A DNA stretch of 64,000 nucleotides, from assembly GCF_001263415.1 (NCBI RefSeq), contig NZ_LGTE01000006.1, forward strand, positions 1 to 64,000, given 5' to 3'. Positions 1-64,000 of this stretch are shown one piece after another. The notes beneath the pieces were generated by a model. The model did not search any database, was not told where the DNA came from, and saw nothing but the letters and a program-made list of their open reading frames with translations. The position numbers were made by a program, and so were the translations under genes. Position 1 is the stretch's first letter. Each line of letters begins with the position of its first letter. The stretch comes from Thermincola ferriacetica (lineage in GTDB: Bacteria; Bacillota; Thermincolia; Thermincolales; Thermincolaceae).

Positions 1-579
1 ATGATGGAGGTTTGCTGGTATAGCTTGTTTATCAGGCCAAAAAGCATATTGGCTTCCTGTCTGGTTATGGGCTGAAAACCAACTTTATCAAGTATGATAA
101 GATTAGCCGCATACAGTATCTTAAGTTTTTTCCGGCTTTTACCCGATATCATTTCGGTTTTTAAAGCGTGTACCAAGTCATCCATGGTTGTAAAATATAC
201 CCGGTATCCGGCATCTATCGCTGCCAATCCCATGGATACAGCAAGATGGGTTTTACCAACTCCGGGAGGGCCCAGGAACATAATGTTGTAGGCGCCTTCC
301 AGCCATGCCATATCAGTGAGCTGTTTCATCTGTCTTGTTTTGAAATCCGAAATCAAAGTCTTCCAGTGTTTTCATATACGGCAGATTTGCCGCTTTCAGC
401 CGTCTTAGTCTGCCTCGGTCCTGTCGCCCGTTTTGTTCGGCTTCGAGCAATTCCTTAATCGTCTGCAGCGGCGTCCATTCTTCTTTTTGGGCTTTTTCAA
501 GTATATCTTCGAGTTGCTTTGCAGCATATACCATGGCCAGGCTATTAAGCTGTTCCTGTACTGTGTAAAGAAGGTTCAT
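1..579 (-). pseudogene. istB: IS21-family helper ATPase IstB, frameshifted and cut by the window edge
   Basis: Minus-strand AAA+ helper ATPase of an IS21-type transposon. The first 88 residues read from ATG at 579 and give the IstB N-terminal helical region ending in LEDFDFGFQ. That frame stops at 313. The family sequence resumes in another frame (QMKQLTDMAWLEGAYNIMF, then the P-loop GPPGVGKTHLA) and stays open to base 1, so the C-terminus lies outside the window. The break sits at a run of four T (338-341, AAAA on the coding strand). Dropping one A restores a continuous IstB. ATG overlaps the upstream istA stop as ATGA, the usual IS21 coupling. It is most simply a decayed gene; a sequencing error in the homopolymer is possible. 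Confidence 0.85.
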
Positions 580-1037
580 TCTGTTTCACCCCCTTTGGCC
601 AGTACAGCATATTCGGATAACGACCGCTTTTGAGTCGTAACCTGTGGCAATATAACTACCTTTGGTTCCTGTTCAAGACGTTCAATTTCTTGCTCTATCG
701 TACCTTGGAAATAACGGGCGGCATCTCTAAATTCGACAGCGCTGTATAGACTGTTTGTTATGCAATAACTAAGCGCCTTCTGCCATGCCCGTTTATCATA
801 CTCTTTTAGGACGCCTTGTATCAGTTGGAATTGATCACGTGCGTACCGGGGTTTAAGCCGACGTATTTGGGCAAGTAAAAGCTCGGCTTCTTCGCTTTCC
901 TCCATGCCCCTGAAGGTTTTCGTTTGCATTTTATCCAAAAAATTGCTGTAATCCCTGACACAGTTGTTATTACGTATCAATCGCCCTTTTTCTTTAGAGA
1001 CAGGGTATTCTGCCAAAAGTATAGTCAAATTCGTCAA
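576..1037 (-). pseudogene. istA: IS21-family transposase IstA, C-terminal remnant only
   Basis: About 153 residues matching the C-terminal part of IS21 transposases: a KGRLIRNN-type strand after the catalytic core, then a helical tail with LKPRYARDQFQLIQ, followed directly by istB. Full-length IstA proteins are about 400-500 residues with an N-terminal HTH and a DDE core. Neither is present, and the sequence upstream of 1037 is non-coding and rich in palindromes. The only available start is a TTG, which is an artefact of the truncation. Together with the broken istB this shows an inactive IS21 copy. The element's ends cannot be placed because the left end lies outside the window. Confidence 0.8.
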
Positions 1038-1092
1038 ATATTTTTAATGTACTGTTCTTGTTACAATGGGGTTGGATAATTTTTTGGTGCAT

Positions 1093-1258
1093 GGTACCGG
1101 CTAGCCCACCGCATTTAGCCCACCGCCAATAAAGGTGGGCTTTCCGGTACCTTGATAAAATGACCACCGCCATTGGCGGAAATGCCTAACTTGTTGACAA
1201 CCTTATTTGGCGTTCCTTGACAACCGCCACTGACGGTTATCAAACTGCCGCCAAATAA
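1093..1258. repeat. Cluster of three palindromes next to the IS21 remnant
   Basis: Three consecutive inverted repeats. Arms 1093-1110 and 1134-1151 (GGTACCGG...GCCCACC and its complement, with a short internal mismatch) enclose a 23-base loop. CCGCCATTGGCGG at 1167-1179 is self-complementary except at its centre. TTATTTGGCG at 1203-1212 pairs with CGCCAAATAA at 1249-1258, with an inner AACCG/CGGTT pair at 1222-1226 and 1234-1238. CCGCCA-like cores recur several times and TTGACAACC occurs twice (1194 and 1218 regions). No coding potential is seen. It may be a MITE/REP-like element or the scar of the istA deletion. From 1259 to about 1400 the DNA is AT-rich without a convincing gene. Confidence 0.55.
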
Positions 1259-1548
1259 TGTGGTCTTCAACAATAAATAATAATAATGAAGTTAAATTTA
1301 TATTTAATAATATTCCTGTTATTAACGGAGGAGTAAAAGCGGTATATAATTTAAGTGACATAAACTGAATAATATTATCAAACCTAATAAATATGTAAAA
1401 ATAAGTTTTTTACAAGGAGGAGAGTTGCCTGTACTGGAAACAGGCACAAGTAGGAAGTGAGCAGGTAGTTAACCTTGTTATTAATGATATTAAGATAAAT
1501 AATGAAAAAGGTGTTGTCACATGTGGAAAGACATTAGTACCTATTCGG

Positions 1549-1848
1549 TTGATGTCGGAAAATCTAGGGGCCAAAGTAACATGGGATGCAATAAATAAAA
1601 TGGTAACTGTTGACACTAATGTTGGAGACGAATTAAAGAGAATTAAACTTTTCATTGGAAAACGAAATGCTTTTGTAAAAGAAATTCCTGTTCCCTTGGA
1701 AGTACCTGCAGAAATAAGAGGAAATTTGACTTACGTACCCTTAAGATTCCTGGGAGAAAATCTTGGTTTTGATGTTGGTTGGGATAATGTTACTAAAACG
1801 GTTTTAGTAAAGAAAAAAATAAGTATCCAGGTGCTATTTTTTAGCTGA
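1549..1848 (+). CDS. Stalk-domain (copper amine oxidase N-terminal-like) protein, N-terminus degraded
   Basis: Encodes the repeat pattern of the 'copper amine oxidase-like N-terminal' stalk domain common on Clostridia surface proteins: LVPIRLMSENLGAKVTWD, then YVPLRFLGENLGFDVGWD, each followed by a short TVxVD/TVLVK strand. In-frame homology extends upstream to about 1441 (VVNLVINDIKINN), but no ATG, GTG or TTG lies there. The strong AAGGAGG at 1414-1420 is followed only by an out-of-frame TTG (1425) that soon stops, or an in-frame CTG (1429). No signal peptide is present. It is probably the 3' remnant of a larger secreted protein. ATG 1549 is the first ordinary in-frame start apart from the TTG just before it. 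Confidence 0.5.
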   Translation: MMSENLGAKVTWDAINKMVTVDTNVGDELKRIKLFIGKRNAFVKEIPVPLEVPAEIRGNLTYVPLRFLGENLGFDVGWDNVTKTVLVKKKISIQVLFFS

Positions 1849-1881
1849 AAGCAAAAACGAATGTATTATATAACTTCTATT

Positions 1882-1920
1882 AAAAGCAGAGGTTTTAAAG
1901 CCTGTGCTTTTTAAGTGTCT
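1882..1920 (+). terminator. Rho-independent terminator after the stalk-domain fragment
   Basis: An 11-bp stem with one mismatch (1882-1892 and 1901-1911), loop TTTTAAAG, followed by a T-rich stretch reaching TCTTTTTT. It separates the fragment from the polysaccharide operon starting at 2035. Confidence 0.6.
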
Positions 1921-2034
1921 TTTTTATGGACAACATTTCCTTGGCAGAAAAATGAGAAATTAGGAGGATTTTAGCTTATTAAGTAGAAAATTAACAAAAG
2001 GCAAAGCAGAAATGGAAATTAAGGAAGGCTGCTT

Positions 2035-3402
2035 ATGTGGCTTACATATAACAAATCCAGATATTCTTTTTTTATAATGCTAGCAGATGCGGTAATTATT
2101 AATATTAGCATAGTTCTCGCTTATCTGGTTCGGTTTAACTTTGCTCTACCGGCATTTAATTTTCAACCGTACCTGGAGATGTCAGTTTGGATTACGTTAG
2201 GGGCCGTATTCTTTTTTCATGCTTACCACCTCTATTCCATTTCGGCCCGCACCAAGTGGGACGATCAGTTTTATTCAGTTATTTTGGCCGTAACCCTTAC
2301 CTTGATGTTAAGTATCTCCTTAACCTACATCAGCGCGAATTATTCTTTTCCCAGGTCTGTTTTTTTGTTAAGCTGGGTGCTACAAATTATGTTTATGCTG
2401 CTGTGGAGGTACTTCCTGTGGAAACTGAGCAAAAGGGTTTTAGGGGTACAAAAGGCTGTTTTAATCGGCGATAAACAGGACGCTGCAACACTGGCAGATG
2501 AACTGAAGAAATTTCCGGAAAGCCACATTGAGATTGCAGGGTTAATAGTTACGGAAAATAAACCGGTTGACAGAGTAGAAAAATACGAAGTACTGGGTGA
2601 CTTAACTAATTACGAAAGCATTCTGGCCAATACTGATTTGTATGATGTTGCAGTTATCACCCCTTCCCTGCCCATAACTATAAAAGAGAAAATAGTCTGC
2701 AGTTGTTATAATTACGGGAAAGAAGCGCTGCTCGTACCGGATTTATACGAAGTGCTTCTGATCAGGGCAAACCTTGATCTGATTGACGATATACCTTTGT
2801 TTAGCGTCAAAGACACCAACGGAAATAATGATCCGGTGAAACGGTGTTTAGATGTTGTGTTGGGAAGTATAGGACTTATAATTGCTCTACCGATAATGGC
2901 TGTTCTGGCAGTGATTATTAAATTAGACTCGCCGGGGCCTATCATTTATAGGCAAGAGAGGGTAACCAAAGGCGGCAGGGTTTTTACCTTGTACAAATTC
3001 AGGACCATGGTAGAAGATGCTGAAGCAACTACCGGACCTGTTTTTGCTATGGAAGATGACCAACGGGCAACAAGGGTAGGTAAGTTCCTGCGCAAATCCA
3101 GGTTGGATGAGCTTCCACAGTTGATAAATGTGATAAAAGGCGATATGAGCCTGGTGGGCCCAAGACCGGAACGACCGGTGTTTGTGGAGCGGTTCTCCAA
3201 AGAGATCAATGGTTATGACCATCGCCACAGGATGAAACCGGGCCTGACAGGGGTAGCTCAAGTTGCGGGCAAGTACGATACAGGGCCCAGGGAAAAATTG
3301 ATTTTTGATTTACTATACGCTAAGCGCAATGGTATTCTGGTTGATATTCAAATTCTGTTGAACACAGTAAAAGTGCTGTTTATGAGGGATAAGGCGTTAT
3401 GA
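2035..3402 (+). CDS. Polyprenyl glycosylphosphotransferase (polysaccharide initiator)
   Basis: Transfers a sugar phosphate from a nucleotide sugar onto undecaprenyl phosphate, starting lipid-linked repeat-unit synthesis at the membrane. The N-terminal half has several membrane segments, followed by a CoA-binding-like soluble segment (about residues 140-250). The C-terminal third is a bacterial sugar transferase domain: a membrane entry helix at about 280-300, then DSPGPIIYRQERV, YKFRTM, LDELPQLINVIKGDMSLVGPRPE and KPGLTGVAQV. The 455-residue length is normal for WbaP/WcaJ-like enzymes. AAGGAAGG at 2021 supports ATG 2035. The next gene overlaps it by 4 bases. A second paralogue lies at 39859, so at least two polymers may be initiated. 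The sugar cannot be told from sequence alone. Confidence 0.9.
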   Translation: MWLTYNKSRYSFFIMLADAVIINISIVLAYLVRFNFALPAFNFQPYLEMSVWITLGAVFFFHAYHLYSISARTKWDDQFYSVILAVTLTLMLSISLTYISANYSFPRSVFLLSWVLQIMFMLLWRYFLWKLSKRVLGVQKAVLIGDKQDAATLADELKKFPESHIEIAGLIVTENKPVDRVEKYEVLGDLTNYESILANTDLYDVAVITPSLPITIKEKIVCSCYNYGKEALLVPDLYEVLLIRANLDLIDDIPLFSVKDTNGNNDPVKRCLDVVLGSIGLIIALPIMAVLAVIIKLDSPGPIIYRQERVTKGGRVFTLYKFRTMVEDAEATTGPVFAMEDDQRATRVGKFLRKSRLDELPQLINVIKGDMSLVGPRPERPVFVERFSKEINGYDHRHRMKPGLTGVAQVAGKYDTGPREKLIFDLLYAKRNGILVDIQILLNTVKVLFMRDKAL

Positions 3403-4544
3403 GCACGAAAGTGCGCATTCTGGAGATTATTACGTTGGGCGAGATTGGCGGAGCGCAGAACGTATTTGCCGATTTAGTCCAAGGTATAACCGAATATGGC
3501 CGGAATGTCGAAATTGATATTGTCTTTGGGAAAGGGGATTATCTAAAAGAAATTTTTGCCGGTTGGCCTTTTGGCGAAGTAATACAAATACCTTTTATGG
3601 CAAGAAACTTAAATTTATCCGCAGACTTAAAAGTACTATTTTTTTTAAAGAGACTGTGTAAAGAACGTAAATACGATATTGTGCACTGCCATAGTTCCAA
3701 GGCTTCCTTTCTGGCACGCGTTGCGGCCCGATGGGCCGGTGTTCCCAGAATATGCATGACGGTACACGGACTACCCTTTCACCAGGGAATTTCACCAGTG
3801 GAATCAGCCGTTTACAGAGCTGTAGAAAAATTGGCCTTTCCTCTGGCGTCAGAATATATATTTGTTTCACGTGCTGATATAAAGGAGGCCTTAGAATTAG
3901 GGCTTCATGAGAATAAAGTAAAATTTATCCCCAATGGCAGACCTATACCCAAAAAGCCTATGCAAGGATTGCGCCAAAAATATGGAATTCCACGAGAAAG
4001 ACCCATTGTATGTATGGCGGCCAGACTCAGCCCTGTTAAAAATCCCATGTTTTTTTTGCGAGTGGCTAAAAGAGTTTTGCTGAAAATCCAAGAGGGCTGT
4101 AAACCGGTTTTTATCTTAATCGGTGACGGCCCTATGATGCAACAGTGTTTGGATTTTGTTAAAGGAACCGGTTTGGAGAGGGATATTCTCCTGACAGGAG
4201 AGATAAAAGAAGCTGCTGCACACTTTTGGGATGCCGATGTAGGGGTGCTTACATCTGAGTATGAAGCCTGTCCGCTTGTGCTGATAGAAGCTATGGCCAC
4301 CGGGACACCGGTAGTTGCTCCTGATGTGGGGGGGATTAGCGGTATTGTTCAGAAAGACCGGACAGGCTTTCTATATCCTGCAGGCAATGAAGAAGAAGCG
4401 GCTGCCTGTCTGATAAAATTGTTAAAGGATGAAAAGCTGCGCCGGGAAATGAAAAAGGCAGCTCTGCAAAGGTATTATGCAGAATTTACTGTCCAGAAAA
4501 TGATTGAAGGTTATATGAGTATTTTTGATTTGACAGGGGCTTAA
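3399..4544 (+). CDS. Glycosyltransferase family 4
   Basis: GT-B fold retaining transferase, cytoplasmic face, adding a sugar to a lipid-linked glycan. The N-terminal domain opens with the glycine-rich GEIGGAQNVFADL and has the acceptor-side IVHCHSSKASFLARVAARWAG. The C-terminal Glycos_transf_1 domain shows the ARLSPVKNP and LIGDGP motifs and the nucleotide-sugar site EACPLVLIEAMATGTPVVAPDVGG with the E-x7-E pattern. The 381-residue length is typical. ATGA overlap with the upstream initiator and only 2 bases to the next gene indicate translational coupling in one operon. Donor and linkage are unknown. Confidence 0.88.
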   Translation: MSTKVRILEIITLGEIGGAQNVFADLVQGITEYGRNVEIDIVFGKGDYLKEIFAGWPFGEVIQIPFMARNLNLSADLKVLFFLKRLCKERKYDIVHCHSSKASFLARVAARWAGVPRICMTVHGLPFHQGISPVESAVYRAVEKLAFPLASEYIFVSRADIKEALELGLHENKVKFIPNGRPIPKKPMQGLRQKYGIPRERPIVCMAARLSPVKNPMFFLRVAKRVLLKIQEGCKPVFILIGDGPMMQQCLDFVKGTGLERDILLTGEIKEAAAHFWDADVGVLTSEYEACPLVLIEAMATGTPVVAPDVGGISGIVQKDRTGFLYPAGNEEEAAACLIKLLKDEKLRREMKKAALQRYYAEFTVQKMIEGYMSIFDLTGA

Positions 4545-4546
4545 AA

Positions 4547-5773
4547 ATGCAAAATGCGTTAAAAAATTATTCACGTAAATTTGATGCTGTTGTTTGTCTT
4601 TCTGCCATAGACTGGGACTTTTTATGGCAGCGTACGCAGGAAATAATGTTTCAGTTTGCCTGTATGGGTTACCCCGTTCTTTTTGTTGAAAATACAGGTG
4701 TGCGCACGCCACGAATAAAGGATGTTCCCAGGGTATTAAACCGGGCAAAAAATGCGTTAGCCAAATTAAAAAATAGAACAGCCTGGGCAAGAAATAAACA
4801 ATACGCCGAATCATTAAAAATACATAGTCCTCTTGCATTGCCCTTTCCATATTTCAAGCCGGCCATTAAAATAAACAATATGTTGCTTAAACGCCGGATT
4901 ATGAAGTTCAGTCAGGAAACCGGGATACCTGTAAACCGCATGTTAATGTGGACCTACATGACAACACCGTTGGCTCTGGAACTGTCAAATGGGTTGCCCT
5001 GGGCCGGGGTAGTGGTTGATCTGGTCAGTGATCCTTGCAAGGTTCCCGGGGCGGAAAAGCTCAAACCTTTTCACCTGCAAATACTGCAGAGAGCTCACCT
5101 GGTTGCCTGCGCATCTAAGCCAATGTTCGATCAAGTTAAGACGCAAATGCCAAGCAATCAGGTTGACAAAGTCATATTGATTGAAGATGGATTTTCGGCC
5201 TGGCTGGCCGAGGCTGCTGATAAAGAAATAAATGTGGTTACAGATGCTTCTTTTCGACCGACGGCTGTTTACATCGGCGGAATTAATCAAAAAATCTGGT
5301 GGGAGGCTCTTATCCATCTCGCCAAGAACTTTCCTGAAGTATCGTTCGTTCTCATTGGGCCAAAAGAAACAGAAAAATTGCCCACCGATGAACTGCCTAA
5401 TGTGACATGGTTACCGCCTTTTTCAAATTACACCCAGCTAGGTGCATTTTTAAAGAGATGCCAAGTTGGTTTAATACCGTATGTAAAGGATACATATGTG
5501 GCGGGGATGAGGCCGGCCAAAATCAATGAATACATGGTCATGGGTTTGCCGATAGTAGCGACTAAGCTGCCGGAACTGGTAAGGTTTACAAAAGAACATG
5601 GCTCTGGGGTTATGTATGTGGCTGAAACTCCTGAAGAATTTGTTTTCGCACTGAAAAAAGCCCTTGAAGAGGATTGTATAAAATTACGTAGCAAACGAAG
5701 ACAAATAGCCCATGAGCATGCGTGGATAAAAGTCTGTGGTAAGTTAGAGGGAAAATTACACCAATTGATTTAA
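4547..5773 (+). CDS. GT-B glycosyltransferase, TuaH-like
   Basis: A 408-residue protein of the family-1/4 GT-B superfamily resembling teichuronic-acid-type transferases such as TuaH. Visible landmarks: an N-terminal segment WDFLWQRTQEIMFQFA (bullet-proof-start type), a middle VACASKPMFDQV, the domain-2 strand TAVYIGGINQKIWWEALIHL, and a C-terminal donor-site region PYVKDTYVAGMRPAKINEYMVMGLPIVAT. It starts 2 bases after the previous stop. A 177-base gap follows with no gene that I can see, and composition becomes more AT-rich there. This gene therefore probably closes the first small operon. Sugar specificity is not predictable. Confidence 0.8.
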   Translation: MQNALKNYSRKFDAVVCLSAIDWDFLWQRTQEIMFQFACMGYPVLFVENTGVRTPRIKDVPRVLNRAKNALAKLKNRTAWARNKQYAESLKIHSPLALPFPYFKPAIKINNMLLKRRIMKFSQETGIPVNRMLMWTYMTTPLALELSNGLPWAGVVVDLVSDPCKVPGAEKLKPFHLQILQRAHLVACASKPMFDQVKTQMPSNQVDKVILIEDGFSAWLAEAADKEINVVTDASFRPTAVYIGGINQKIWWEALIHLAKNFPEVSFVLIGPKETEKLPTDELPNVTWLPPFSNYTQLGAFLKRCQVGLIPYVKDTYVAGMRPAKINEYMVMGLPIVATKLPELVRFTKEHGSGVMYVAETPEEFVFALKKALEEDCIKLRSKRRQIAHEHAWIKVCGKLEGKLHQLI

Positions 5774-5950
5774 AGTTAAGATTAAAATACAGACAAAGAT
5801 AATATTTTATTGGAGGAAATTGACGTATGGTGTAGGAAAATTGGTTCTGAAGTGGAAATTTAATAAAGTTCTAAATTCCATTGATTTGAAGTGTAGTTTG
5901 GGCTGCAATTTGAAAGCTGGCAAATATAAAATAGTATTGAGGGATACTTA

Positions 5951-7720
5951 ATGAGAATTTTTAGGTCAGTTGTTGAACTGCTGGTAAGGAGTTTCCGGAT
6001 TTTAAAAGTTTATGGATTGCTGTATTTTATTCGGAGAGGTTGGAAATATGTGAAGAGACGTGGGTGGAGAAATTTGTTTGCTTCTGAGGACATAAACACC
6101 CAGTATCAAAAATGGATACATAAAAGAAAAGCTTATTATTCTGAGAAGCCATTTAATTGCAGTGTCGTTCCTGTTATCGGCATTATGATGCCTGTTAACT
6201 ATACAGAGCACATACGTATTCAAGATTCCGTAAAGTCTATATTAGCTCAGGATTCGCCATATTGGCATTTATATTTGGTAACTGATGACCCTACTGAACT
6301 CGGTACAAAAGAAAGCTTAGTAAAACAGATTAAAACGGATAAACGTATCTCAATTATTTGGCGTTCAGGTGCGGACGTTGCCGGTATTGTTAAAAAAATG
6401 ACTCAAGTAGATTATGTCTTATTTATGGATGTAAATGATCGTCTTAGTTCTGAAGCCGTGGCGACTTTTCAAAAAACTTTGATTAAAGACCGAAATTTAG
6501 ATTTGATATACGCCGATGAAGATACGTTTGACGGGGTGTCAGGTCAACGATTTAATCCTGTTTTTAAACCGGGATGGTCACCTCACTTATTACTTTCGTT
6601 TAACTATATTGGTCATCCAGTAGTATTACGTAAGGAATTATTAGAAAAGGTAGGCAAAACGGTATTTTTTAGTAACAACTGGGAATATAGGATTTTGTTA
6701 AGCCTGACTAACCTACATGTAAATGCCAAGCGAATACCGGAAATGTTGTGTAGTAGAATTAGTCCCGCCGATTTTATTGTAAATGAATCGGAGGAGAATC
6801 ATAATTCAGGTTATTTGGCAATAAAGGAAGCATTAAGTAAAAAAGGCCTTCATGCAACAGTTCGATTTTGTCCTGAGATGGGAATCTATGCTACTAGGTT
6901 GGGCATTAAAGAGAAAGAAAAGATTTCAATAATAATTCCCACTAAAGATAACGGTAAAATATTACAAGGATGTTTGGAGAGCATACTGGAAAAATCTAGT
7001 TATGACAACTATGAAATATTAATTATTGATAATGGCAGTACTGACGAATCTACTTTAATATTTTTGGCGGATATAAAAAAATTCGATAAGATTAGGGTAT
7101 TAAGTTATCTAAAGGAGTTTAATTACCCGCTGGTTAACAATTTTGGCGCAGCTAATGCAGCGGGAAAACATTTGGTTTTTTTAAATGATGATACCAAAGT
7201 AATCAGCTCTGATTGGCTGGAAGCTCTTCTTGAATACAGTCAGATGCAAGAGGTGGGCGCTGTAGGGGCATTGCTATTATTTCCTAACGGCCTCATTCAG
7301 CATGCCGGAATTGTTATCGGCATGAGAGGAAGCGCATCTCATGCTTTCTACAAATACGAAGCTGATAAGCCCGGTTATTTGAATTTAATTCAGTGTGTTC
7401 GGAATGTATCTGCGGTAACGGCAGCTTGCATGATGATTAAAGCTGAAACTTTTGCCAAAGTAGGTGGTTTTGATCCCAGGTTTCGGTTAGGCATGAACGA
7501 TGTAGATTTGTGTTTAAGGTTGTTAAAGATGGGTTTATATAATGTATATACGCCATATGCAAAGCTGATCCATTATGAATCATTAACCAGAAACGAATAT
7601 GTAGACGATAATGAAATTGAAATGTTTAAAAGACTTCATTGCGAATTTATATCTAATGGTGATCCCTATTATCATCCTGAACTAAGCCTTGAACGAAATG
7701 ACTATTCACTGGCAATATAA
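5951..7720 (+). CDS. Two-domain glycosyltransferase family 2 protein
   Basis: GT-A fold inverting transferase. Residues ~60-290 form a degenerate GT2-like domain (IYADEDTFDG is recognisable). Residues ~320-560 form a complete GT2 domain: SIIIPTKDNG, IDNGSTDEST, the metal-binding FLNDDTKV (DxD-like), and NDVDLCLRLLKMG near the end. This architecture is seen in rhamnan and O-antigen assembly enzymes. It opens the AT-rich cassette running to about 18132, just before the ABC exporter, so it probably builds the glycan exported by Wzm/Wzt. RBS GAGGG lies a few bases before ATG. Confidence 0.88.
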   Translation: MRIFRSVVELLVRSFRILKVYGLLYFIRRGWKYVKRRGWRNLFASEDINTQYQKWIHKRKAYYSEKPFNCSVVPVIGIMMPVNYTEHIRIQDSVKSILAQDSPYWHLYLVTDDPTELGTKESLVKQIKTDKRISIIWRSGADVAGIVKKMTQVDYVLFMDVNDRLSSEAVATFQKTLIKDRNLDLIYADEDTFDGVSGQRFNPVFKPGWSPHLLLSFNYIGHPVVLRKELLEKVGKTVFFSNNWEYRILLSLTNLHVNAKRIPEMLCSRISPADFIVNESEENHNSGYLAIKEALSKKGLHATVRFCPEMGIYATRLGIKEKEKISIIIPTKDNGKILQGCLESILEKSSYDNYEILIIDNGSTDESTLIFLADIKKFDKIRVLSYLKEFNYPLVNNFGAANAAGKHLVFLNDDTKVISSDWLEALLEYSQMQEVGAVGALLLFPNGLIQHAGIVIGMRGSASHAFYKYEADKPGYLNLIQCVRNVSAVTAACMMIKAETFAKVGGFDPRFRLGMNDVDLCLRLLKMGLYNVYTPYAKLIHYESLTRNEYVDDNEIEMFKRLHCEFISNGDPYYHPELSLERNDYSLAI

Positions 7721-7745
7721 ATTGTGCTGAAAGTAAGAAAATGTT

Positions 7746-8588
7746 ATGTTGATTCAGGAGGAGAATATTGTCAAAAAGATGAGTTATTTGAAACAGTTTT
7801 ATTTGTTCTTGATTGATACAATTAAGTGTAGAGGCCTAATTTTTGAATTAGCAAAAAAGGATTTTAGGGCAAAGCATTTAGGCTCATACCTTGGTATTCT
7901 TTGGGCCTTTGTTCAACCAACCATTACCATCTTGATTTTCTGGTTTGTATTTCAAGTTGGGTTTAAATCGACTCCTGTTGATAATTTTCCTTTTATACTG
8001 TGGCTTTTATGTGGGATGGTACCGTGGTTTTTCTTTTCGGAAGCTATATCCAATGCTACCAATGCTGTAATAGAAAACAGTTATCTTGTGAAGAAAGTAG
8101 TTTTCAGAGTCAGCATATTGCCAATCATTAAAATAGTATCGGCGTTATTTATTCATATATTTTTTATCATTTTTTTGTTTTTAATGTTTTTCTTATATGG
8201 TTACAAGCCAAATATTTACAATATACAAATAATCTATTATTTGTTGGCAACTGTTATTTTGGTTTTGGGGATTTCATGGATAACTTCGTCGCTAATAATT
8301 TTTCTAAGAGATATAGGACAAATAGTTGGAATGTTACTGCAGTTTGGTTTTTGGATGACTCCAATATTTTGGTCATTAAAAATAGTGCCTGAAAAGTATC
8401 ACAACATTTTGAAACTAAATCCCATCTATTATATAGTGGAAGGGTACCGGGAAAGTTTTATTTATCGTACATGGTTCTGGGAGCATTTATATTTAAGCAT
8501 TTATTTTTGGATTATAACTCTTTCTCTGTTTATAATCGGGGCTTTAATGTTTAGAAGACTTAGACCACACTTTGCAGATGTCTTATAA
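7746..8588 (+). CDS. wzm: ABC-2 type polysaccharide exporter permease (Wzm/TagG-like)
   Basis: Membrane subunit of an ATP-driven lipid-linked polysaccharide exporter. The ABC2_membrane pattern is clear: an N-terminal amphipathic segment (LAKKDFRAKHLGSYLGILWAF), then about six hydrophobic helices, including NPIYYIVEGYRESFI before the last pair. 280 residues is slightly longer than usual; the strong AGGAGG at 7757 lies 14 bases before an in-frame ATG at 7779, so the real start may be there. The wzt gene follows directly with its start at 8605. Adjacent transferases suggest the cargo is made in this cassette. Confidence 0.92.
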   Translation: MLIQEENIVKKMSYLKQFYLFLIDTIKCRGLIFELAKKDFRAKHLGSYLGILWAFVQPTITILIFWFVFQVGFKSTPVDNFPFILWLLCGMVPWFFFSEAISNATNAVIENSYLVKKVVFRVSILPIIKIVSALFIHIFFIIFLFLMFFLYGYKPNIYNIQIIYYLLATVILVLGISWITSSLIIFLRDIGQIVGMLLQFGFWMTPIFWSLKIVPEKYHNILKLNPIYYIVEGYRESFIYRTWFWEHLYLSIYFWIITLSLFIIGALMFRRLRPHFADVL

Positions 8589-8604
8589 TCATAAGGGGAT
8601 AATT

Positions 8605-9807
8605 ATGGATAAAGATATAGCTATTAAAGTACAAAACGTATCAAAGATATATAAACTGTATGATAAGCCAATAGATAGATTGAAAGAGTCTATAAACCCA
8701 TTTGGGAAAAAGTATCATAAGGACTTTTATGCCTTAAAGGACGTATCATTTGAAGTTAAAAAAGGTGAAACTGTTGGTATTATTGGGAAAAATGGGTCAG
8801 GGAAATCAACATTGTTGCAACTTATAACAGGAGTTCTTACGCCTACAACGGGTTCGATTCAAGTAAATGGTAAGGTATCAGCATTATTAGAACTTGGTGC
8901 AGGATTTAATCCGGAACTTACAGGAATAGAAAATGTATATTTGAACGGAACTATAATGGGTTATAGTAAAGAAGAGATGGATAAGAGACTTGATGACATA
9001 CTCTCTTTTGCAGATATAGGTGATTATGTTAAACAACCTGTGAAAACCTATTCCAGCGGTATGTTTGTTAGATTGGCTTTTGCGGTAGCAGTAAGTGTTG
9101 ACCCTGATATTTTAATTGTTGACGAAGCCCTGGCTGTAGGGGACATGCATTTTCAATTGAAGTGTATTGATAAAATGAAATCTTTTAAAGAGGATGGCAA
9201 GACTATACTTTTTGTTAGCCATGACATATATTCTGTGCGCAATTTTTGCGACCATGTTATTTGGATGATGGATGGAAAAATTTATTTAAGAGGCAATGTT
9301 TTGAGTGTAACAGACCAATATATGGACTATGTAAAATCGGAACTCGAACAAGTAGATACTCCTATATCAGGAGAAAGGAAAAATGGGATACTCAACATAG
9401 ACGCAGTTACTATTTTGAATGACAATGACGAGGAAAAAAATAAATTTCTTTTTGGTGAAAATATTAAAGTTGTAGTTGATTATACACTTAGTGAGAAATT
9501 GCCAGGAGTAATTGGTGGAGTAGCTATATTTGACAGGCGGAATAGCTATATATGTGGTCTTAACACTAAGTTGGACGAGGTAAAGTTACCAACTTCTCCC
9601 GGCAGTTATCAATTAATTTTGCAATATAAAAATATGAATTTGTTGCCTGGTTCGTATTTTATAGATGTTGGTTTTTTTGAAAGCTCTGGAATTGTACCCT
9701 TAGATTATAAAAGCCGAATTGCTTCTTTTCAAATTTTCTCGACACATTATATGGCTGAAGGTCTTACCCTACTGAATCATATATGGAATTATAAGAAACG
9801 AACTTAA
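8605..9807 (+). CDS. wzt: ABC polysaccharide exporter ATPase with C-terminal glycan-binding-type domain (Wzt-like)
   Basis: ATPase subunit paired with the upstream permease. The N-terminal 240 residues carry Walker A GKNGSGKST (about residues 59-67), signature YSSGMFVRLAFA, Walker B ILIVDEAL and switch FVSHD. The C-terminal ~150 residues form a Wzt_C-like beta-sandwich region. In characterised Wzt proteins this domain binds the modified non-reducing end of the polymer, tying export to chain termination. The start is set at ATG 8605 (MDKDIAIK) behind AAGGGG; an upstream in-frame ATG at 8572 lies inside the permease and has no RBS. The flanking methyltransferases fit an end-capping model. Confidence 0.92.
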   Translation: MDKDIAIKVQNVSKIYKLYDKPIDRLKESINPFGKKYHKDFYALKDVSFEVKKGETVGIIGKNGSGKSTLLQLITGVLTPTTGSIQVNGKVSALLELGAGFNPELTGIENVYLNGTIMGYSKEEMDKRLDDILSFADIGDYVKQPVKTYSSGMFVRLAFAVAVSVDPDILIVDEALAVGDMHFQLKCIDKMKSFKEDGKTILFVSHDIYSVRNFCDHVIWMMDGKIYLRGNVLSVTDQYMDYVKSELEQVDTPISGERKNGILNIDAVTILNDNDEEKNKFLFGENIKVVVDYTLSEKLPGVIGGVAIFDRRNSYICGLNTKLDEVKLPTSPGSYQLILQYKNMNLLPGSYFIDVGFFESSGIVPLDYKSRIASFQIFSTHYMAEGLTLLNHIWNYKKRT

Positions 9808-9822
9808 TGAGGAGCATTAAAT

Positions 9823-12714
9823 ATGAAGTATGAATTTAAAATCGATATGTCGAATGATAGTGCGCACTCGCTTGTTTTACGCCATATACGTTTTGGTTCT
9901 CAAGTACTTGAGTTTGGTCCGGCGACTGGGTACATGACCCGCTATATGAAGGAAAAACTAGGGTGTATTGTATATTGTGTTGAAAGAGATATAGAAGCGG
10001 CCAGGAAAGCGGCCAATTACTGTGACAGAATGATTATAGCGGATATAGAGAGCATGGATTGGATTGACCCGCTTTCAGAGAAGTCTTTTGACCATATAGT
10101 TTTTGCTGATGTATTAGAGCATTTAAGGGATCCCTGGAAAGTACTTGAGTACGCCAAAGCATTTCTTAAGCAGGGTGGTACGGTAGTTACATCCATTCCT
10201 AACATTGGACATAGTGCGGTATTAATGGAGCTGTTTCAAGGAAGGTTCGAGTATCAGCCTTTAGGGATACTTGATGAAACTCATATGAGGTTCTTTACAA
10301 AGAAAAGCGTTTTGGATCTATTAGAAAAGGCTGGACTATGTCCGATTAAATGGTTAGGAACTATTGCTTATCCCGAAGATACTGAATTTAAGCAAGAATA
10401 CAGAAAGTTTCCACCAGCCCTCCAAACAATATTAAAAAACCGAGAAGATGCTCATGTATATCAGTTTGTTACAGTATCCAAAAGAAAAGAGGACATATGT
10501 CAAACAGAATGTTGCATGAACTTTAATAGCTTATCTCATGCAAATAACGGATATGTGCAGGTTTTTTGGAAATTAGATGGTAGATTTGATGAGAACATAT
10601 CTGCAAAAGTACCTCTAGAGTGCAACAAAGGGTTTGTGAAATATGAATTGAACCTTCCCCCGAAAATACATGGATGTTTGCGAGTAGATCCAGCAAGTTT
10701 TCCAGCTTATGGTGAAATTAAAAACATTGCATTATTTTCTAATAATGTTCATATTACTGGAGAACTTGAGCCGGTGCTATTTTGGAGTAAAGAAAACAAT
10801 TTTGAAGGCTTGTCTCCGGGGCCAGGCGTAGTGTTTCTAGATGGCCAGGATACTAAAAAATTTTTATGTATTGATTTTGACCCGCAACTATATTTAACCA
10901 ATGTGCCCGATATAGGCAGTGACCATTCTTTAGTTTTAAGGATAGAAATGAGTATTTCTGAAAATATACCCCAAAATATTTCTGCTCATATTAACGAACT
11001 TTTCTCCGAAAATGATAGACTATGGAAAGAACTTAAGAAAAAAAATGAACAATTGAAAACACAGTCTAATGAGTTAGCAAGGACACAAGAAGAATTGAAA
11101 AATAAAAACAAACAAATTCAGCACCAGTTAGAAAAGTTGGAAAAACAGGATATGTTGTTGAAAGAAAAAGAAAAGTGTCTTCGCGGATTACAGATTGAAC
11201 TTACACAAATTTATAATTCAAATGGTTGGAAAGCGCTTTCATTATACTATAAAACAATCGATAAGCTACTGCCAGATGGAACGAAAAGAAGAAATTATTT
11301 ATTTGCTCTTAAAAATAATATTCGTAAGTCCGCCAGTTATCTAAAATTGTATGGTTTGAAAAGTTTTATAAAAAAAGTGAAATACAAGTTAAATTCAACC
11401 AGCGTGAAACTAGACGGTAAAAATACCTTTGATGTTCCGCAGTTAAAGTTAGTCCGTGTTCCAGAAAAAAAAATAGAGCCAACTGATGATGCAACTGTTT
11501 CAATTATTATCCCAACAAAAAATGCAGGTGAGGATTTTGATTTACTTTTGGCTATGCTCCAAAAGCAAAAAGGGTTTAAGAATGTAGAAATTATTATAGT
11601 AGATTCCGGAAGTACTGATGGGACACTGGAAACTGCAAAAGATTATAAAACAAAAATAGTAACAATCTTGCCAGAACAATTTTCTCATTCATACGCAAGG
11701 AATTTAGGAGCCAGTCATGCAACAGGTAATTTTCTACTTTTCACTACCCAAGATGCTTTTCCCCCATCTGATTTGTGGCTTTACGAGCTTTTTTGCGTGT
11801 TAAAAAATAATGAAGTTGTAGCCGTTTCGTGTGCAGAAACTCCCCGAGAAGATGCTGATTTGTTTTATAGAGTTATTGCTTGGAATCATTATAAATTTTT
11901 AGAAGTAGATAAAAATGACAGGGTTTTCTGTAAGCCTGAAGCAGAAAATTACATGACTTTAAGGAAGAACGGGCAACTTTCGGATATTGCTTGCTTAATT
12001 TCTAAAGATATTTTTATGAAATATAAATATAGGTTTAACTATGCAGAAGATTTAGATCTTGGAATAAGACTGATAAAACATGGCCATAAAATTGCCTTTC
12101 TTGGTTCTACCAGAATTATTCATTCTCATAATAGACCGCCATATTACTTTTTAAAGAGAGGTTATGTTGATAATCTGTTTTTGTCAGACATATTTTCTGA
12201 TTTTCCTATTCCATTTATTGAAGTAAACTCTTTTATTAAAGATATTGTTTTTACATACAATATTTTAAATTCTGTCATTAAAAGTGAATTATTAAATTTA
12301 AAGTTACCTCTTAAAATAGATGAGTTCATTAGTATCGTTAATAATAAATTTCAAATTGCTAATCGTTGTAGTTATCCTGCTTCTATTGATATTGATGGCA
12401 ATGAATATATAGATAATGAATTCAAGTCTTTTCTAACAAGAATTTGGTATCATTATTCAGGGCACAGAAATCATGAATCTTACAATGGTATTCTTATCGA
12501 TGCGCTTCTTGGTTTTCTTGATATAACCTTTCAATATATAAGAAACACTTACGAATTAATAGATGACTATGTACTTGAAGATTTTAAATCATGCATCTTT
12601 AAAGAGTATGCTATTTTATGCGGCGCACATTTGGCCTATTGCTATTTAAAAAGCCCAGACAAAGAAAAAGATGCATTACATGATATTTACAGCGAGCTCA
12701 TTAAAGGGGTATAA
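9823..12714 (+). CDS. Methyltransferase / coiled-coil / glycosyltransferase 2 fusion protein
   Basis: A 963-residue multidomain protein. Residues ~20-220: class I SAM methyltransferase (motif I VLEFGPATGY at 28-37, FDHIVFADVLEHL as post-motif). Residues ~230-380: region of unknown fold. Residues ~388-465: strongly charged heptad-like coiled coil with repeated K/E/Q/L. Residues ~555-780: GT2 domain (SIIIPTKNAG, VDSGSTDGT, TQDAFPP, AEDLDLGIRLIKHG). The C-terminal ~180 residues are unassigned. No stop or composition break is seen, so this looks like a real fusion. Downstream of wzt it could extend and cap the exported glycan. The methyl acceptor is unknown. Confidence 0.87.
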   Translation: MKYEFKIDMSNDSAHSLVLRHIRFGSQVLEFGPATGYMTRYMKEKLGCIVYCVERDIEAARKAANYCDRMIIADIESMDWIDPLSEKSFDHIVFADVLEHLRDPWKVLEYAKAFLKQGGTVVTSIPNIGHSAVLMELFQGRFEYQPLGILDETHMRFFTKKSVLDLLEKAGLCPIKWLGTIAYPEDTEFKQEYRKFPPALQTILKNREDAHVYQFVTVSKRKEDICQTECCMNFNSLSHANNGYVQVFWKLDGRFDENISAKVPLECNKGFVKYELNLPPKIHGCLRVDPASFPAYGEIKNIALFSNNVHITGELEPVLFWSKENNFEGLSPGPGVVFLDGQDTKKFLCIDFDPQLYLTNVPDIGSDHSLVLRIEMSISENIPQNISAHINELFSENDRLWKELKKKNEQLKTQSNELARTQEELKNKNKQIQHQLEKLEKQDMLLKEKEKCLRGLQIELTQIYNSNGWKALSLYYKTIDKLLPDGTKRRNYLFALKNNIRKSASYLKLYGLKSFIKKVKYKLNSTSVKLDGKNTFDVPQLKLVRVPEKKIEPTDDATVSIIIPTKNAGEDFDLLLAMLQKQKGFKNVEIIIVDSGSTDGTLETAKDYKTKIVTILPEQFSHSYARNLGASHATGNFLLFTTQDAFPPSDLWLYELFCVLKNNEVVAVSCAETPREDADLFYRVIAWNHYKFLEVDKNDRVFCKPEAENYMTLRKNGQLSDIACLISKDIFMKYKYRFNYAEDLDLGIRLIKHGHKIAFLGSTRIIHSHNRPPYYFLKRGYVDNLFLSDIFSDFPIPFIEVNSFIKDIVFTYNILNSVIKSELLNLKLPLKIDEFISIVNNKFQIANRCSYPASIDIDGNEYIDNEFKSFLTRIWYHYSGHRNHESYNGILIDALLGFLDITFQYIRNTYELIDDYVLEDFKSCIFKEYAILCGAHLAYCYLKSPDKEKDALHDIYSELIKGV

Positions 12715-12717
12715 CTT

Positions 12718-13995
12718 ATGAAAATTCTTTATTTAGTCCACCAGTTTTTTCCAGAATATTGTTCAGGAACAGAAAAATTTGTATTAAACTTGGCCACAAT
12801 GATGCAAAGAATGGGGAATAAGGTTAAAGTTATTACGTACAGTTTCTATGAAGATTCGTTTTACGATGAAATTGTTGGAAATATCCTAGTTAAAGAATTT
12901 ACATACAAAGGGATTCCAATAAAAGCTTTTAAGTATAGGCAAAGTCCTGTAGATACTCACTATGCATTAGAAAACAAAGATTTATCTCAGGTGGCTGATA
13001 ACTTTATTAATGATGAGGGCCCAGATCTTGTCCATATTGGGCATCCCATGAGAGTTGGAGAATTAATTAGAGCTACTAACAGGTTGGAAATACCTTATGT
13101 TATAACACTTACCGACTTTTTTCTAATGTGCCCAAAAGTTGTTCTCTCTACTTCTGAAGGTCAACTGTGTACAGGACCTGAGCGTGGAAGTATCTGCATA
13201 GATATGTGCAACGAAATTCCCAATAGTCTAATTCAGCAACGGCTAAAATCAGCGGAGGAAATTTTATTTAATGCAAAAAAAGTTGTAGCCCCATCTGAAT
13301 TTCTCGCAAATTTATTTAAAAAAGAATTTCCAGCTATCGAATTTGAAGTCGTAAATCATGGTATTAGTTTCAGTAAAAGAAAAAAGAATAGAAAGCGTTA
13401 TACAAAAGAAGATGGGCTAGTCTTTTGCTATGCTGGAACGCTTGCTCCTCATAAGGGTGTTCACATTCTCATAGAGGCCTTTAAAAATATTGCTTCCCCT
13501 AAGGCAGGTCTCGAAATCTATGGCTCAGGTCCGGACAAACTGTATATTAAAAAGTTAATGGATCTGGCTGAAAAAGATGTTAGAATTAAGTTTTGTGGCC
13601 AATATTGGGAAGACAACGTTGGTAATATATTTACTAATGTTGATGTCGTTATTGTACCGTCGCTTTGTTATGAAAGTTATTCTTTAGTTATGCATGAGGC
13701 TTTTTCTTGTAACGTACCTGTTATTGCTTCCTCTATAGGAAATCTAGGAGAAAAGATTATTGATAATTTCAATGGTTTTACTTTTAAACCAGGGGATTCA
13801 TCCTATTTAACAAAATTGTTGTATTCATTAATCAAAAACCCAGAGAGGTTGAATGAACTGAAAGTGAATCTAAGGTATGGTATAGTACCGTCAGTTGAAC
13901 AAGAGGCTTACGCCTACGAGAGAATATACAGGCAGGTGATTAATTACAAAACTTATGATATCAAAAAAGGGGGATTTAATGGTGAAATTAGTTAA
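12718..13995 (+). CDS. Glycosyltransferase family 4
   Basis: A 425-residue GT-B transferase. N-terminus KILYLVHQFFPEYCSGTEKFVLNLA is the donor-loop type; HIGHPMRVGELIRAT is in the acceptor domain. The C-terminal domain has CYAGTLAPHKGVHILIEAF, YGSGPD and the donor-site PSLCYESYSLVMHEAFSCNVPVIAS. A small Cys-containing stretch (FLMCPKVVL...CTGPERGSICIDMC) near residues 138-165 holds four cysteines; this feature appears in some GT4 subfamilies and could bind metal. It starts 3 bases after the previous stop and its 3' end overlaps the next small gene. Sugar donor is unknown. Confidence 0.86.
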   Translation: MKILYLVHQFFPEYCSGTEKFVLNLATMMQRMGNKVKVITYSFYEDSFYDEIVGNILVKEFTYKGIPIKAFKYRQSPVDTHYALENKDLSQVADNFINDEGPDLVHIGHPMRVGELIRATNRLEIPYVITLTDFFLMCPKVVLSTSEGQLCTGPERGSICIDMCNEIPNSLIQQRLKSAEEILFNAKKVVAPSEFLANLFKKEFPAIEFEVVNHGISFSKRKKNRKRYTKEDGLVFCYAGTLAPHKGVHILIEAFKNIASPKAGLEIYGSGPDKLYIKKLMDLAEKDVRIKFCGQYWEDNVGNIFTNVDVVIVPSLCYESYSLVMHEAFSCNVPVIASSIGNLGEKIIDNFNGFTFKPGDSSYLTKLLYSLIKNPERLNELKVNLRYGIVPSVEQEAYAYERIYRQVINYKTYDIKKGGFNGEIS

Positions 13996-14209
13996 AAAAA
14001 AGTTAATTAAGGAACTAGTATTCTGGTCTGTTATCTTTATGCTTGCGACACCAAAAAACGCATACGCTTATATTGATCCGGGTACAGGCAGCTATATGCT
14101 TCAGGTATTGGCTGGAATTGTAATAGGAGCTTTAATAGCTATTAAGACGTTTTGGAAAAGTTTAAAATCTTTTGTTCCAAATATTTTTAATAAAGGTGAA
14201 GAAAATTGA
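13979..14209 (+). CDS. Small membrane protein with YIDPGTGSY motif, uncharacterised family
   Basis: A 76-residue protein with two hydrophobic segments: residues ~10-27, ending in an AYA-like signal-peptidase site, and residues ~40-58. Between them is the motif AYIDPGTGSYMLQ, followed by a basic tail (KTFWKSLKSF). From memory, tiny proteins with this motif recur in polysaccharide loci beside a methyltransferase and a sulfatase-like protein, as here; I know of no assigned function. ATG 13979 is chosen because AAAAAGGGGG lies 6-8 bases upstream; an earlier in-frame ATG (13955) has no RBS. It overlaps the upstream GT4 end by 17 bases and the next TTG start by 4 bases, indicating tight co-expression. 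Confidence 0.75.
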   Translation: MVKLVKKKLIKELVFWSVIFMLATPKNAYAYIDPGTGSYMLQVLAGIVIGALIAIKTFWKSLKSFVPNIFNKGEEN

Positions 14210-15588
14210 AATGTAACATAAGAGAACCCGGATCTTTTAGGGATCCAGGGGGATTCGTTTTTTACAGAGAAGGCCATGTTTATAGGCAGATAAATGAACA
14301 GTCTAAAGAGGACTATGAATTTTTCATGAATGGAGGCCTTTATCGAACTTTGGTTGATGCTGAGCTGCTTATTCCTCATACGGAAGTGCAGATTGCTGCA
14401 GAAGGTTTTCAGGAAACAGTATATAAAATAATTCAACCAGAGAGAGTGCCTTTTATATCTTATCCTTACGAGTGGAGCTTTAGCCAGCTCAAAAATGCTG
14501 CTTTAACTACATTAAGAATACAAAAAACGGCTCTCCAGTTTGGAATGTCTCTTATTGACGCAACGGCGTACAATATTCAGTTTTTTGGTTGGAAACCTGT
14601 ACATATCGATACACTTTCTTTTAAAAAGTACAACGACGGAGAGCCTTGGAGTGCATATAAACAGTTTTGTCAGCATTTCTTGGCACCGTTAGCGTTAATG
14701 AGTTACACCGATGTACATTTGAACCAGCTACTTAAAGTTTATATCGATGGAATCCCTTTAGATTTAGCCTGTAAACTTTTACCCTTTAGGTCGAGATTAA
14801 AAAGTGGTCTACTTTTACATTTGCATATTCATGCTAAAAGTCAGCAACATTATGCTGATAAAGCTATTAAGAACAATACCCGCAAAATGCCGCTAAAATC
14901 TTTGATAAATTTACTTAATCATTTGGAATTAACTATTGACGAACTTAAGTGGCAACCTAAAGGAACAGAATGGGCGGATTATTATAAGTTTACTAATTAT
15001 TCATCGGATATGATGAAAATAAAAGAACAAACTGTCGAAAAGTTTATCGATCAGGTTAAACCAAGGAATGTTTGGGACCTAGGAGCAAATATCGGCCTTT
15101 TTAGCCGATTAGCGAGTAAAAAGGGAATTTATACATGTGCATTTGATATAGATCCTGCTGCGGTTGAAAAAAACTACCTTGAATGCAGGAAAAATAAAGA
15201 GACTCATTTGATTCCCCTTTTGCTTGATTTAACCAATCCAAGTCCACCGATTGGCTGGCAAAACCAGGAGCGCCGTTCTTTGTTGGATAGAGGGCCTGCT
15301 GATATGGTTTTGGCGTTGGCTTTGATTCATCATATAGCTATTTCAAATAATGTCCCGCTAGATCGAATTGCTCAGTTTTTTAAGAGTATATGTTCTTTTT
15401 TAGTTATAGAATTTGTCCCTAAAAGTGATTCTCAGGTACAAAAATTGCTAGCAACTAGACAGGATATTTTCCCTGATTATACACAAAACGCTTTTGAGAG
15501 GGAATTTAAAAAATACTTTACCATTGAAGAGGCTTTGGGTATTGAAGGTTCAGAACGCACACTGTACTTAATGTCTAGAAAAAACTGA
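14206..15588 (+). CDS. Kinase-like domain fused to class I SAM methyltransferase
   Basis: A 460-residue protein usually annotated only as a methyltransferase. The C-terminal half (from ~270) has motif I VWDLGANIGLFSR (about 289) and the late ALALIHHIAIS segment. The N-terminal half contains LIDATAYNIQF and PVHIDTLSF: Asp118, Asn123 and Asp135, with spacing 5 and 12. That matches the catalytic-loop D-x4-N and metal-binding D of protein-kinase/aminoglycoside-kinase folds. A kinase reading is my inference. WbdD of E. coli O9a, which caps ABC-exported O-antigen, also joins kinase and methyltransferase, in the opposite order. Start TTG overlaps the upstream stop (TTGA) behind AAAGGTGAAG. Confidence 0.75.
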   Translation: MKCNIREPGSFRDPGGFVFYREGHVYRQINEQSKEDYEFFMNGGLYRTLVDAELLIPHTEVQIAAEGFQETVYKIIQPERVPFISYPYEWSFSQLKNAALTTLRIQKTALQFGMSLIDATAYNIQFFGWKPVHIDTLSFKKYNDGEPWSAYKQFCQHFLAPLALMSYTDVHLNQLLKVYIDGIPLDLACKLLPFRSRLKSGLLLHLHIHAKSQQHYADKAIKNNTRKMPLKSLINLLNHLELTIDELKWQPKGTEWADYYKFTNYSSDMMKIKEQTVEKFIDQVKPRNVWDLGANIGLFSRLASKKGIYTCAFDIDPAAVEKNYLECRKNKETHLIPLLLDLTNPSPPIGWQNQERRSLLDRGPADMVLALALIHHIAISNNVPLDRIAQFFKSICSFLVIEFVPKSDSQVQKLLATRQDIFPDYTQNAFEREFKKYFTIEEALGIEGSERTLYLMSRKN

Positions 15589-15682
15589 TTTTAGTAACCA
15601 AAAAAATTAATTTATCCTATGAATAATTAAGGGTGTAATTTGACAATATTTTTAAACCATACAAAAATTGAGGTAATCAAAT

Positions 15683-17194
15683 ATGATTTTTAATCGAAAT
15701 ATGGATAAAAGCCAGGATAATATACATACCGAACAAGAGCCCAAAATGAGTAATTTTTATTTAATCCACCCTATACTTTTTGCGATTTATCCTATTATTT
15801 TTCTATATTCTTATAATGTTCAAGAGACATCATTTAAACAAATTGTTTTGCCTGTTGGTATTTCTGTGGCATTTTCTTTGTTATTTTTCTTAACATTGAC
15901 AGTCGTTTTACGGAATCGGTTGAAAGCCGGGTTAGTTACAACGTTTTTTCTAATGGCTTTTTATTCGTACGGGCGCATTTTTGACGTTCTGAATGATTAT
16001 TGGAAATGGAGTTTTAACATTGCTCAACATAGGTACGTTCTTCCAACAATGTTGTTATTGGTTTGGTATGCAGGTTCATTAATTCATGATGTAAAGAACC
16101 AAGTTAATTTGGAGAAGCTTTCTAGGATTTTTACTATATTAGGTTTAACATTAATAGTAATTAATTTGTTTAATGTTATGCCAAACGAAATCAATAAAAA
16201 ACAAACTGACATAAAAGAAAATAAAGTTGTAAAACAGGCTTATGCCAGAAAATCAGATATGCCCGATATTTATTATATCATTTTAGATGAGTACGCTAGT
16301 TTAGATACTATTAAAAACATATGGAATTATGATAATACTGAATTTGAAAATAGCTTATCAAAAAAGGGATTTTATATCTGTAGAAACAGCACTAGCAAAT
16401 ATACTGATACGTATAAGTCGTTAGCTGCCTCTTTGAATATGAACTACTTACCGGAAAACATCAGCGAAGCAGATGTATTTAAAATGCTTTCTAACAATAG
16501 AGTAATGAACTTTCTAAAAGGAAATGGTTATAAAACTGTATACATTGGAAACTGGTATGATATTTCAAGATATAAAATGAATGTTGATTTTCAATATAAC
16601 TTTTATTTGGATAGTAACTTAAGTTATGTTGACGAATTTTCCTTAATTTTAATTAAGAGTTCAATGTTAAAACCATTTGAATACCTTTTTGGAATGAGTT
16701 ATACAGATGGAAATACTTACAGGAGCTCTGTTTTATACTCCTTTAACAAGCTAAAACAGTTACCCCATGTTGAAGGTCCTAAATTTGTTTTTGCACATAT
16801 TTTGTCTCCTCATACTCCGTTTGTTTTTGATAGAAATGGCGGTCAAGTAAACCAAATAAATAGCCGTAACTGGAAAGATAAGAAGTATTATCTTAACCAA
16901 TATATATATATATCGAATCAAGTTGACTCTTTAGTTAGTGAATTGATTTCTCAATCTAAAATGAATCCGATTATTATAGTTCAGTCGGACCATGGCCCTA
17001 GACCAAACAATAGTCCTAAAGAAGAAGAAAATTTTGAAATTCCTGATATTGATAAGCATAAAATTTTCAATGCTTATTATTTGCCTAACCTTGATAAAGG
17101 CTTATTAAGGGAAGATATTTCGCCTGTAAATACATTTAGGATCATTTTTAATAATTATTTTGGCCAAAAGTTAAAGCTATTGCATGATAAATGA
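15683..17194 (+). CDS. Membrane-anchored sulfatase/alkaline-phosphatase-superfamily protein
   Basis: A 503-residue protein. About five hydrophobic helices occupy the first ~180 residues, then an extracytoplasmic domain of the alkaline phosphatase/sulfatase superfamily. Visible: MPDIYYIILDEYAS (metal-binding Asp near 193-200), a Thr-rich KYTDTYKSLAASLNM where the nucleophile Thr/Ser is expected, FAHILSPHTPFVF, and the C-terminal metal pair QSDHGPRP. The layout recalls LtaS and phosphoethanolamine transferases, so it may add a phospho-group to an exported glycan rather than hydrolyse sulfate. It lies in the conserved-looking tail of the ABC-exporter cassette. Exact substrate is unknown. Confidence 0.8.
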   Translation: MIFNRNMDKSQDNIHTEQEPKMSNFYLIHPILFAIYPIIFLYSYNVQETSFKQIVLPVGISVAFSLLFFLTLTVVLRNRLKAGLVTTFFLMAFYSYGRIFDVLNDYWKWSFNIAQHRYVLPTMLLLVWYAGSLIHDVKNQVNLEKLSRIFTILGLTLIVINLFNVMPNEINKKQTDIKENKVVKQAYARKSDMPDIYYIILDEYASLDTIKNIWNYDNTEFENSLSKKGFYICRNSTSKYTDTYKSLAASLNMNYLPENISEADVFKMLSNNRVMNFLKGNGYKTVYIGNWYDISRYKMNVDFQYNFYLDSNLSYVDEFSLILIKSSMLKPFEYLFGMSYTDGNTYRSSVLYSFNKLKQLPHVEGPKFVFAHILSPHTPFVFDRNGGQVNQINSRNWKDKKYYLNQYIYISNQVDSLVSELISQSKMNPIIIVQSDHGPRPNNSPKEEENFEIPDIDKHKIFNAYYLPNLDKGLLREDISPVNTFRIIFNNYFGQKLKLLHDK

Positions 17195-17214
17195 TTTTTA
17201 TGAGGGGGATGTGA

Positions 17215-18132
17215 GTGGGAGGGAAGTTAAGAAACAGAAAAACTTTGCTAAATATTATGGTGTTTATTAGTTTTATTATTTATTTGTTTTGTGCTGATTA
17301 CATATTTGATGATTTATTGAAGGTTGAAGGAGAATCAAGAATAGAAAGAGTAAACATTGTTCCGAGGGAAACTGACGATATAAAATACAGTATAGATGAA
17401 ATTAATTCTATTCAAGTTAAATGGAAGGAAATTATGCAAGTAAGAGGGTGGGCTTTTACTAAAAGTGGGAATACACAAGATAGTATTATTCGTATTGTTT
17501 TAAAGTCAAAAGAAAACACATATATTTCGGAGACAACCAGTGAATCGAGACCGGAGGTTTCGGTAAAATTTGGTGATTCAAACTTTGATTTGGACAAGTC
17601 CGGCTTTGTATCCCTTATTGATGAGAGTGCAATAAAAAATGGTAAATATAATATCGGAATAATAATTGAAAATGGTGTCCTTAAATCATTTATCTTCACT
17701 AATAGGTTTGTGACCAAAACTAACAAAATCTTGTACAATAGGCTCATATCGGTGGAACAGAAATTTGAAGTGCCGGAGGAGACCAAACGGATTTCCCTTA
17801 ATGTTGAAAGGGTCCAAGAAACTTCGGATATGGGAAACAAGTTTATAGAAATAGAAGGCTGGGCCTTTGGTGAAGCACAAAATACAGATAATCAACAAGT
17901 TTATGTTGTATTAAAATCAGATAATGGCACATATATTTACGATACAGTTTCGAGAAAAAGGCCGGATGTAACAAATTGTTACAAAAGATTAAAATTAAAT
18001 CTGGATAATAGTGGATTTTTAGCAGCAATACCTAAGGATGAACTAAAAAGAGGGAAATATGAAATAGGAATTTATATAAAAAAGGATGATGTGGAATTAC
18101 TCCAATACAGCGGGAAAACTGTAACTATATAA
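17215..18132 (+). CDS. Membrane-anchored protein with two GWAF-type beta domains, unknown function
   Basis: I do not recognise a named function. GTG start behind GAGGGGG. Residues ~10-30 form one hydrophobic anchor; the rest is predicted outside the cell. Two related ~100-residue units follow (about 65-165 and 200-305). Each begins IQVRGWAF or IEIEGWAF, then IxxVLKSxxxTYIxxT, a RPxV motif, a LxLDxSGF strand and a KxGKYxIGIxI strand. This is an internal duplication of an all-beta domain, perhaps carbohydrate-binding. It is the last gene of the AT-rich cassette, 20 bases after the phosphatase-fold gene and before a terminator, suggesting the two work on the same exported polymer. Confidence 0.65.
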   Translation: MGGKLRNRKTLLNIMVFISFIIYLFCADYIFDDLLKVEGESRIERVNIVPRETDDIKYSIDEINSIQVKWKEIMQVRGWAFTKSGNTQDSIIRIVLKSKENTYISETTSESRPEVSVKFGDSNFDLDKSGFVSLIDESAIKNGKYNIGIIIENGVLKSFIFTNRFVTKTNKILYNRLISVEQKFEVPEETKRISLNVERVQETSDMGNKFIEIEGWAFGEAQNTDNQQVYVVLKSDNGTYIYDTVSRKRPDVTNCYKRLKLNLDNSGFLAAIPKDELKRGKYEIGIYIKKDDVELLQYSGKTVTI

Positions 18133-18197
18133 TTTGAAATGTTCACATAAGGTATGAAAATATTCTGTAAGAATTCATGTGTGCAAATCTATTACAT

Positions 18198-18222
18198 AGC
18201 CCCTTCATGGGGTTTATTTATT
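18198..18222 (+). terminator. Short terminator ending the ABC-exporter cassette
   Basis: AGCCCC (18198-18203) pairs with GGGGTT (18209-18214) around a 5-base loop, with one G-T pair, followed by TATTTATT. The stem is short, so strength is uncertain, but it falls between the cassette and the subtilisin gene. Confidence 0.5.
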
Positions 18223-18239
18223 GCAAAATACACCTAACG

Positions 18240-18269
18240 TTGCAGGAATTTTATACCATTAAATAGAAT
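18240..18269 (+). promoter_or_regulatory. Candidate sigma-A promoter for the secreted subtilisin
   Basis: TTGCAG (18240-18245) and TAGAAT (18264-18269) with an 18-base spacer, 33 bases before ATG 18303. Both boxes are one or two bases off consensus. Confidence 0.4.
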
Positions 18270-18302
18270 TACAAGCAAAAATGTTTGTAAGGGTGTGATG
18301 TT

Positions 18303-20636
18303 ATGGTAAGGGATTTGAAAAGTTTTATTGGAAAATTTTTGGCGGTGCTTTTTTTATGCTTAACGTTATTGGCGCCTGTTTCGGGGTTATTTACATTTCC
18401 AGCGTTAGCAACACCTAGTTCGTTTAATGCTGGCAGAAATGATATTATAAGTAACAATTTGGTTAGTAATAGGGTTTATAAAGAACAGAATAGTGTCTTT
18501 GCAAAAATACATATGATAGGTCGTAAACCTCTTTATGTACCTGATGAGATTTTAGTTAAAGTTAAAGAGGGTAAAAGCTTAGGTCATGTGATGTCGGGTT
18601 TAGATGGTAAATTAGTAAAAGAAGATAAAAAGTCACGAGTTCAAAAAATTAAACTCTCTAAAGGAGTTAATTTATTGTCTGCTGTTGAAGCATATCGTAC
18701 TAATCCTAATGTAGAGTATGTAGAACCAAACTATATTCGGAAGCCCAGTTATATCCCAAATGATCCTGACCTATATAAACAATGGGGGATCGACAAAACA
18801 AGGGTTAAAGAAGCTTGGAATATTTCTAAAGGTGATTCATCAACAATTATTGCAATTATAGATACAGGAATAGACTTTAACCATCCTGATCTAGCTGCAA
18901 AAATTGTTTACCCATATGATTCTGTTACAGATTCAACCAATATTTTACAGGTTAAAGATTATCAAGGTCATGGTACTCATGTTGCTGGCATAGCTGCTGC
19001 TACCATAGATAATAACATAGGTATAGCGGGTATAGCCGGAAATGTTAAAATAATGCCGGTGAAAGCATATAACGATGAATATGGTGGTTTTTCCGACATG
19101 GACATAGCTGATGCCATTTATTGGGCTGTTGACCATGGGGCTCGGGTAATTAACTTAAGTTTAGGGGGATATGGTTATTCGTTTACATTACAAAATGCCG
19201 TCAATTATGCTTTAAATAAAAACGTAGTTGTAGTTGCTGCGGCTGGCAATGACTCAACAGATATTCCTACTTATCCCGCAGCTTATGAGGGGGTAATTGG
19301 AGTAGCTGCTACAGATGAATATGATTCTGACGCGGTTTTTTCTAATTTTGGTTCATACATAGATATAAGTGCGCCGGGTACAAATATATATTCTACTGTT
19401 CCGACATATTACGTTAGTGGATTTTCTATAAATTACGATTATTCTCATGGAACATCTATGGCGTCTCCGGCGGTGGCAGGACTGGCAGGTTTAATTTTAA
19501 GTGTGAATCCTTCTCTTAATCGAGTTCAGGTAGAAAGTTATATATGTCAAAACGCTCAGGATATAAATGTTACTGGAACAGAAGCTGGATGGGATCCCTA
19601 TACGGGATGGGGTCGTATTAATGCTTATAAAACTCTGCTGGCTGTTTTATCGCCTAAAGGTTATTTAGATAGCCCAAAAGAAGGTCAAACTTTAAGCGGT
19701 ACAGTTAATGTGATTGGTTGGTTTTTGGATGGTAGCGGTGTATCGAAAATAGAAATTTTGGTAGATGGGGTAGTAAAAGGCCAAGCTGTGTACGGTGATA
19801 CTCGATTAGACGTTGGGAGAGTATTTCCGGCATACAATAATAACAATTCAGGATTCCATTACAGTCTGGACACAACCAAATTAAGCAATGGTACTCATAC
19901 AGTAACCATACGAGAGACCGGAGCAAATGGTTCTCAAACTATTTTGCCGGCAAGAACCGTTACAGTTTTAAACTCTCTGCCAGCGAAAGGTTATTTAGAT
20001 AGCCCAAAAGAAGGTCAAACTTTAAGCGGTACAGTTAATGTGATTGGTTGGTTTTTGGATGGTAGCGGTGTATCGAAAATAGAAATTTTGGTAGATGGGG
20101 TAGTAAAAGGCCAAGCTGTGTACGGTGATACTCGATTAGACGTTGGGAGAGTACTTCCGGCATACAATAATAACAATTCAGGATTCCATTACAGTCTGGA
20201 CACAACCAAATTAAGCAATGGTACTCATACAGTAACCATACGAGAGACCGGAGCAAATGGTTCTCAAACTATTTTGCCGGCAAGAACCGTTACAGTTTTA
20301 AACTCTCTGCCAGCGAAAGGTTATTTAGATAGCCCAAAAGAAGGTCAAACCCTAAGTGGTACAGTTAATGTGATTGGTTGGTTTTTGGATGGCGATGGAG
20401 TATCAAAAATTGAGGTCATAGTGGACGGGATAATACAGGGCCAGGCATATTACGGAGTCAATCGGGAAGACGTATATAATGTACTTCCGGCATATGACAA
20501 TCACAACTCCGGTTACAGCTATAGCTTGGATACTACACAATTAACTAATGGTAGTCATCAAATTACGATTCGGGAAACTTCTCTGCTAGGAAAAGAAACT
20601 AATTTACCGAGTAGGTCTGTAGTTGTAATAAATTAA
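18303..20636 (+). CDS. Secreted subtilisin-like serine protease with three Ig-like repeats
   Basis: A 777-residue S8 peptidase acting outside the cell. Signal peptide at residues ~1-36, propeptide (VPDEILVKVKEG... to VEYVEPNYI, ~75-145), then the catalytic domain with Asp187 (AIIDTGID), His223 (GHGTHVAG), Asn in AAAGNDST and Ser385 (GTSMASPAVAG). All triad residues are present, so it should be active. Residues ~452-777 are three tandem 110-residue beta-sandwich units beginning AKGYLDSPKEGQTLSG with an IGWFLDG motif, probably mediating surface or glycan contact. It is monocistronic between two terminators. The first two repeats are almost identical at DNA level. Confidence 0.92.
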   Translation: MVRDLKSFIGKFLAVLFLCLTLLAPVSGLFTFPALATPSSFNAGRNDIISNNLVSNRVYKEQNSVFAKIHMIGRKPLYVPDEILVKVKEGKSLGHVMSGLDGKLVKEDKKSRVQKIKLSKGVNLLSAVEAYRTNPNVEYVEPNYIRKPSYIPNDPDLYKQWGIDKTRVKEAWNISKGDSSTIIAIIDTGIDFNHPDLAAKIVYPYDSVTDSTNILQVKDYQGHGTHVAGIAAATIDNNIGIAGIAGNVKIMPVKAYNDEYGGFSDMDIADAIYWAVDHGARVINLSLGGYGYSFTLQNAVNYALNKNVVVVAAAGNDSTDIPTYPAAYEGVIGVAATDEYDSDAVFSNFGSYIDISAPGTNIYSTVPTYYVSGFSINYDYSHGTSMASPAVAGLAGLILSVNPSLNRVQVESYICQNAQDINVTGTEAGWDPYTGWGRINAYKTLLAVLSPKGYLDSPKEGQTLSGTVNVIGWFLDGSGVSKIEILVDGVVKGQAVYGDTRLDVGRVFPAYNNNNSGFHYSLDTTKLSNGTHTVTIRETGANGSQTILPARTVTVLNSLPAKGYLDSPKEGQTLSGTVNVIGWFLDGSGVSKIEILVDGVVKGQAVYGDTRLDVGRVLPAYNNNNSGFHYSLDTTKLSNGTHTVTIRETGANGSQTILPARTVTVLNSLPAKGYLDSPKEGQTLSGTVNVIGWFLDGDGVSKIEVIVDGIIQGQAYYGVNREDVYNVLPAYDNHNSGYSYSLDTTQLTNGSHQITIRETSLLGKETNLPSRSVVVIN
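19656..20636 (+). repeat. Three tandem 330-bp repeats inside the subtilisin gene
   Basis: Units start at 19656, 19986 and 20316, exactly 330 bases apart. Units 1 and 2 differ at a single base (T at 19824, C at 20154; Phe to Leu). Unit 3 is nearly identical for its first ~70 bases and then diverges strongly while keeping the fold. In-frame repeat expansion and contraction is likely. Confidence 0.95.
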
Positions 20637-20676
20637 TATTGCCTATTAAATAAAGTTTTTTAATCATAAAGTTTTT

Positions 20677-20714
20677 AAAGGTAGAACATCCGCATATGGG
20701 TGTTTTACCTTTTT
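20677..20714 (+). terminator. Rho-independent terminator after the subtilisin gene
   Basis: AAAGGTA-AACA-CC arm (20677-20691) pairs with 20698-20712, with a few mismatches, and is followed directly by TTTTT. It ends the monocistronic protease transcript. Confidence 0.75.
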
Positions 20715-20717
20715 AGT

Positions 20718-20746
20718 TTGATTTGAAAGCAGTTCATCAGTATAAT
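20718..20746 (+). promoter_or_regulatory. Sigma-A-type promoter for the first rml operon
   Basis: TTGATT (20718-20723), a 17-base spacer, and a perfect TATAAT (20741-20746). It lies immediately after the protease terminator and about 94 bases before the rmlD start. Confidence 0.65.
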
Positions 20747-20839
20747 ATTAAGAAGGAACCCAATAATTTACATGAAACACTCTAATTTGACAACGAAGTA
20801 AAATTATTTTTGAAGTTTATAACAATTAGGGGAGTAAAC

Positions 20840-21697
20840 ATGCACATCCTCATCACCGGCTCCAACGGCATGCTCGGCCATGCCCTGACGGCCGTATTAT
20901 CACAACAGCATAAACTCACCGGCCTGGACCTGCCCGACCTGGACATCACCAATTTATCCGCAGTCAAATCTGCCGTTTCTTTTCACCAGCCCGACCTAAT
21001 CATCAACGCTGCTGCCTACACCGACGTTGACGGCTGCGAGACCAATGTAGACCATGCTTTTGCCGTTAATGCTTTAGGACCGCGCAATTTGGCCGTCGTA
21101 TGCAACGAGCTGAACATCCCGATGGTTCACATCAGCACAGATTATGTTTTCGATGGGACTGCCGCTTCACCTTACAGAGAGACGGATAAACCCAATCCCC
21201 GGAGCGTTTACGGAAAATCTAAATTGCTGGGTGAGCAGTATGTCCGGGAACTGACCAACAAACACTACATAATCCGCACCTCCTGGCTCTTTGGGGAAAA
21301 CGGCAAAAACTTTGTTGCTACTATGCTCCGGTTGGCGAAGGAACGGGATGAAATCGGAGTGGTCAACGACCAGACGGGTTCTCCTACATATACAAGGGAT
21401 TTAGCAAACGCCATATCAGAATTAATACAGCAACCTGCTTATGGAACCTACCATATCACCAATTCCGGTACCTGCACCTGGTACCAGTTTGCCAGGGAAA
21501 TTTTTAGGCAGGCAGGAATTAACAAAGTTCGAGTCAAACCAATTACTACAGAAGAAATTAACCGACCCGCACCACGTCCCAGATATTCAGTTTTAGATAA
21601 CTACCTTTGGCGGTTGCAGGGGATGCGGCCCCTCCGCCAATACAAGGATGCTCTGACCGATTATCTTAAATCACTCACCAAGGAGGAGAACCAATGA
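20840..21697 (+). CDS. rmlD: dTDP-4-dehydrorhamnose reductase, copy 1
   Basis: Reduces dTDP-4-keto-L-rhamnose to dTDP-L-rhamnose with NAD(P)H; cytoplasmic. 285 residues, normal for RmlD. N-terminal Rossmann motif ITGSNGMLG, INAAAYTDVDGCE, VHISTDYVFDG and the YGKSKLLGE active-site Tyr/Lys are all present, with the C-terminal RPxxS segment (PRPRYSVLDN). Start ATG 20840 follows TTAGGGGAG; an upstream in-frame TTG lacks support. ATGA overlap couples it to rmlA. It is clearly diverged (roughly half identical by eye) from the second copy at 27267, unlike the rmlA/rmlC copies. Confidence 0.93.
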   Translation: MHILITGSNGMLGHALTAVLSQQHKLTGLDLPDLDITNLSAVKSAVSFHQPDLIINAAAYTDVDGCETNVDHAFAVNALGPRNLAVVCNELNIPMVHISTDYVFDGTAASPYRETDKPNPRSVYGKSKLLGEQYVRELTNKHYIIRTSWLFGENGKNFVATMLRLAKERDEIGVVNDQTGSPTYTRDLANAISELIQQPAYGTYHITNSGTCTWYQFAREIFRQAGINKVRVKPITTEEINRPAPRPRYSVLDNYLWRLQGMRPLRQYKDALTDYLKSLTKEENQ

Positions 21698-22452
21698 AAG
21701 GTATAGTTCTTGCAGGAGGGACAGGCTCCAGGCTCTTTCCGCTGACAAAGGTCACCAATAAGCACCTGCTGCCTGTAGGGCGGTATCCCATGATTTACCA
21801 CCCCATTTTCAAACTTAAAAATGCCGGTATCAGGGAGGTTTTAATTGTTACCGGTAAGGAGCATATGGGCGATGTTGTTAACCTGTTAGGCAGCGGCCGT
21901 GACTTTGAAATGGAGTTTACCTATCGAGTGCAGGACCAGGCCGGCGGCATTGCCCAGGCTTTGGGATTGGCGGAACAGTTTGTAGGCAGGGAAAACTGTG
22001 TGGTCATTCTGGGCGACAATATTTTTCAGGATGAAATTAAAAGGTATGTTGCCGATTTCGCCGTCCAGGGGGGAGGGGCCAAAATACTGATTAAAGAAGT
22101 ACCCGATCCTCAACGTTACGGAGTGGCTGAGTTAAAGGACGGTAAGATTGTGTCTATTGAAGAAAAGCCCCAAAAGCCCAAGAGCAATTATTGCGTTACC
22201 GGCATATACATGTACGATTGCCAGGTGTTTAATATCATTAAAACACTAAGACCTTCCGGCCGTGGTGAATTGGAAATTACAGATGTTAATAACGCTTATA
22301 TAGCTCAAAATAAGCTTACTTATGGCATTTTAGACGGTTGGTGGACTGATGCCGGTACTTTTGAATCACTGTTAAAGGCCAATGAACTTGCCAACGGGTT
22401 GGACCTTAAAAAGGCTGAAAAAAATAACAAATTTGAAGAAATGGCAGGGTAG
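21694..22452 (+). CDS. rmlA: Glucose-1-phosphate thymidylyltransferase-type enzyme, copy 1
   Basis: Forms dTDP-glucose from glucose-1-phosphate and dTTP. Shows LAGGTGSRLFPLTKVTNKHLLPV (signature plus the binding Lys), the GGIAQAL motif, LGDNIF with the metal-binding Asp, and the EEKPQKPKSNY-VTGIYMYD region. 252 residues is at the short end for RmlA (classical ones are about 290), matching a short subfamily that lacks the C-terminal allosteric extension. It overlaps rmlD by 4 bases and is 12 bases from rmlC. Beyond about base 170 it is nearly identical to the copy at 28133. Confidence 0.88.
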   Translation: MKGIVLAGGTGSRLFPLTKVTNKHLLPVGRYPMIYHPIFKLKNAGIREVLIVTGKEHMGDVVNLLGSGRDFEMEFTYRVQDQAGGIAQALGLAEQFVGRENCVVILGDNIFQDEIKRYVADFAVQGGGAKILIKEVPDPQRYGVAELKDGKIVSIEEKPQKPKSNYCVTGIYMYDCQVFNIIKTLRPSGRGELEITDVNNAYIAQNKLTYGILDGWWTDAGTFESLLKANELANGLDLKKAEKNNKFEEMAG

Positions 22453-22926
22453 GGGGTTTTTGGTTTGGATTTGATAGATGGTGTAAAGATAAAAAGGCTC
22501 CGGGTAATTCCCGACGAACGGGGCCGGCTGATGGAGATGCTGCGCTGTGATGACGACTTGTTTATTAAGTTTGGACAGGCATACATAACGACAGCTTATC
22601 CCGGAGTTGTCAAGGGGTGGCACTATCATAAGAAACAGACTGACAACTTTGTTGTTGTCAAAGGGATGATGAAGGTAGTACTCTACGACAGCCGGGAAGA
22701 TTCGCCGACAAAAGGGGCAATCAACGAGTTTTTTATGGGCGAGCATAACCCTATCCTGCTACAGATCCCGCCTTATGTTTTTCACGGGTTTAAATGTATC
22801 AGTGAAACTGAGGCCATGGTGGTGAATTTCCCCACTGAGCCATATAACTATGATGACCCCGATGAATTCCGGGTGCATCCTCACGATAACGACATCCCCT
22901 ATGACTGGGCCAGAAAGGACGGGTAG
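21865..22926 (+). repeat. Long near-identical repeat (rmlA-rmlC), copy 1
   Basis: 1062 bases matching 28304-29365 (constant offset 6439) with four substitutions that I count. The first ~170 bases of rmlA differ at roughly 17 positions, and homology stops at the rmlC stop codon. Direct orientation, about 5.4 kb between copies. Confidence 0.95.
22465..22926 (+). CDS. rmlC: dTDP-4-dehydrorhamnose 3,5-epimerase-like cupin, copy 1
   Basis: A 153-residue cupin annotated by family as RmlC. Matching features: PDERGRLMEMLR, VVKGWHYHKKQ with the candidate base His, VVKGMMKVVLYDSREDSPT, IPPYVFHGF and EPYNYDDPDEFR with the candidate acid Tyr. It is shorter than classical RmlC (about 180-190), and the Lys that normally follows in the GKLVR-type strand is not conserved here (QTDNFVV). 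It may therefore be a variant sugar epimerase. TTG start with a weak RBS. A strong terminator follows the stop. Confidence 0.75.
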   Translation: MDLIDGVKIKRLRVIPDERGRLMEMLRCDDDLFIKFGQAYITTAYPGVVKGWHYHKKQTDNFVVVKGMMKVVLYDSREDSPTKGAINEFFMGEHNPILLQIPPYVFHGFKCISETEAMVVNFPTEPYNYDDPDEFRVHPHDNDIPYDWARKDG

Positions 22927-22937
22927 GCACGACACTC

Positions 22938-22976
22938 AAGACCTTCGATGGAATCTCTCCATTAAAGGTCTTTTTT
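22938..22976 (+). terminator. Strong rho-independent terminator after the first rml set
   Basis: Stem 22938-22952 with 22958-22972 (AAGACCTT...ATGGA, near-perfect), 5-base loop, and TTTTTT at 22971-22976. It ends the rmlDAC operon, and its absence after the second rmlC marks where the two copies stop matching. Confidence 0.88.
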
Positions 22977-22996
22977 AATCTGTTCAAAAAATCAAT

Positions 22997-23024
22997 TTGC
23001 TTTTCTCTTTGTGGCAGATATAAT
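22997..23024 (+). promoter_or_regulatory. Candidate promoter for the metallophosphoesterase operon
   Basis: TTGCTT (22997-23002) and a perfect TATAAT (23019-23024), 16-base spacer, just after the terminator and 57 bases before ATG 23081. Confidence 0.5.
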
Positions 23025-23080
23025 ACAATTAGGCGCTAGCCAAAATAAATGTACATGGTTATTACGCGAACGGAGGACAT

Positions 23081-24247
23081 ATGAGCAGAAACCTGATATT
23101 TGTGGCAATATTTACACTAATTCTGGTTATCTACGGCCTGATGAACTACTATATAGGGTTAAGGGGCTGGCAGGCGGTAGGTAGGACGCTTCCATGGCTG
23201 AACGTGCGGGTATACTGGACCCTGCTGTGGCTGGCTGCCCACCTGTACATAATCGCCCGCTTTCTCAGAAATATGGTTCCGCTTGCTGCCGAGCGCTGGC
23301 TGGTTTATGTCGGCGCCTACTGGCTGGCCGCTTTTTATTACTTGTTCTTAATCGTATTACTGCTTGACCTGCTCCGTTTGCTGGACAGGTGGCTCAAGTT
23401 TATACCGGGGCCTGTAAAGGCCAGTCCCGCCCTGCTGGGTTGGGGAGTGATAGCGCTGGTGGCCGGCCTGTTGGCTTACGGCACCTGGAATGCCCACAAT
23501 CCCGTGGTTACTCACTATGATATCAATATAAACAAAAGGGCAGGGCAAATGAAGGAGCTTCATATTGTCATGGCCTCAGACCTCCACCTGGGGTTAATAA
23601 TGAATAACCGGAGACTGGAGCGTTTTGTTTCTATGGCCAGGGAGCTGAACCCCGATATGGTGCTGTTGCCCGGGGATATAGTGGATGAAAGTGTGCGTCC
23701 CTTCATTGAGGAAAAAATGGCCAAGACCTTCAGGAAATTGAACCCGCCGCTGGGAATATATGCTGTGCCCGGCAATCACGAGCATTTTGGCGAAGACAGT
23801 AATGAAACCTTTCGCTATCTAAATGAGGCGGGTATACAGGTCCTGGTGGACCGGTACGTTAAGGTCAATGACAGTTTTTACATTGTTGGGCGTGACGATA
23901 CCGGGCACGGCCGCAAGTCCCGCAAGGCGCTGGCGGAGGTGTTGAAAGATGTGGACAGATCCCTCCCGCTGATCATGCTGGACCATAACCCCAGCCGCCC
24001 GAGCCTGCAAGAAGCGGCAGAACAGGGGATTGACTTGCAGTTATCCGGTCACACCCATAAAGGCCAGTTTATTTTTAACAATCTGATTACCGGACGGATA
24101 TACGAAAGAGATTGGGGTTACCTCCGCAAAGGGCCCTATCAGTTGATTGTTTCCAACGGTTTTGGCACCTGGGGCCCACCCATCAGGATAGGCAACCGGC
24201 CGGAGATAGTTGATATAGTCATCAGGTTTTCTCCAACCAAAACATGA
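23081..24247 (+). CDS. Membrane-associated metallophosphoesterase (YaeI/YkuE type)
   Basis: A 388-residue protein with an N-terminal membrane part of about four helices (residues ~1-150), then a calcineurin-like phosphoesterase domain. Metal ligands are visible: ASDLHLG, LPGDIVDE, VPGNHEHFG, MLDHNPSR and QLSGHTHKGQF. This subclass includes enzymes acting on UDP-diacylglucosamine or membrane phospholipids; the substrate here is unproven. It starts ~150 bases after the rmlC1 terminator with its own promoter-like sequence. RBS CGGAGG. Neighbours suggest an envelope role. Confidence 0.88.
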   Translation: MSRNLIFVAIFTLILVIYGLMNYYIGLRGWQAVGRTLPWLNVRVYWTLLWLAAHLYIIARFLRNMVPLAAERWLVYVGAYWLAAFYYLFLIVLLLDLLRLLDRWLKFIPGPVKASPALLGWGVIALVAGLLAYGTWNAHNPVVTHYDININKRAGQMKELHIVMASDLHLGLIMNNRRLERFVSMARELNPDMVLLPGDIVDESVRPFIEEKMAKTFRKLNPPLGIYAVPGNHEHFGEDSNETFRYLNEAGIQVLVDRYVKVNDSFYIVGRDDTGHGRKSRKALAEVLKDVDRSLPLIMLDHNPSRPSLQEAAEQGIDLQLSGHTHKGQFIFNNLITGRIYERDWGYLRKGPYQLIVSNGFGTWGPPIRIGNRPEIVDIVIRFSPTKT

Positions 24248-24349
24248 GTTTCTGCCTCCTTTTATTTTATTGCAGGAATTTGGCGCAATTAGGCGAAATA
24301 TAACAAAAGAACGTCTTATTGTAAAAAGCGCTAATCGGAGGAATACCAG

Positions 24350-26443
24350 ATGGCCAAAAAAAACGCAAAAAGTTTAAATGGTTTTGGTAGCAATCATCTT
24401 TTTCCCTTTGTTTTATTGTTGCCCCTGCTTTTTTTACCGCCTTTTTTCAGAGGACTTTTTTTTGATAGCGAATCCTTTGTTGCCTATATGTACGCTGCTG
24501 CAGTTCTGATGGTATATGTACTGTACACAAAGGATAATTTTAAATTATCCTTTAACCTGATGGAAGCAGCCTTTACCGGTTTTGTTCTGGCCTGGTTCAT
24601 TTCAATTCTGGCGGCATATGATGTAAGGGAAGCTGTGGGCGATGCCCTGCGAAACCTGAATTACCTGATTATTTTTCTTCTTTTGGCCGCCCTGGCGGAA
24701 AATCTGCAAAAAATGCGCCTGGCCTTATGGACCTTTTTTGTTGCCGGTATCGGAGTAGCCCTGACCGGTTTGGGGACAGCCTATGGAACCTTTGATTTTA
24801 ACGGTGCTTTTGTTGATGGCCTGATTAATTCAACGCTGCAATACCATAATGCCGCGGCCATTTATCTGATGGCTTGCGGGATTATTGGCCTCTACCTGGC
24901 TGCGGTTTCCGAAAACCTCTGGCTCAGGTATTCCGTTTCAGCAGGTAATTTCCTTGTTTTGCTTACAGCCTTTGGGGCCGGTTCCCGGGGGGCCATGTTG
25001 ATGGGTCCGATAGCCTTTGCTTTATTCTTTATCGGTGTGCCCGGCCTGCGGATAAAAACTCTCATACCTTTGCTTGCCGCAGCCATTCCTTTTGCCTTGT
25101 TATCGTCCCGCCTGCTTGATTTCAACAACCTATCCCTGCCCTGGTTATTCCTTTTTATCGGGATGTTTTTGACGTCAGCCATACATCTTGGATTGGATAA
25201 AGCCGTTGGTCGATTGTCGCTTAATATTGACAGAAAAAAAGTATGGACGGCAGTGACTGTTGTGTTTCTGGCGCTGGGCGCTGTTTTGTTCATTTTCAGT
25301 GAGCAAATCATGCCCCAGGGGATCTCCGACCGGCTGCATAATTTTAATCTCCAGCAAAACAGTGTTCAGGAACGCTTTACATTCTATAAAGACGCCATGA
25401 AAATCATCAAGGACCATCCCCTTCTGGGAACGGGTGGCGGAGGGTGGAATGCTGTGTACAGGCAGTACCAGAGCTATCTCTACCATTCTACGGAGGTGCA
25501 CAACCACCCGCTGCAGGTTTGGGTGGAGGCGGGAACAATAGGCTTTGTTTTCTTTATATTGCTATGGTTGGCCGGAGTCGTTACCATAATACAAATTTAC
25601 AGGTCAGCCTTGCCGACAGAGTATAAAGCCCTGGCATGGACTGCTTTCTGCGCCGCTATTGCGTTGGGGCTGCACAGCCTGATTGATTTCTCCCTGTCTG
25701 AAGGCGCTGTTTCCATCCTCTTATGGGGCCAGTTTGGTTTGATCAGAGCCGTGCAGAAGCGTCTCGATAGGCAACCTAAAGCAATAGTGAATTATAGGCC
25801 GGTAGCCCGTAAAGTATTGGGTGGGGTCGTGGCGGTAGCTTTCTTTGTTTGCAGTTTGCTGCTTTTTATTGGTGACAGATATTGGATAAAAGCGACCGAA
25901 GCCTTGCGTTACGGCAATGTCGCAGATGGAAGAGCAGCCCTGGAACAGGCGGTGAAATTTGATCCCCTTAATGCCAGGCTGCGGGTGCAATTGGCCCAGG
26001 TTTACAGTTACGAAGCAGCCCAGAATAAAAACTATTACCTGAACGGAGCGGCCTTAAGAGAGGCTGAAGAGGCTATCAAATGGAATCCTACCAATGCCGA
26101 AAATTATTGGGCTGCCGCGCAGGCCGCTGCCGGCACGGGCCAGGTGGCGGAAATGGTCCGGTATGCGGAAAAGGCGGTAGAGCTGGCGCCTCTGGTCCAG
26201 GCAAATTATGAGCAACTGGCGCTGATATACCTTAATGCAGGAAAGATGTACATTAACCTGAAGCAGCCGGATAAAGCCAGGGAGTATTTGCAAAAGGTCG
26301 AAACCCTTTCGCTGCGGATGGAAGATATCATGGCCACTAAAAATGACATAGAAAAAAGATTCTGGAAAGGGCCGCTTTTGGGGCCTTCCGACAGGTTTAA
26401 CCAGATAAAGACGGAAGCTGACCAGCTTCTAAATAAGCTATAA
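24350..26443 (+). CDS. O-antigen polymerase/ligase-family membrane protein with C-terminal TPR repeats
   Basis: A 697-residue protein. Residues ~15-490 contain about a dozen hydrophobic helices with the Wzy_C/WaaL signature: a large external loop ending GTGGGGWNAVYRQYQ and HNHPLQVWVEAGTIGF (catalytic-type Arg/His neighbourhood). Residues ~515-690 are TPR-like helical repeats (AALEQAVKFDPLNARLR, EEAIKWNPTNAENYWAAAQ, AEKAVELAPLVQANYEQLA). It probably polymerises or ligates lipid-linked glycan at the outer face, with the TPRs binding a partner. Starts after CGGAGG; 16 bases to the next gene. Confidence 0.85.
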   Translation: MAKKNAKSLNGFGSNHLFPFVLLLPLLFLPPFFRGLFFDSESFVAYMYAAAVLMVYVLYTKDNFKLSFNLMEAAFTGFVLAWFISILAAYDVREAVGDALRNLNYLIIFLLLAALAENLQKMRLALWTFFVAGIGVALTGLGTAYGTFDFNGAFVDGLINSTLQYHNAAAIYLMACGIIGLYLAAVSENLWLRYSVSAGNFLVLLTAFGAGSRGAMLMGPIAFALFFIGVPGLRIKTLIPLLAAAIPFALLSSRLLDFNNLSLPWLFLFIGMFLTSAIHLGLDKAVGRLSLNIDRKKVWTAVTVVFLALGAVLFIFSEQIMPQGISDRLHNFNLQQNSVQERFTFYKDAMKIIKDHPLLGTGGGGWNAVYRQYQSYLYHSTEVHNHPLQVWVEAGTIGFVFFILLWLAGVVTIIQIYRSALPTEYKALAWTAFCAAIALGLHSLIDFSLSEGAVSILLWGQFGLIRAVQKRLDRQPKAIVNYRPVARKVLGGVVAVAFFVCSLLLFIGDRYWIKATEALRYGNVADGRAALEQAVKFDPLNARLRVQLAQVYSYEAAQNKNYYLNGAALREAEEAIKWNPTNAENYWAAAQAAAGTGQVAEMVRYAEKAVELAPLVQANYEQLALIYLNAGKMYINLKQPDKAREYLQKVETLSLRMEDIMATKNDIEKRFWKGPLLGPSDRFNQIKTEADQLLNKL

Positions 26444-26459
26444 CTAAGGGGATTAAGGG

Positions 26460-27221
26460 ATGAAAGCGATGATTATGGCGGCGGGGGTCGGTTCGCGGCT
26501 GGACCCGCTCACCCGCACGTTGCCCAAACCTATGGTACCCATTCAGGATAAACCTTTGATGGAGCATATCATAAACCTGTTACGGCACTATGGGATTCGG
26601 GACATCATAGCCAATTTGCATTACCTGCCCGGCGTTATAAAATCATATTTTGGTGACGGGTCTGATTTTGGCGTGAAGTTGCTTTACTCTGAAGAGCAGA
26701 ATCTTATGGGTACTGCCGGCGGAGTAAAAAACAATGAATGGTTTCTGGATGAAACTTTTGTGGTCATAAGCGGTGATGCTTTGACTGATATTGATTTGGC
26801 TGATTTTGTCCGTTATCACCGGCAAAAGAAGGCCCTTGCCACTATTGCGCTGAAAAGGGTTGCAGAGGTGGAACGATTTGGTGTGGTAGTTACCGGCGAG
26901 GCGGGCAAAATAGCGGCATTTCAGGAAAAGCCCAGGAAAGAAGAAGCTCTCAGCAACCTGGTTAATACAGGCATATATATATTTGAACCCGAGATATTTA
27001 AATACATACCGGAGCATCAGGTTTACGATTTCGGCAAGCAGTTGTTTCCCCTGCTGGTTAAGGAGGGATTACCCTTCTACGGTTACCCCATGGATGGGTA
27101 CTGGCGGGATATTGGGACCCTGGAGAGCTACAGGCAGGCCAGGGAGGATGCTGCCTGCGGAAAAGTCAAACTTGGCGCGGCATTGACTAAACCCCGGTGT
27201 CAGCATTCCATATATTATTAA
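26460..27221 (+). CDS. NDP-sugar pyrophosphorylase (mannose-1-phosphate guanylyltransferase-like)
   Basis: A 253-residue nucleotidyltransferase with MAAGVGSRLDPLTRTLPKPMVPI, GTAGGV, VISGDALTDIDL and FQEKP-(x)n-VNTGIYIFEPE. This matches the N-terminal domain of the long mannose-1-phosphate guanylyltransferase/phosphomannomutase fusions found in many Clostridia. The hexapeptide and mutase domains of those fusions are missing: after DAACGKVKLG the sequence becomes atypical (AALTKPRCQHSIYY) and stops. It may be a shortened but active enzyme, since the catalytic domain is whole. Base and sugar are uncertain. Downstream rmlD2 follows within about 45 bases. Confidence 0.75.
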   Translation: MKAMIMAAGVGSRLDPLTRTLPKPMVPIQDKPLMEHIINLLRHYGIRDIIANLHYLPGVIKSYFGDGSDFGVKLLYSEEQNLMGTAGGVKNNEWFLDETFVVISGDALTDIDLADFVRYHRQKKALATIALKRVAEVERFGVVVTGEAGKIAAFQEKPRKEEALSNLVNTGIYIFEPEIFKYIPEHQVYDFGKQLFPLLVKEGLPFYGYPMDGYWRDIGTLESYRQAREDAACGKVKLGAALTKPRCQHSIYY

Positions 27222-27266
27222 ATATTGTTTGGAAACCGCAAAGACATTCGGATAGGGGTGTGGCTA

Positions 27267-28136
27267 TTGAGAATTTTGGTCACAGGCGCTTCCGGTATGC
27301 TTGGCCGGGCATTAATTAACAAGTTACAGCAAACAGGCTTTGAATATATGGCTACAGATGTGAACGATGTATCCTCAGATGTGACTGAGCTGGATATAAC
27401 AGACTTCACCCGTGTAATGTCTGCTGTAAAAGATTATAGACCCGATGTGGTTATAAATGCTGCAGCTTTTACTGATGTTGACGGCTGTGAGGCAGACCGC
27501 GATACTGCATTCAGGGTTAATGCATTGGGGCCGAGGAACCTGGCGGTTGCCTGCGAAGATGTTGGCGCAGCCCTGGTACAAATAAGTACAGATTATGTAT
27601 TTTCCGGCCAGTCCAATACTCCTTATAACGAATACTCCCCGACCGGACCGTTAAATGTTTATGGTTGGTCCAAACTGGCCGGTGAAATGAATGTCTGCCA
27701 CCATACCAAAAGGTTTTATATAGTGCGCACCGCCTGGCTTTTTGGCAGGTGGGGCAAAAACTTCGTCAGTACCATACTGAGACTGGCCAAAGAGCAGCGA
27801 CTATTAAGCGTTGTTGACGATCAAGTGGGTTCACCAACCTATGCGGCTGATTTGGCAAAAGCTATTGTTCAATTGATAAAAGAACCTTCATACGGTATTT
27901 ACCATATTACCAACAGCGGGACATGTTCCTGGTACCGTTTTGCTCAGGTGATTTTGGAAGAAGCAGGAATTGATAACGTGGAATTGCGCCCGGTTTCCAC
28001 CAGAGAAAGTAACCGCCTGGCACTTAGACCCGCAAATTCTGTTCTGGAGAATCACAATTGGGTATTGCACGGTAATGAGCCTTTAAGGCATTATAGAGAG
28101 GCTTTGCAAGAATATATCAAGGAGGAGTCAAAATGA
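27267..28136 (+). CDS. rmlD: dTDP-4-dehydrorhamnose reductase, copy 2
   Basis: A 289-residue RmlD with VTGASGMLG, INAAAFTDVDGCE, VQISTDYVFSG, YGWSKLAGEM, RTAWLFG and the C-terminal ALRPANSVLEN. TTG 27267 is taken as the start because ATAGGGGTG precedes it by about 7 bases and MRILVTGASG then aligns with copy 1; an in-frame upstream ATG (27225) would add an unrelated leader. It ends in the ATGA overlap with rmlA2, as in copy 1. The two reductases keep the same operon position but are diverged, showing that the duplication of the set is old. Confidence 0.92.
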   Translation: MRILVTGASGMLGRALINKLQQTGFEYMATDVNDVSSDVTELDITDFTRVMSAVKDYRPDVVINAAAFTDVDGCEADRDTAFRVNALGPRNLAVACEDVGAALVQISTDYVFSGQSNTPYNEYSPTGPLNVYGWSKLAGEMNVCHHTKRFYIVRTAWLFGRWGKNFVSTILRLAKEQRLLSVVDDQVGSPTYAADLAKAIVQLIKEPSYGIYHITNSGTCSWYRFAQVILEEAGIDNVELRPVSTRESNRLALRPANSVLENHNWVLHGNEPLRHYREALQEYIKEESK

Positions 28137-28891
28137 AAGGTGTTATCCTTGCCGGTGGGACGGGCTCGAGGCTTTTTCCGCTGACAAAGGTTACCAATAA
28201 GCACCTGCTGCCTGTAGGGCGGTATCCCATGATTTACCACCCCATTTTTAAACTTAAAAATGCCGGTATCAGGGAGGTCCTGGTTGTTACCGGTAAGGAA
28301 CACATGGGCGATGTTGTTAACCTGTTAGGCAGCGGCCGTGACTTTGAAATGGAGTTTACCTATCGAGTGCAGGACCAGGCCGGCGGCATTGCCCAGGCTT
28401 TGGGATTGGCGGAACAGTTTGTAGGCAGGGAAAACTGTGTGGTCATTCTGGGCGACAATATTTTTCAGGATGAAATTAAAAGGTATGTTGCCGATTTCGC
28501 CGTCCAGGGGGGAGGGGCCAAAATACTGATTAAGGAAGTACCCGATCCTCAACGTTACGGAGTGGCTGAGTTAAAGGACGGTAAGATTGTGTCTATTGAA
28601 GAAAAGCCCCAAAAGCCCAAGAGCAATTATTGCGTTACCGGCATATACATGTACGATTGCCAGGTGTTTAATATCATTAAAACACTAAGACCTTCCGGCC
28701 GTGGTGAATTGGAAATTACAGATGTTAATAACGCTTATATAGCTCAAAATAAGCTTACTTATGGCATTTTAGACGGTTGGTGGACTGATGCCGGTACTTT
28801 TGAATCACTGTTAAAGGCCAATGAACTTGCCAACGGGTTGGACCTTAAAAAGGCTGAAAAAAATAACAAATTTGAAGAAATGGCAGGGTAG
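28133..28891 (+). CDS. rmlA: Glucose-1-phosphate thymidylyltransferase-type enzyme, copy 2
   Basis: A 252-residue protein differing from copy 1 by only a few conservative changes (KGVILAGG for KGIVLAGG; EVLVVTG for EVLIVTG). All catalytic motifs (GTGSRLFPLTK, LGDNIF, VTGIYMYD) are the same. Its first ~170 bases carry many synonymous differences from copy 1, after which the DNA is almost identical. This points to recent gene conversion of the 3' part rather than a fresh duplication of the whole gene. Coupled to rmlD2 by ATGA and to rmlC2 by a 12-base gap. Confidence 0.88.
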   Translation: MKGVILAGGTGSRLFPLTKVTNKHLLPVGRYPMIYHPIFKLKNAGIREVLVVTGKEHMGDVVNLLGSGRDFEMEFTYRVQDQAGGIAQALGLAEQFVGRENCVVILGDNIFQDEIKRYVADFAVQGGGAKILIKEVPDPQRYGVAELKDGKIVSIEEKPQKPKSNYCVTGIYMYDCQVFNIIKTLRPSGRGELEITDVNNAYIAQNKLTYGILDGWWTDAGTFESLLKANELANGLDLKKAEKNNKFEEMAG

Positions 28892-29365
28892 GGGGTTTTT
28901 GGTTTGGATTTGATAGATGGTGTAAAGATAAAAAGGCTCCGGGTAATTCCCGACGAACGGGGCCGGCTGATGGAGATGCTGCGCTGTGATGACGACTTGT
29001 TTATTAAGTTTGGACAGGCATACATAACGACAGCTTATCCCGGAGTTGTCAAGGGGTGGCACTATCATAAGAAACAGACTGACAACTTTGTTGTTGTCAA
29101 AGGGATGATGAAGGTAGTACTCTACGACAGCCGGGAAGATTCGCCGACAAAAGGGGTAATCAACGAGTTTTTTATGGGCGAGCATAACCCTATCCTGCTA
29201 CAGATCCCGCCTTATGTTTTTCACGGGTTTAAATGTATCAGTGAAACTGAGGCCATGGTGGTGAATTTCCCCACTGAGCCATATAACTATGATGACCCCG
29301 ATGAATTCCGGGTACATCCTCACGATAACGACATCCCCTATGACTGGGCCAGGAAGGACGGGTAG
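28304..29365 (+). repeat. Long near-identical repeat (rmlA-rmlC), copy 2
   Basis: Partner of 21865-22926; same orientation, four substitutions over 1062 bases. Recombination between the copies would delete the metallophosphoesterase, Wzy/TPR, nucleotidyltransferase and rmlD2 genes. Confidence 0.95.
28904..29365 (+). CDS. rmlC: dTDP-4-dehydrorhamnose 3,5-epimerase-like cupin, copy 2
   Basis: A 153-residue cupin identical to copy 1 except Ala to Val in SPTKG(A/V)INEFF. It has the same motifs and the same lack of the usual lysine. TTG start. Here the stop is followed by GGGGATGAATGG and the flippase gene instead of a terminator, so transcription probably continues into the AT-rich cassette. No rmlB (dTDP-glucose 4,6-dehydratase) accompanies either set in this window. 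Confidence 0.75.
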   Translation: MDLIDGVKIKRLRVIPDERGRLMEMLRCDDDLFIKFGQAYITTAYPGVVKGWHYHKKQTDNFVVVKGMMKVVLYDSREDSPTKGVINEFFMGEHNPILLQIPPYVFHGFKCISETEAMVVNFPTEPYNYDDPDEFRVHPHDNDIPYDWARKDG

Positions 29366-29372
29366 GGGATGA

Positions 29373-31028
29373 ATGGCAAAACTGTCCTGGGCAGCCGGTG
29401 CTGGTTTGTCGGTTCAAACTTTATTAATTACATGTTTAGGAAATATACGGATGTTAAAATTATCAACTTTGATTTACTCACTTATGATTTATTTAGGAGT
29501 TTTAATTTTGAGAATTAAAATAGGTTTAAAATCATTGATAAAGTACGCATTAAGTTATGATGACACGAGAGGAGAGGCTAGTCTCCGTATACGGTTTGTT
29601 CATGGAACTTTATGGAGTCTTATTGGTACTGTTACTTCTCGTGTTCTCTCTGCAGTTGCAGGAATTTTAACTGCGAGAATACTTGGTAAGAGTGGGTTCG
29701 GTGAATTAGGAATAATTAATAGCACTGTAGGTATGTTTTCTACCTTTGCTGGGCTAGGTTTGGGTCTAACCTGTACAAAGTTTATTGCGGAACTACGTTT
29801 GACAAACCCAACCAGGGTTGGACGTATAATGGGTTTGACAATGCTTATGAGCTTATTTTCTGGTAGCCTGATGGCGTTAATCTTATTTGTTGGTGCTCCA
29901 TGGCTTTCGGCTTCAATTTTAAATGCCCCAAATCTAGCCCCAGAACTGCGTATTGCCTCCTTGCTTTTAATATCTGGAACCATTTCAGGGGTGCAGACTA
30001 GTTCCTTGGCTGGCTTTGAAGCTTTTAAATATACTGCCCGCATTGGAATTATTCAGGGTTTAATCTCCTTTCCATTAATGATAAGCGGGGTATATTTTCT
30101 TGGGTTACGGGGAGCAGTACTAGCGCTTATTTTAAATAGCATTACAGTCCTAATTTTAAACAAAATAGCATTGAACAAGTTCACACATCAATTTGATATT
30201 CAGCCTATATACAAGGGTGTATTATCTGAATCCAGTGTGTTATGGAAGTTTTCTATTCCTGCAATGCTTTCGAGTTTTACGGTTATTCCGGTTATGTGGT
30301 TAGTAAATACCCTGCTTGTAAACACGGAACATGGTTACGCCCAGTTGGGACTTTTTAATGCTGCAAATCAATGGCGTAATTTATTGGAATTTCTCCCCGG
30401 AGTTATTGGGGCAGTTCTTCTTCCAATGATTTCTGCTAAACCTAACAATAAAAATCTAAAGCTGGAAACTGCCAACTTTCTAGCCAGTTGGGTTTTAGTT
30501 ACAGTTATGGCATTACCATTAATTGCATTTCCAGAGGCTATAGGATTTCTTTACGGAAAAGATTATAATTCAGTACAATATTACCAATCATTGGCGCTTT
30601 TACTGTTTGTTAGTTGTATAGTTTCATATGTTGATGGCATTTCACGAAAACTTGTAGCGAAAAATCTTATGTGGCTAGGGTTTTCCTATAATTTTTTTTG
30701 GGCCTTATTGATTATTGGAGCAGTAACGGTTTTAAAAAGGGCAGGTGCTCCAGGTATAGCAGCTTCATATGTTATCGCATATGTCATTGCTACAGTATTG
30801 TTTGTACCTTTGTATTTACATAAGCGGGTTATGCCAAGAGGTCTGCTTTTGTCAAAAGAGGTTTTGGTAATTTGGATTGTACTAAGCATAGAGACAATTC
30901 TTACTGTTTTAAGAGTTTCTTTGAACCTGAGATTTATATTCTTTTTTGTTTTTTCTGTAACAATGATTTTTTGCTTTTGTTCAATTTGGCGTAAAACAAG
31001 TTCAGACTTAACTTCCTTTGAAATTTAA
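29373..31028 (+). CDS. Wzx-type polysaccharide flippase (MOP superfamily)
   Basis: Flips lipid-linked repeat units across the membrane. Up to 551 residues, about 12-14 hydrophobic helices; the flippase fold begins near residue 75 (HGTLWSLIGTVTSRVLSAVAGILTARILG) and contains GFGELGIINS and the FNAANQWRNLLEFLPGVIGAVLLPMIS block. The first ~75 residues are not typical, and the initial codons are GC-rich host-like DNA that passes into AT-rich DNA around 29415. The true start may be an internal ATG such as 29451. It opens the second AT-rich cassette and is the only Wzx candidate in the window. Confidence 0.85.
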   Translation: MAKLSWAAGAGLSVQTLLITCLGNIRMLKLSTLIYSLMIYLGVLILRIKIGLKSLIKYALSYDDTRGEASLRIRFVHGTLWSLIGTVTSRVLSAVAGILTARILGKSGFGELGIINSTVGMFSTFAGLGLGLTCTKFIAELRLTNPTRVGRIMGLTMLMSLFSGSLMALILFVGAPWLSASILNAPNLAPELRIASLLLISGTISGVQTSSLAGFEAFKYTARIGIIQGLISFPLMISGVYFLGLRGAVLALILNSITVLILNKIALNKFTHQFDIQPIYKGVLSESSVLWKFSIPAMLSSFTVIPVMWLVNTLLVNTEHGYAQLGLFNAANQWRNLLEFLPGVIGAVLLPMISAKPNNKNLKLETANFLASWVLVTVMALPLIAFPEAIGFLYGKDYNSVQYYQSLALLLFVSCIVSYVDGISRKLVAKNLMWLGFSYNFFWALLIIGAVTVLKRAGAPGIAASYVIAYVIATVLFVPLYLHKRVMPRGLLLSKEVLVIWIVLSIETILTVLRVSLNLRFIFFFVFSVTMIFCFCSIWRKTSSDLTSFEI

Positions 31029-31099
31029 GGTGGTATTTTTGGTCTCAAAACAATGTATATCGAGCAAGAGTATCGTATTCATTGGAAAGGGGTTAGAAT

Positions 31100-31831
31100 T
31101 TGAACAAACAACTTATTGAATGGATAAAAATTACAAAAGATTTAAAAATTGAAGATGTTATAAATTTATATAAAAATCCTCACGAATTTCAAGTCGATCT
31201 TAAAAATATTATTAATGAGTACTCAGAAATATATAGGGACATCATAGAAGTGGGTTGCGATACGGGCGTTACAAGTTTAATTTTAAGTGATAAATTTAAT
31301 AAAACTTTGTTAGATATAAATCCTTATGCAATTGAGCTTTCCAAATCAGTTGCAGATAAGCTTAATAAAAAAGTTACTTTTGTTGTCGCAGATATGTTTA
31401 ATATGCCTTTTGAAGATAAGTCATTCGATATAGTTTTTAATTCTGGAGTGATAGAACATTTCGATGCTGATCAAAGAACAATGTTATTAGCAGAATATTC
31501 TAGAATACTCAGAGATAATGGGTTAATTATTATTGGTTTTCCAAACCATTACAGCTTACCATACCGTTTAGCTTATGTTTTACATAAAAAAGTACTATTG
31601 GGATATAATTGGCCTTCTCCAAATGAATTTAAAATCTTCGACATGAAAAATGAAATTGTAAAAAATAATCTTATCCTTGAAAAAAGAGTTATAGTTTCCA
31701 AAAATTATTTGTTTGGTTTATGGAATAAATTTAAACCTGTAAAATACATATTTAAAATTTTAGACAAGTTTATTAATTTTCAAAGTTATTTAACAGTGTT
31801 AGTAATAAGAAAGAATAAAGAAAAAATTTAG
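31100..31831 (+). CDS. Class I SAM-dependent methyltransferase
   Basis: A 243-residue Methyltransf_11/25-type enzyme. Motif I IIEVGCDTGVTSLIL, acidic LDINPYAIELSK, FVVADMFNMPFEDKSFDIVFNSGVIEHF (motifs II/III), and FPNHYSLPYRL. The Cys in place of the usual Gly in G-x-G (GCDTG) is tolerated in this group. TTG start behind AAAGGGG. It lies between the flippase and a GT4 in AT-rich DNA, so the acceptor may be a sugar of the repeat unit or its lipid carrier. Substrate unknown. Confidence 0.82.
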   Translation: MNKQLIEWIKITKDLKIEDVINLYKNPHEFQVDLKNIINEYSEIYRDIIEVGCDTGVTSLILSDKFNKTLLDINPYAIELSKSVADKLNKKVTFVVADMFNMPFEDKSFDIVFNSGVIEHFDADQRTMLLAEYSRILRDNGLIIIGFPNHYSLPYRLAYVLHKKVLLGYNWPSPNEFKIFDMKNEIVKNNLILEKRVIVSKNYLFGLWNKFKPVKYIFKILDKFINFQSYLTVLVIRKNKEKI

Positions 31832-31871
31832 TCTGATTTTATTTGTAAATTTAACGGTAAGAGGAGATTCT

Positions 31872-33029
31872 ATGTTAAAAGTCCTTTTCCAAAATAGGCC
31901 CGATGCTTTTGATATCTTGGGCGGCGATACAATCCAGATGATGAAAACACGAGAACAACTTATAAAATTAGGCATAGAAGTTAATGTCTGTTTAGACGAT
32001 GAACCGGATGTTAGTCAATATGATTTGATTCATATTTTTAATATACAGACTGCGGAGTATGGACTTAAACAGTTAAGAAATGCAAAGAGATACGGGAAAC
32101 CAGTTGTTGTATCCACAATATACTGGGACCTTCGCTATGTAAATCAAAGAGAAGACGTGGTTAGATTTCATAGGTCGAGGTTAATTAGGGCTTTAGCCAA
32201 CAAAAACTGGGAAATATCTTATAGGCTTCTTCAAATTAAGAGATTATTAACTGTTTATAATGTTTTTAGGGATTACAGATTAAGAAAAAAAAATAAGAAG
32301 AAGGCTTATGAAATGCTAAAAGAATCTGATTTGTTATTACCGAATTCTTACGCAGAAACCGAAATTATGGCATTTCAATTTGATGCCCCATGGATTAGGT
32401 CAAAAGCAATTGTAGTTCCAAATGGTATAGAGGTTCGAGAGTATGAGAGTATCAACAAGGCCGATGTAGAAAATCTTGTTGCCCAACTACCCGAGAAATA
32501 TGTATTAGAGGTAGGTAGATTTGAACCATTTAAGGGGCAGTGGCGACTTATCAAGGCTCTAATGGATACTCCGGAAATTCCGCTTGTATTTATTGGATAC
32601 GCCGGGAATAAAATCTACTGGCAGGAGTGTAAAAACCTAGGTGAAAAGAGGGGCAATACTTGGTTTATTGAGGCAGTTCCGCATGATAAAATTGATCTTT
32701 TTTACAGAAAGGCAAAAGTACATGTCTTGCCCAGCCTTAGAGAAAGCCCGGGTCTTGTTACACTTGAAGCTGCCGTTAACGGCGCCAATTGTGTTGTTAG
32801 TATTCACGGGCCTGTTATGGAATATTTCGGCTGTGATGTCTGGTACTGTGACCCCTTGGATATTGGTTCAATTAAAAAAGCAGTATTGCAAGCGTGGGAT
32901 TCACCTTGCACCACGAACCTAAAACAAAAAGTTGTAGAAAATTTTACTTGGATTAAAGCTGCAAAAAAAACGATTGAGGCTTATAAGCATGTCTTATCTG
33001 ATAGCCGAAAGGTAAGTACTTATGAATAA
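31872..33029 (+). CDS. Glycosyltransferase family 4
   Basis: A 385-residue GT-B protein. N-terminus KVLFQNRPDAFDILGGDTIQMMKTRE (glycine-rich loop), DLIHIFNIQTAEYGLKQL, then C-terminal VLEVGRFEPFKGQWRLIKAL, FIGYAG and PSLRESPGLVTLEAAVNG, carrying the E-x7-E-like donor site. An insert of basic residues (YRLRKKNKKKAYEML) lies before the second domain. RBS GAGGAG. Its end overlaps the next gene by 8 bases, although AT-rich composition ends right there, so the cassette boundary falls at this junction. Confidence 0.85.
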   Translation: MLKVLFQNRPDAFDILGGDTIQMMKTREQLIKLGIEVNVCLDDEPDVSQYDLIHIFNIQTAEYGLKQLRNAKRYGKPVVVSTIYWDLRYVNQREDVVRFHRSRLIRALANKNWEISYRLLQIKRLLTVYNVFRDYRLRKKNKKKAYEMLKESDLLLPNSYAETEIMAFQFDAPWIRSKAIVVPNGIEVREYESINKADVENLVAQLPEKYVLEVGRFEPFKGQWRLIKALMDTPEIPLVFIGYAGNKIYWQECKNLGEKRGNTWFIEAVPHDKIDLFYRKAKVHVLPSLRESPGLVTLEAAVNGANCVVSIHGPVMEYFGCDVWYCDPLDIGSIKKAVLQAWDSPCTTNLKQKVVENFTWIKAAKKTIEAYKHVLSDSRKVSTYE

Positions 33030-33909
33030 AGTCTACATCATCGTCCTGAACTGGAATGGCTGGCAGGACACAGTTGAATGTGTTGAATCTTGCCAAAAGC
33101 TCACCTATCCCAATTTTCGTATTCTGATTGTAGATAATGGGTCTTCCGATGGCTCCGAAGCCATACTGCGCAACCGCTTTCCCGATATTGAATTTATTCA
33201 GACCGGTGCCAATCTGGGTTATGCCGGTGGCAACAATATAGGCATTAGATATGCCCTTGCCCATGGAGCTGATTATATTTGGCTGTTAAATAACGATACC
33301 ACCGTTACGCCTGATGCATTAACGGCATTGGTTGATGTTGCGGAAAAAAACCCTCAAGTGGGAATTGGCGGTTCTAAGATTTATTTTTACAACAAACCAA
33401 AAACCCTTTGGTTTGCGGGTGGCCACATAGATTTTCACAGCGGAGAGACTTTGCACATGGGGATGGGGGATCTAGATACCGGGCAGTTTGACTACCGGAG
33501 AGAGGTTGATTATATTACAGGATGCAGTCTATTGGCCAGGCGAAATCTTATAGAAACAATAGGCCTGATGGACGAAGAATATTTTCTGTACTTTGAAGAG
33601 ACGGCCTGGTGTGTAAAAGCTTCTTTGGCTGGTTACAAGGTAGTCTTTGTACCGGAGTCAGTTATTTACCATAAGGAGTCTGGTTCTACAGGAGCGCGTT
33701 CCCCATTATTTTATTATTACATGACCAGAAACCGGTTGTATTTCTTAAAGAACTTTGGCAGGAAGGTAAAATGGTTAAAAAGGTTTTACAGTGACTTCCG
33801 AGGTATAGCACAGTTTATAAAAAATGATCCCTGTTGGGGACAAAAGACGCGGGCAATTACTCAGGGTTACCTGGATTTCTTCCGGGGTAGAATGGGGCAG
33901 AGGAAGTGA
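33022..33909 (+). CDS. Glycosyltransferase family 2 (rhamnosyl/galactofuranosyl-like)
   Basis: A 295-residue GT-A enzyme: VYIIVLNWNGWQDTVECVES, IVDNGSSDGSE, GANLGYAGGNNIG, the LLNNDTTV metal motif, then DEEYFLYFEETAWCVKASLAGYK and VIYHKESGSTG. This subgroup contains many rhamnosyltransferases, which would fit the rml genes upstream, but specificity is an inference. ATG lies inside the upstream gene's end. The downstream GT4 starts 4 bases after the stop. Confidence 0.88.
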   Translation: MNKVYIIVLNWNGWQDTVECVESCQKLTYPNFRILIVDNGSSDGSEAILRNRFPDIEFIQTGANLGYAGGNNIGIRYALAHGADYIWLLNNDTTVTPDALTALVDVAEKNPQVGIGGSKIYFYNKPKTLWFAGGHIDFHSGETLHMGMGDLDTGQFDYRREVDYITGCSLLARRNLIETIGLMDEEYFLYFEETAWCVKASLAGYKVVFVPESVIYHKESGSTGARSPLFYYYMTRNRLYFLKNFGRKVKWLKRFYSDFRGIAQFIKNDPCWGQKTRAITQGYLDFFRGRMGQRK

Positions 33910-33913
33910 GACA

Positions 33914-35137
33914 GTGAATATATTAATACTTAGCCCTGAACCGCCGTATCCTCCTGTGAGCGGAGGAAGGTTACGGGTATTCAATGTTATGAAAGAACTG
34001 GCCAGGAATAACAATGTTTTTTTAATAACTTTTGTTGATAAAGAAGAAGAACTTAAATATAGACCGGAACTTTTAGATTACTGTAAAGACGTGGCTTTGT
34101 TGAGCCGAAATCATACCGTTTTTACAAAAATTAACAGCCGACTCCAGGCGTTGTTAAACAAAAAAAAGACAATTATGCTGTCGAGATTTTATTCGCCGGT
34201 TTTTCAGCAAAAGATTAACGAGTTTATGGCTAAATATGATATAGATATTGTGCAGTTAGAACATTCATATATAGATGTTTATGAAATACCGGTCTATACC
34301 GGAAGGAAACCAGCGAAGGTCCTTGTTCAACATAACCTGGAATACAAGCTTATCGAACAACAGGCCGGGGCCAGGTGGCCGGGGACCTCTTTGCGCAGGA
34401 AAATAGAAGGGTATATAGACCTTGACAGGTTTAAGGAATTTGAAATAAATGCTATGAAAAGAGCCGGTCTTTGTGTAATGATGTCTAATGATGATAGAAA
34501 TCAGCTAGCCGAAGTTGTACCTGAGGTATTGAGCAAGACTATTGTTGTGCCAAACGGGGTTGATGTGGAATATTTTCAGTATTATTCGGGACCAAGGGAT
34601 GAATGCACTCTTGTCTTTTCAGGGTTTATGGGGCACTTTCCCAACGAGGACGGGATATTGTGGTTTTTTCATAAGGTTTTTCCTTATATTAAAAAGCAGT
34701 ATCCCCGAATAAAGGTATTTGTGGTTGGGCGTGGTCCCAGTAAAAGGATCAGGAATCTGGAAAATAAATATAGTCAGGTAACCGTTACCGGTTTTGTTGA
34801 TGATGTAAGGGAATATCTAAATAGGGGGACTGTATTTATATGCCCTCTGCGGATGGGAAGCGGGACAAGGCTAAAAATTCTCGAAGCCATGTCGGCCGGC
34901 ATACCGGTGGTTACGACTTCCATAGGGTGCGAGGGTCTCCAAGTTGAAGATGGACAACACCTTTTAATCGCTGACAGTGAAGAAGGATTTGCTACCAAAG
35001 TTAACCAACTTTTAGAAGACGGTTCATTCCGAACGAAGCTATCTAAAACTGCAAGAAGTCTGGTAGAGGATAGATACAGTTGGCCAAGCATTGTGGCAGA
35101 ATATGAAAAGGAACTGCAACAACTTGTCAAGGGTTAA
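33914..35137 (+). CDS. Glycosyltransferase family 4
   Basis: A 407-residue GT-B transferase. GTG 33914 (MNILILSPEPPYPPVSGGRLRVFN) is taken as the start because AGAGGAAGTGAG sits just upstream; an earlier in-frame ATG would run through the preceding gene. Motifs: VQLEHSYIDVYEI, VPNGVDVEYF, FSGFMGHFPNEDGILWF, VVGRGPS, and the donor site CPLRMGSGTRLKILEAMSAGIPVV. The SPEPPYP-SGG start resembles a GT4 subgroup found in exosortase-type and capsule loci. Substrate unknown. Confidence 0.86.
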   Translation: MNILILSPEPPYPPVSGGRLRVFNVMKELARNNNVFLITFVDKEEELKYRPELLDYCKDVALLSRNHTVFTKINSRLQALLNKKKTIMLSRFYSPVFQQKINEFMAKYDIDIVQLEHSYIDVYEIPVYTGRKPAKVLVQHNLEYKLIEQQAGARWPGTSLRRKIEGYIDLDRFKEFEINAMKRAGLCVMMSNDDRNQLAEVVPEVLSKTIVVPNGVDVEYFQYYSGPRDECTLVFSGFMGHFPNEDGILWFFHKVFPYIKKQYPRIKVFVVGRGPSKRIRNLENKYSQVTVTGFVDDVREYLNRGTVFICPLRMGSGTRLKILEAMSAGIPVVTTSIGCEGLQVEDGQHLLIADSEEGFATKVNQLLEDGSFRTKLSKTARSLVEDRYSWPSIVAEYEKELQQLVKG

Positions 35138-35168
35138 GAAGAGGATTCTTACTCCCTTTGGAGGAAAT

Positions 35169-36266
35169 ATGTCTGCGAATATCTTTATCAACGCTCGTTT
35201 TCTCACCCAACCTGTTACCGGTGTCCAGCGTTATGCCCGGGAAGTGGTTAAGGCGCTGGACCACCTTATTGAACATGGTGAAATAGATAAGTCAAAATAC
35301 AGGTTTACACTACTTTCGCCGAGGCGGGAAACCAAGGCCCCGTTGGAACTTAAACATATTCCTTTGCAACAGGTGGGATTTTTATCGGGACATGCCTGGG
35401 AACAGTTGGAGTTACCCTTGTATTCCAGGGGAGGACTCCTTATTAACTTATGTAATACCGGGCCTTTGTTAAAAGACAGCCAGGTAGTTACAATTCACGA
35501 TGCCGGCGTTTTTGCCTTCCCGGAGGCTTATTCTTTTGCTTTTCGTGTCTGGTACAGGATACTTTTCAAGGAACTGGGTAAAAGGGCAAGGAAAATAATT
35601 ACCGTATCCTCTTTTTCAAAAAATGAGCTTATCAGGTTTTGCGGCATTGATCCCGAGAAAATAGAAGTTATTTACGAAGGTAAGGAGCAAGTTTTTTCCG
35701 TTGCGCCCGATTATTCCATTCTGGAGAAATTTGACGCGGAAAAGCCCTTCATACTGGCTGTCAGCAGCTTGAGCCCTCATAAAAACTTTCAGGCTGTGGT
35801 AAGAGCTATAGAATTACTTGGTCATACCGGTTTTCAGTTTGTTATTGCCGGGGGAGTCAATCCAAAGGTCTTTAAAAGTTCGGCTGAACCGCTGCCCGGT
35901 GGTGTGATACATCTGGGATATGTTTCCGATGGGCAGCTCTGGGCCCTTTATGAAAAAGCGGCGTGTTTTGTTTATCCTTCCTTTTACGAAGGGTTTGGGT
36001 TGCCGCCTCTGGAAGCGATGGCCTGTGGGTGCCCCGTTATAGTGTCTGAAGTAGCTTCCTTACCCGAGATTTGCGGTGATGCGGCTTTATATTGCAATCC
36101 GCACAGCGCTTCCGATATAGCTGATAAAGTTAAGCAGGTCATGAATAATGCTGGTTTGCGGCAGAGGTTACGTCAAAAGGGGCTTGAACGAGTTAAGATG
36201 TTTACATGGCTGGAGTGCGCCCGGAAAACTTTTGAGTTGATCAAGACTGTTCTGAATCCATATTGA
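35169..36266 (+). CDS. Glycosyltransferase family 4 (WbaZ/mannosyltransferase-like)
   Basis: A 365-residue GT-B enzyme. ATG 35169 follows GGAGGA; the longer frame upstream overlaps the previous gene and is rejected. N-terminus FINARFLTQPVTGVQRYAREV and HDAGVFAFPEAYSFAF are typical of a GT4 subgroup with mannosyl- and rhamnosyltransferases. ILAVSSLSPHKNFQAVVRAI, HLGYVSDGQLWALYEKA and PSFYEGFGLPPLEAMACGCPVIVSEVASLPEICGDAA form the donor-binding domain. ManC at 51511 could supply GDP-mannose. Confidence 0.87.
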   Translation: MSANIFINARFLTQPVTGVQRYAREVVKALDHLIEHGEIDKSKYRFTLLSPRRETKAPLELKHIPLQQVGFLSGHAWEQLELPLYSRGGLLINLCNTGPLLKDSQVVTIHDAGVFAFPEAYSFAFRVWYRILFKELGKRARKIITVSSFSKNELIRFCGIDPEKIEVIYEGKEQVFSVAPDYSILEKFDAEKPFILAVSSLSPHKNFQAVVRAIELLGHTGFQFVIAGGVNPKVFKSSAEPLPGGVIHLGYVSDGQLWALYEKAACFVYPSFYEGFGLPPLEAMACGCPVIVSEVASLPEICGDAALYCNPHSASDIADKVKQVMNNAGLRQRLRQKGLERVKMFTWLECARKTFELIKTVLNPY

Positions 36267-36283
36267 CTGGTTAAGGTGAAATT

Positions 36284-37675
36284 ATGGAGTATTTCTTTTA
36301 TTTAATTATATTTCTTATACCCTACCTGGCAGTTTCGCCATGGCAAAAAGTTATGAGGATCCCTGCCGGGTTGATCTACGTGGGGCTGGTATTGGTTTTT
36401 GTTTTAATGTTATTACTGGAACGTCCTGAACGCCTCAGATGGAAAAACATCTCCCGTGTCCAACTCGTAGTTCCTCTTCTTATTTTTTTCGCTGTAAATT
36501 TATTTTCAATTTTGCGGATTATTATATCAAAGGGAATGGCGGCTTTAAATGCCAATAACCTTAAAGAAATGGGCTTTTTAGGGTTTGCCGTACTTTTTTA
36601 CTGGGCGGTAACAGTTTTTGTCGACAATGAAGAAAGGTTCATGAAATCTCTTAAAACCTTTGTTATCTGTTCGTCGATAGCTAGTATATATGGAATAACC
36701 AGGCTTATATTGTTTATGGTCGGTTCCGATTATGGGCTGGCCCAGGGGTGGACAGTTCCCCGGTTGCTTGCCACGGCAGGCGAGTCGCAGGTATTTGGCG
36801 GTTTTGTCATTTCCGTTTTACCTCTGATGATAGCAGATGTATTGTTTAAAAATAACATTTTTGAGGGACCGTGGAATCATTTTCATATGGGGATTTTGCT
36901 GCTGGCTTTAATTATGACCTTTTCGGCGGGCGCCTGGGCTGGTTTAGTCGTGGCGGTGATATTTCTGGTTCTGTGGTTCAGGTATTACAGCCCAAAATCT
37001 ATCGTATCGTCTGCTTTGGTTGTTTTGGTCGTAACTATGGGTGTTTTCCTCATAGATAGAACAATATATCCCAATTACCTGGAAGGCTTCAATTCAATTG
37101 TCTTTAAAATTACTGGGCACGCTCCTGCACCGGAAAAGTTTGCTAATAAAAATGCCTTTGAGGTTTTGAAACAGGAAATGCCTCAGAGTACGGCTTCGAG
37201 AGATCAACAATATGTCGAAAGCGTGTTTTCCAAAGTTGAACGAAGCTGGTTCCGGGCAGCTCTTTGGAATATGTTCAAGAGTTCGCCGATTTTGGGTATC
37301 GGGGCGGGTAACTTTGAGGCTCTGTACAATAAGTACCGGCCGCCCGGCGTCCCTGCACCACCCTATGTCCCGAAACCGCATAATCAATACATGGAAATAC
37401 TGGCTGAAACAGGAATAATTGGGATGCTGGCCTTTATCGGTATAATACTGAATTTGTTTTGGTATATATTTCAGTGCTGGCCCCGCCTGGAGCCAAACAA
37501 AAGGAGGATTCTTGTCGGGCTGGTAGCTTGTTTGTTGGCGGTAGGCGTACATGGTTATGCCTTCGGCATCCTTGTCCACTTACAAGTGTGGTTGTTACTG
37601 GCATTAACCATGTCTCTTCTAAAGCTTGATCCCACAACCAGAACATTATCTGCTATAAGGGGAGGTTTATATTGA
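36284..37675 (+). CDS. O-antigen ligase/polymerase family membrane protein
   Basis: A 463-residue protein with about 11 hydrophobic helices and the Wzy_C loop near residues 305-385 (SSPILGIGAGNFEALYNKY, then KPHNQYMEILAETGIIGMLAF). This is the second polymerase/ligase in the window; the other, at 24350, carries TPRs. One may polymerise and the other transfer the finished chain, but sequence cannot say which. Overlaps the next TTG start by 4 bases (TTGA). Confidence 0.83.
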   Translation: MEYFFYLIIFLIPYLAVSPWQKVMRIPAGLIYVGLVLVFVLMLLLERPERLRWKNISRVQLVVPLLIFFAVNLFSILRIIISKGMAALNANNLKEMGFLGFAVLFYWAVTVFVDNEERFMKSLKTFVICSSIASIYGITRLILFMVGSDYGLAQGWTVPRLLATAGESQVFGGFVISVLPLMIADVLFKNNIFEGPWNHFHMGILLLALIMTFSAGAWAGLVVAVIFLVLWFRYYSPKSIVSSALVVLVVTMGVFLIDRTIYPNYLEGFNSIVFKITGHAPAPEKFANKNAFEVLKQEMPQSTASRDQQYVESVFSKVERSWFRAALWNMFKSSPILGIGAGNFEALYNKYRPPGVPAPPYVPKPHNQYMEILAETGIIGMLAFIGIILNLFWYIFQCWPRLEPNKRRILVGLVACLLAVGVHGYAFGILVHLQVWLLLALTMSLLKLDPTTRTLSAIRGGLY

Positions 37676-38772
37676 AAACAGCCATTATCACTGACTGGCT
37701 TACGCAGATGGGCGGCGCGGAACGGGTTGTTTTGGCCATGAAAGAGCTTTTTCCCGAGGCGCCGATTTATACCACGGTATACAACCCTGACACCGTGGAC
37801 AAAGTATTTCATTCCATGGATATCCGGCCTTCTTTCATTCAAAAGCTGCCCGGGGCCAAAAAAAGCTACCAGAAATACCTGCCCCTTATGCCCACGGCGG
37901 TGGAACAATTTGATTTACGCGAGTTTGACCTGGTGATCAGCAGCAGTTCCTCAGTAGCTAAAGGAGTAATTACCAGGGCTGATACGGTGCACATATGCTA
38001 CTGTCATACACCCATGCGGTATGCCTGGGATTTTTACCATGAATACCTGAACGGTCCCGATGTGGGGAAAATAAAACGCAAATTGATTCCCTGGCTGATG
38101 AACTATATCCGCATGTGGGACAGGCTGACGGCAGACAGAGTGGACTATTTTATCGCCAATTCTCAAAATGTGGCCAAAAGAATCAGGAAGCATTATCACC
38201 GTGATGCAGAAGTGATTTATCCGCCGGTAGAAACTTCCTTTTTTGCCCCTGTTCCTGAAGTCGAAGACTTCTTTTTGGTCGTATCCCGTCTAGTGCCGTA
38301 CAAACGGGTTGATTTGGCCATTCAGGCCTGCAACCGTTTAAAGCTGCCCCTGCGGGTTATAGGAACCGGGCCTGAGTTTGACCGGCTGAAAGCTTTGGCC
38401 GGGCCGACGGTACAGATGATGGGCCGTCTTTCGCAGGAAGATATCAAATGGCATTATGCCCGCTGTAGGGCTTTCCTGTTCCCGGGCGAGGAGGATTTTG
38501 GTATAACTCCCGTTGAGGCCCAGGCCAGCGGCCGGCCGGTTATAGCTTACGGGCGGGGCGGGGCGTTGGAGACCGTGGTAGAGGGAAAGACCGGGTTGTT
38601 TTTTGCCGAGCAATCGGAAGCTTCACTTGTAGAAGCCCTAAAACGTTTTGACAATATGGATTTTGACCCGCAGACTATCCGGTCCCACGCAGGAACTTTT
38701 GACTCAGTGATATTCAAGGAAAGGCTAAGCTTATTCATTAAAGAAAAAGTAGAACAATTTTTTGACAGATGA
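37672..38772 (+). CDS. Glycosyltransferase family 4 (GDP-mannose-dependent type)
   Basis: A 366-residue GT-B transferase: ITDWLTQMGGAERVVLAM, ICYCHTPMRYAWDFYHEYL, IANSQNVAKRIRKHYHRDAEVIYPPV, VVSRLVPYKRVDLAIQACN, GTGPEFDRL, GRLSQEDIKWHYARCRAFLFPGEEDFGITPVEAQASGRPVIAYGRGGALETV. This closely matches the common GT4 subgroup that adds the first or second mannose in many capsule and EPS loci. TTG start coupled to the upstream stop. ATGA overlap to the next gene. Confidence 0.9.
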   Translation: MKTAIITDWLTQMGGAERVVLAMKELFPEAPIYTTVYNPDTVDKVFHSMDIRPSFIQKLPGAKKSYQKYLPLMPTAVEQFDLREFDLVISSSSSVAKGVITRADTVHICYCHTPMRYAWDFYHEYLNGPDVGKIKRKLIPWLMNYIRMWDRLTADRVDYFIANSQNVAKRIRKHYHRDAEVIYPPVETSFFAPVPEVEDFFLVVSRLVPYKRVDLAIQACNRLKLPLRVIGTGPEFDRLKALAGPTVQMMGRLSQEDIKWHYARCRAFLFPGEEDFGITPVEAQASGRPVIAYGRGGALETVVEGKTGLFFAEQSEASLVEALKRFDNMDFDPQTIRSHAGTFDSVIFKERLSLFIKEKVEQFFDR

Positions 38773-39866
38773 TGGGGGACCAAAAACAAATGGCGGTATT
38801 TAAAAGAGTATTTCTTTGCTACTTACTTCATTATCTGGTTATAATTCCGGCAGCTTTGATAACTTACTTCTGGCTGCCCGACTTTCCGGGGCCAACCGCC
38901 ACGATGGAGGTAACTTCCTCCTGGTTTTTAAACCTCTGGACCCGTTATGATTCCGGATGGTACTACGATATAATAAAGTCTGGATATACCGCAAAAAGCG
39001 TTGCTTTTTTCCCTCTTTACCCTTTTACTGTAAAACTTTTCAGTCGGTTACTGGATGTGCACCCCGTGGCTGTCGGTTTAATTATTTCCAATCTGGCATT
39101 TTTTGGTCTCCTGTGGTTTCTGTATAAGCTGGTCCAACGTGAATTCGGGACTGGTGCGGCACAGAAGGCCACTCTATATTATGCGTTATTTCCTACAGGA
39201 ATTTTCTTTTCTGCCATGTATACTGAATCGATGTTTATGTTTTTTGTACTGGGAGCTTTCTATTTTGCCGGGGAACGAAAATGGACGGCTGCCGGACTGA
39301 TGGGCGGCCTGGCGGCGCTGACCCGGAATCTTGGTGTTTATTTGTTCATTTCATTAGGTTATCTGTATTTAAAACAGGCGGATTTCCGGCTGCGCAATTT
39401 TAAACTGAACTCTTTTGCATTGGGGTTAATACCTTTGGGGTTAGCCGTCTATATGTTGTACCTCCATGTTCACTTTAATGATGCCTTTGCTTTTGTTCAT
39501 GCGCAAAAGTACTGGAACCGGGAGTTGGTGTTTCCCCTGGCGGCGTTAGTTAATTCAGGGATAAAAGAAAGTGGACCTTCCTTTGTATTTTTAAGCCTGC
39601 TGCTGGTTGCTGTTTTCAGGTTGCCGCCACATTACTGGATTTATTATGCGTTTATGTTGTTAATTCCCATGAGTATGGGGGTGAAATGGGAAGGAGAGAT
39701 AAGGCTTTTTGCCATGTTAAGGTATATTTTGCCCTGTTTTCCAGCTATGATTATACTGGCAAAGTGGGGTAGGTTTAAATTCCTTAATTATAGCATATTA
39801 ACCTTGTTTATATGTGGACTGGTCTTTTTTACGGCCTTGTTTGTGAAAGGATTTTTTATTGCCTGA
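38769..39866 (+). CDS. PIG-V-like (GPI mannosyltransferase 2-type) integral membrane transferase
   Basis: A 365-residue GT-C fold protein with about 9-10 hydrophobic segments. Signature pieces of the PIG-V family: WTRYDSGWYYDIIKSGY in the first external loop (catalytic Asp region), VAFFPLYPFTVKLFSRLL, ALFPTGIFFSAMYTESMFMFFVLGAFYFA and LTRNLGVYL. Such enzymes use polyprenyl-phosphate mannose at the outer face. In bacteria their role is poorly defined. Coupled by ATGA to the GT4 upstream, and overlapped by the next gene's TTG. Confidence 0.82.
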   Translation: MMGDQKQMAVFKRVFLCYLLHYLVIIPAALITYFWLPDFPGPTATMEVTSSWFLNLWTRYDSGWYYDIIKSGYTAKSVAFFPLYPFTVKLFSRLLDVHPVAVGLIISNLAFFGLLWFLYKLVQREFGTGAAQKATLYYALFPTGIFFSAMYTESMFMFFVLGAFYFAGERKWTAAGLMGGLAALTRNLGVYLFISLGYLYLKQADFRLRNFKLNSFALGLIPLGLAVYMLYLHVHFNDAFAFVHAQKYWNRELVFPLAALVNSGIKESGPSFVFLSLLLVAVFRLPPHYWIYYAFMLLIPMSMGVKWEGEIRLFAMLRYILPCFPAMIILAKWGRFKFLNYSILTLFICGLVFFTALFVKGFFIA

Positions 39867-41370
39867 CCTGTCTGTAAACAGGTTAAGTCAAGAGCTTTCG
39901 GGGGGGAGTTTGGTGCTCCGGAAAACAATTATCAGCTTACTCGTCAAGTTTTGCTATATTGTTATTGATTTGACGTTTATTGCAGCAATTTATTTTGGGT
40001 TGTATCTTTACCGTATTTCCCATGAATTCCGGCTGGTCTTTACGTGGCGGGAACTTTTCGATTACGGGTTTTGGAACAATTTAACATACTTCTCGGACTA
40101 TGCCAGGTTTTACATCATTGTTACAGTTGCCGCTGTCTTTTTCCTGCATAGATACGGCTTATACAGGTCCGGCATAAACGTAAGCGGGCCGGATGAATTC
40201 TGGCAGGTGACAAAGGCGGTTATCTATTCTATTTTCACGGTAGCGGCTTTATCCTACCTTTTTAAAAGTCAGGTTTTTTCCCGCTTCGTTTTCTTTGCCT
40301 TTACTATTCTGGCAACCTTAACATTATGGTTCTGGCGGTTAATCAGGCGGCAAATTATTTTAAACCTGCTGCAACGTGGTTATTTCCAAAAAAACCTGAT
40401 TATCGTAGGCGCCGGCCGGGTGGGGCAGCGGGTTGCCGGTGAACTGGCCCACCGTCCCCAGTTAGGGTTTAACGTGATTGGTTTCGCTGACGATGATGCC
40501 ACCAAGGAACAGCAGGACTTTGCCGGTTTAAAAGTTTTATGCCGCAGCCACAACTTGGCGGAAACCGTGGCAAAATACCATATTGATGAAATCCTGATTA
40601 CCATACCGTCGGAAAGAGAACTTATCCGGCAAATTATTACCCAGTGCCGGAGACAGGATGTCCAGATAAGGATAGTACCGGAAATGTTTAACCTTATGAC
40701 TTCTTCAGTGGAGGTCGGACAGTTGGGGCCGGTACCTTACATGCGTATTGTCAAAACGCCCATGCAGGGGATGCCCCTTGTTTTCAAAAGGTTGTTTGAC
40801 GTCATTGTATCACTGACCGGAATTGTCGTCCTGTCTCCTTTAATGTTGGCTACTGCTCTGGCCATCAAACTGGATTCGCCGGGGCCGGTGCTGTTCAGGC
40901 AGAAACGGGTCGGGAAAAACGGACAACTGTTTGATTTCTACAAATTTCGTTCCATGGTGCCCAATGCCGAGGAACTGCTGGCAGAATTAGCGGCAGCCAA
41001 TGAAGCCGACGGGCCTGTATTTAAAATAAAAGAAGACCCCCGGATTACCAGGGTAGGCAAATTTATCAGGAAATACAGTATCGATGAATTGCCCCAGTTA
41101 TTTAATGTGCTGAAAGGAGATATGAGCCTGGTGGGCCCCCGTCCCCCCTTGCCCAACGAGGTGGACCAATATGGCGATTTTGAGTGGCGCAGGCTGGAGG
41201 TAATTCCCGGCATCACGGGGTTATGGCAGGTCAGCGGCCGTAGCGATTTATCCTTCCATAAGTGGATGGAACTGGATATCTATTACATAGAAAATTGGAG
41301 CTTTTGGCTGGACCTGAAAATATTGCTGCAGACTGTTCCTGTTGTGCTCACAGGCAAAGGGGCTTACTAG
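39859..41370 (+). CDS. Undecaprenyl-phosphate sugar phosphotransferase (WcaJ-like initiator)
   Basis: A 503-residue polyprenyl glycosylphosphotransferase: four N-terminal helices, a CoA_binding_3 Rossmann segment (LIIVGAGRVGQRVAGELA, ~residue 175), then the catalytic domain with RLFDVIVSLTGIVVLSP, LDSPGPVLFRQKRVG, FYKFRSM, DELPQLFNVLKGDMSLVGPRP and IPGITGLWQVSGRS. Two starts are possible: TTG 39859 behind GAAAGGA, and GTG 39913 behind a stronger GGGGGGAG, which would shorten it by 18 residues. Paralogue of 2035-3402; the presence of two initiators suggests two repeat-unit pathways. Confidence 0.9.
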   Translation: MPDLSVNRLSQELSGGSLVLRKTIISLLVKFCYIVIDLTFIAAIYFGLYLYRISHEFRLVFTWRELFDYGFWNNLTYFSDYARFYIIVTVAAVFFLHRYGLYRSGINVSGPDEFWQVTKAVIYSIFTVAALSYLFKSQVFSRFVFFAFTILATLTLWFWRLIRRQIILNLLQRGYFQKNLIIVGAGRVGQRVAGELAHRPQLGFNVIGFADDDATKEQQDFAGLKVLCRSHNLAETVAKYHIDEILITIPSERELIRQIITQCRRQDVQIRIVPEMFNLMTSSVEVGQLGPVPYMRIVKTPMQGMPLVFKRLFDVIVSLTGIVVLSPLMLATALAIKLDSPGPVLFRQKRVGKNGQLFDFYKFRSMVPNAEELLAELAAANEADGPVFKIKEDPRITRVGKFIRKYSIDELPQLFNVLKGDMSLVGPRPPLPNEVDQYGDFEWRRLEVIPGITGLWQVSGRSDLSFHKWMELDIYYIENWSFWLDLKILLQTVPVVLTGKGAY

Positions 41371-41471
41371 CATCTCTGGTTTTAGTATTTTTTTTATAAT
41401 TTACAAATACACAGAACAGTGATATCCTTAAACAATGATGGGATTTTGTCGAAGCATTTGGGGGTAATAAT

Positions 41472-42389
41472 ATGAATCTGCAGCCCAAAGAGGCCCAATT
41501 GCAGACACAACCCGTGGTATCGCAAAAGTCCGGTTTATATTTGTTGCTGAAGACCATGCGGCCCAAACAGTGGACGAAAAACCTGATTATTTTTGCCGGC
41601 ATAATTTTTGCCCGGAAAATTTTCACTGATGGGTACCTGCTGAAAACCCTTTATGCATTTTTGGACTTTTGTATACTATCGGGCAGTGTTTATATAATAA
41701 ACGATCTGGTAGACATCGAGAAAGACAAAGCGCATCCCAAAAAGAGGAACCGCCCGTTAGCCTCGGGACAGCTTAGTGTCCCTTTAGCCACGGTTTTTGT
41801 TATACTTTCAACGGTTCTTTCTTTGGGTAGCGCCTTTTTCCTGAATATAAATTTCGGTTTTGTGGCCCTGGCTTACTTCCTGCTCACTTTAAGTTACAGT
41901 TTTAAACTAAAAAATGTTGTTATAATTGACGTTATTGTTATTGCCTTAGGTTTTATACTCAGGGCGGTAGCGGGCGCGGTCGTTATAGCTGCTGATATTT
42001 CTCCATGGCTCCTGGTGTGCACTTTTCTGCTGGCCCTGTTTTTGGCTTTAACCAAGCGGCGGCATGAGCTGCTTCTTTTGGATGATAAGGCCCGGTCCCA
42101 CCGGAAGATTTTGGACGAGTACCAGCCGGAAATGCTGGACCAGATGATTTCGGTGGTAACATCATCTACGGTAATGGCCTATTCCCTGTATACCTTTACT
42201 TCAGGGCATTCCATTTATTTGATGACCACGATTCCCTTTGTTGTTTACGGCATCTTCCGGTATCAATACCTTGTGCACCAGAAAGACATGGGCGGCAGCC
42301 CCGAGGTTGCCCTGCTTAAGGACAAGCCTTTGTTGATTAATGTTTTGCTGTGGGTTGTAACATCGGCCCTGATTCTTTACCTGACTTAA
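41472..42389 (+). CDS. UbiA-family polyprenyl-phosphate phosphoribosyltransferase (DPPR synthase-like)
   Basis: A 305-residue integral membrane prenyltransferase. Expected reaction for the subfamily (Rv3806c-like): PRPP plus polyprenyl phosphate gives polyprenyl-phospho-5-phosphoribose. N-terminal MRPKQWTKNLIIFAG, the first Asp-rich motif YIINDLVDIEKDKAHPKKRNRPLASG, and the KRRHELLLLDDKARSHRKILDEYQPEMLDQM loop are all typical of DPPR synthases rather than of menaquinone or heme enzymes. About nine helices. It heads a run of envelope genes to 48277. No DprE1/E2-like epimerase is seen in the window. Confidence 0.83.
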   Translation: MNLQPKEAQLQTQPVVSQKSGLYLLLKTMRPKQWTKNLIIFAGIIFARKIFTDGYLLKTLYAFLDFCILSGSVYIINDLVDIEKDKAHPKKRNRPLASGQLSVPLATVFVILSTVLSLGSAFFLNINFGFVALAYFLLTLSYSFKLKNVVIIDVIVIALGFILRAVAGAVVIAADISPWLLVCTFLLALFLALTKRRHELLLLDDKARSHRKILDEYQPEMLDQMISVVTSSTVMAYSLYTFTSGHSIYLMTTIPFVVYGIFRYQYLVHQKDMGGSPEVALLKDKPLLINVLLWVVTSALILYLT

Positions 42390-42417
42390 TACTATATGTA
42401 ATAGTAAAACATGTTTT

Positions 42418-42444
42418 CCCCGTGTTCTCCGTGTCCTCTGTGGT
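42418..42444. repeat. Three 9-base tandem units of CCGTG/CTGTG type
   Basis: CCCCGTGTT, CTCCGTGTC, CTCTGTGGT in direct succession in the gap between the UbiA and AarF genes. From memory, closely similar 'CGTGTTCTCCGTGTCCTCTGTGGTG' strings occur between genes in unrelated bacteria. Function unknown to me. Confidence 0.6.
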
Positions 42445-42486
42445 GATATTTTTGAACCATTGTGGTTAATTAGAAAGGGATGAAAG

Positions 42487-43632
42487 TTGGTTATATCAAG
42501 AGCAATTAAACTGCTGGCTCTGTTAAAAGGGCTTGTTAAAAAAGATTTTGGCAGTGTTTCCGTAATCATGGGGGAAATGCACGGACTGCCCCAAAAGCTG
42601 GGTCAGCATTTCACCCTTTACCGGGGAAGCGGCTTGGACCGGTATTTTGCGTCCCTTTGCACCGAGAGCAAAACCGAAAAAATCCCGGTAGCAGAAGCCC
42701 TCAATAAATTAGGCCTTGATTATGCTGAGATTGCAGTTTATGCCCAGGCCTCTATCGGGCAGGTTTACAGAGTGAAAAACGATGCCGGGGATATGGCTCT
42801 TAAAGTTAAATATCCTGCCGTGGAAAAAAGAATCAAAAGCGATTTGTGGCTGTTGAAAGGGATTATTTGGCCTACTCGTTTTTTGCCTTTGCAGAACAGC
42901 GGTCTTTTACCGATGCTGGAAAACCTCAGAACCATGCTGCTGAATGAATGTGATTACATGGCTGAAGCAGAGAAGCAGCAGCGTTTTTGCCGGGTTTTCC
43001 GGGACCATGAGGCTGTTTCTGTTCCGGAAATTATAGCTTACAATGACGAGGCTATTGCTTCCCGGTGGGTGGAAGGAAACGACCTGCGACATTATCCAGG
43101 AACCGATAAATGGTTTGTTGAAAATTATACCGCTTTTATTTTATATTCTCTGAAGGCATTGGGGATGGTTCATGCTGACCCGCACCCGGGGAACTTTATT
43201 ATTAACGGCAGCGCAGCCGACCGGAAGTTGACGGTTTTGGATTTCGGGTCAGTTGTGGAGTTTACTCCGGTGGAATCAGTAGCGGTTAGCAGGCTGTTAA
43301 CCGGGGGATACGCAAGCGAGGCTGAACTCATTAAGGACCTTCAATTGTTAGGGGTTAGCGAAGAAAGCCTGGCCACCTACCGGCCGATTATCGGAGATTT
43401 GGTATCGGTTCTGCTGGAACCGTTTTATTGTTCCGGTGCCTACGATTTTGGCGACTGGCGCATGCAGTATAAAATAAATACATTGTTGGCTTCCAGGGCA
43501 TGGGAGAAGCCGCTGCAGATTCCTGTGAAGCTTCTCCTATTGTTCCGGGTGCTGCAAGGGCTTTACTATTATGCCGGAAAATCGGCCATAAAATTTAATT
43601 GGCACGAAGCGGCGAAAACTTATTTGGGGTGA
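42487..43632 (+). CDS. AarF/UbiB/ABC1-family atypical kinase
   Basis: A 381-residue protein-kinase-like protein. Family marks: PQKLGQ (KxGQ), ASIGQVYRV (the Ala-rich replacement of the P-loop), ALKVKYP with the ATP-binding Lys, NECDYMAEAEKQ, VHADPHPGNFI catalytic loop and LDFGS. UbiB members assist isoprenoid-lipid handling, which fits the adjacent polyprenyl-phosphate enzyme. TTG start following GGGATG; the upstream ATG is out of frame. Unlike many UbiB proteins it lacks a C-terminal transmembrane pair. It ends 4 bases before the DUF362 gene. Confidence 0.85.
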   Translation: MVISRAIKLLALLKGLVKKDFGSVSVIMGEMHGLPQKLGQHFTLYRGSGLDRYFASLCTESKTEKIPVAEALNKLGLDYAEIAVYAQASIGQVYRVKNDAGDMALKVKYPAVEKRIKSDLWLLKGIIWPTRFLPLQNSGLLPMLENLRTMLLNECDYMAEAEKQQRFCRVFRDHEAVSVPEIIAYNDEAIASRWVEGNDLRHYPGTDKWFVENYTAFILYSLKALGMVHADPHPGNFIINGSAADRKLTVLDFGSVVEFTPVESVAVSRLLTGGYASEAELIKDLQLLGVSEESLATYRPIIGDLVSVLLEPFYCSGAYDFGDWRMQYKINTLLASRAWEKPLQIPVKLLLLFRVLQGLYYYAGKSAIKFNWHEAAKTYLG

Positions 43633-43636
43633 GAAA

Positions 43637-44719
43637 ATGAGCACTGTTTATGTATTTAAAACCAGGCCGGAAACTGTTGTGGATGATTACATTAAGCTGT
43701 TGAAAACCGCCCAGGTGAACAGGCATTTGGATCCCAATACCACAACTATATTAAAGGACAACATTTCCTGGCATTTTCCCTACCTTAGCGCCAATACTAC
43801 CCCATGGCAGTTGGAAGGTACTATCCTGGGGCTGAAGGAACTGGGTTTTCGCGATATAACCTGTGTCCAGAACAAGACCGTTGTCACTAACGCTTTCAAA
43901 GGAGAAAAGCTCAACAAATACGTGCCTATATTCAAAAAATATAATATTCCCGTGCTTTACAATTTCCGGGATGAGGACATGAAGTGGGTTACTTATGAGC
44001 CTAAAGGCGATATTCTGGTATTGGACAAGATTTTCCCTGAAGGCATCAGGATCCCTGACTATTTCTTTGGTAAAAACGTGGTTCATCTGCCGACAATGAA
44101 GTGCCATATCTATACCACGACTACCGGGGCCATGAAAAATGCCTTTGGCGGGCTCTTAAATACCAAGCGGCATTATACCCACAGTGTAATTCACGAAACA
44201 CTGGTGGACCTGCTGACTATCCAAAAGGAAATCCATCCCGGCGTGTTTGCTGTTATGGACGGTACCGTATGCGGCAACGGCCCGGGGCCGCGTACCATGG
44301 AGCCCATCGAAAAAGATTACATCCTGGCCAGTGCTGACCAGGTAGCCATTGATGCTATTGCGGCCAAAATGATGGGCTTTGACCCCCTTTCCCTTCCTTT
44401 CATCAGGCTTGCCCATGAGAAGGGGTTAGGGGTTGGTGATCCACGGCAGATCGAAATAGTCGGAGAGGATATTGAAAGGGTAAACTTTAACTTCAGTGTA
44501 GGCGATAACCTGGCTTCACGGGTGGGCGACCTTTTGTGGTTCGGGCCCTTAAAAGCCATGCAAAATCTCTTTTTCCGTACCCCGTTAGTAAACCTCTTTA
44601 TCTTCGGTTCCTTTTTCTATCACGATTATTTCTGGTGGCCCACCAGGGGTAAGAAAAAGATGGAGTACGTAAGAAAAAACTACCGCTGGGGCCAACTTTT
44701 TGATAAATACAGTGAGTAA
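43637..44719 (+). CDS. DUF362-family protein
   Basis: A 360-residue protein matching DUF362: an N-terminal KDNISWHFP segment, VVHLPTMKCHIYTTTTGAMKNAFGGLLNTKRHYTH (central conserved block), VMDGTVCGNGPGPRTM and ASADQVAIDAIAAKMMGFDPLSLPFIRLAHEKGLG. The family is uncharacterised; some members carry ferredoxin domains, but none is visible here. The C-terminus has a hydrophobic/aromatic stretch (NLFIFGSFFYHDYFWW) that could touch the membrane. Sitting between a UbiB kinase and a flippase-like protein suggests a link to polyprenyl-sugar metabolism. No reaction can be assigned. Confidence 0.82.
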   Translation: MSTVYVFKTRPETVVDDYIKLLKTAQVNRHLDPNTTTILKDNISWHFPYLSANTTPWQLEGTILGLKELGFRDITCVQNKTVVTNAFKGEKLNKYVPIFKKYNIPVLYNFRDEDMKWVTYEPKGDILVLDKIFPEGIRIPDYFFGKNVVHLPTMKCHIYTTTTGAMKNAFGGLLNTKRHYTHSVIHETLVDLLTIQKEIHPGVFAVMDGTVCGNGPGPRTMEPIEKDYILASADQVAIDAIAAKMMGFDPLSLPFIRLAHEKGLGVGDPRQIEIVGEDIERVNFNFSVGDNLASRVGDLLWFGPLKAMQNLFFRTPLVNLFIFGSFFYHDYFWWPTRGKKKMEYVRKNYRWGQLFDKYSE

Positions 44720-44739
44720 GATTCAAGGGAGGGGCGGCC

Positions 44740-45723
44740 TTGACCAAGCTAAACAAAAAATTTATCTGGGCTATCCTGTTAGGGGTCGCCACAACTCTGG
44801 CCATTTCGCTGATTTCTGACTACAGGGCCACGTTGGACGCTTTAAGCAGGTTTAAGGTCATTTATTTGCCTTTGATCTTGGGCCTTACATTTTTAAATTA
44901 CGTCCTGCGCTTTGTCAAATGGCATTATTTTCTCAACATCATTAACGTAAAATTAAATATCCGGCAGAGCTTCACCATATTCCTGAGCGGATTGGCTATG
45001 TCTGTAACACCCGGCAAAGTTGGAGAATTACTGAAGTCTTTTTTGCTGAAAGAATTAAAAGGAGTGCCCATCAGCAAATCTGCCCCTATTATATTTGCCG
45101 AACGGCTTTCCGACGGTATAGGTTTAATTGTTTTGTCCCTGGCCGGCATGTGGTATTTCGAGTACGGTAAAAAAGTAGTGGGTCTGATAGCCCTGATGCT
45201 GCTGGCCATGGTAATTCTCTTGCAGTTTCCCGGCTTTACAAAAAGGCTTATTACGCTTGTATCCCGGGTGAAGTTCTTACAAAGGTTTGAACAGGTAATG
45301 CACAATCTTATAGACAGCGCCAATCAGCTCCTGAGGCCGCTGCCACTTCTTTTTATGGTAATAATCAGCGTGGTATCCTGGTCTTTTGAGTGTATAGCCT
45401 TTTACTTTGTCTTTACCGGTTTGAACTATGACGCTTCCCTGCTGGTTTCCACCTTTACCCTGGCTTTTTCGGGTATAGTCGGGGCTGTTTCCATGCTGCC
45501 GGGGGGGCTGGGGGCAACGGAAGGAAGTATTTTGGGGCTGCTGGTCCTGGTAGGTGTCCCCAGGAACGTAGCGGCCGTAGCCACCATTTTAATCAGGTTT
45601 TGCACCCTTTGGTTTGGCGTACTGGTTGGCCTAATTGCCCTGATGTCAAATAAGCGTATCCTCGGCTTTGCCAGGAAATTTGAAGCCGATTCTCCGGCAA
45701 GCGATGCGGTAGCAGGGGAATGA
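44740..45723 (+). CDS. YbhN/LPG-synthase-TM-type flippase-domain membrane protein
   Basis: A 327-residue protein with about eight hydrophobic helices, matching the UPF0104/lysylphosphatidylglycerol synthase TM family: LNYVLRFVKWHYFL, FLSGLAMSVTPGKVGELLKSFLLK, IIFAERLSDGIGL and SMLPGGLGATEGSILGLL. Proteins with this fold are proposed lipid or lipid-linked sugar translocases. TTG start behind AGGGAGGGG. In this operon a polyprenyl-phospho-sugar flippase would be the logical missing step between the UbiA enzyme and the GT-C transferase at 46703. Confidence 0.85.
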   Translation: MTKLNKKFIWAILLGVATTLAISLISDYRATLDALSRFKVIYLPLILGLTFLNYVLRFVKWHYFLNIINVKLNIRQSFTIFLSGLAMSVTPGKVGELLKSFLLKELKGVPISKSAPIIFAERLSDGIGLIVLSLAGMWYFEYGKKVVGLIALMLLAMVILLQFPGFTKRLITLVSRVKFLQRFEQVMHNLIDSANQLLRPLPLLFMVIISVVSWSFECIAFYFVFTGLNYDASLLVSTFTLAFSGIVGAVSMLPGGLGATEGSILGLLVLVGVPRNVAAVATILIRFCTLWFGVLVGLIALMSNKRILGFARKFEADSPASDAVAGE

Positions 45724-45771
45724 TAAAGGCACTGCGCCAGATGAATAAGTTGTTGGTTGGAGGTTATCCAT

Positions 45772-46698
45772 TTGAAGGTTTTGGTTACTGGAGGAGCGGG
45801 GTTTATAGGTTCCCATATCGTGGACAGGTTGATTCTGGAAGGGTATGAAGTGGTGGTCGCCGATAACCTTTCTACCGGAAGCCCGGCAAATATCAATGCG
45901 GAAAGCCGGTTTTATCAGGTTGATATTACCGGGGATGATTTGCAAGACTTATTTGCCAAGGAAAAACCTGAAGTGGTGATACACCATGCTGCCCAGGCAG
46001 ATGTGCAGGTTTCACAACGGGAACCAGTTTTTGATTCCATGACTAATATTTTGGGTACTGTTAATCTGCTGCAATGTTGTATTACGTATAATGTAAAAAA
46101 GCTGATTTATGCCTCTTCGGCCGCCGTTTACGGCGCTCCTTGTTACCTTCCTGTTGACGAAAACCATCCAGTTAATCCTATTTCCAATTATGGCATTTCA
46201 AAATACGTACCGGAGTTATATATCAAAGCTTTTCACAAAAATTTTAATTTGAATTATACCATCCTTCGTTACGCCAATGTTTATGGGCCCAGGCAGGGGC
46301 TGAAAGGGGAAGGGGGCGTTGTTTTCCTGTTTGCCAGGCGGTTTCTGGCCGGAGAACCTCCCTTGATTTATGGCGACGGTGAGCAAACGAGGGATTTTGT
46401 TTTTGTGGAGGACATCGTTAATGCCAACCTCCTGGCCCTTGAACAGGGCGACGGGATGGTTATAAACATAGGAACCGGCGCCCAGGTATCCGTTAACGAT
46501 TTATGCAGCCGCCTCAGGGAAATATTCAAGAGTGATTTACGGGCCGAGTACCTGGAGCCAAGGCCGGGCGACATCAAAAAGAGCGTATTTGACATTTCGT
46601 TGGCCAAGAATGTATTGGGCTGGCAGCCCCTTGTTTCCCTGGAAACGGGATTGCGGCAAACTATTGAATTTTACCGGGATTTATGGAGAGAGGTGTAA
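45772..46698 (+). CDS. NAD-dependent sugar epimerase (SDR, GalE-like)
   Basis: A 308-residue extended SDR enzyme: VTGGAGFIGSHIVD (NAD site), HHAAQADVQVSQREP, YASSAAVYGAP, YGISKYVPE (catalytic Tyr/Lys), YANVYGPRQ, RDFVFVEDIV and the C-terminal PGDIKKSVFDISLAKNVLGW. This pattern is that of UDP-glucose 4-epimerase-like enzymes. It lacks the SSDEVYG/TDE-type signature of RmlB, so it should not replace the missing dTDP-glucose dehydratase. TTG 45772 behind GGAGG is chosen over an upstream in-frame start. 4 bases to the next gene. Confidence 0.83.
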   Translation: MKVLVTGGAGFIGSHIVDRLILEGYEVVVADNLSTGSPANINAESRFYQVDITGDDLQDLFAKEKPEVVIHHAAQADVQVSQREPVFDSMTNILGTVNLLQCCITYNVKKLIYASSAAVYGAPCYLPVDENHPVNPISNYGISKYVPELYIKAFHKNFNLNYTILRYANVYGPRQGLKGEGGVVFLFARRFLAGEPPLIYGDGEQTRDFVFVEDIVNANLLALEQGDGMVINIGTGAQVSVNDLCSRLREIFKSDLRAEYLEPRPGDIKKSVFDISLAKNVLGWQPLVSLETGLRQTIEFYRDLWREV

Positions 46699-46702
46699 TT
46701 AA

Positions 46703-48277
46703 TTGGATTTCGGTTTTGCCTGCCCGAACAAGAAAAGAACAAATATCCTTCTGGCAGTTTTTTTATTTATTGCTGCCGCAGCCGTTTGGTACTCTTATTA
46801 CGACTCTGTTTTCAACGGCCTTTTATATAATGATGCTATGGATTATGCCAGCATAGGCAGGAATGTGGCCCGCGGCGAGGGTTTTGTTTCCGCTTACATA
46901 ACGCCCCTGGGTTTACAGTACTATGGTATCCCGCATCCCAACCCATGGCGGGCGCCTTTATGGCCGCTGATATTAGCCCTTTCCATGCAAATACTGGGTT
47001 CTAATGACAATGCTGTTGCTGTAACCACGGGGCTGTTTTTTGTGCTTACCGTCCCTTTGATTTATCTGATCGGGCAGAATCTCTTTAACCGGGCTGTCGG
47101 TTTCTGCGCGGCGCTTATTTTTATGTTCAGCGGCCTGGCGCTGCATTTTGGCGTGTCGGGCCTGACCGAACCGTTAGCGGCTTTTTTGATGTGCTTATGG
47201 ATATATTTGTTGACGGGTGAAAAACTGGAAGGTCCCCGGGGAGACCTGATTATCGGGTTAATTGGCGGAGTGTTTTACCTGGCCAGGTACAATGCGCTGG
47301 TTTTTCTGCCTTTTGTTTTGGTTTATCTCATGTTAAAACGGAGAAAGAAAATATTTATTATATTGCGGTTCGTAGCAGGATTTTTGATTCCCACTGTGCC
47401 CTGGTTTATAAGGAATTTCCTGCTTTTTGGCAGCCCGCTGTTTTCCTTGCAAAAGTTTGAACCGGTGATGTTTACTGCGGCCTATCCGGAATATTCTCTT
47501 TATATGATGTTAAAGAAGCCGGATGTGCTGGATTTTATTGCATCACACCCCGGCCAGGTTATGGCCAAGGTAAAAACAGGGTGGTTCAGTTTTGCCGGTG
47601 ACTTTTTTAACCCCTCGTTTTCCGGTATTCACTGGGGTTTGATGGTTTTATGCCTCCTGGCCCTGGTATGGCCTTTGGGCAAAAAAACAGCGCCGTTAAA
47701 ACTGGTTTTGGCAGGCAGTTTTTGCGCCCAGTTGGCCGCGCTGCTGGTTATCCATTATATCCCCCGGCTGTTTTTCCTCTTTGTTCCTTTTTATATATTG
47801 CTGGGATTGGCTTTCGTTTGGCGCCTGCTCGAAAAGCTGCCTTCGCTGAAATTGCGGAAACCTTTACAGGTACTCGTTTTAAGCGTCTTAACCACTGTGT
47901 TTATCCTGGGCAACCTGCCCGATTGGAACAGTAAACATACCCCCGAACCTGTCTTTAAAAAGTTTTCGGCCCAGATAACTTTTTTGGCCAACCATTCCAC
48001 CCGGTCTGATTTAATCATCTCCAACGATGGGCATATGTTGAGCTGGTACGGGGACAGGAATGCCAGCAAAATTCCCTACAGCCCGGAAATGCTGGCGCAA
48101 TTAAACAGGTATCAGAAAGCCAGGTACCTGTTCCTTTCTTCCAGGAGCAGTTGGAACATCCCGGAAGCAGACAAGGAATGGCAGGAAATTTACTGGGCCA
48201 GGCCGCAGGAGTTCAATGGTTATGTAATTAGAAAGGTCTTTGCGGACGGTTCGTTAATATACGAAAAAAAGCCTTGA
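46703..48277 (+). CDS. GT39-type membrane glycosyltransferase (PMT/ArnT-like GT-C)
   Basis: A 524-residue GT-C protein with about 11 hydrophobic segments. The first external loop contains LLYNDAMDYASIGRNVARGEGFV with acidic residues at the expected catalytic place, followed by PNPWRAPLWPLILALSMQILG and SGLTEPLAAFLMCLWIYLL. A soluble C-terminal part of about 100 residues follows. These enzymes take sugars from polyprenyl phosphate and act outside the membrane, completing the sequence UbiA enzyme, flippase-like, GT-C in this run. Acceptor unknown. TTG start; no terminator is seen before the next promoter. Confidence 0.83.
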   Translation: MDFGFACPNKKRTNILLAVFLFIAAAAVWYSYYDSVFNGLLYNDAMDYASIGRNVARGEGFVSAYITPLGLQYYGIPHPNPWRAPLWPLILALSMQILGSNDNAVAVTTGLFFVLTVPLIYLIGQNLFNRAVGFCAALIFMFSGLALHFGVSGLTEPLAAFLMCLWIYLLTGEKLEGPRGDLIIGLIGGVFYLARYNALVFLPFVLVYLMLKRRKKIFIILRFVAGFLIPTVPWFIRNFLLFGSPLFSLQKFEPVMFTAAYPEYSLYMMLKKPDVLDFIASHPGQVMAKVKTGWFSFAGDFFNPSFSGIHWGLMVLCLLALVWPLGKKTAPLKLVLAGSFCAQLAALLVIHYIPRLFFLFVPFYILLGLAFVWRLLEKLPSLKLRKPLQVLVLSVLTTVFILGNLPDWNSKHTPEPVFKKFSAQITFLANHSTRSDLIISNDGHMLSWYGDRNASKIPYSPEMLAQLNRYQKARYLFLSSRSSWNIPEADKEWQEIYWARPQEFNGYVIRKVFADGSLIYEKKP

Positions 48278-48305
48278 AAACTGCCCCTGACCGGTCTAAA
48301 ATTGA

Positions 48306-48335
48306 TTGACAAAAGCTTCTTGGTAAAAGTATACT
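48306..48335 (+). promoter_or_regulatory. Sigma-A promoter of the adaptor-TolC-TetR operon
   Basis: Perfect TTGACA (48306-48311), 18-base spacer, TATACT (48330-48335). The candidate repressor site begins about 19 bases downstream of the -10 box. Confidence 0.65.
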
Positions 48336-48353
48336 TATATTAGTATTAGACTG

Positions 48354-48367
48354 ACTGACTGGTCGGT
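48354..48367. promoter_or_regulatory. Candidate TetR-family operator
   Basis: ACTGACTGGTCGGT is an imperfect palindrome (10 of 14 positions symmetric) inside a GACTGACTGACTGGTCGGTT run, near the expected start of transcription. Similar GACTGACNGGTC-type sites precede TetR-controlled efflux genes. The TetR gene at 50776 ends this operon, so autoregulation is the natural hypothesis. Confidence 0.55.
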
Positions 48368-48433
48368 TCTAAGTACCCTTTTGCCTTTTTCTTATTGTGC
48401 ATTAAATCAATTTTAACGAATCAGGGGAGTTTG

Positions 48434-49558
48434 GTGTGGATGAGGAGATTAAAAAGAACATTGATTTTGTTTATGCTACTGCTGTTTGCCGTACTTGCCG
48501 GCGGATGCGGGAACAAAGAAACCGCTGCTAATGATGAACAAAAACCGGTACCGGTATCGGTTGTCAAAGTGGAGAAAGGGAGTGTTACCAATAATACTGT
48601 AATAACCGGCAAGGTAACTGCCAGCGCTGAGGTTATGATTATCCCCAAAATTGCGGGGAAAGTGACCAGGGTAACCGTTGATGTAGGTTCGAAGGTGAAA
48701 AGAGGCGATTTACTGGTTCAATTGGATACAACCGAGCTAAATGCGCAGTTGAAACAGGCCCAGGCCGCATTGGAACTTGCCAAGGGCAACGCCGTGCAAA
48801 ACGACTACCGTATCCAGGATGCCTGGAACAATTTAAAGCGCATGGAAAATTTATATAAAGAGGGCGCTATATCAAAGCAGCAATATGAACTGGCTCTTTT
48901 ACAGTATAACCTGTCCCTGAATACTCCTACGGAGGCGCAGGTAAAACAGGCCCAGGCCAATGTGGACCTGATTAAAGCCCAGCTCGCTAATGCCCGTATC
49001 ACCGCGCCTATAAACGGTGAAATTTCAGTAAAAAACGTGGAAATAGGCGAGTTGGTAGGTCCCAGCGCCCCTGTGTTAACAATAGTTGATACCGGCAATG
49101 TTTATGTGGAAGGCGTAATTACTGAAAAAGACATTCCTTTTGTGCGAGAAGGCCAAAAAGTAAAGGTCGAGATAGATGCTCTGGGCGAAAAAGATATTGT
49201 GGGAACTATTGCTGCCTTAAGTCCGGCTGCCGACTCCAGGACCAAGGGATACCAGGTCAAAGTAAAAATAGAAAATGCGGACGGCAAGATAAAACCCGGC
49301 ATGTTTGCGGAGATTTCCATCACCACGCAGGCCAGGGAGGATGTGCCTCTGGTTCCCAAGGAAGTATTGGTAGCCCGGGGAGATAAAAAAGTGGTCTATG
49401 TGGTTAGAGATGGAGTAGCCTACGAACAGGATGTTACAACGGGTCTGGAAGATGAAAAGAATGTAGAAATCACTAAAGGTTTAAAAGAAGGTGAACAGGT
49501 GGTCATTCTCGGACAAAATTCATTAACCGATAAGACCAGAGTGGTTATTAAAGAATAG
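48434..49558 (+). CDS. HlyD/RND-type periplasmic adaptor lipoprotein
   Basis: A ~374-residue membrane-fusion-type adaptor. N-terminal signal with a lipobox-like LAGGC, a lipoyl/barrel-sandwich half-motif (ITGKVTASAEVMIIPKIAGKVTRVTVDVGSKVKRGDLLVQLD), a coiled-coil hairpin of ~100 residues (KQAQAALELAKGN... to QVKQAQANVDLIKAQLANARI), the returning APINGEISVKNVEIGELV, and C-terminal beta domains. Start GTG 48434 or ATG 48440; AGGGGAG at 48423 supports both. The next gene is TolC-like, but no RND or ABC pump gene follows, so a partner must be encoded elsewhere or the pair acts differently. Confidence 0.85.
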   Translation: MWMRRLKRTLILFMLLLFAVLAGGCGNKETAANDEQKPVPVSVVKVEKGSVTNNTVITGKVTASAEVMIIPKIAGKVTRVTVDVGSKVKRGDLLVQLDTTELNAQLKQAQAALELAKGNAVQNDYRIQDAWNNLKRMENLYKEGAISKQQYELALLQYNLSLNTPTEAQVKQAQANVDLIKAQLANARITAPINGEISVKNVEIGELVGPSAPVLTIVDTGNVYVEGVITEKDIPFVREGQKVKVEIDALGEKDIVGTIAALSPAADSRTKGYQVKVKIENADGKIKPGMFAEISITTQAREDVPLVPKEVLVARGDKKVVYVVRDGVAYEQDVTTGLEDEKNVEITKGLKEGEQVVILGQNSLTDKTRVVIKE

Positions 49559-49589
49559 GGATTTGTAGTTTAAAGAAGGGGGAGAGAGA

Positions 49590-50747
49590 ATGCCGGCGCG
49601 ATTATCAAACAAAAAGGTTACCTTTTTTATTACAGCTATGCTGCTTATAACTCTGGCCGTAGGCGGTATTACATATGCGCAAAGTACCGGGCCACAGGTA
49701 AAGGAGCTTTCTCTGCAGCAGGCCATTGATCTGGCCATGGCCAACAATAACGACCTGAAACTGGCGCGCATAGAGACTAAAAAGGCCGAAAGGGATCTGG
49801 ATTTGGCTGAGAAGACCGCTGATGACATTGATTTGGACAGAGTGAGTACTTACGACCTCGGCAAACTGAAATGGGTTGCTCCCAGGGCGGCGCAAATGGC
49901 TGTTACGCTGGCAAAGGAAAAGGAGCAATTTACGGAAAAAAGCACTAAACTGGCTGTTGAAGGAGCTTATTACAATGTCCTGAAGGCGCAAAAAATGCTA
50001 CAGATAAAAAAAGATACATTGAATTATGCCAAGGACCAGTTGGCGATTGTGCAAAACAGTTATCAACTGGGAACAGTGGCCAAAAGCGACGTTCTTGCCG
50101 TTGAGGCTTTGGTGGCTGCCAGTGAAGCCGGAGTAACAAGTGCACAAAATGATTTGTCCCTGGCTGTTATGAAGTTGAATGAATTGATCGGTTTGGATAT
50201 AGACACCCAGTTAAAGTTAACCGACAAATTTGAATATGTCCCGATGAAAGATGTTAATGTTGCTGACGAAGTCTACAAAGCCCTCCAGAATAACATTGAA
50301 ATAATATCGGTCCGGGAAAACCAGGCTGTCAAGGAAAAGGAATACGAGGTAGCCAGGAAATATTACAGCGGGGGAGTAGTCTACTTTGACAAAGCAAAAC
50401 TGGATGCGGAAGCAGCAAATGTGGCGGTGAACAAACAGGAAGTGGCCACCACCCTGGCCGTCAAGCAGGATTATTTATCACTCAAAGCCCTGGAAAAAAG
50501 CATTGCGTATAAGCAGAAAGAAGTTGAGAAACAGCGGGAAGTTGTAAGAATAGATATGCTGAAATTTAAAGCCGGCTTGCTGACCAACCAGGACGTCAAA
50601 AAGTCAACTATTGACCTGGAAACCGCTGAGCAGGGTTTAACCGAGCTTATCTATAATTATAACCAACTGAAGTCGAAGTTTAAGTATGGGTTATTTATTT
50701 CCGGTTTAACCGCGGGAGCGTCATCGTCTACCGGCGCTGCGTATTAA
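49590..50747 (+). CDS. TolC-family-like helical protein lacking visible barrel segments
   Basis: A 385-residue protein with a signal peptide (residues ~1-30, ending TYA) and two TolC-type helical repeats: LSLQQAIDLAMANNNDLKLARIETKKAE starts the first, and VNVADEVYKALQNNIEIISVRENQAV the second. The long helices with KxKSDVL/QDVKK turns are typical. In outer-membrane TolC each repeat carries a ~50-residue beta hairpin. Here the corresponding places hold only short linkers (DDIDLDRVSTYDLGKLKW and YYSGGVVYFDKA). It may be a wall-spanning or adaptor-binding helical tube in a monoderm. 31 bases after the adaptor stop. Confidence 0.78.
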   Translation: MPARLSNKKVTFFITAMLLITLAVGGITYAQSTGPQVKELSLQQAIDLAMANNNDLKLARIETKKAERDLDLAEKTADDIDLDRVSTYDLGKLKWVAPRAAQMAVTLAKEKEQFTEKSTKLAVEGAYYNVLKAQKMLQIKKDTLNYAKDQLAIVQNSYQLGTVAKSDVLAVEALVAASEAGVTSAQNDLSLAVMKLNELIGLDIDTQLKLTDKFEYVPMKDVNVADEVYKALQNNIEIISVRENQAVKEKEYEVARKYYSGGVVYFDKAKLDAEAANVAVNKQEVATTLAVKQDYLSLKALEKSIAYKQKEVEKQREVVRIDMLKFKAGLLTNQDVKKSTIDLETAEQGLTELIYNYNQLKSKFKYGLFISGLTAGASSSTGAAY

Positions 50748-50775
50748 AAACTTTTGCAAAGAAATATGGTGAGAC

Positions 50776-51375
50776 ATGATGACTAAAGATGTTTTATCAG
50801 ATAAACGCCAGAGAATTATCGAGGCGGCCGTAAAGGTTTTTTCCTCCAAGGGCTTTCACGAAGCCAAAGTGGAGGAAATTGCCCAGATTGCCGATGTTGG
50901 CAAAGGGACGGTATACGAATATTTCTCCAGTAAAGTTGAACTGTTTCAGGAAATATTAAAGTCCGGCATGGAATTTTACAACAAAAACATAACGGAACAG
51001 CTTAGTGCAAGTATTTCTGCCACGGAAAAATTGAAACAGGTTGCCCGGCTGCATCTCAGGTTTATCCTTGAATATAAGGATCTGGCTAAAGTAACCATGA
51101 CCGAACATGCCCACTTTGGTAGAGAATTTCGCAGTTGGTTAATGAAAATGCGGGAAGAAAAGTTTGCGGCCATTGAAAACATCATTAAATCTGGGATTGA
51201 TAGAGGCGAGATAAGGAATGAAGTTAATTCCAGGGCAGCCGCTATGGTTTTTACCGGTATGATGGGAGGGCTTGTTGGTCCTGCGGTTTTTGGAGATGAG
51301 GGAGTGCAAAATCTGGAAGATACTCTGGAACAAATGCTGGAGATTTTATTGAAAGGACTTCTGGCAAACCCGTAG
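50776..51375 (+). CDS. TetR/AcrR-family transcriptional regulator
   Basis: A 199-residue repressor-type protein. The N-terminal HTH is clear: RQRIIEAAVKVFSSKGFHEAKVEEIAQIADVGKGTVYEYFSSKVELF. The C-terminal ligand-binding domain resembles the TetR_C group found beside efflux adaptors (FILEYKDLAKVTMTEHAHFGREF, GEIRNEVNSRAAAMVFTGMMGG). It is the last gene of the operon and its stop lies inside a terminator hairpin. The inducer is unknown; the operator candidate at 48354 implies feedback on the whole operon. Confidence 0.92.
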   Translation: MMTKDVLSDKRQRIIEAAVKVFSSKGFHEAKVEEIAQIADVGKGTVYEYFSSKVELFQEILKSGMEFYNKNITEQLSASISATEKLKQVARLHLRFILEYKDLAKVTMTEHAHFGREFRSWLMKMREEKFAAIENIIKSGIDRGEIRNEVNSRAAAMVFTGMMGGLVGPAVFGDEGVQNLEDTLEQMLEILLKGLLANP

Positions 51376-51400
51376 CTTGTGCTATGGGTTTATTAATTTT
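51367..51400 (+). terminator. Rho-independent terminator overlapping the tetR stop codon
   Basis: AACCCGTAGC (51367-51376) pairs with GCTATGGGTT (51381-51390) through ten positions including one G-T pair, loop TTGT, followed by TATTAATTTT. The TAG stop is inside the left arm. Confidence 0.75.
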
Positions 51401-51510
51401 GGCGCCAACTTTATTTCTGGAATTAATTTGCGTTTTCGGACACGAACCGGCAGGAGAGACCGTAGCTATTGTCGAACTAAGTTACTAACATTTTCTGGGA
51501 GGTAAAGGCA

Positions 51511-52584
51511 GTGGCTGTTTCTGTAATAATTTTGGCAGGCGGAAAAGGAGAACGTTTTTGGCCCAGGAGCAGGGAGTCTATGCCCAAACAGTTTATCAGG
51601 CTTTTGGACCAGGGAACCATGCTGCAGCTTACCTTTAACAGGGCCAGAAAAATGGTTTCGGTAAATCATATCTATGTGGTGACGGCCAGACCTTATGTTG
51701 ATTTGGTCAAACAGCAATTGCCCGGTTTACCGGCGGCGAACATTATCGTGGAACCTGAGGGCAGAAACACGGCTCCTTGTATAGGCCTGGCGGCAATTCT
51801 TTTACAGCATAAAGACTCCGAATCTGTAATGGTTATCCTGCCGGCCGACCACTATGTGGCTGATAATGACAGGTTTGTTCAAACTCTTAAAACAGGGGTA
51901 AGGCTGGCTACTGATAAAGAAGCCTTCATTACCCTGGGAATTGTCCCGACCCGGCCGGAGACAGGTTATGGATATATAGAATTGGGAGAGCAAAAGAAGT
52001 ATTCCGGAGCGGTATATTTTGAGGTGAAATCTTTCACCGAAAAGCCTGATTACCAAACTGCGCAGGCTTACCTTGGCTCCGGCAATTTTCTTTGGAACAG
52101 CGGAATGTTTATATGGAAGACAAGTTCGATCCTGAGAGCCATGGAAACATATCAACCTCAGTTATACGAGGGCTTGTGTCAAATTGGCAGGGGGCTGAAT
52201 GAGGGGGATTTTGAGCAAAGACTGCTACAGGTATACGGAAAGTTGCCTAAACAATCCATAGACTATGCTATCCTGGAAAAGGCAAACAACATTTTGGTTG
52301 TGCCGGGTGATTTTGGTTGGGATGACGTTGGCAGTTGGGCTGCTTTATCCAGGCTTTTCGAGGTTGATTCGGAAGGTAATTACCTGCAGGGTTCAGTAGT
52401 GACCATCGGCGCCCATAACTGCATAATTGACGGAAAGACCAAATTGATTGCCGCAGTGGGAGTAGATAATCTCGTAGTTATAGACACGGAAGACGTGCTG
52501 CTTATTTGTCCCAAAGAACGGTCCCAGGATATTAAGCTCATTCTGGAAGAGCTGAGAAAACAGCGCATGGAAAAATACCTGTAA
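51511..52584 (+). CDS. manC: Mannose-1-phosphate guanylyltransferase
   Basis: Makes GDP-mannose from mannose-1-phosphate and GTP. 357 residues: ILAGGKGERFWPRSRESMPKQF (pyrophosphorylase signature), EPEGRNTAPCIGLAA, VMVILPADHYV (metal Asp), TLGIVPTRPETGYGYIE, FTEKPDYQTA-(x)n-FLWNSGMFIWK, and PGDFGWDDVGSWAAL. It is the short form without the isomerase domain of some ManC/WcaM proteins. GTG start behind GGGAGGT. It is the likely GDP-mannose source for GT4 enzymes and any polyprenyl-phosphate mannose used by the PIG-V-like protein. Confidence 0.9.
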   Translation: MAVSVIILAGGKGERFWPRSRESMPKQFIRLLDQGTMLQLTFNRARKMVSVNHIYVVTARPYVDLVKQQLPGLPAANIIVEPEGRNTAPCIGLAAILLQHKDSESVMVILPADHYVADNDRFVQTLKTGVRLATDKEAFITLGIVPTRPETGYGYIELGEQKKYSGAVYFEVKSFTEKPDYQTAQAYLGSGNFLWNSGMFIWKTSSILRAMETYQPQLYEGLCQIGRGLNEGDFEQRLLQVYGKLPKQSIDYAILEKANNILVVPGDFGWDDVGSWAALSRLFEVDSEGNYLQGSVVTIGAHNCIIDGKTKLIAAVGVDNLVVIDTEDVLLICPKERSQDIKLILEELRKQRMEKYL

Positions 52585-52625
52585 AAGTTGCCGGGGAAAA
52601 GTCCTTTCTTTTGGAGGTATCCGTT

Positions 52626-55600
52626 TTGAAGCAAAAAACTGTTAAATTTAAAATATTGGCCGGCATGTTAATCTGTTTTTTATGTACAGGTTTTTTTGCG
52701 CCTGCCGTTGTTTTGGCCGGCGGTTTTTCCGATACCGGGGGGCACTGGGCGGAAAAAGAAATATTAAAGGCAGCGGCCGCCAAAATAATAAATGGTTATA
52801 ACGGGGCTTTTTGGCCCAGACAAAGTGTTACCAGGGCCCAGTTTGCCGTAATGATTGTTAACGCGTTGGGACTGGATACGGAAGCTGCGGCTTTGCAGGG
52901 TGTTCCTACCGGATTTACGGACTTGAAGTCTTCGCATTATGCGGCCGGACACGTCCTGGTGGCCAGGGAAAGAGGTTTAATTTCAGGTTACCCGGACGGA
53001 ACCTTCAAACCCGATAAACAAATCCGGCGAGATGAAATAACATCTATTTTAATCAGGGCTTTGCAAACTGAGCCCAATAGCGATTCTGCCCTGCTGAACA
53101 AATTTACCGATGCCGATATGATCCCGGATTGGGCAAAAAGTTTCATCGCCACTGCTGTAAAACTTCAATTTTTGTCCGGTTTTCCTGACGGAACCTTCAG
53201 GCCGGACCGCCCGGCCAGCCGGGGAGAAACGGCGGTTCTGATAAATAAACTGCTGGCTGAACTGGACCGGGGATATACTTTTGTCGGGGAAATTGAGGAT
53301 ATCAGCCTACAAAACAGGGAACTGGCGCTCAATATTAACGGGCAGCGGGAAAAGTTTACCTACGCAAACAATACCGACTTTTATTCTGATACAAAAAGAA
53401 TTTTACCACAATATTTAAAGCCGGGAGATAAAGTAGCTGTTATAATCGACGAATATGGACAGTTAAACTATGTGGAAAAACTTACGCAGGAAATAAGCGG
53501 TCAGGAAGAACAGCAAACCCCAGCTAACGGGGAAGCTGCGCAAAAAGCCGGTCTGACTTTGGAAACAAGCAATCAATTGACTAATAACGGTAAAGACAGT
53601 GTCTCAAAAGACAGTGACCAAGAAATACTGATAACCACTGCCGCCGGGCAAGCCGGCCGGGTCAGGACGGCCATTGAACGGATGGGCGGAAAGGTTAATT
53701 TGTTTTATCCACGCCTGGATTACCTTACGGCTACCGTACCACCAAGCCAACTTGATATAATTGCCCATATGCAAGGCGTAGAGAGGATAAACCTGGACAG
53801 GGAACAAAGGGTTGCGCCGTTGGAAGCAGCCGAAACGGATGCCGGTATGCTTATGGACCCCCGGAAAAGTTTGCAGGTGACAAAAAGCAGTATTTCGGCG
53901 GATCTTTTCACGAATGAAACGGGAGCCGACGGAAAAGGTCAGATTGTGGCGGTAATTGATACAGGGGTTGATCCCGGCCATCCTGACCTGCAGAAGACTA
54001 CCGACGGGAAGAGAAAAATTATCACCTGGAAAGATTTTACAGGGGAAGGCGTATTAGATACAAAGGCTATTGCCCCCAAAAATAATGGAGCCGTAAATTT
54101 GGCTGACGGGAACTATCGGATTGGTTCTATCGTCTCTAAAAGTGAACATTTTCATTACGGTTATATACGGGAAAGCGATTTTTCCACCGCTAACGGAAAC
54201 GGTATGGATATAAATTTCAATGGGAATACAAACGATGTTTTTGCTGTTTTGGTTACCGATGCAAAAGTAAGTGGAAAATATGACACTGTATATGTAGATA
54301 CAGACCTGGACAAGGACTTTGCAGATGAGACTGCCCTTAATTTGTTTGAAGGTTCAGGGGTCTTCGCCAATTTTAAAAGCCTGGACGGAAAAAATATTTT
54401 TAATTTTAACCTGCTGGAAATCGATCCAAATGGAAATAGAATTCACCTGGGTTTTGACGGCAATGATCACGGAACTCATGTGGCGGGGATTATTGCCGCT
54501 AACGGGTATGCTCAAGGGGTAGCCCCGGGGGCGCAGATTATGGCTTTAAAAGTATTGGATTCCGCCGGTTACGGCAGTTGGAGCTCTGTTTCGGAGGCCA
54601 TGATTTATGCTGCTTCACATGGGGCTAAAGTTGTCAATCTCAGCCTGGGGTTTAAGCCCGATGATTACGTTGGGGGAAGTGTCCCGGCCAAGTTAATAAA
54701 TACCTTAACAGAAGAATACGGCGTTGTTTTTGTGGTGGCTGCGGGAAACGACGGTCCCGGATTAAGTTCAGTAACTACTCCTGCCGATTCCGATTCGGCT
54801 ATCAGTGTCGGGGCGTATACTGCTCCGGAAATGTGGGAAACCGACTATGGCTGGAAGGTGCCGGCAGAAAACCTCTGGTTTTTCAGCTCTGTGGGCCCCC
54901 GCAGAGATGGCGCCATGGCCCCGCGGGTAGTAGCCCCCGGCAGTGTGGTGTCTACTGTGCCGATGAGAAAAGGTGAACAGTACTTCATCAGTGAAGGGAC
55001 CAGCATGGCAGCTCCGCACGTTGCGGGGGGTATTGCCCTCTTGCAGGAAGCTGCTACGCATGAAAAAATCAATGTTACTCCGTATATTATTAAAAGAGCT
55101 ATAGAACTGGGCGCGAGAAAAATACCTGACTATTCCTATGCTGAACAGGGCTATGGGTTGGTCAATATTGCTCAGACCTGGATTGAAATGCAGTTTATTA
55201 AAGAGAATGCCAACTTTAGCTCATCGATATATAACTCGCAATGCGGTATGGGATATGGACTGTTGGAACAGCGTCTGGAACCGGGTAAAGTATCATGGTA
55301 TGTGAAAAACAACTCTTCCGGAATAAAAGAGTTGTCAATTTATACTCTATCGCCGTGGGTCAAGCCTGACACAGACCGGATTCTTGTCCCGCCCGGAAAG
55401 ACACGGGAAATACCTCTCCAGTTTGATCTTCCGGCTAAGGAAGGACTGTATTCCACCTTGGTCCGCGCCAATGACCAGACCAGTTATGGAATTGATACAG
55501 ACCTTTTAGTGAATATTGTAAAACCTTACTCTTTAAATGAGACTGACAACTACAGCCGCAGCCTGGAAGAAACACTAAAGCCCGCCCAGTACAAAAGGTA

Positions 55601-56174
55601 CTTTTTCGAAGTGCCGCCTGGAAGAGCGCAACTGGATGTTCTTTTAAGCGTTAATAAACTAAATACAGACCTATATGCCGGCAAAGTTAGGATGTACCTG
55701 TATGACCCGGAGGGCAACAAAAAAGCTGAGACGGGGTTTGCCGGAGGCGATGCCGCGGGTAAGCCCGGTGTTTCTGCCCAGGTTCTTTCCCCCCGGGCCG
55801 GTACATGGGAAGTGGTAGTTTACAGTTCCGCCAGCCTTAGCGCTTTGGGCCTTGACCGTTCACAGTTTTCTCTGAGTGTGGCCGCTTCAGGAGAGAATGG
55901 GTCTGATTTGCCTGTCAGCGAACGTACCGTTATTGTGTCCGTAATACCAAGGGATTTGCCGGTAGACCGGGTAAGTTTTGTTACCGTGCAGATCAGGAAC
56001 CGGGCGGATAAGCGTCCGTTCCGGGGAGCTGTCGAGGTAAACGGGAAGTTATATTACACCGGTAAGGGATATATTACTATTCCGCTCAAACCGGGCGATG
56101 AGCGGCGCCTGGTTGTAAAGACGGTAACCGATATCTCCAAGGCCAGACCCGTAGAGTACGAATTTCGTTTTTAG
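52626..56174 (+). CDS. S-layer-anchored subtilisin-like protease (3 SLH domains + S8 domain)
   Basis: A 1182-residue secreted protease. Signal peptide ~1-34; three SLH motifs ~33-205 (GHWAEKEILKAAAAKIINGYN, ARERGLISGYPDGTFKPD, KLQFLSGFPDGTFRPDRPASRGE); a linker; then an S8 catalytic domain with Asp445 (AVIDTGVDPGHPD), an insert of ~150 residues, His615 (DHGTHVAGIIAA) and Ser793 (GTSMAAPHVAGG). The C-terminal ~350 residues are beta-rich, pre-peptidase-C-like. TTG 52626 is chosen for its GGAGGT at 52613. SLH domains bind pyruvylated wall polymer, so it should sit on the cell surface. Confidence 0.92.
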   Translation: MKQKTVKFKILAGMLICFLCTGFFAPAVVLAGGFSDTGGHWAEKEILKAAAAKIINGYNGAFWPRQSVTRAQFAVMIVNALGLDTEAAALQGVPTGFTDLKSSHYAAGHVLVARERGLISGYPDGTFKPDKQIRRDEITSILIRALQTEPNSDSALLNKFTDADMIPDWAKSFIATAVKLQFLSGFPDGTFRPDRPASRGETAVLINKLLAELDRGYTFVGEIEDISLQNRELALNINGQREKFTYANNTDFYSDTKRILPQYLKPGDKVAVIIDEYGQLNYVEKLTQEISGQEEQQTPANGEAAQKAGLTLETSNQLTNNGKDSVSKDSDQEILITTAAGQAGRVRTAIERMGGKVNLFYPRLDYLTATVPPSQLDIIAHMQGVERINLDREQRVAPLEAAETDAGMLMDPRKSLQVTKSSISADLFTNETGADGKGQIVAVIDTGVDPGHPDLQKTTDGKRKIITWKDFTGEGVLDTKAIAPKNNGAVNLADGNYRIGSIVSKSEHFHYGYIRESDFSTANGNGMDINFNGNTNDVFAVLVTDAKVSGKYDTVYVDTDLDKDFADETALNLFEGSGVFANFKSLDGKNIFNFNLLEIDPNGNRIHLGFDGNDHGTHVAGIIAANGYAQGVAPGAQIMALKVLDSAGYGSWSSVSEAMIYAASHGAKVVNLSLGFKPDDYVGGSVPAKLINTLTEEYGVVFVVAAGNDGPGLSSVTTPADSDSAISVGAYTAPEMWETDYGWKVPAENLWFFSSVGPRRDGAMAPRVVAPGSVVSTVPMRKGEQYFISEGTSMAAPHVAGGIALLQEAATHEKINVTPYIIKRAIELGARKIPDYSYAEQGYGLVNIAQTWIEMQFIKENANFSSSIYNSQCGMGYGLLEQRLEPGKVSWYVKNNSSGIKELSIYTLSPWVKPDTDRILVPPGKTREIPLQFDLPAKEGLYSTLVRANDQTSYGIDTDLLVNIVKPYSLNETDNYSRSLEETLKPAQYKRYFFEVPPGRAQLDVLLSVNKLNTDLYAGKVRMYLYDPEGNKKAETGFAGGDAAGKPGVSAQVLSPRAGTWEVVVYSSASLSALGLDRSQFSLSVAASGENGSDLPVSERTVIVSVIPRDLPVDRVSFVTVQIRNRADKRPFRGAVEVNGKLYYTGKGYITIPLKPGDERRLVVKTVTDISKARPVEYEFRF

Positions 56175-56193
56175 TGCTCCCAAGTGTTGGTTA

Positions 56194-56222
56194 TTGAATA
56201 TGACAGAAAAATACTGTAAAAT
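56194..56222 (+). promoter_or_regulatory. Candidate promoter of the LCP gene
   Basis: TTGAAT (56194-56199) and TAAAAT (56217-56222) with a 17-base spacer, about 41 bases before ATG 56263. Each box has one to two mismatches. Confidence 0.4.
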
Positions 56223-56262
56223 TATTTAGGAAGCACCTTTTTTTGATTTGGGGTGGGTTTTT

Positions 56263-57603
56263 ATGAAGAACAAATTTTTTAAGATTATGAATATCCTGGC
56301 GTTAGTCGCTGTTTTTGCCGGTTCTTTTTACATTGGCAATATTTTGGCCAATATAGGTGAGAAAAAGAATAATGAGCCGGTTAAGATAAAAGCTGCCGAA
56401 AATAAAGACGACTTGCCTGTTGACAGGCTGAATGTATTGTTGCTCGGCATTGATGCCCGGAAAGGGGAAAAAGATACCCGCACTGATACCATGATTCTGG
56501 TGAGTATTGATAAGGAAACCAAGAAAATTGCCATGCTTTCTATTCCCAGAGACACACTGGTTGATATTCCCGGTTACGGCAAATCAAAGATTAATGCCGC
56601 TAACCAGATAGGCGGAACCGATCTGGCCGTTGCCGTTGTGGAAAATTTACTGGGAGTAAATATACCATACTATGTTAAAACCAATTTCGAGGGATTTAAA
56701 GATATTGTTGACACTTTGGGCGGGGTTACCATCGACGTGGAAAAAAGGATGTACTGGCGCGATGGGAAGAACACAATTAACCTGTACAAGGGCGTGCAGC
56801 GCCTGGATGGCAATAAAGCTTTGCAGTATGTGCGTTACCGCCATGACGCTCTTGGGGATATCTCCCGTACAGAGCGGCAGCAGAAGTTTCTAATGGCTTT
56901 GGCCGATGAAATTCTGCAGGCGAAAACCATAGTCAAGTTGCCAAAACTGTTGCCACAAATCTTTTCGGTAGTAGATACAAACTTTGGATTTAAAGATATA
57001 TTCTTTTTGACCAGAGTTGCTTCATCATTAAACCCGGATAATATTGTGGCGCAAACCCTGCCGGGAACCTTTTACAACTACAAAGGCATCAGTTACTGGA
57101 AGGCTGATGAAGAAAAAACCAAACTGGTATTGGCCGACATGTTCAAGGGTGTAACAACTGCCGCCGTAGTTGATAAACCAATAAATGTTCCGAAGGATAT
57201 ACCTAAAAAGACGAGTAAGGGGCATGTGAAAAAACAGATAGAAGCACCTCCACAAAACAAACCGCAGGTTGACGTAAACATTGGCGAAACAGACAGCCAA
57301 ACGCCGCAACAAAGCCCCAATGGTTCCGTTAGAGTTCCTCCACCGGAGGGGAATACAGGGAATACCGCACCCACTGAACCTACCGAACCAAATAATAATG
57401 GTTCGATAATTAATCCTTCCAACGGGACGCAGCAGCCGGGTAACGGTTCTACGGGAGGCGCGGAATCCATCGGGCCAAAGCAGGGAGGCGTTCCTGCCAC
57501 CGGACAGGGTGGGACTAATATTGTTGTACCGCCCTCGAACACCGGTGCAACCGGGACGGCGCCCAAATCCACTCAGCAGGATGAGGGCCTGGCGCTCCCA
57601 TAG
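56263..57603 (+). CDS. LytR-CpsA-Psr (LCP) family glycopolymer-peptidoglycan ligase
   Basis: A 446-residue protein with one N-terminal transmembrane helix and an external LCP domain: VLLLGIDARKGEKDTRTDTMILVSID, AMLSIPRDTLVDIPGYGKSKINAA, FEGFKDIVDTLGGVTIDV and ALQYVRYRHDALGDISRTERQQKFL, with the expected Arg/Asp residues. Such enzymes move glycopolymers from the lipid carrier to peptidoglycan. The last ~130 residues are a low-complexity Pro/Thr/Gly/Asn/Gln-rich tail, probably wall-spanning. ATG 56263 follows GGGGTGGG. TagA- and TagO-like genes nearby fit wall-teichoic-type polymer attachment. Confidence 0.9.
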   Translation: MKNKFFKIMNILALVAVFAGSFYIGNILANIGEKKNNEPVKIKAAENKDDLPVDRLNVLLLGIDARKGEKDTRTDTMILVSIDKETKKIAMLSIPRDTLVDIPGYGKSKINAANQIGGTDLAVAVVENLLGVNIPYYVKTNFEGFKDIVDTLGGVTIDVEKRMYWRDGKNTINLYKGVQRLDGNKALQYVRYRHDALGDISRTERQQKFLMALADEILQAKTIVKLPKLLPQIFSVVDTNFGFKDIFFLTRVASSLNPDNIVAQTLPGTFYNYKGISYWKADEEKTKLVLADMFKGVTTAAVVDKPINVPKDIPKKTSKGHVKKQIEAPPQNKPQVDVNIGETDSQTPQQSPNGSVRVPPPEGNTGNTAPTEPTEPNNNGSIINPSNGTQQPGNGSTGGAESIGPKQGGVPATGQGGTNIVVPPSNTGATGTAPKSTQQDEGLALP

Positions 57604-57610
57604 TACTGGA

Positions 57611-57640
57611 TTAACTTGATAAGTGGTTTAACTTGATAAG
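57611..57640. repeat. Direct repeat TTAACTTGATAAG, two copies
   Basis: Identical 13-base copies at 57611-57623 and 57628-57640, 17 bases start to start, just after the LCP stop codon. Possible protein-binding site or a small duplication. Confidence 0.6.
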
Positions 57641-57654
57641 ATAGAAAAAACACA

Positions 57655-57680
57655 GGAGAGGTTTTATGCCTCTCCTTAAA
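57655..57680. terminator. Hairpin terminator after the LCP gene, possibly bidirectional
   Basis: Perfect 7-bp stem GGAGAGG (57655-57661) with CCTCTCC (57669-57675). The + side is followed by TTAAAAATT, weak as a T-tract; the - side has a stretch of T in the opposite direction. Confidence 0.5.
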
Positions 57681-57698
57681 AATTCGCGCTGCATATGG

Positions 57699-57754
57699 AA
57701 GTTTATATTAAGACATAAAGTTTATATAAGATATAAAGTTTCTATATAGACATA
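57699..57754. repeat. Three imperfect 18-19 bp tandem repeats before the TagA-like gene
   Basis: AAGTTTATATTAAGACATA, AAGTTTATATAAGATATA and AAGTTTCTATATAGACATA lie head to tail at 57699, 57718 and 57736, ending directly at the AAAGGTGG RBS of the next gene. Roughly two helical turns per unit. Confidence 0.7.
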
Positions 57755-57771
57755 AAGGTGGTTAGTGTTTT

Positions 57772-58500
57772 ATGCCGGGGAAAATTGACATTTTAGGAGT
57801 AAAAATTGATCAACTTGACCTGTCGGAAACCCTACAATATATAGTACAGGTGATAAAAGAGGGTGGCCGTGCCATGATTGTTACCGCTAACCCCGAGATT
57901 GTTATGAAAGCCCGCCGAGAGCCCCGATTTGCTGAAATTTTATCTGAAGCAGACCTTATTACGGCCGATGGGGTCGGCCTGATCATTGCCGCAAAGATAT
58001 TTGGGACCCCCTTAAAAGGCCGGGTGACGGGTATTGATCTCATTCAGGCGCTGTTTGAAATTTGCTCGCGGGAGGGATACCGTTTTTATTTCCTGGGGGC
58101 AAGGGAAGAGGTGGTCAAACAGGCCGTTGCCAATGTTCGGGCCAAATACCCGGGTGTTGTAATTGCCGGATACCACCATGGCTATTTTCAAGATGGTGAA
58201 GATGGAGTCCTTGCAGATATCAAAGCCTCCAGGCCTCATATTTTGCTGGCTGCTTTGGGTATGGGAAAACAGGAAGCATGGATTAACGCTCATCAAGCGG
58301 AACTGGGGATTCCTGTTGCTATAGGTGTGGGCGGGAGTTTTGATGTGTTGGCGGGAGCTGTGAAAAGAGCCCCGGTGTTTATGCAGAGGCTCGGCCTGGA
58401 ATGGTTGTATAGGCTGGTCACCCAGCCAAGCCGCTTTTTCAGAATGTTGGAACTGCCCAAGTTCCTCTTCCTGGTCTTAGCGAAGAAAATCTTTCGCTAA
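57772..58500 (+). CDS. WecG/TagA/CpsF-family glycosyltransferase (GT26)
   Basis: A 242-residue transferase, likely adding N-acetylmannosamine or a related sugar to polyprenyl-diphospho-GlcNAc, the second committed step of teichoic-type polymers. Motifs: TANPEIVMKARREP, ADLITADGVGLIIAAK (catalytic Asp region), RVTGIDLI, YFLGAREEVVKQA, ALGMGKQEAWINAHQ, GVGGSFDVLAGAVKRAP and GLEWLYRLVTQPSR. Full length. Its first substrate could come from the TagO/WecA enzyme at 63231. The tandem repeats just upstream may control its expression. Confidence 0.9.
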   Translation: MPGKIDILGVKIDQLDLSETLQYIVQVIKEGGRAMIVTANPEIVMKARREPRFAEILSEADLITADGVGLIIAAKIFGTPLKGRVTGIDLIQALFEICSREGYRFYFLGAREEVVKQAVANVRAKYPGVVIAGYHHGYFQDGEDGVLADIKASRPHILLAALGMGKQEAWINAHQAELGIPVAIGVGGSFDVLAGAVKRAPVFMQRLGLEWLYRLVTQPSRFFRMLELPKFLFLVLAKKIFR

Positions 58501-58672
58501 GTCGCAATAAGTGACAGGTAGCTGCTATTGTAATAGGCGGCATCAGTGTAGGGCCAAAGGGTCAGTCCTAACATAATTTACCAGAAAAGAATTTGTTTAT
58601 AAAAGCAGGGTATTTTTAGGCGGTTAGAGAACTAATATGGTAATGCAAACAATTTTTGTTAGGAGTGAAAAC

Positions 58673-59719
58673 ATGAGACAGATCAGGTTACGGAGGTTTT
58701 TTACCCTGGTTATATGCCTGCTGCTGGTTGCTGCTCCGGCATCGGCAAATATAACGGATGTGCTGATTTATGACCTCTCCGACGTGGAAGGGCATTGGGC
58801 GGAAAACCAGATGACTCATTTGGTAGCAATGGGCATAGTAAAAGGTTATCCTTCGACCCGCTATGATGAGCAGATGAGGGCTTACGTGCCCGCCAGGAAA
58901 CTACTTCCAAATCAGAACATTACCAGGGCTGAGTTTGCAGTCATGATGTTTCAGACCTTGAATTTGATTCCGGCTGCCGGAAAGGCTTCGTTTAAGGATG
59001 CTGCTAAGATACCCTCATGGGCCAGGGAGGCAGTGAACACCCTTTATCAGAAAGAAATTATTTACGGGGACACCCAAGGCAATTTTAACCCCAATGCCAA
59101 TATTAGGAGAGCGGAGATTGCCGCTATGGTGGTCAAAGGCTTACATGACCGGAGCCCTGTAAAACAACCCAGGAGTTTCCCTGATGTCTCTGATGAACAT
59201 TGGGCTGCTGAAGTTATTCAAAAGGCTGCTGATGTTGGCATTATTAAGGGCAAGTCGAATGGAAAATTCGAACCTAACAGTTATGCCACCAGAGCCGAAG
59301 TGATGACCATGTTATATAACATGCTATCCAATGATAAGACACAGCTTCCTGATGATGAAGAACTGTTAGCGGTGACCGATGCCTACATGGCAAAAAATGA
59401 AGAACTGCTAAACGGCGGAGCTCCCTATGATTTATCTCCGTTGAAGGAGTATCTCACCGGAACAGAAGAAGCCGCCCTGGCGACAAACGCCGATGCCCTG
59501 AACGAAATGGCGGACCGCAACATAAGTTTAAAATACGAAATCCTTTCCAAAGGTAAAGTAGTGAATAAAAGTGATTGGCTGGCACAGGTTACATATGATT
59601 CAAAGATGACCGTCAAAGATGCCGACGGCGAAAACGTAATTAACATGACGGAGTATGTGTATTTAATGAAAATAGATGGTAAATGGCTCATATATTATGT
59701 TCCGTCAGAACCGGTATAA
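58673..59719 (+). CDS. SLH-domain surface protein
   Basis: A 348-residue secreted protein: signal peptide (~1-27, ending ASA), then three SLH motifs. The first is interrupted (VEGHWAENQMTHLVAMGIVKGYP ... ITRAEFAVMM), the second is IPSWAREAVNTLYQKEIIYG-(x)n-RRAEIAAMV, the third is DEHWAAEVIQKAADVGIIKGKSNGKFEP-(x)n-TRAEVMTML. The C-terminal ~130 residues form an unassigned domain (about 220-348) that may be the functional head. ATG 58673 follows AGGAGTG; an upstream in-frame ATG is rejected because its leader precedes a clear signal peptide. Ends before a strong terminator, so probably monocistronic. Confidence 0.87.
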   Translation: MRQIRLRRFFTLVICLLLVAAPASANITDVLIYDLSDVEGHWAENQMTHLVAMGIVKGYPSTRYDEQMRAYVPARKLLPNQNITRAEFAVMMFQTLNLIPAAGKASFKDAAKIPSWAREAVNTLYQKEIIYGDTQGNFNPNANIRRAEIAAMVVKGLHDRSPVKQPRSFPDVSDEHWAAEVIQKAADVGIIKGKSNGKFEPNSYATRAEVMTMLYNMLSNDKTQLPDDEELLAVTDAYMAKNEELLNGGAPYDLSPLKEYLTGTEEAALATNADALNEMADRNISLKYEILSKGKVVNKSDWLAQVTYDSKMTVKDADGENVINMTEYVYLMKIDGKWLIYYVPSEPV

Positions 59720-59753
59720 ACTGTTTCCCGGTGAAATTAGGCGGGGGTTTTTA

Positions 59754-59812
59754 TGGCCGAATGCTTTTCTTATAAACATCTAAGGTCTGTGAAGCATTCG
59801 GCCTTCAATTTT
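59754..59812 (+). terminator. Strong hairpin terminator after the SLH gene
   Basis: Perfect 12-bp arms GGCCGAATGCTT (59754-59765) and AAGCATTCGGCC (59791-59802) with a 25-base loop, followed by TTCAATTTTTC. Confidence 0.8.
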
Positions 59813-59862
59813 TCACGGCCCCTAAGAAAATCCAAACATTTGCCCCCAATTTAGAATCTAAG

Positions 59863-59891
59863 TTGTACAAAAAAGGAATGCCTGTTAGAAT
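59863..59891 (+). promoter_or_regulatory. Sigma-A-type promoter for the GT4-murJ-fabZ operon
   Basis: TTGTAC (59863-59868), 17-base spacer, TAGAAT (59886-59891), 34 bases before TTG 59926. Confidence 0.55.
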
Positions 59892-59925
59892 ATATTAATA
59901 GGACGTGTTTAGGGGGAGAGCAGGG

Positions 59926-61092
59926 TTGAAGAAGAAAATAAAAGTGCTGCATGTTATAGGTGGCGGAGAATTTGGCGGGGCTGAGCAGTATTTGATTACA
60001 CTGTTGAGAAATATGGACCGGCAGGATTTTCATATTGTGGTGGCCTGTTTGTTTGGAGCGCCGCTGGCCGGCAGACTGGCGGGCGAAGGTTTTCCCCACC
60101 AGGTTTTCCCTATGACCGGGAAGTTAGACCTTAAAGTTATCTTCAGGCTCTCCGATTACATAAAGAAAAATGGTTTTGACATAGTACATACCCATGGGGT
60201 GCGCGCAAATCTGGTCGGCCGGCTGGCTGCCAGAAAAGCAGGGATAAAAAACATTGTTACAACGATCCACAGCAATCTGGAGTATGATTACCCGCGAAAG
60301 CTGGACCTGTATGTAAATAAAATCAGCGAAAAACTGACCCTGCCTTTGACTAAGCATTTTATAACAGTTTCTGAAGATTTGGCCGGGTATGTTTGTGAAA
60401 AATACGGTATCAGTAAACGAAGGGTTTCCGTTATATACAATGGTTTGGAATTAAATAAATATTTTTTTTCTGAGGCCAAAAGGGCTCAAATAAGAAAACA
60501 GTTCAAGGTCGCCGATAATGAAACTTTGCTGGCGGTAATTTCCAGATTGCATCCTGTCAAAGGGCACAGTATTTTGTTCTATGCCTTTGAACAACTGGTC
60601 CGTGATTTTCCATTTTTAAAGTTGCTCATTGTGGGGACAGGCCCGGAAAAGAAGCGCCTTGAGGAACAGGCCCGGGAGCTGGGAATTGCCGGAAATGTCA
60701 TTTTTGCCGGTTTTAGAAAAGACATTCCGGAAGTCTTGACATCTGTGGATATTGTTGTACAGCCTTCCCTGTCAGAAGGTTTTGGATTGTCCATTATAGA
60801 GGCTATGGCCATGGAAAAGCCTGTTGTGGCCAGTGCGGTGGGCGGTGTACCGGAAATCATTAAAAACCGTGTTAACGGTTTACTTGTGCCTCCGGGCGAT
60901 CCCATTGCTTTGTCCGAAGCCATAACCAGTGTTTTGGAACTGCCTGGTCTTGCCCGGGAGTTGGCCAGAACGGGAAGGGAAACAGTTGAGAAGAAATTTA
61001 CCGCTGAAGCGATGGCCCGAAAAACGGCAGAAGTATATGAAAAATTAGTACGTAGAAGGACGAGAAAAATGCAAAGAGGGAAAAAGGCATGA
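59926..61092 (+). CDS. Glycosyltransferase family 4
   Basis: A 388-residue GT-B enzyme: KVLHVIGGGEFGGAEQYLITLLRNM, IVHTHGVRANLVGRLAARKAG, TVSEDLAGYVCEKYGISKRRVSVIYNGLEL, VISRLHPVKGHSILFYAF, IVGTGPEKKRLEEQA, and PSLSEGFGLSIIEAMAMEKPVVASAVGGVPEII. TTG 59926 is chosen because AGGGGGAG lies 7 bases upstream; the GTG at 59905 precedes that RBS. Basic C-terminal tail (RRRTRKMQRGKKA). It overlaps murJ by 4 bases. Acceptor unknown. Confidence 0.88.
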   Translation: MKKKIKVLHVIGGGEFGGAEQYLITLLRNMDRQDFHIVVACLFGAPLAGRLAGEGFPHQVFPMTGKLDLKVIFRLSDYIKKNGFDIVHTHGVRANLVGRLAARKAGIKNIVTTIHSNLEYDYPRKLDLYVNKISEKLTLPLTKHFITVSEDLAGYVCEKYGISKRRVSVIYNGLELNKYFFSEAKRAQIRKQFKVADNETLLAVISRLHPVKGHSILFYAFEQLVRDFPFLKLLIVGTGPEKKRLEEQARELGIAGNVIFAGFRKDIPEVLTSVDIVVQPSLSEGFGLSIIEAMAMEKPVVASAVGGVPEIIKNRVNGLLVPPGDPIALSEAITSVLELPGLARELARTGRETVEKKFTAEAMARKTAEVYEKLVRRRTRKMQRGKKA

Positions 61093-62657
61093 GTAACACC
61101 AAAAGTTTGGCGAAAGCGGCGTCGGTCATCATGGTAGCAACTCTGGTCGGCCGGTTTGTCGGTTTTATCAGGGAAATGGTGATTGCCAACCAGTTCGGTG
61201 CATCTGCCCATACCGACGCTTATGTAGTGGCCTATACTATCCCCAGTATGGTGGCTATGGCCCTGGCGGGAGCCTTTAACGCTGCATTTTTGCCTGTCTT
61301 CAATGATTACCTGGTTTCCAGGGACAGGGGAGAAGCAAATAACCTGGCCAATACAACAATTAACCTGGTGGCGGTTTTTTTTATTACCCTGATTACCGCG
61401 GCTTTTGTTCTAAGCCCTTATATTGTAAAATTGCTTGCGCCGGGTTTTGACCGGGCCAGCCTGGCTTTAACGGCAAAACTGTTCCGCATAATACTGCCGG
61501 CCCTATTGTTTATTGGCTTAATGGGGCTGATTTCGGCTATTTTGAACTCTTACAGGCATTTTTTATTTCCGGCTTTGGGCCCCATGATTACCAGTCTGGT
61601 TACCATCGGGTTTGTCCTGGCTTTAGGGCGCCGCTGGGGGATTGCCAGCCTGGCAGCAGGGACAATGGTGGGTTTTGCCGCGCAATTTCTTTTTCAGCTC
61701 CCGGTGATGTGGAAAAAGGGTTTTCAATACCGCCTGATTATTTCCTGGTCCCACCCGGGTGTAAAGAAAACCCTGTGGCTAATGCTCCCTGTTGTACTGG
61801 GGGTGATTATCGGCCAGGCGCCGGTTTTTGTGGAACGGGGACTGGCTTCAACCCTCGAAGCAGGAAGCATTTCGGCGTTAAACTATGCCAACAGGGTGAT
61901 GCAGCTACCCCTTGGCTTGTTTGTGGCGGCTATTTCCATTCCTGTTTTTCCGGCCCTGTCGGTTTACGCATCAAAAAGGGAATACGGGCTATTAAAAGAA
62001 ACCTTGATTCGCGGGATCAGTCTCTTTTTTCTGATTCTGGTCCCTGCCGCAGTGGGGCTCCTCACACTGAATAAACCTATAATTAAGCTGCTCTTTGAAC
62101 ATGGGGAATTTACGGTTCACAACACGGTAGTCACGGCTAATGCTCTGGCCTATTATGCTTTGGCGATAATTCCGTGGGCCCTAAGAGACATTTTGACCAG
62201 AAGTTTTTATGCCCTGCAGGATACGGTAACTCCTGTGCTTATCGCTGCGGTGGGCGCCATGGCCACTGTCTTATTTGATTTGCTGCTGGTTAAAATTATG
62301 GGCGTTGGGGGCCTGGCTTTGGGATTGGCGTTGGGTTTATCTGTTAATGTTTTGATCTTATATGTTTACCTGAGAAGGAAGTTGGGTGAAATTTTCCCTG
62401 CCCATTGGCTGCTGACTTTAGGTAAGATCATTTCTGCCGGCGCTGTGATGGCATTGGTAACAGCCGTACTTTATAATTTGCTGGGAAGCTATGTCCCGGA
62501 CAGTTCGCGCCAGGGGCTTTTGCTGAAAATTTTACTTGCCGGTGCGGCAGGAGTACTGGTTTACTTTTTCGGTTTGTTACTGCTCAAGGTCAGAGAGATA
62601 GCCGATTTGACAGGGTTGATTATAAAATTAAAAGATAAAATGTTAAAAAGCCGGTAA
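61089..62657 (+). CDS. murJ: Lipid II flippase MurJ family protein
   Basis: A 522-residue MOP-superfamily flippase with about 14 helices, normal MurJ length. Matching motifs: ATLVGRFVGFIREMVIANQFGASAHTDAYVVAYTIPSMVAMALAGAFNAAFLPVF at the N-terminus (described in pieces), LLAPGFD, LNSYRHFLFPALGPMI, ALNYANRVMQLPLGLFVAAISIPVFPALS and LTRSFYALQDTVTPV. It could flip lipid II or a related lipid-linked glycan. Being coupled to a GT4 rather than to mur genes leaves a specialised polymer role open. Confidence 0.93.
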   Translation: MSNTKSLAKAASVIMVATLVGRFVGFIREMVIANQFGASAHTDAYVVAYTIPSMVAMALAGAFNAAFLPVFNDYLVSRDRGEANNLANTTINLVAVFFITLITAAFVLSPYIVKLLAPGFDRASLALTAKLFRIILPALLFIGLMGLISAILNSYRHFLFPALGPMITSLVTIGFVLALGRRWGIASLAAGTMVGFAAQFLFQLPVMWKKGFQYRLIISWSHPGVKKTLWLMLPVVLGVIIGQAPVFVERGLASTLEAGSISALNYANRVMQLPLGLFVAAISIPVFPALSVYASKREYGLLKETLIRGISLFFLILVPAAVGLLTLNKPIIKLLFEHGEFTVHNTVVTANALAYYALAIIPWALRDILTRSFYALQDTVTPVLIAAVGAMATVLFDLLLVKIMGVGGLALGLALGLSVNVLILYVYLRRKLGEIFPAHWLLTLGKIISAGAVMALVTAVLYNLLGSYVPDSSRQGLLLKILLAGAAGVLVYFFGLLLLKVREIADLTGLIIKLKDKMLKSR

Positions 62658-62681
62658 CCGGCATATAAAGGAGGAACCAAA

Positions 62682-63104
62682 ATGTTAGATATTAACCGGA
62701 TTAAAGAGATTTTGCCCCACAGATATCCCTTTCTGTTGGTGGACAGGATTATTGAAATGGATGAAAATAAAGTTGTGGGACAAAAAAATGTAAGCGCTAA
62801 CGAAGAGTATTTTCAGGGGCATTTTCCTAACTACCCGGTTATGCCGGGAGTTTTGATTATCGAGGCATTGGCTCAGACAGGGGCGGTGTACATCCTGTCA
62901 AAGCCTGAATTTAAAGGGAAAATTGCTTTTTTTGCCGGTTTGGATAAGGTGCGTTTTAGAAAACAGGTTGTCCCGGGTGACCAACTGCGGTTGGAGGTAG
63001 AGATGTTAAAGCTGCGTGGCCGGGTAGGCAAGGCTTTTGGCCGGGCATTTGTGGGCGATCAGTTGGTTGCCGAGGCAGAATTAATGTTTGCTATTGGCGA
63101 GTAA
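62682..63104 (+). CDS. fabZ: 3-hydroxyacyl-ACP dehydratase FabZ
   Basis: A 140-residue hot-dog-fold dehydratase of fatty acid synthesis, cytoplasmic. [13 protein letters not shown] carries the catalytic His, and [23 protein letters not shown] carries the catalytic Glu and the helix; [14 protein letters not shown] follows. Full length with a good AGGAGG. It sits 24 bases after murJ and before a wall-polymer initiator. In Gram-negative genomes fabZ lies with lipid A genes; none are seen here, so this is probably the housekeeping or a secondary copy. Confidence 0.94.
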
Positions 63105-63118
63105 TTTTGCGGATAGTA

Positions 63119-63147
63119 GTGACAAATGTCGGTTAATGTGTTAAAAT
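63119..63147 (+). promoter_or_regulatory. Candidate promoter for the TagO/WecA gene
   Basis: GTGACA (63119-63124), 17-base spacer, TAAAAT (63142-63147), about 84 bases before GTG 63231. A shorter TTGGGGAGGGGAG stretch close to the start provides the RBS. Confidence 0.5.
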
Positions 63148-63230
63148 AGGGACAAGTGTGTATTGTTGTTTGCTATTTTAGCATAGAAATATTTCGTAAG
63201 GACGTTGCCCTTGGGGAGGGGAGAGACGAA

Positions 63231-64000
63231 GTGGAGACCAAAGTACTCGGAATCGCAGTCGCTTTCCTGACAACGCTGATAATGACGCCTTTGGTAAGAA
63301 GGTTAGCCTTTAAAATTGGCGCAGTTGATTGCCCCAATGACCGTAAAGTACACTGCAAGCCGATGCCCAGGTTAGGCGGAGTGGCCATTTTTCTTGGCTT
63401 TGTCATAGCTATGCTGGTCACACAGGAAATCAGTAAAATCACACTGGGCCTGGTCATCGGTAGCGCCTTGATAGTTGCTTTAGGAATAATGGACGATATT
63501 TTTGATATTTCACCCCGGTTGAAGCTGTTAGGCCAGATTGTAGCAGCCTTGGTTTTGGTATTATTCGGTATAGAAGTCACTTTTGTCACCAACCCCTTCG
63601 GCGGGGTAGTGAATTTAGGGATATTGAGCATCCCCATTACCTTGTTCTGGATTGTTGGCGTAACCAACGCCGTTAACCTGGTTGACGGTTTAGACGGATT
63701 GGCCGGTGGCGTGGCTACCATAGCTGCTTTCTGCCTGGCTGTAATCGGATGGCTGGAAGGCCAGTACATGGTAGTCCTTCCGGCAATTATCCTGGGCGCC
63801 AGTACTATCGGCTTCCTCAAATACAATTTTCACCCGGCCAAGATTTTTATGGGTGATTCGGGAAGCATGTTTTTGGGCTATATCCTTGCTGCTTTTTCTA
63901 TTATTGGGCTGACCAAGGGCTTTGCCGTTATGTCGGTGTTTGTGCCTATATTCATTATCGGTATCCCCATATTTGATACTGCTTTTGCTATTGTGAGAAG
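63231..64000 (+). CDS. Undecaprenyl-phosphate N-acetylglucosaminyl 1-phosphate transferase (TagO/WecA type), partial
   Basis: The open frame runs off the right edge (256 codons visible of about 320-350). Integral membrane enzyme that starts teichoic-type polymers by putting GlcNAc-1-phosphate on undecaprenyl phosphate. Visible motifs: MPRLGGVAIFLGF, LGIMDDIFDISPRLKLLGQ (first Asp pair), TNAVNLVDGLDGLAGG, FNFHPAKIFMGDSGSMFLGY and FDTAFAIVR at the edge. GTG start behind GGGGAGGGGAG. It would supply the acceptor for the GT26 transferase at 57772. A long open minus-strand frame (63173-63826) overlaps it but is only its shadow. Confidence 0.92.
   Translation, partial: METKVLGIAVAFLTTLIMTPLVRRLAFKIGAVDCPNDRKVHCKPMPRLGGVAIFLGFVIAMLVTQEISKITLGLVIGSALIVALGIMDDIFDISPRLKLLGQIVAALVLVLFGIEVTFVTNPFGGVVNLGILSIPITLFWIVGVTNAVNLVDGLDGLAGGVATIAAFCLAVIGWLEGQYMVVLPAIILGASTIGFLKYNFHPAKIFMGDSGSMFLGYILAAFSIIGLTKGFAVMSVFVPIFIIGIPIFDTAFAIVR

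Follow-up and report, generated by a model that had tools for sequence, protein, structure and literature searches.

Behind an ABC exporter cassette of Thermincola ferriacetica lies a group of four genes, and the question is whether these genes form a functional unit and, if so, what that unit modifies. The window analyzed was the 64,000-nucleotide stretch at positions 1 to 64,000 of contig NZ_LGTE01000006.1. All four genes were found on the + strand, and the first three are a mini-protein gene (ORF at 13979..14209; 76 aa, ATG start with GGGGG upstream), a NoeA-family kinase-methyltransferase gene (14206..15588; 460 aa, TTG start, from ORF and homology) and a gene for a NoeB-like sulfatase-fold membrane protein (15683..17194; 503 aa, PF00884 at 1.9e-13 and predicted structure). 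The fourth encodes a GWAF-repeat protein. Upstream on the same strand are a Wzm-type ABC exporter permease (7746..8588; ABC2_membrane), a Wzt-type ATPase with a C-terminal glycan-binding domain (8605..9807; ABC_tran, Wzt_C) and, from domain searches, a methyltransferase-GT2 fusion (9823..12714) and a GT4 glycosyltransferase (12718..13995). In this genome the four genes do close the exporter cassette, as originally described. The window coordinates also confirm the described placement and tight packing: the 5' end of the mini-protein gene overlaps the GT4 gene by 17 bases, and its stop codon overlaps the TTG start of the kinase-methyltransferase gene by the four bases TTGA. The exception is a 94-bp gap ahead of the sulfatase-fold gene, which holds a promoter-like match (10/12; 15640-15668), the count of such matches being within shuffle expectation.

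The mini-protein consists of a signal-peptide-like N-terminus ending in AYA, followed by YIDPGTGSYMLQ, a transmembrane (TM) segment of about 17 residues and a basic tail. Residues Y31, D33, P34, G37 and Q42 were invariant among 28 standalone relatives, and the tail was net positive in at least 90% of these. The predicted topology is N-out, C-in. The conserved motif is accordingly predicted on the side of the membrane opposite the kinase-methyltransferase, a point that speaks against the explanation preferred below. Pfam and NCBIfam had no name for the mini-protein or for the GWAF protein. A literature search with the motif letters YIDPGTGS gave no match, and no report of the motif, of its pairing with the enzyme or of the fusion class described below was found in the literature. 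The strict pattern YIDPG[ST]G misses the variants YIDPISGS, YIDPINGS, YVDPG, YNDPGSMS and YLDPASGS, and the mini-proteins at loci L156-L160 missed by this pattern were recovered by profile search.

The second gene product has a kinase-like domain at about residues 9-215 and a class I SAM methyltransferase domain at about residues 260-458. The codons for the kinase-type residues R27 (14284), D118 (14557), N123 (14572) and D135 (14608), spanning 14284..14610 on the + strand, specify residues invariant in 14 homologues; they are the equivalents of PKA K72, D166, N171 and D184, with Arg replacing K72 (after PMC9758233). The conserved SAM-binding motif DLGAN is encoded at 15076..15090 (+). The predicted model has a pLDDT of 87.9; the Foldseek hits listed cover the methyltransferase half, and among them the kinase half had no match to a solved kinase. 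The N-terminal half is probably kinase-like, judging from PMC9758233 and the residue pattern. Both signatures are intact, as had been proposed from the DNA. No phage homologue of the enzyme was found.

The third gene product is predicted to have five TM helices and an extracytoplasmic alkaline-phosphatase-superfamily domain, and the best PDB fold matches of the predicted model were MCR-1, EptA, EptC and LtaP. It shares with EptA, MCR-1 and LtaS/LtaP the five TM helices, the superfamily domain, the Thr nucleophile and the D/H ligands. In the alignment the predicted nucleophile is the invariant T243 (codon at 16409..16411, +); the predicted metal ligands are D202 (or E203), D436 and H437, of which D436-H437 is near-invariant, and H377 is conserved too. 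With this fold and T243 the protein looks like the extracytoplasmic phospho-group transferase originally suggested. No NCBIfam family matched it. A formylglycine sulfatase was rejected, since the C/S-x-P-x-R signature is absent and the active-site segment reads SKYTDTYKSL.

The first three genes recur far beyond chance and constitute a widespread module. Of 45 loci from four phyla that were chosen by the kinase-methyltransferase alone, 44 had a mini-protein gene on the same strand no more than 2 kb away: 15 of 16 in the window's own phylum, Pseudomonadota and Bacteroidota (window excluded), and 29 of 29 in Actinomycetota, the latter including three strong hits that the motif filter had scored False. 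None was found in 17 control regions. Independent searches of 745 genomes gave 18 genomes with both genes, one with the enzyme only and one with a YxDP mini-protein only (Fisher p = 6e-34). In the opposite direction, the enzyme adjoined 16 of 18 standalone YIDPGTGS mini-proteins found by DNA pattern (at least 18 among the matches listed); for the other two the examined sequence ended at the mini-protein, and the enzyme was later found adjacent to one of them. A divergent relative beside Wzm-Wzt (L180) was without a mini-protein, which counts against the membrane-subunit reading given below. The sulfatase-fold gene was present in 22 of the 45 loci (13/16 and 9/29, the latter with 1.5-kb flanks). 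The pairing of mini-protein and kinase-methyltransferase is thus near-obligate, while the sulfatase-fold gene is frequent but not universal. The predicted recurrence of the three kinds of gene was therefore borne out, though as a tight pair with a common companion rather than as three equal members.

The original prediction knew of no described function, which overlooks the published relatives NoeA/NoeB and the Lani_1194 family (PMC9758233). The enzyme is 36.5% identical to Sinorhizobium meliloti NoeA over 98% of its length, with both active sites conserved. On pSymA of S. meliloti the order is nodL, an unnamed 71-aa ORF with YLDPGTGS, noeA and noeB; the three genes of the window are found there in identical order, mini-protein ORF included. 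NoeB matches PF00884 and the sulfatase-fold profile, among whose seeds it is. The operon is assigned to nod box n5 (Ardourel 1995, cited after PMC9758233 and PMC4053727), and NoeA and NoeB are host-range nodulation proteins. Unlike the window, the S. meliloti operon works with lipochitooligosaccharide nodulation signals and without Wzm/Wzt. The Lani_1194 family of Legionella and others, for which NoeA is named as a homologue (PMC9758233), belongs to one enzyme family with the window's kinase-methyltransferase: we found full-length homology, the order kinase-like to SAM methyltransferase, the kinase catalytic residues and an alkaline-phosphatase-fold gene of NoeB/Lani_1195 type as neighbor. Among 816 published neighborhoods this neighbor occurred in 38% and Lani_1193 in 65% (PMC9758233). 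Lani_1193 may be the homologue of the mini-protein, for which the pairing sampled here was 44/45; the main text of PMC9758233 describes neither a motif nor a topology nor a fusion class for it. A publication of 2022 already covered part of the triad.

We give a probability of roughly 0.6 to the reading that the first three genes are a NoeA/NoeB-type envelope-modification module in which the kinase-methyltransferase has the mini-protein as its dedicated subunit in the membrane. The YIDPGTGS motif would lie at the outer face, the single short TM segment would span the membrane, and the basic tail would hold the enzyme at the inner leaflet, on the cytoplasmic side, next to a membrane-associated acceptor. 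This acceptor would be much alike in different phyla, not a glycan end peculiar to a strain. The enzyme would phosphorylate and methylate this acceptor by WbdD-like chemistry, and outside the NoeB-type enzyme, with its five TM helices and Thr nucleophile, would transfer or remove a phospho-type group. Overall, a phospho-type group would be loaded at the inner face and finished or moved outside. The pairing points to an unrecognized molecular machine that modifies bacterial envelopes. NoeA and NoeB have been known as host-range proteins since 1995, and the accessible literature gives their role as a hypothesis only; if the 71-aa ORF is their membrane subunit, NoeA experiments without it may have missed activity.

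The YIDPGTGS domain was also found at the N-terminus of a second class of proteins, in one chain with a Glyphos_transf (glycerophosphotransferase-like) enzyme, in Spirochaetes, Lachnospiraceae and others. Masking the motif did not abolish the match of the fused segments to the standalone profile (8.8 vs 2.1 bits; 75 of 89 beat all of their own shuffles), and a register of G16, K/R26 and K31 is common to both, so that by profile comparison the standalone and fused domains are homologous beyond the motif. As in the window, a sulfatase-fold outer enzyme adjoins, here fused to YidC at 60 of 65 loci, whereas the cytoplasmic enzyme is a relative of CDP-alcohol type phosphotransferases; cytidylyltransferase and PEP-mutase genes are among the neighbors. 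Tentatively, the domain could act as a general adapter across the membrane for group-transfer systems that work on both of its sides, coupling a cytoplasmic loading enzyme (kinase-methyltransferase, CDP-alcohol/phosphonate transferase, perhaps PAPS sulfotransferase) to an extracytoplasmic one (5-TM or YidC-linked sulfatase-fold domain, perhaps arylsulfotransferase), with the inside-loaded group passed outside via an undescribed carrier. That the domain also occurs in another enzyme class, one whose partner is a YidC-sulfatase, suggests that envelope decoration makes use of a general membrane mechanism.

An alternative, which we consider unlikely, is that the enzyme modifies the non-reducing end of the exported glycan and stops its growth, the cap being read by the C-terminal domain of Wzt. 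This is the role of WbdD of E. coli O9a, the kinase-methyltransferase of an ABC-exported O-antigen (PMC3482155; PDB 4azs). WbdD likewise joins a kinase and a SAM methyltransferase in one chain, but its profile and fold match to the window enzyme covers the methyltransferase part only, its domain order is reversed (methyltransferase first) and no mini-protein is known for it. The modules of the window and of locus G011 lie behind Wzm/Wzt, and the divergent relative at L180 follows Wzt. However, among the sampled loci exporters were beside the module only in the window, at G011 and at one divergent Bacteroidota locus, so that the expected co-occurrence with ABC exporters is not a general trait; this scarcity of exporters was the reason for rejecting WbdD-type capping as a general role. 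The predicted polysaccharide setting holds for the window itself, but most sampled modules lay outside polysaccharide clusters, and the mini-protein largely occurs outside glycan loci, the outcome named beforehand as speaking against the proposal. Glycan-gene counts by BLAST seeds are insensitive, but a Pfam scan of 96 neighbors at 11 loci without clusters agreed with them (three GT2 and three sugar-dehydratase hits). The window and G011 share 66% identity in the kinase-methyltransferase but 25-30% in the glycosyltransferases and 23% in the glycan-binding domain of Wzt, which argues against the variable end of the exported glycan as the substrate.

It is similarly improbable that the mini-protein mainly serves the extracytoplasmic enzyme, as scaffold or activator of its sulfatase-fold domain, with the kinase-methyltransferase as operon company. 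In favor of this, the predicted topology exposes the motif at the outer face, and the fused class has a sulfatase-fold partner too. The order mini-protein, sulfatase-fold gene, enzyme was found at four loci (L046, L169, L171, L172), and in one Pseudomonadota genome (L214) a mini-protein lies beside a sulfatase gene and the kinase-methyltransferase is absent, which would fit the outer enzyme as the real partner of the mini-protein. Against this, the mini-protein is linked more tightly to the kinase than to the sulfatase-fold gene in the same loci, and the fused class joins it to a cytoplasmic-type enzyme.

That the mini-protein is itself the substrate, carrying a group added by the kinase-methyltransferase and taken over by the outer enzyme, is very improbable: the T/S and Y conserved in the motif, the near-obligate pairing and the predicted exposure to the outer enzyme are consistent with it, but the predicted topology puts the motif out of reach of a cytoplasmic kinase, across the membrane, and the fused class has the motif without any kinase. 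Chance operon neighbors can practically be dismissed, since we found no point in their favor and the survey, with its Fisher test and empty control regions, contradicts them.

The GWAF-repeat gene (17215..18132, +; 305 aa, GTG start, from ORF and profile search) encodes an N-terminal membrane anchor and two beta-type repeats, and is followed by a weak terminator-like hairpin (18198..18214, +), the count of such hairpins being within shuffle expectation. We found no evidence that its product holds the modified glycan, as had been supposed. It was proposed as the fourth member of the module but was present in 2 of 61 relatives, and it is a lineage-specific gene outside the recurring module.

Gene calls placed the four genes on the plus strand where the original prediction had put them. 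The mini-protein gene (13979-14209, 76 aa) is overlapped by four bases by the kinase/methyltransferase gene, here gene 2 (14206-15588, TTG start), followed by the genes for the sulfatase-fold membrane protein (gene 3, 15683-17194) and the GWAF protein (17215-18132). As predicted, they stand behind an exporter operon: genes for Wzm and for a Wzt that carries a glycan-binding domain come first, then those for a methyltransferase-GT2 fusion and a glycosyltransferase of the GT4 type. Neither Pfam nor NCBIfam named the mini-protein or the GWAF protein. The latter is likely exported and anchored, and its gene is tied to the others by position alone; among 61 relatives it was confined to two genomes, that of the window and G011, and in the latter the module also follows Wzm/Wzt. 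A four-gene module was therefore not upheld, and the module is here the first three genes. A second, fragmentary GWAF copy lies 3' of the GWAF gene of G011 (locus L010, 13092-13292). Directly 3' of the four genes in the window is a subtilase gene (18303-20636) with three nearly identical Big_7 repeats, whose GWF motif recalls GWAF.

The first three genes do recur together. In loci selected by gene 2 only (own phylum, Pseudomonadota and Bacteroidota; window excluded), a mini-protein gene was found upstream on the same strand within at most 2 kb in 15 of 16 and a sulfatase-fold gene in 13 of 16, whereas neither was present in 17 control regions from the same genomes. Gene 2 was carried by 41 of 212 Actinomycetota genomes. 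All 29 loci examined there had a mini-profile match of about 1e-12 or better, counting three outside the motif filter (two YLDAGTG and one showing a secondary domain's stretch), and nine had the sulfatase-fold gene within the 1.5-kb flank. Summed over gene 2 loci, the mini-protein was present in 44/45 and the outer enzyme in 22/45. Independent searches for gene 2 and the mini-protein in the same 745 genomes, sampled evenly within each phylum, gave 18 genomes with both (Fisher p = 6e-34, which overstates the independent evidence since the genomes are related), one with a YxDP mini-protein only (L214, beside a sulfatase) and one with the enzyme only. The last is the Bacteroidota locus L180 (7293-10867), where a divergent kinase-methyltransferase adjoins Wzm and Wzt with no mini-protein or sulfatase-fold gene. 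In the reverse direction, the YIDPGTG DNA pattern gave 18 standalone mini-proteins among the matches listed, 16 with gene 2 adjoining; the remaining two lay at the end of available sequence, and gene 2 was later found adjacent to one.

The gene 2 family and part of its neighbourhood are already published. A 2022 survey described Lani_1194/NoeA as a kinase-methyltransferase family with two conserved neighbours, Lani_1193 in 65% of 816 neighbourhoods and Lani_1195/NoeB, of alkaline-phosphatase fold, in 38% (PMC9758233). Lani_1193 may be a homologue of the mini-protein. A search of plasmid records matched gene 2 to S. meliloti noeA, 36.5% identical across 98% of the protein's length. The gene order on S. 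meliloti pSymA is nodL, an unnamed 71-aa ORF (sequence MPIIMSVVGFLILSIVPAHAYLDPGTGSMLVQ...), noeA and noeB, an arrangement shared by Rhizobium sp. T136. According to work cited in PMC9758233, both noe genes govern host range on certain Medicago species. A strain whose noeA is truncated was unsuccessful on 17 of 27 M. truncatula genotypes (PMC4053727). The literature covered treats the biochemical role of the two gene products as hypothetical (PMC9048898). We found no report of the motif, the near-obligate pairing, the ORF within nodL-noeA-noeB as part of the system, or the fused class and the YidC-sulfatase protein that accompanies it (see below), which is weak evidence of absence since the search covered open-licence literature only.

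About 90 of the YIDPGTG pattern matches listed were not standalone. In this fused class, found in spirochaetes, Lachnospiraceae and others, the YIDPGTGS domain is the N-terminus of a protein of about 400 aa with Glyphos_transf (Pfam on two members). With the motif masked, fused segments scored above their own shuffles on the standalone profile (75 of 89 beat all five). Both classes share a register of motif 1-8, G16, K/R26 and basic residues at 31 and 33, and are split by position 12 (Q standalone, S/T fused). No gene 2 was found near fused-class genes among the matches listed. A YidC-like plus sulfatase-fold protein of about 900 aa, with D490, T527, D800 and H801 invariant, was encoded nearby on the same strand in 60 of the 65 fused loci whose sequence extended far enough to either side. 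Relatives of one such YidC/Oxa1-like protein (fused locus L026, 3860-6646) occurred in 77 fused loci. Neighbouring cytidylyltransferase, PEP mutase and aminotransferase genes suggest CDP-alcohol or CMP-phosphonate donors.

Standalone mini-proteins have a signal-like N-terminus, often with AxA directly before the motif, a short transmembrane segment and a positive tail. By the positive-inside rule the motif is predicted to face out and the tail in. This predicted topology, and the continuation of the tail into a cytoplasmic-type enzyme in the fused class, argue for a membrane subunit that would place the enzyme at the inner leaflet. R27, D118, N123 and D135 of gene 2 were invariant across 14 relatives, and its methyltransferase motif DLGAN mostly so. 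The AlphaFold model (pLDDT 87.9) matched class I methyltransferases; the putative kinase fold comes from PMC9758233 and the residue pattern. Gene 2 is not WbdD, the E. coli O9a capping enzyme, since only the methyltransferase of WbdD matched and the domain order is reversed, but its chemistry may be similar. Gene 3 is predicted to cross the membrane with five helices; among solved structures, its outer domain is closest in fold to MCR-1, EptA, EptC and LtaP. T243 was invariant across 11 relatives, D436-H437 was nearly so, and no formylglycine sulfatase signature was found. These features suit a phosphatase-type enzyme or a phospho-group transferase better than a sulfatase. The most likely chemistry would be phosphorylation and methylation of an acceptor by gene 2, with an outer phospho-group step by gene 3.

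The original prediction linked the module to polysaccharide loci and ABC exporters and modelled it as modifying a glycan end. Some preference for glycan regions was seen, with at least three glycan genes nearby in 4/16 gene 2-selected loci versus 0/17 controls, yet the module stands mostly alone: 96 neighbours from 11 loci without glycan clusters gave only three GT2 matches. Wzm/Wzt exporters beside gene 2 were exceptional (the window, G011 and L180), contrary to the expected co-occurrence. Between the window and G011, gene 2 is 66% identical, against 25-30% for the glycosyltransferases and 23% for the glycan-binding domain of Wzt. This conservation, with so few glycan neighbours, speaks against the local glycan end, and the acceptor is probably something common.

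In Pseudomonadota, small membrane proteins with the motif AYVGPG(A/L)G or AYIGPG(A/L)G (L215 and L217-L222) matched the mini-profile weakly and mostly adjoin sulfotransferase-like genes. A Pfam scan of two of these loci, L215 and L221, identified an arylsulfotransferase as a neighbour in both and a PAPS-type sulfotransferase in L215. They are possibly a sister system for sulfate.
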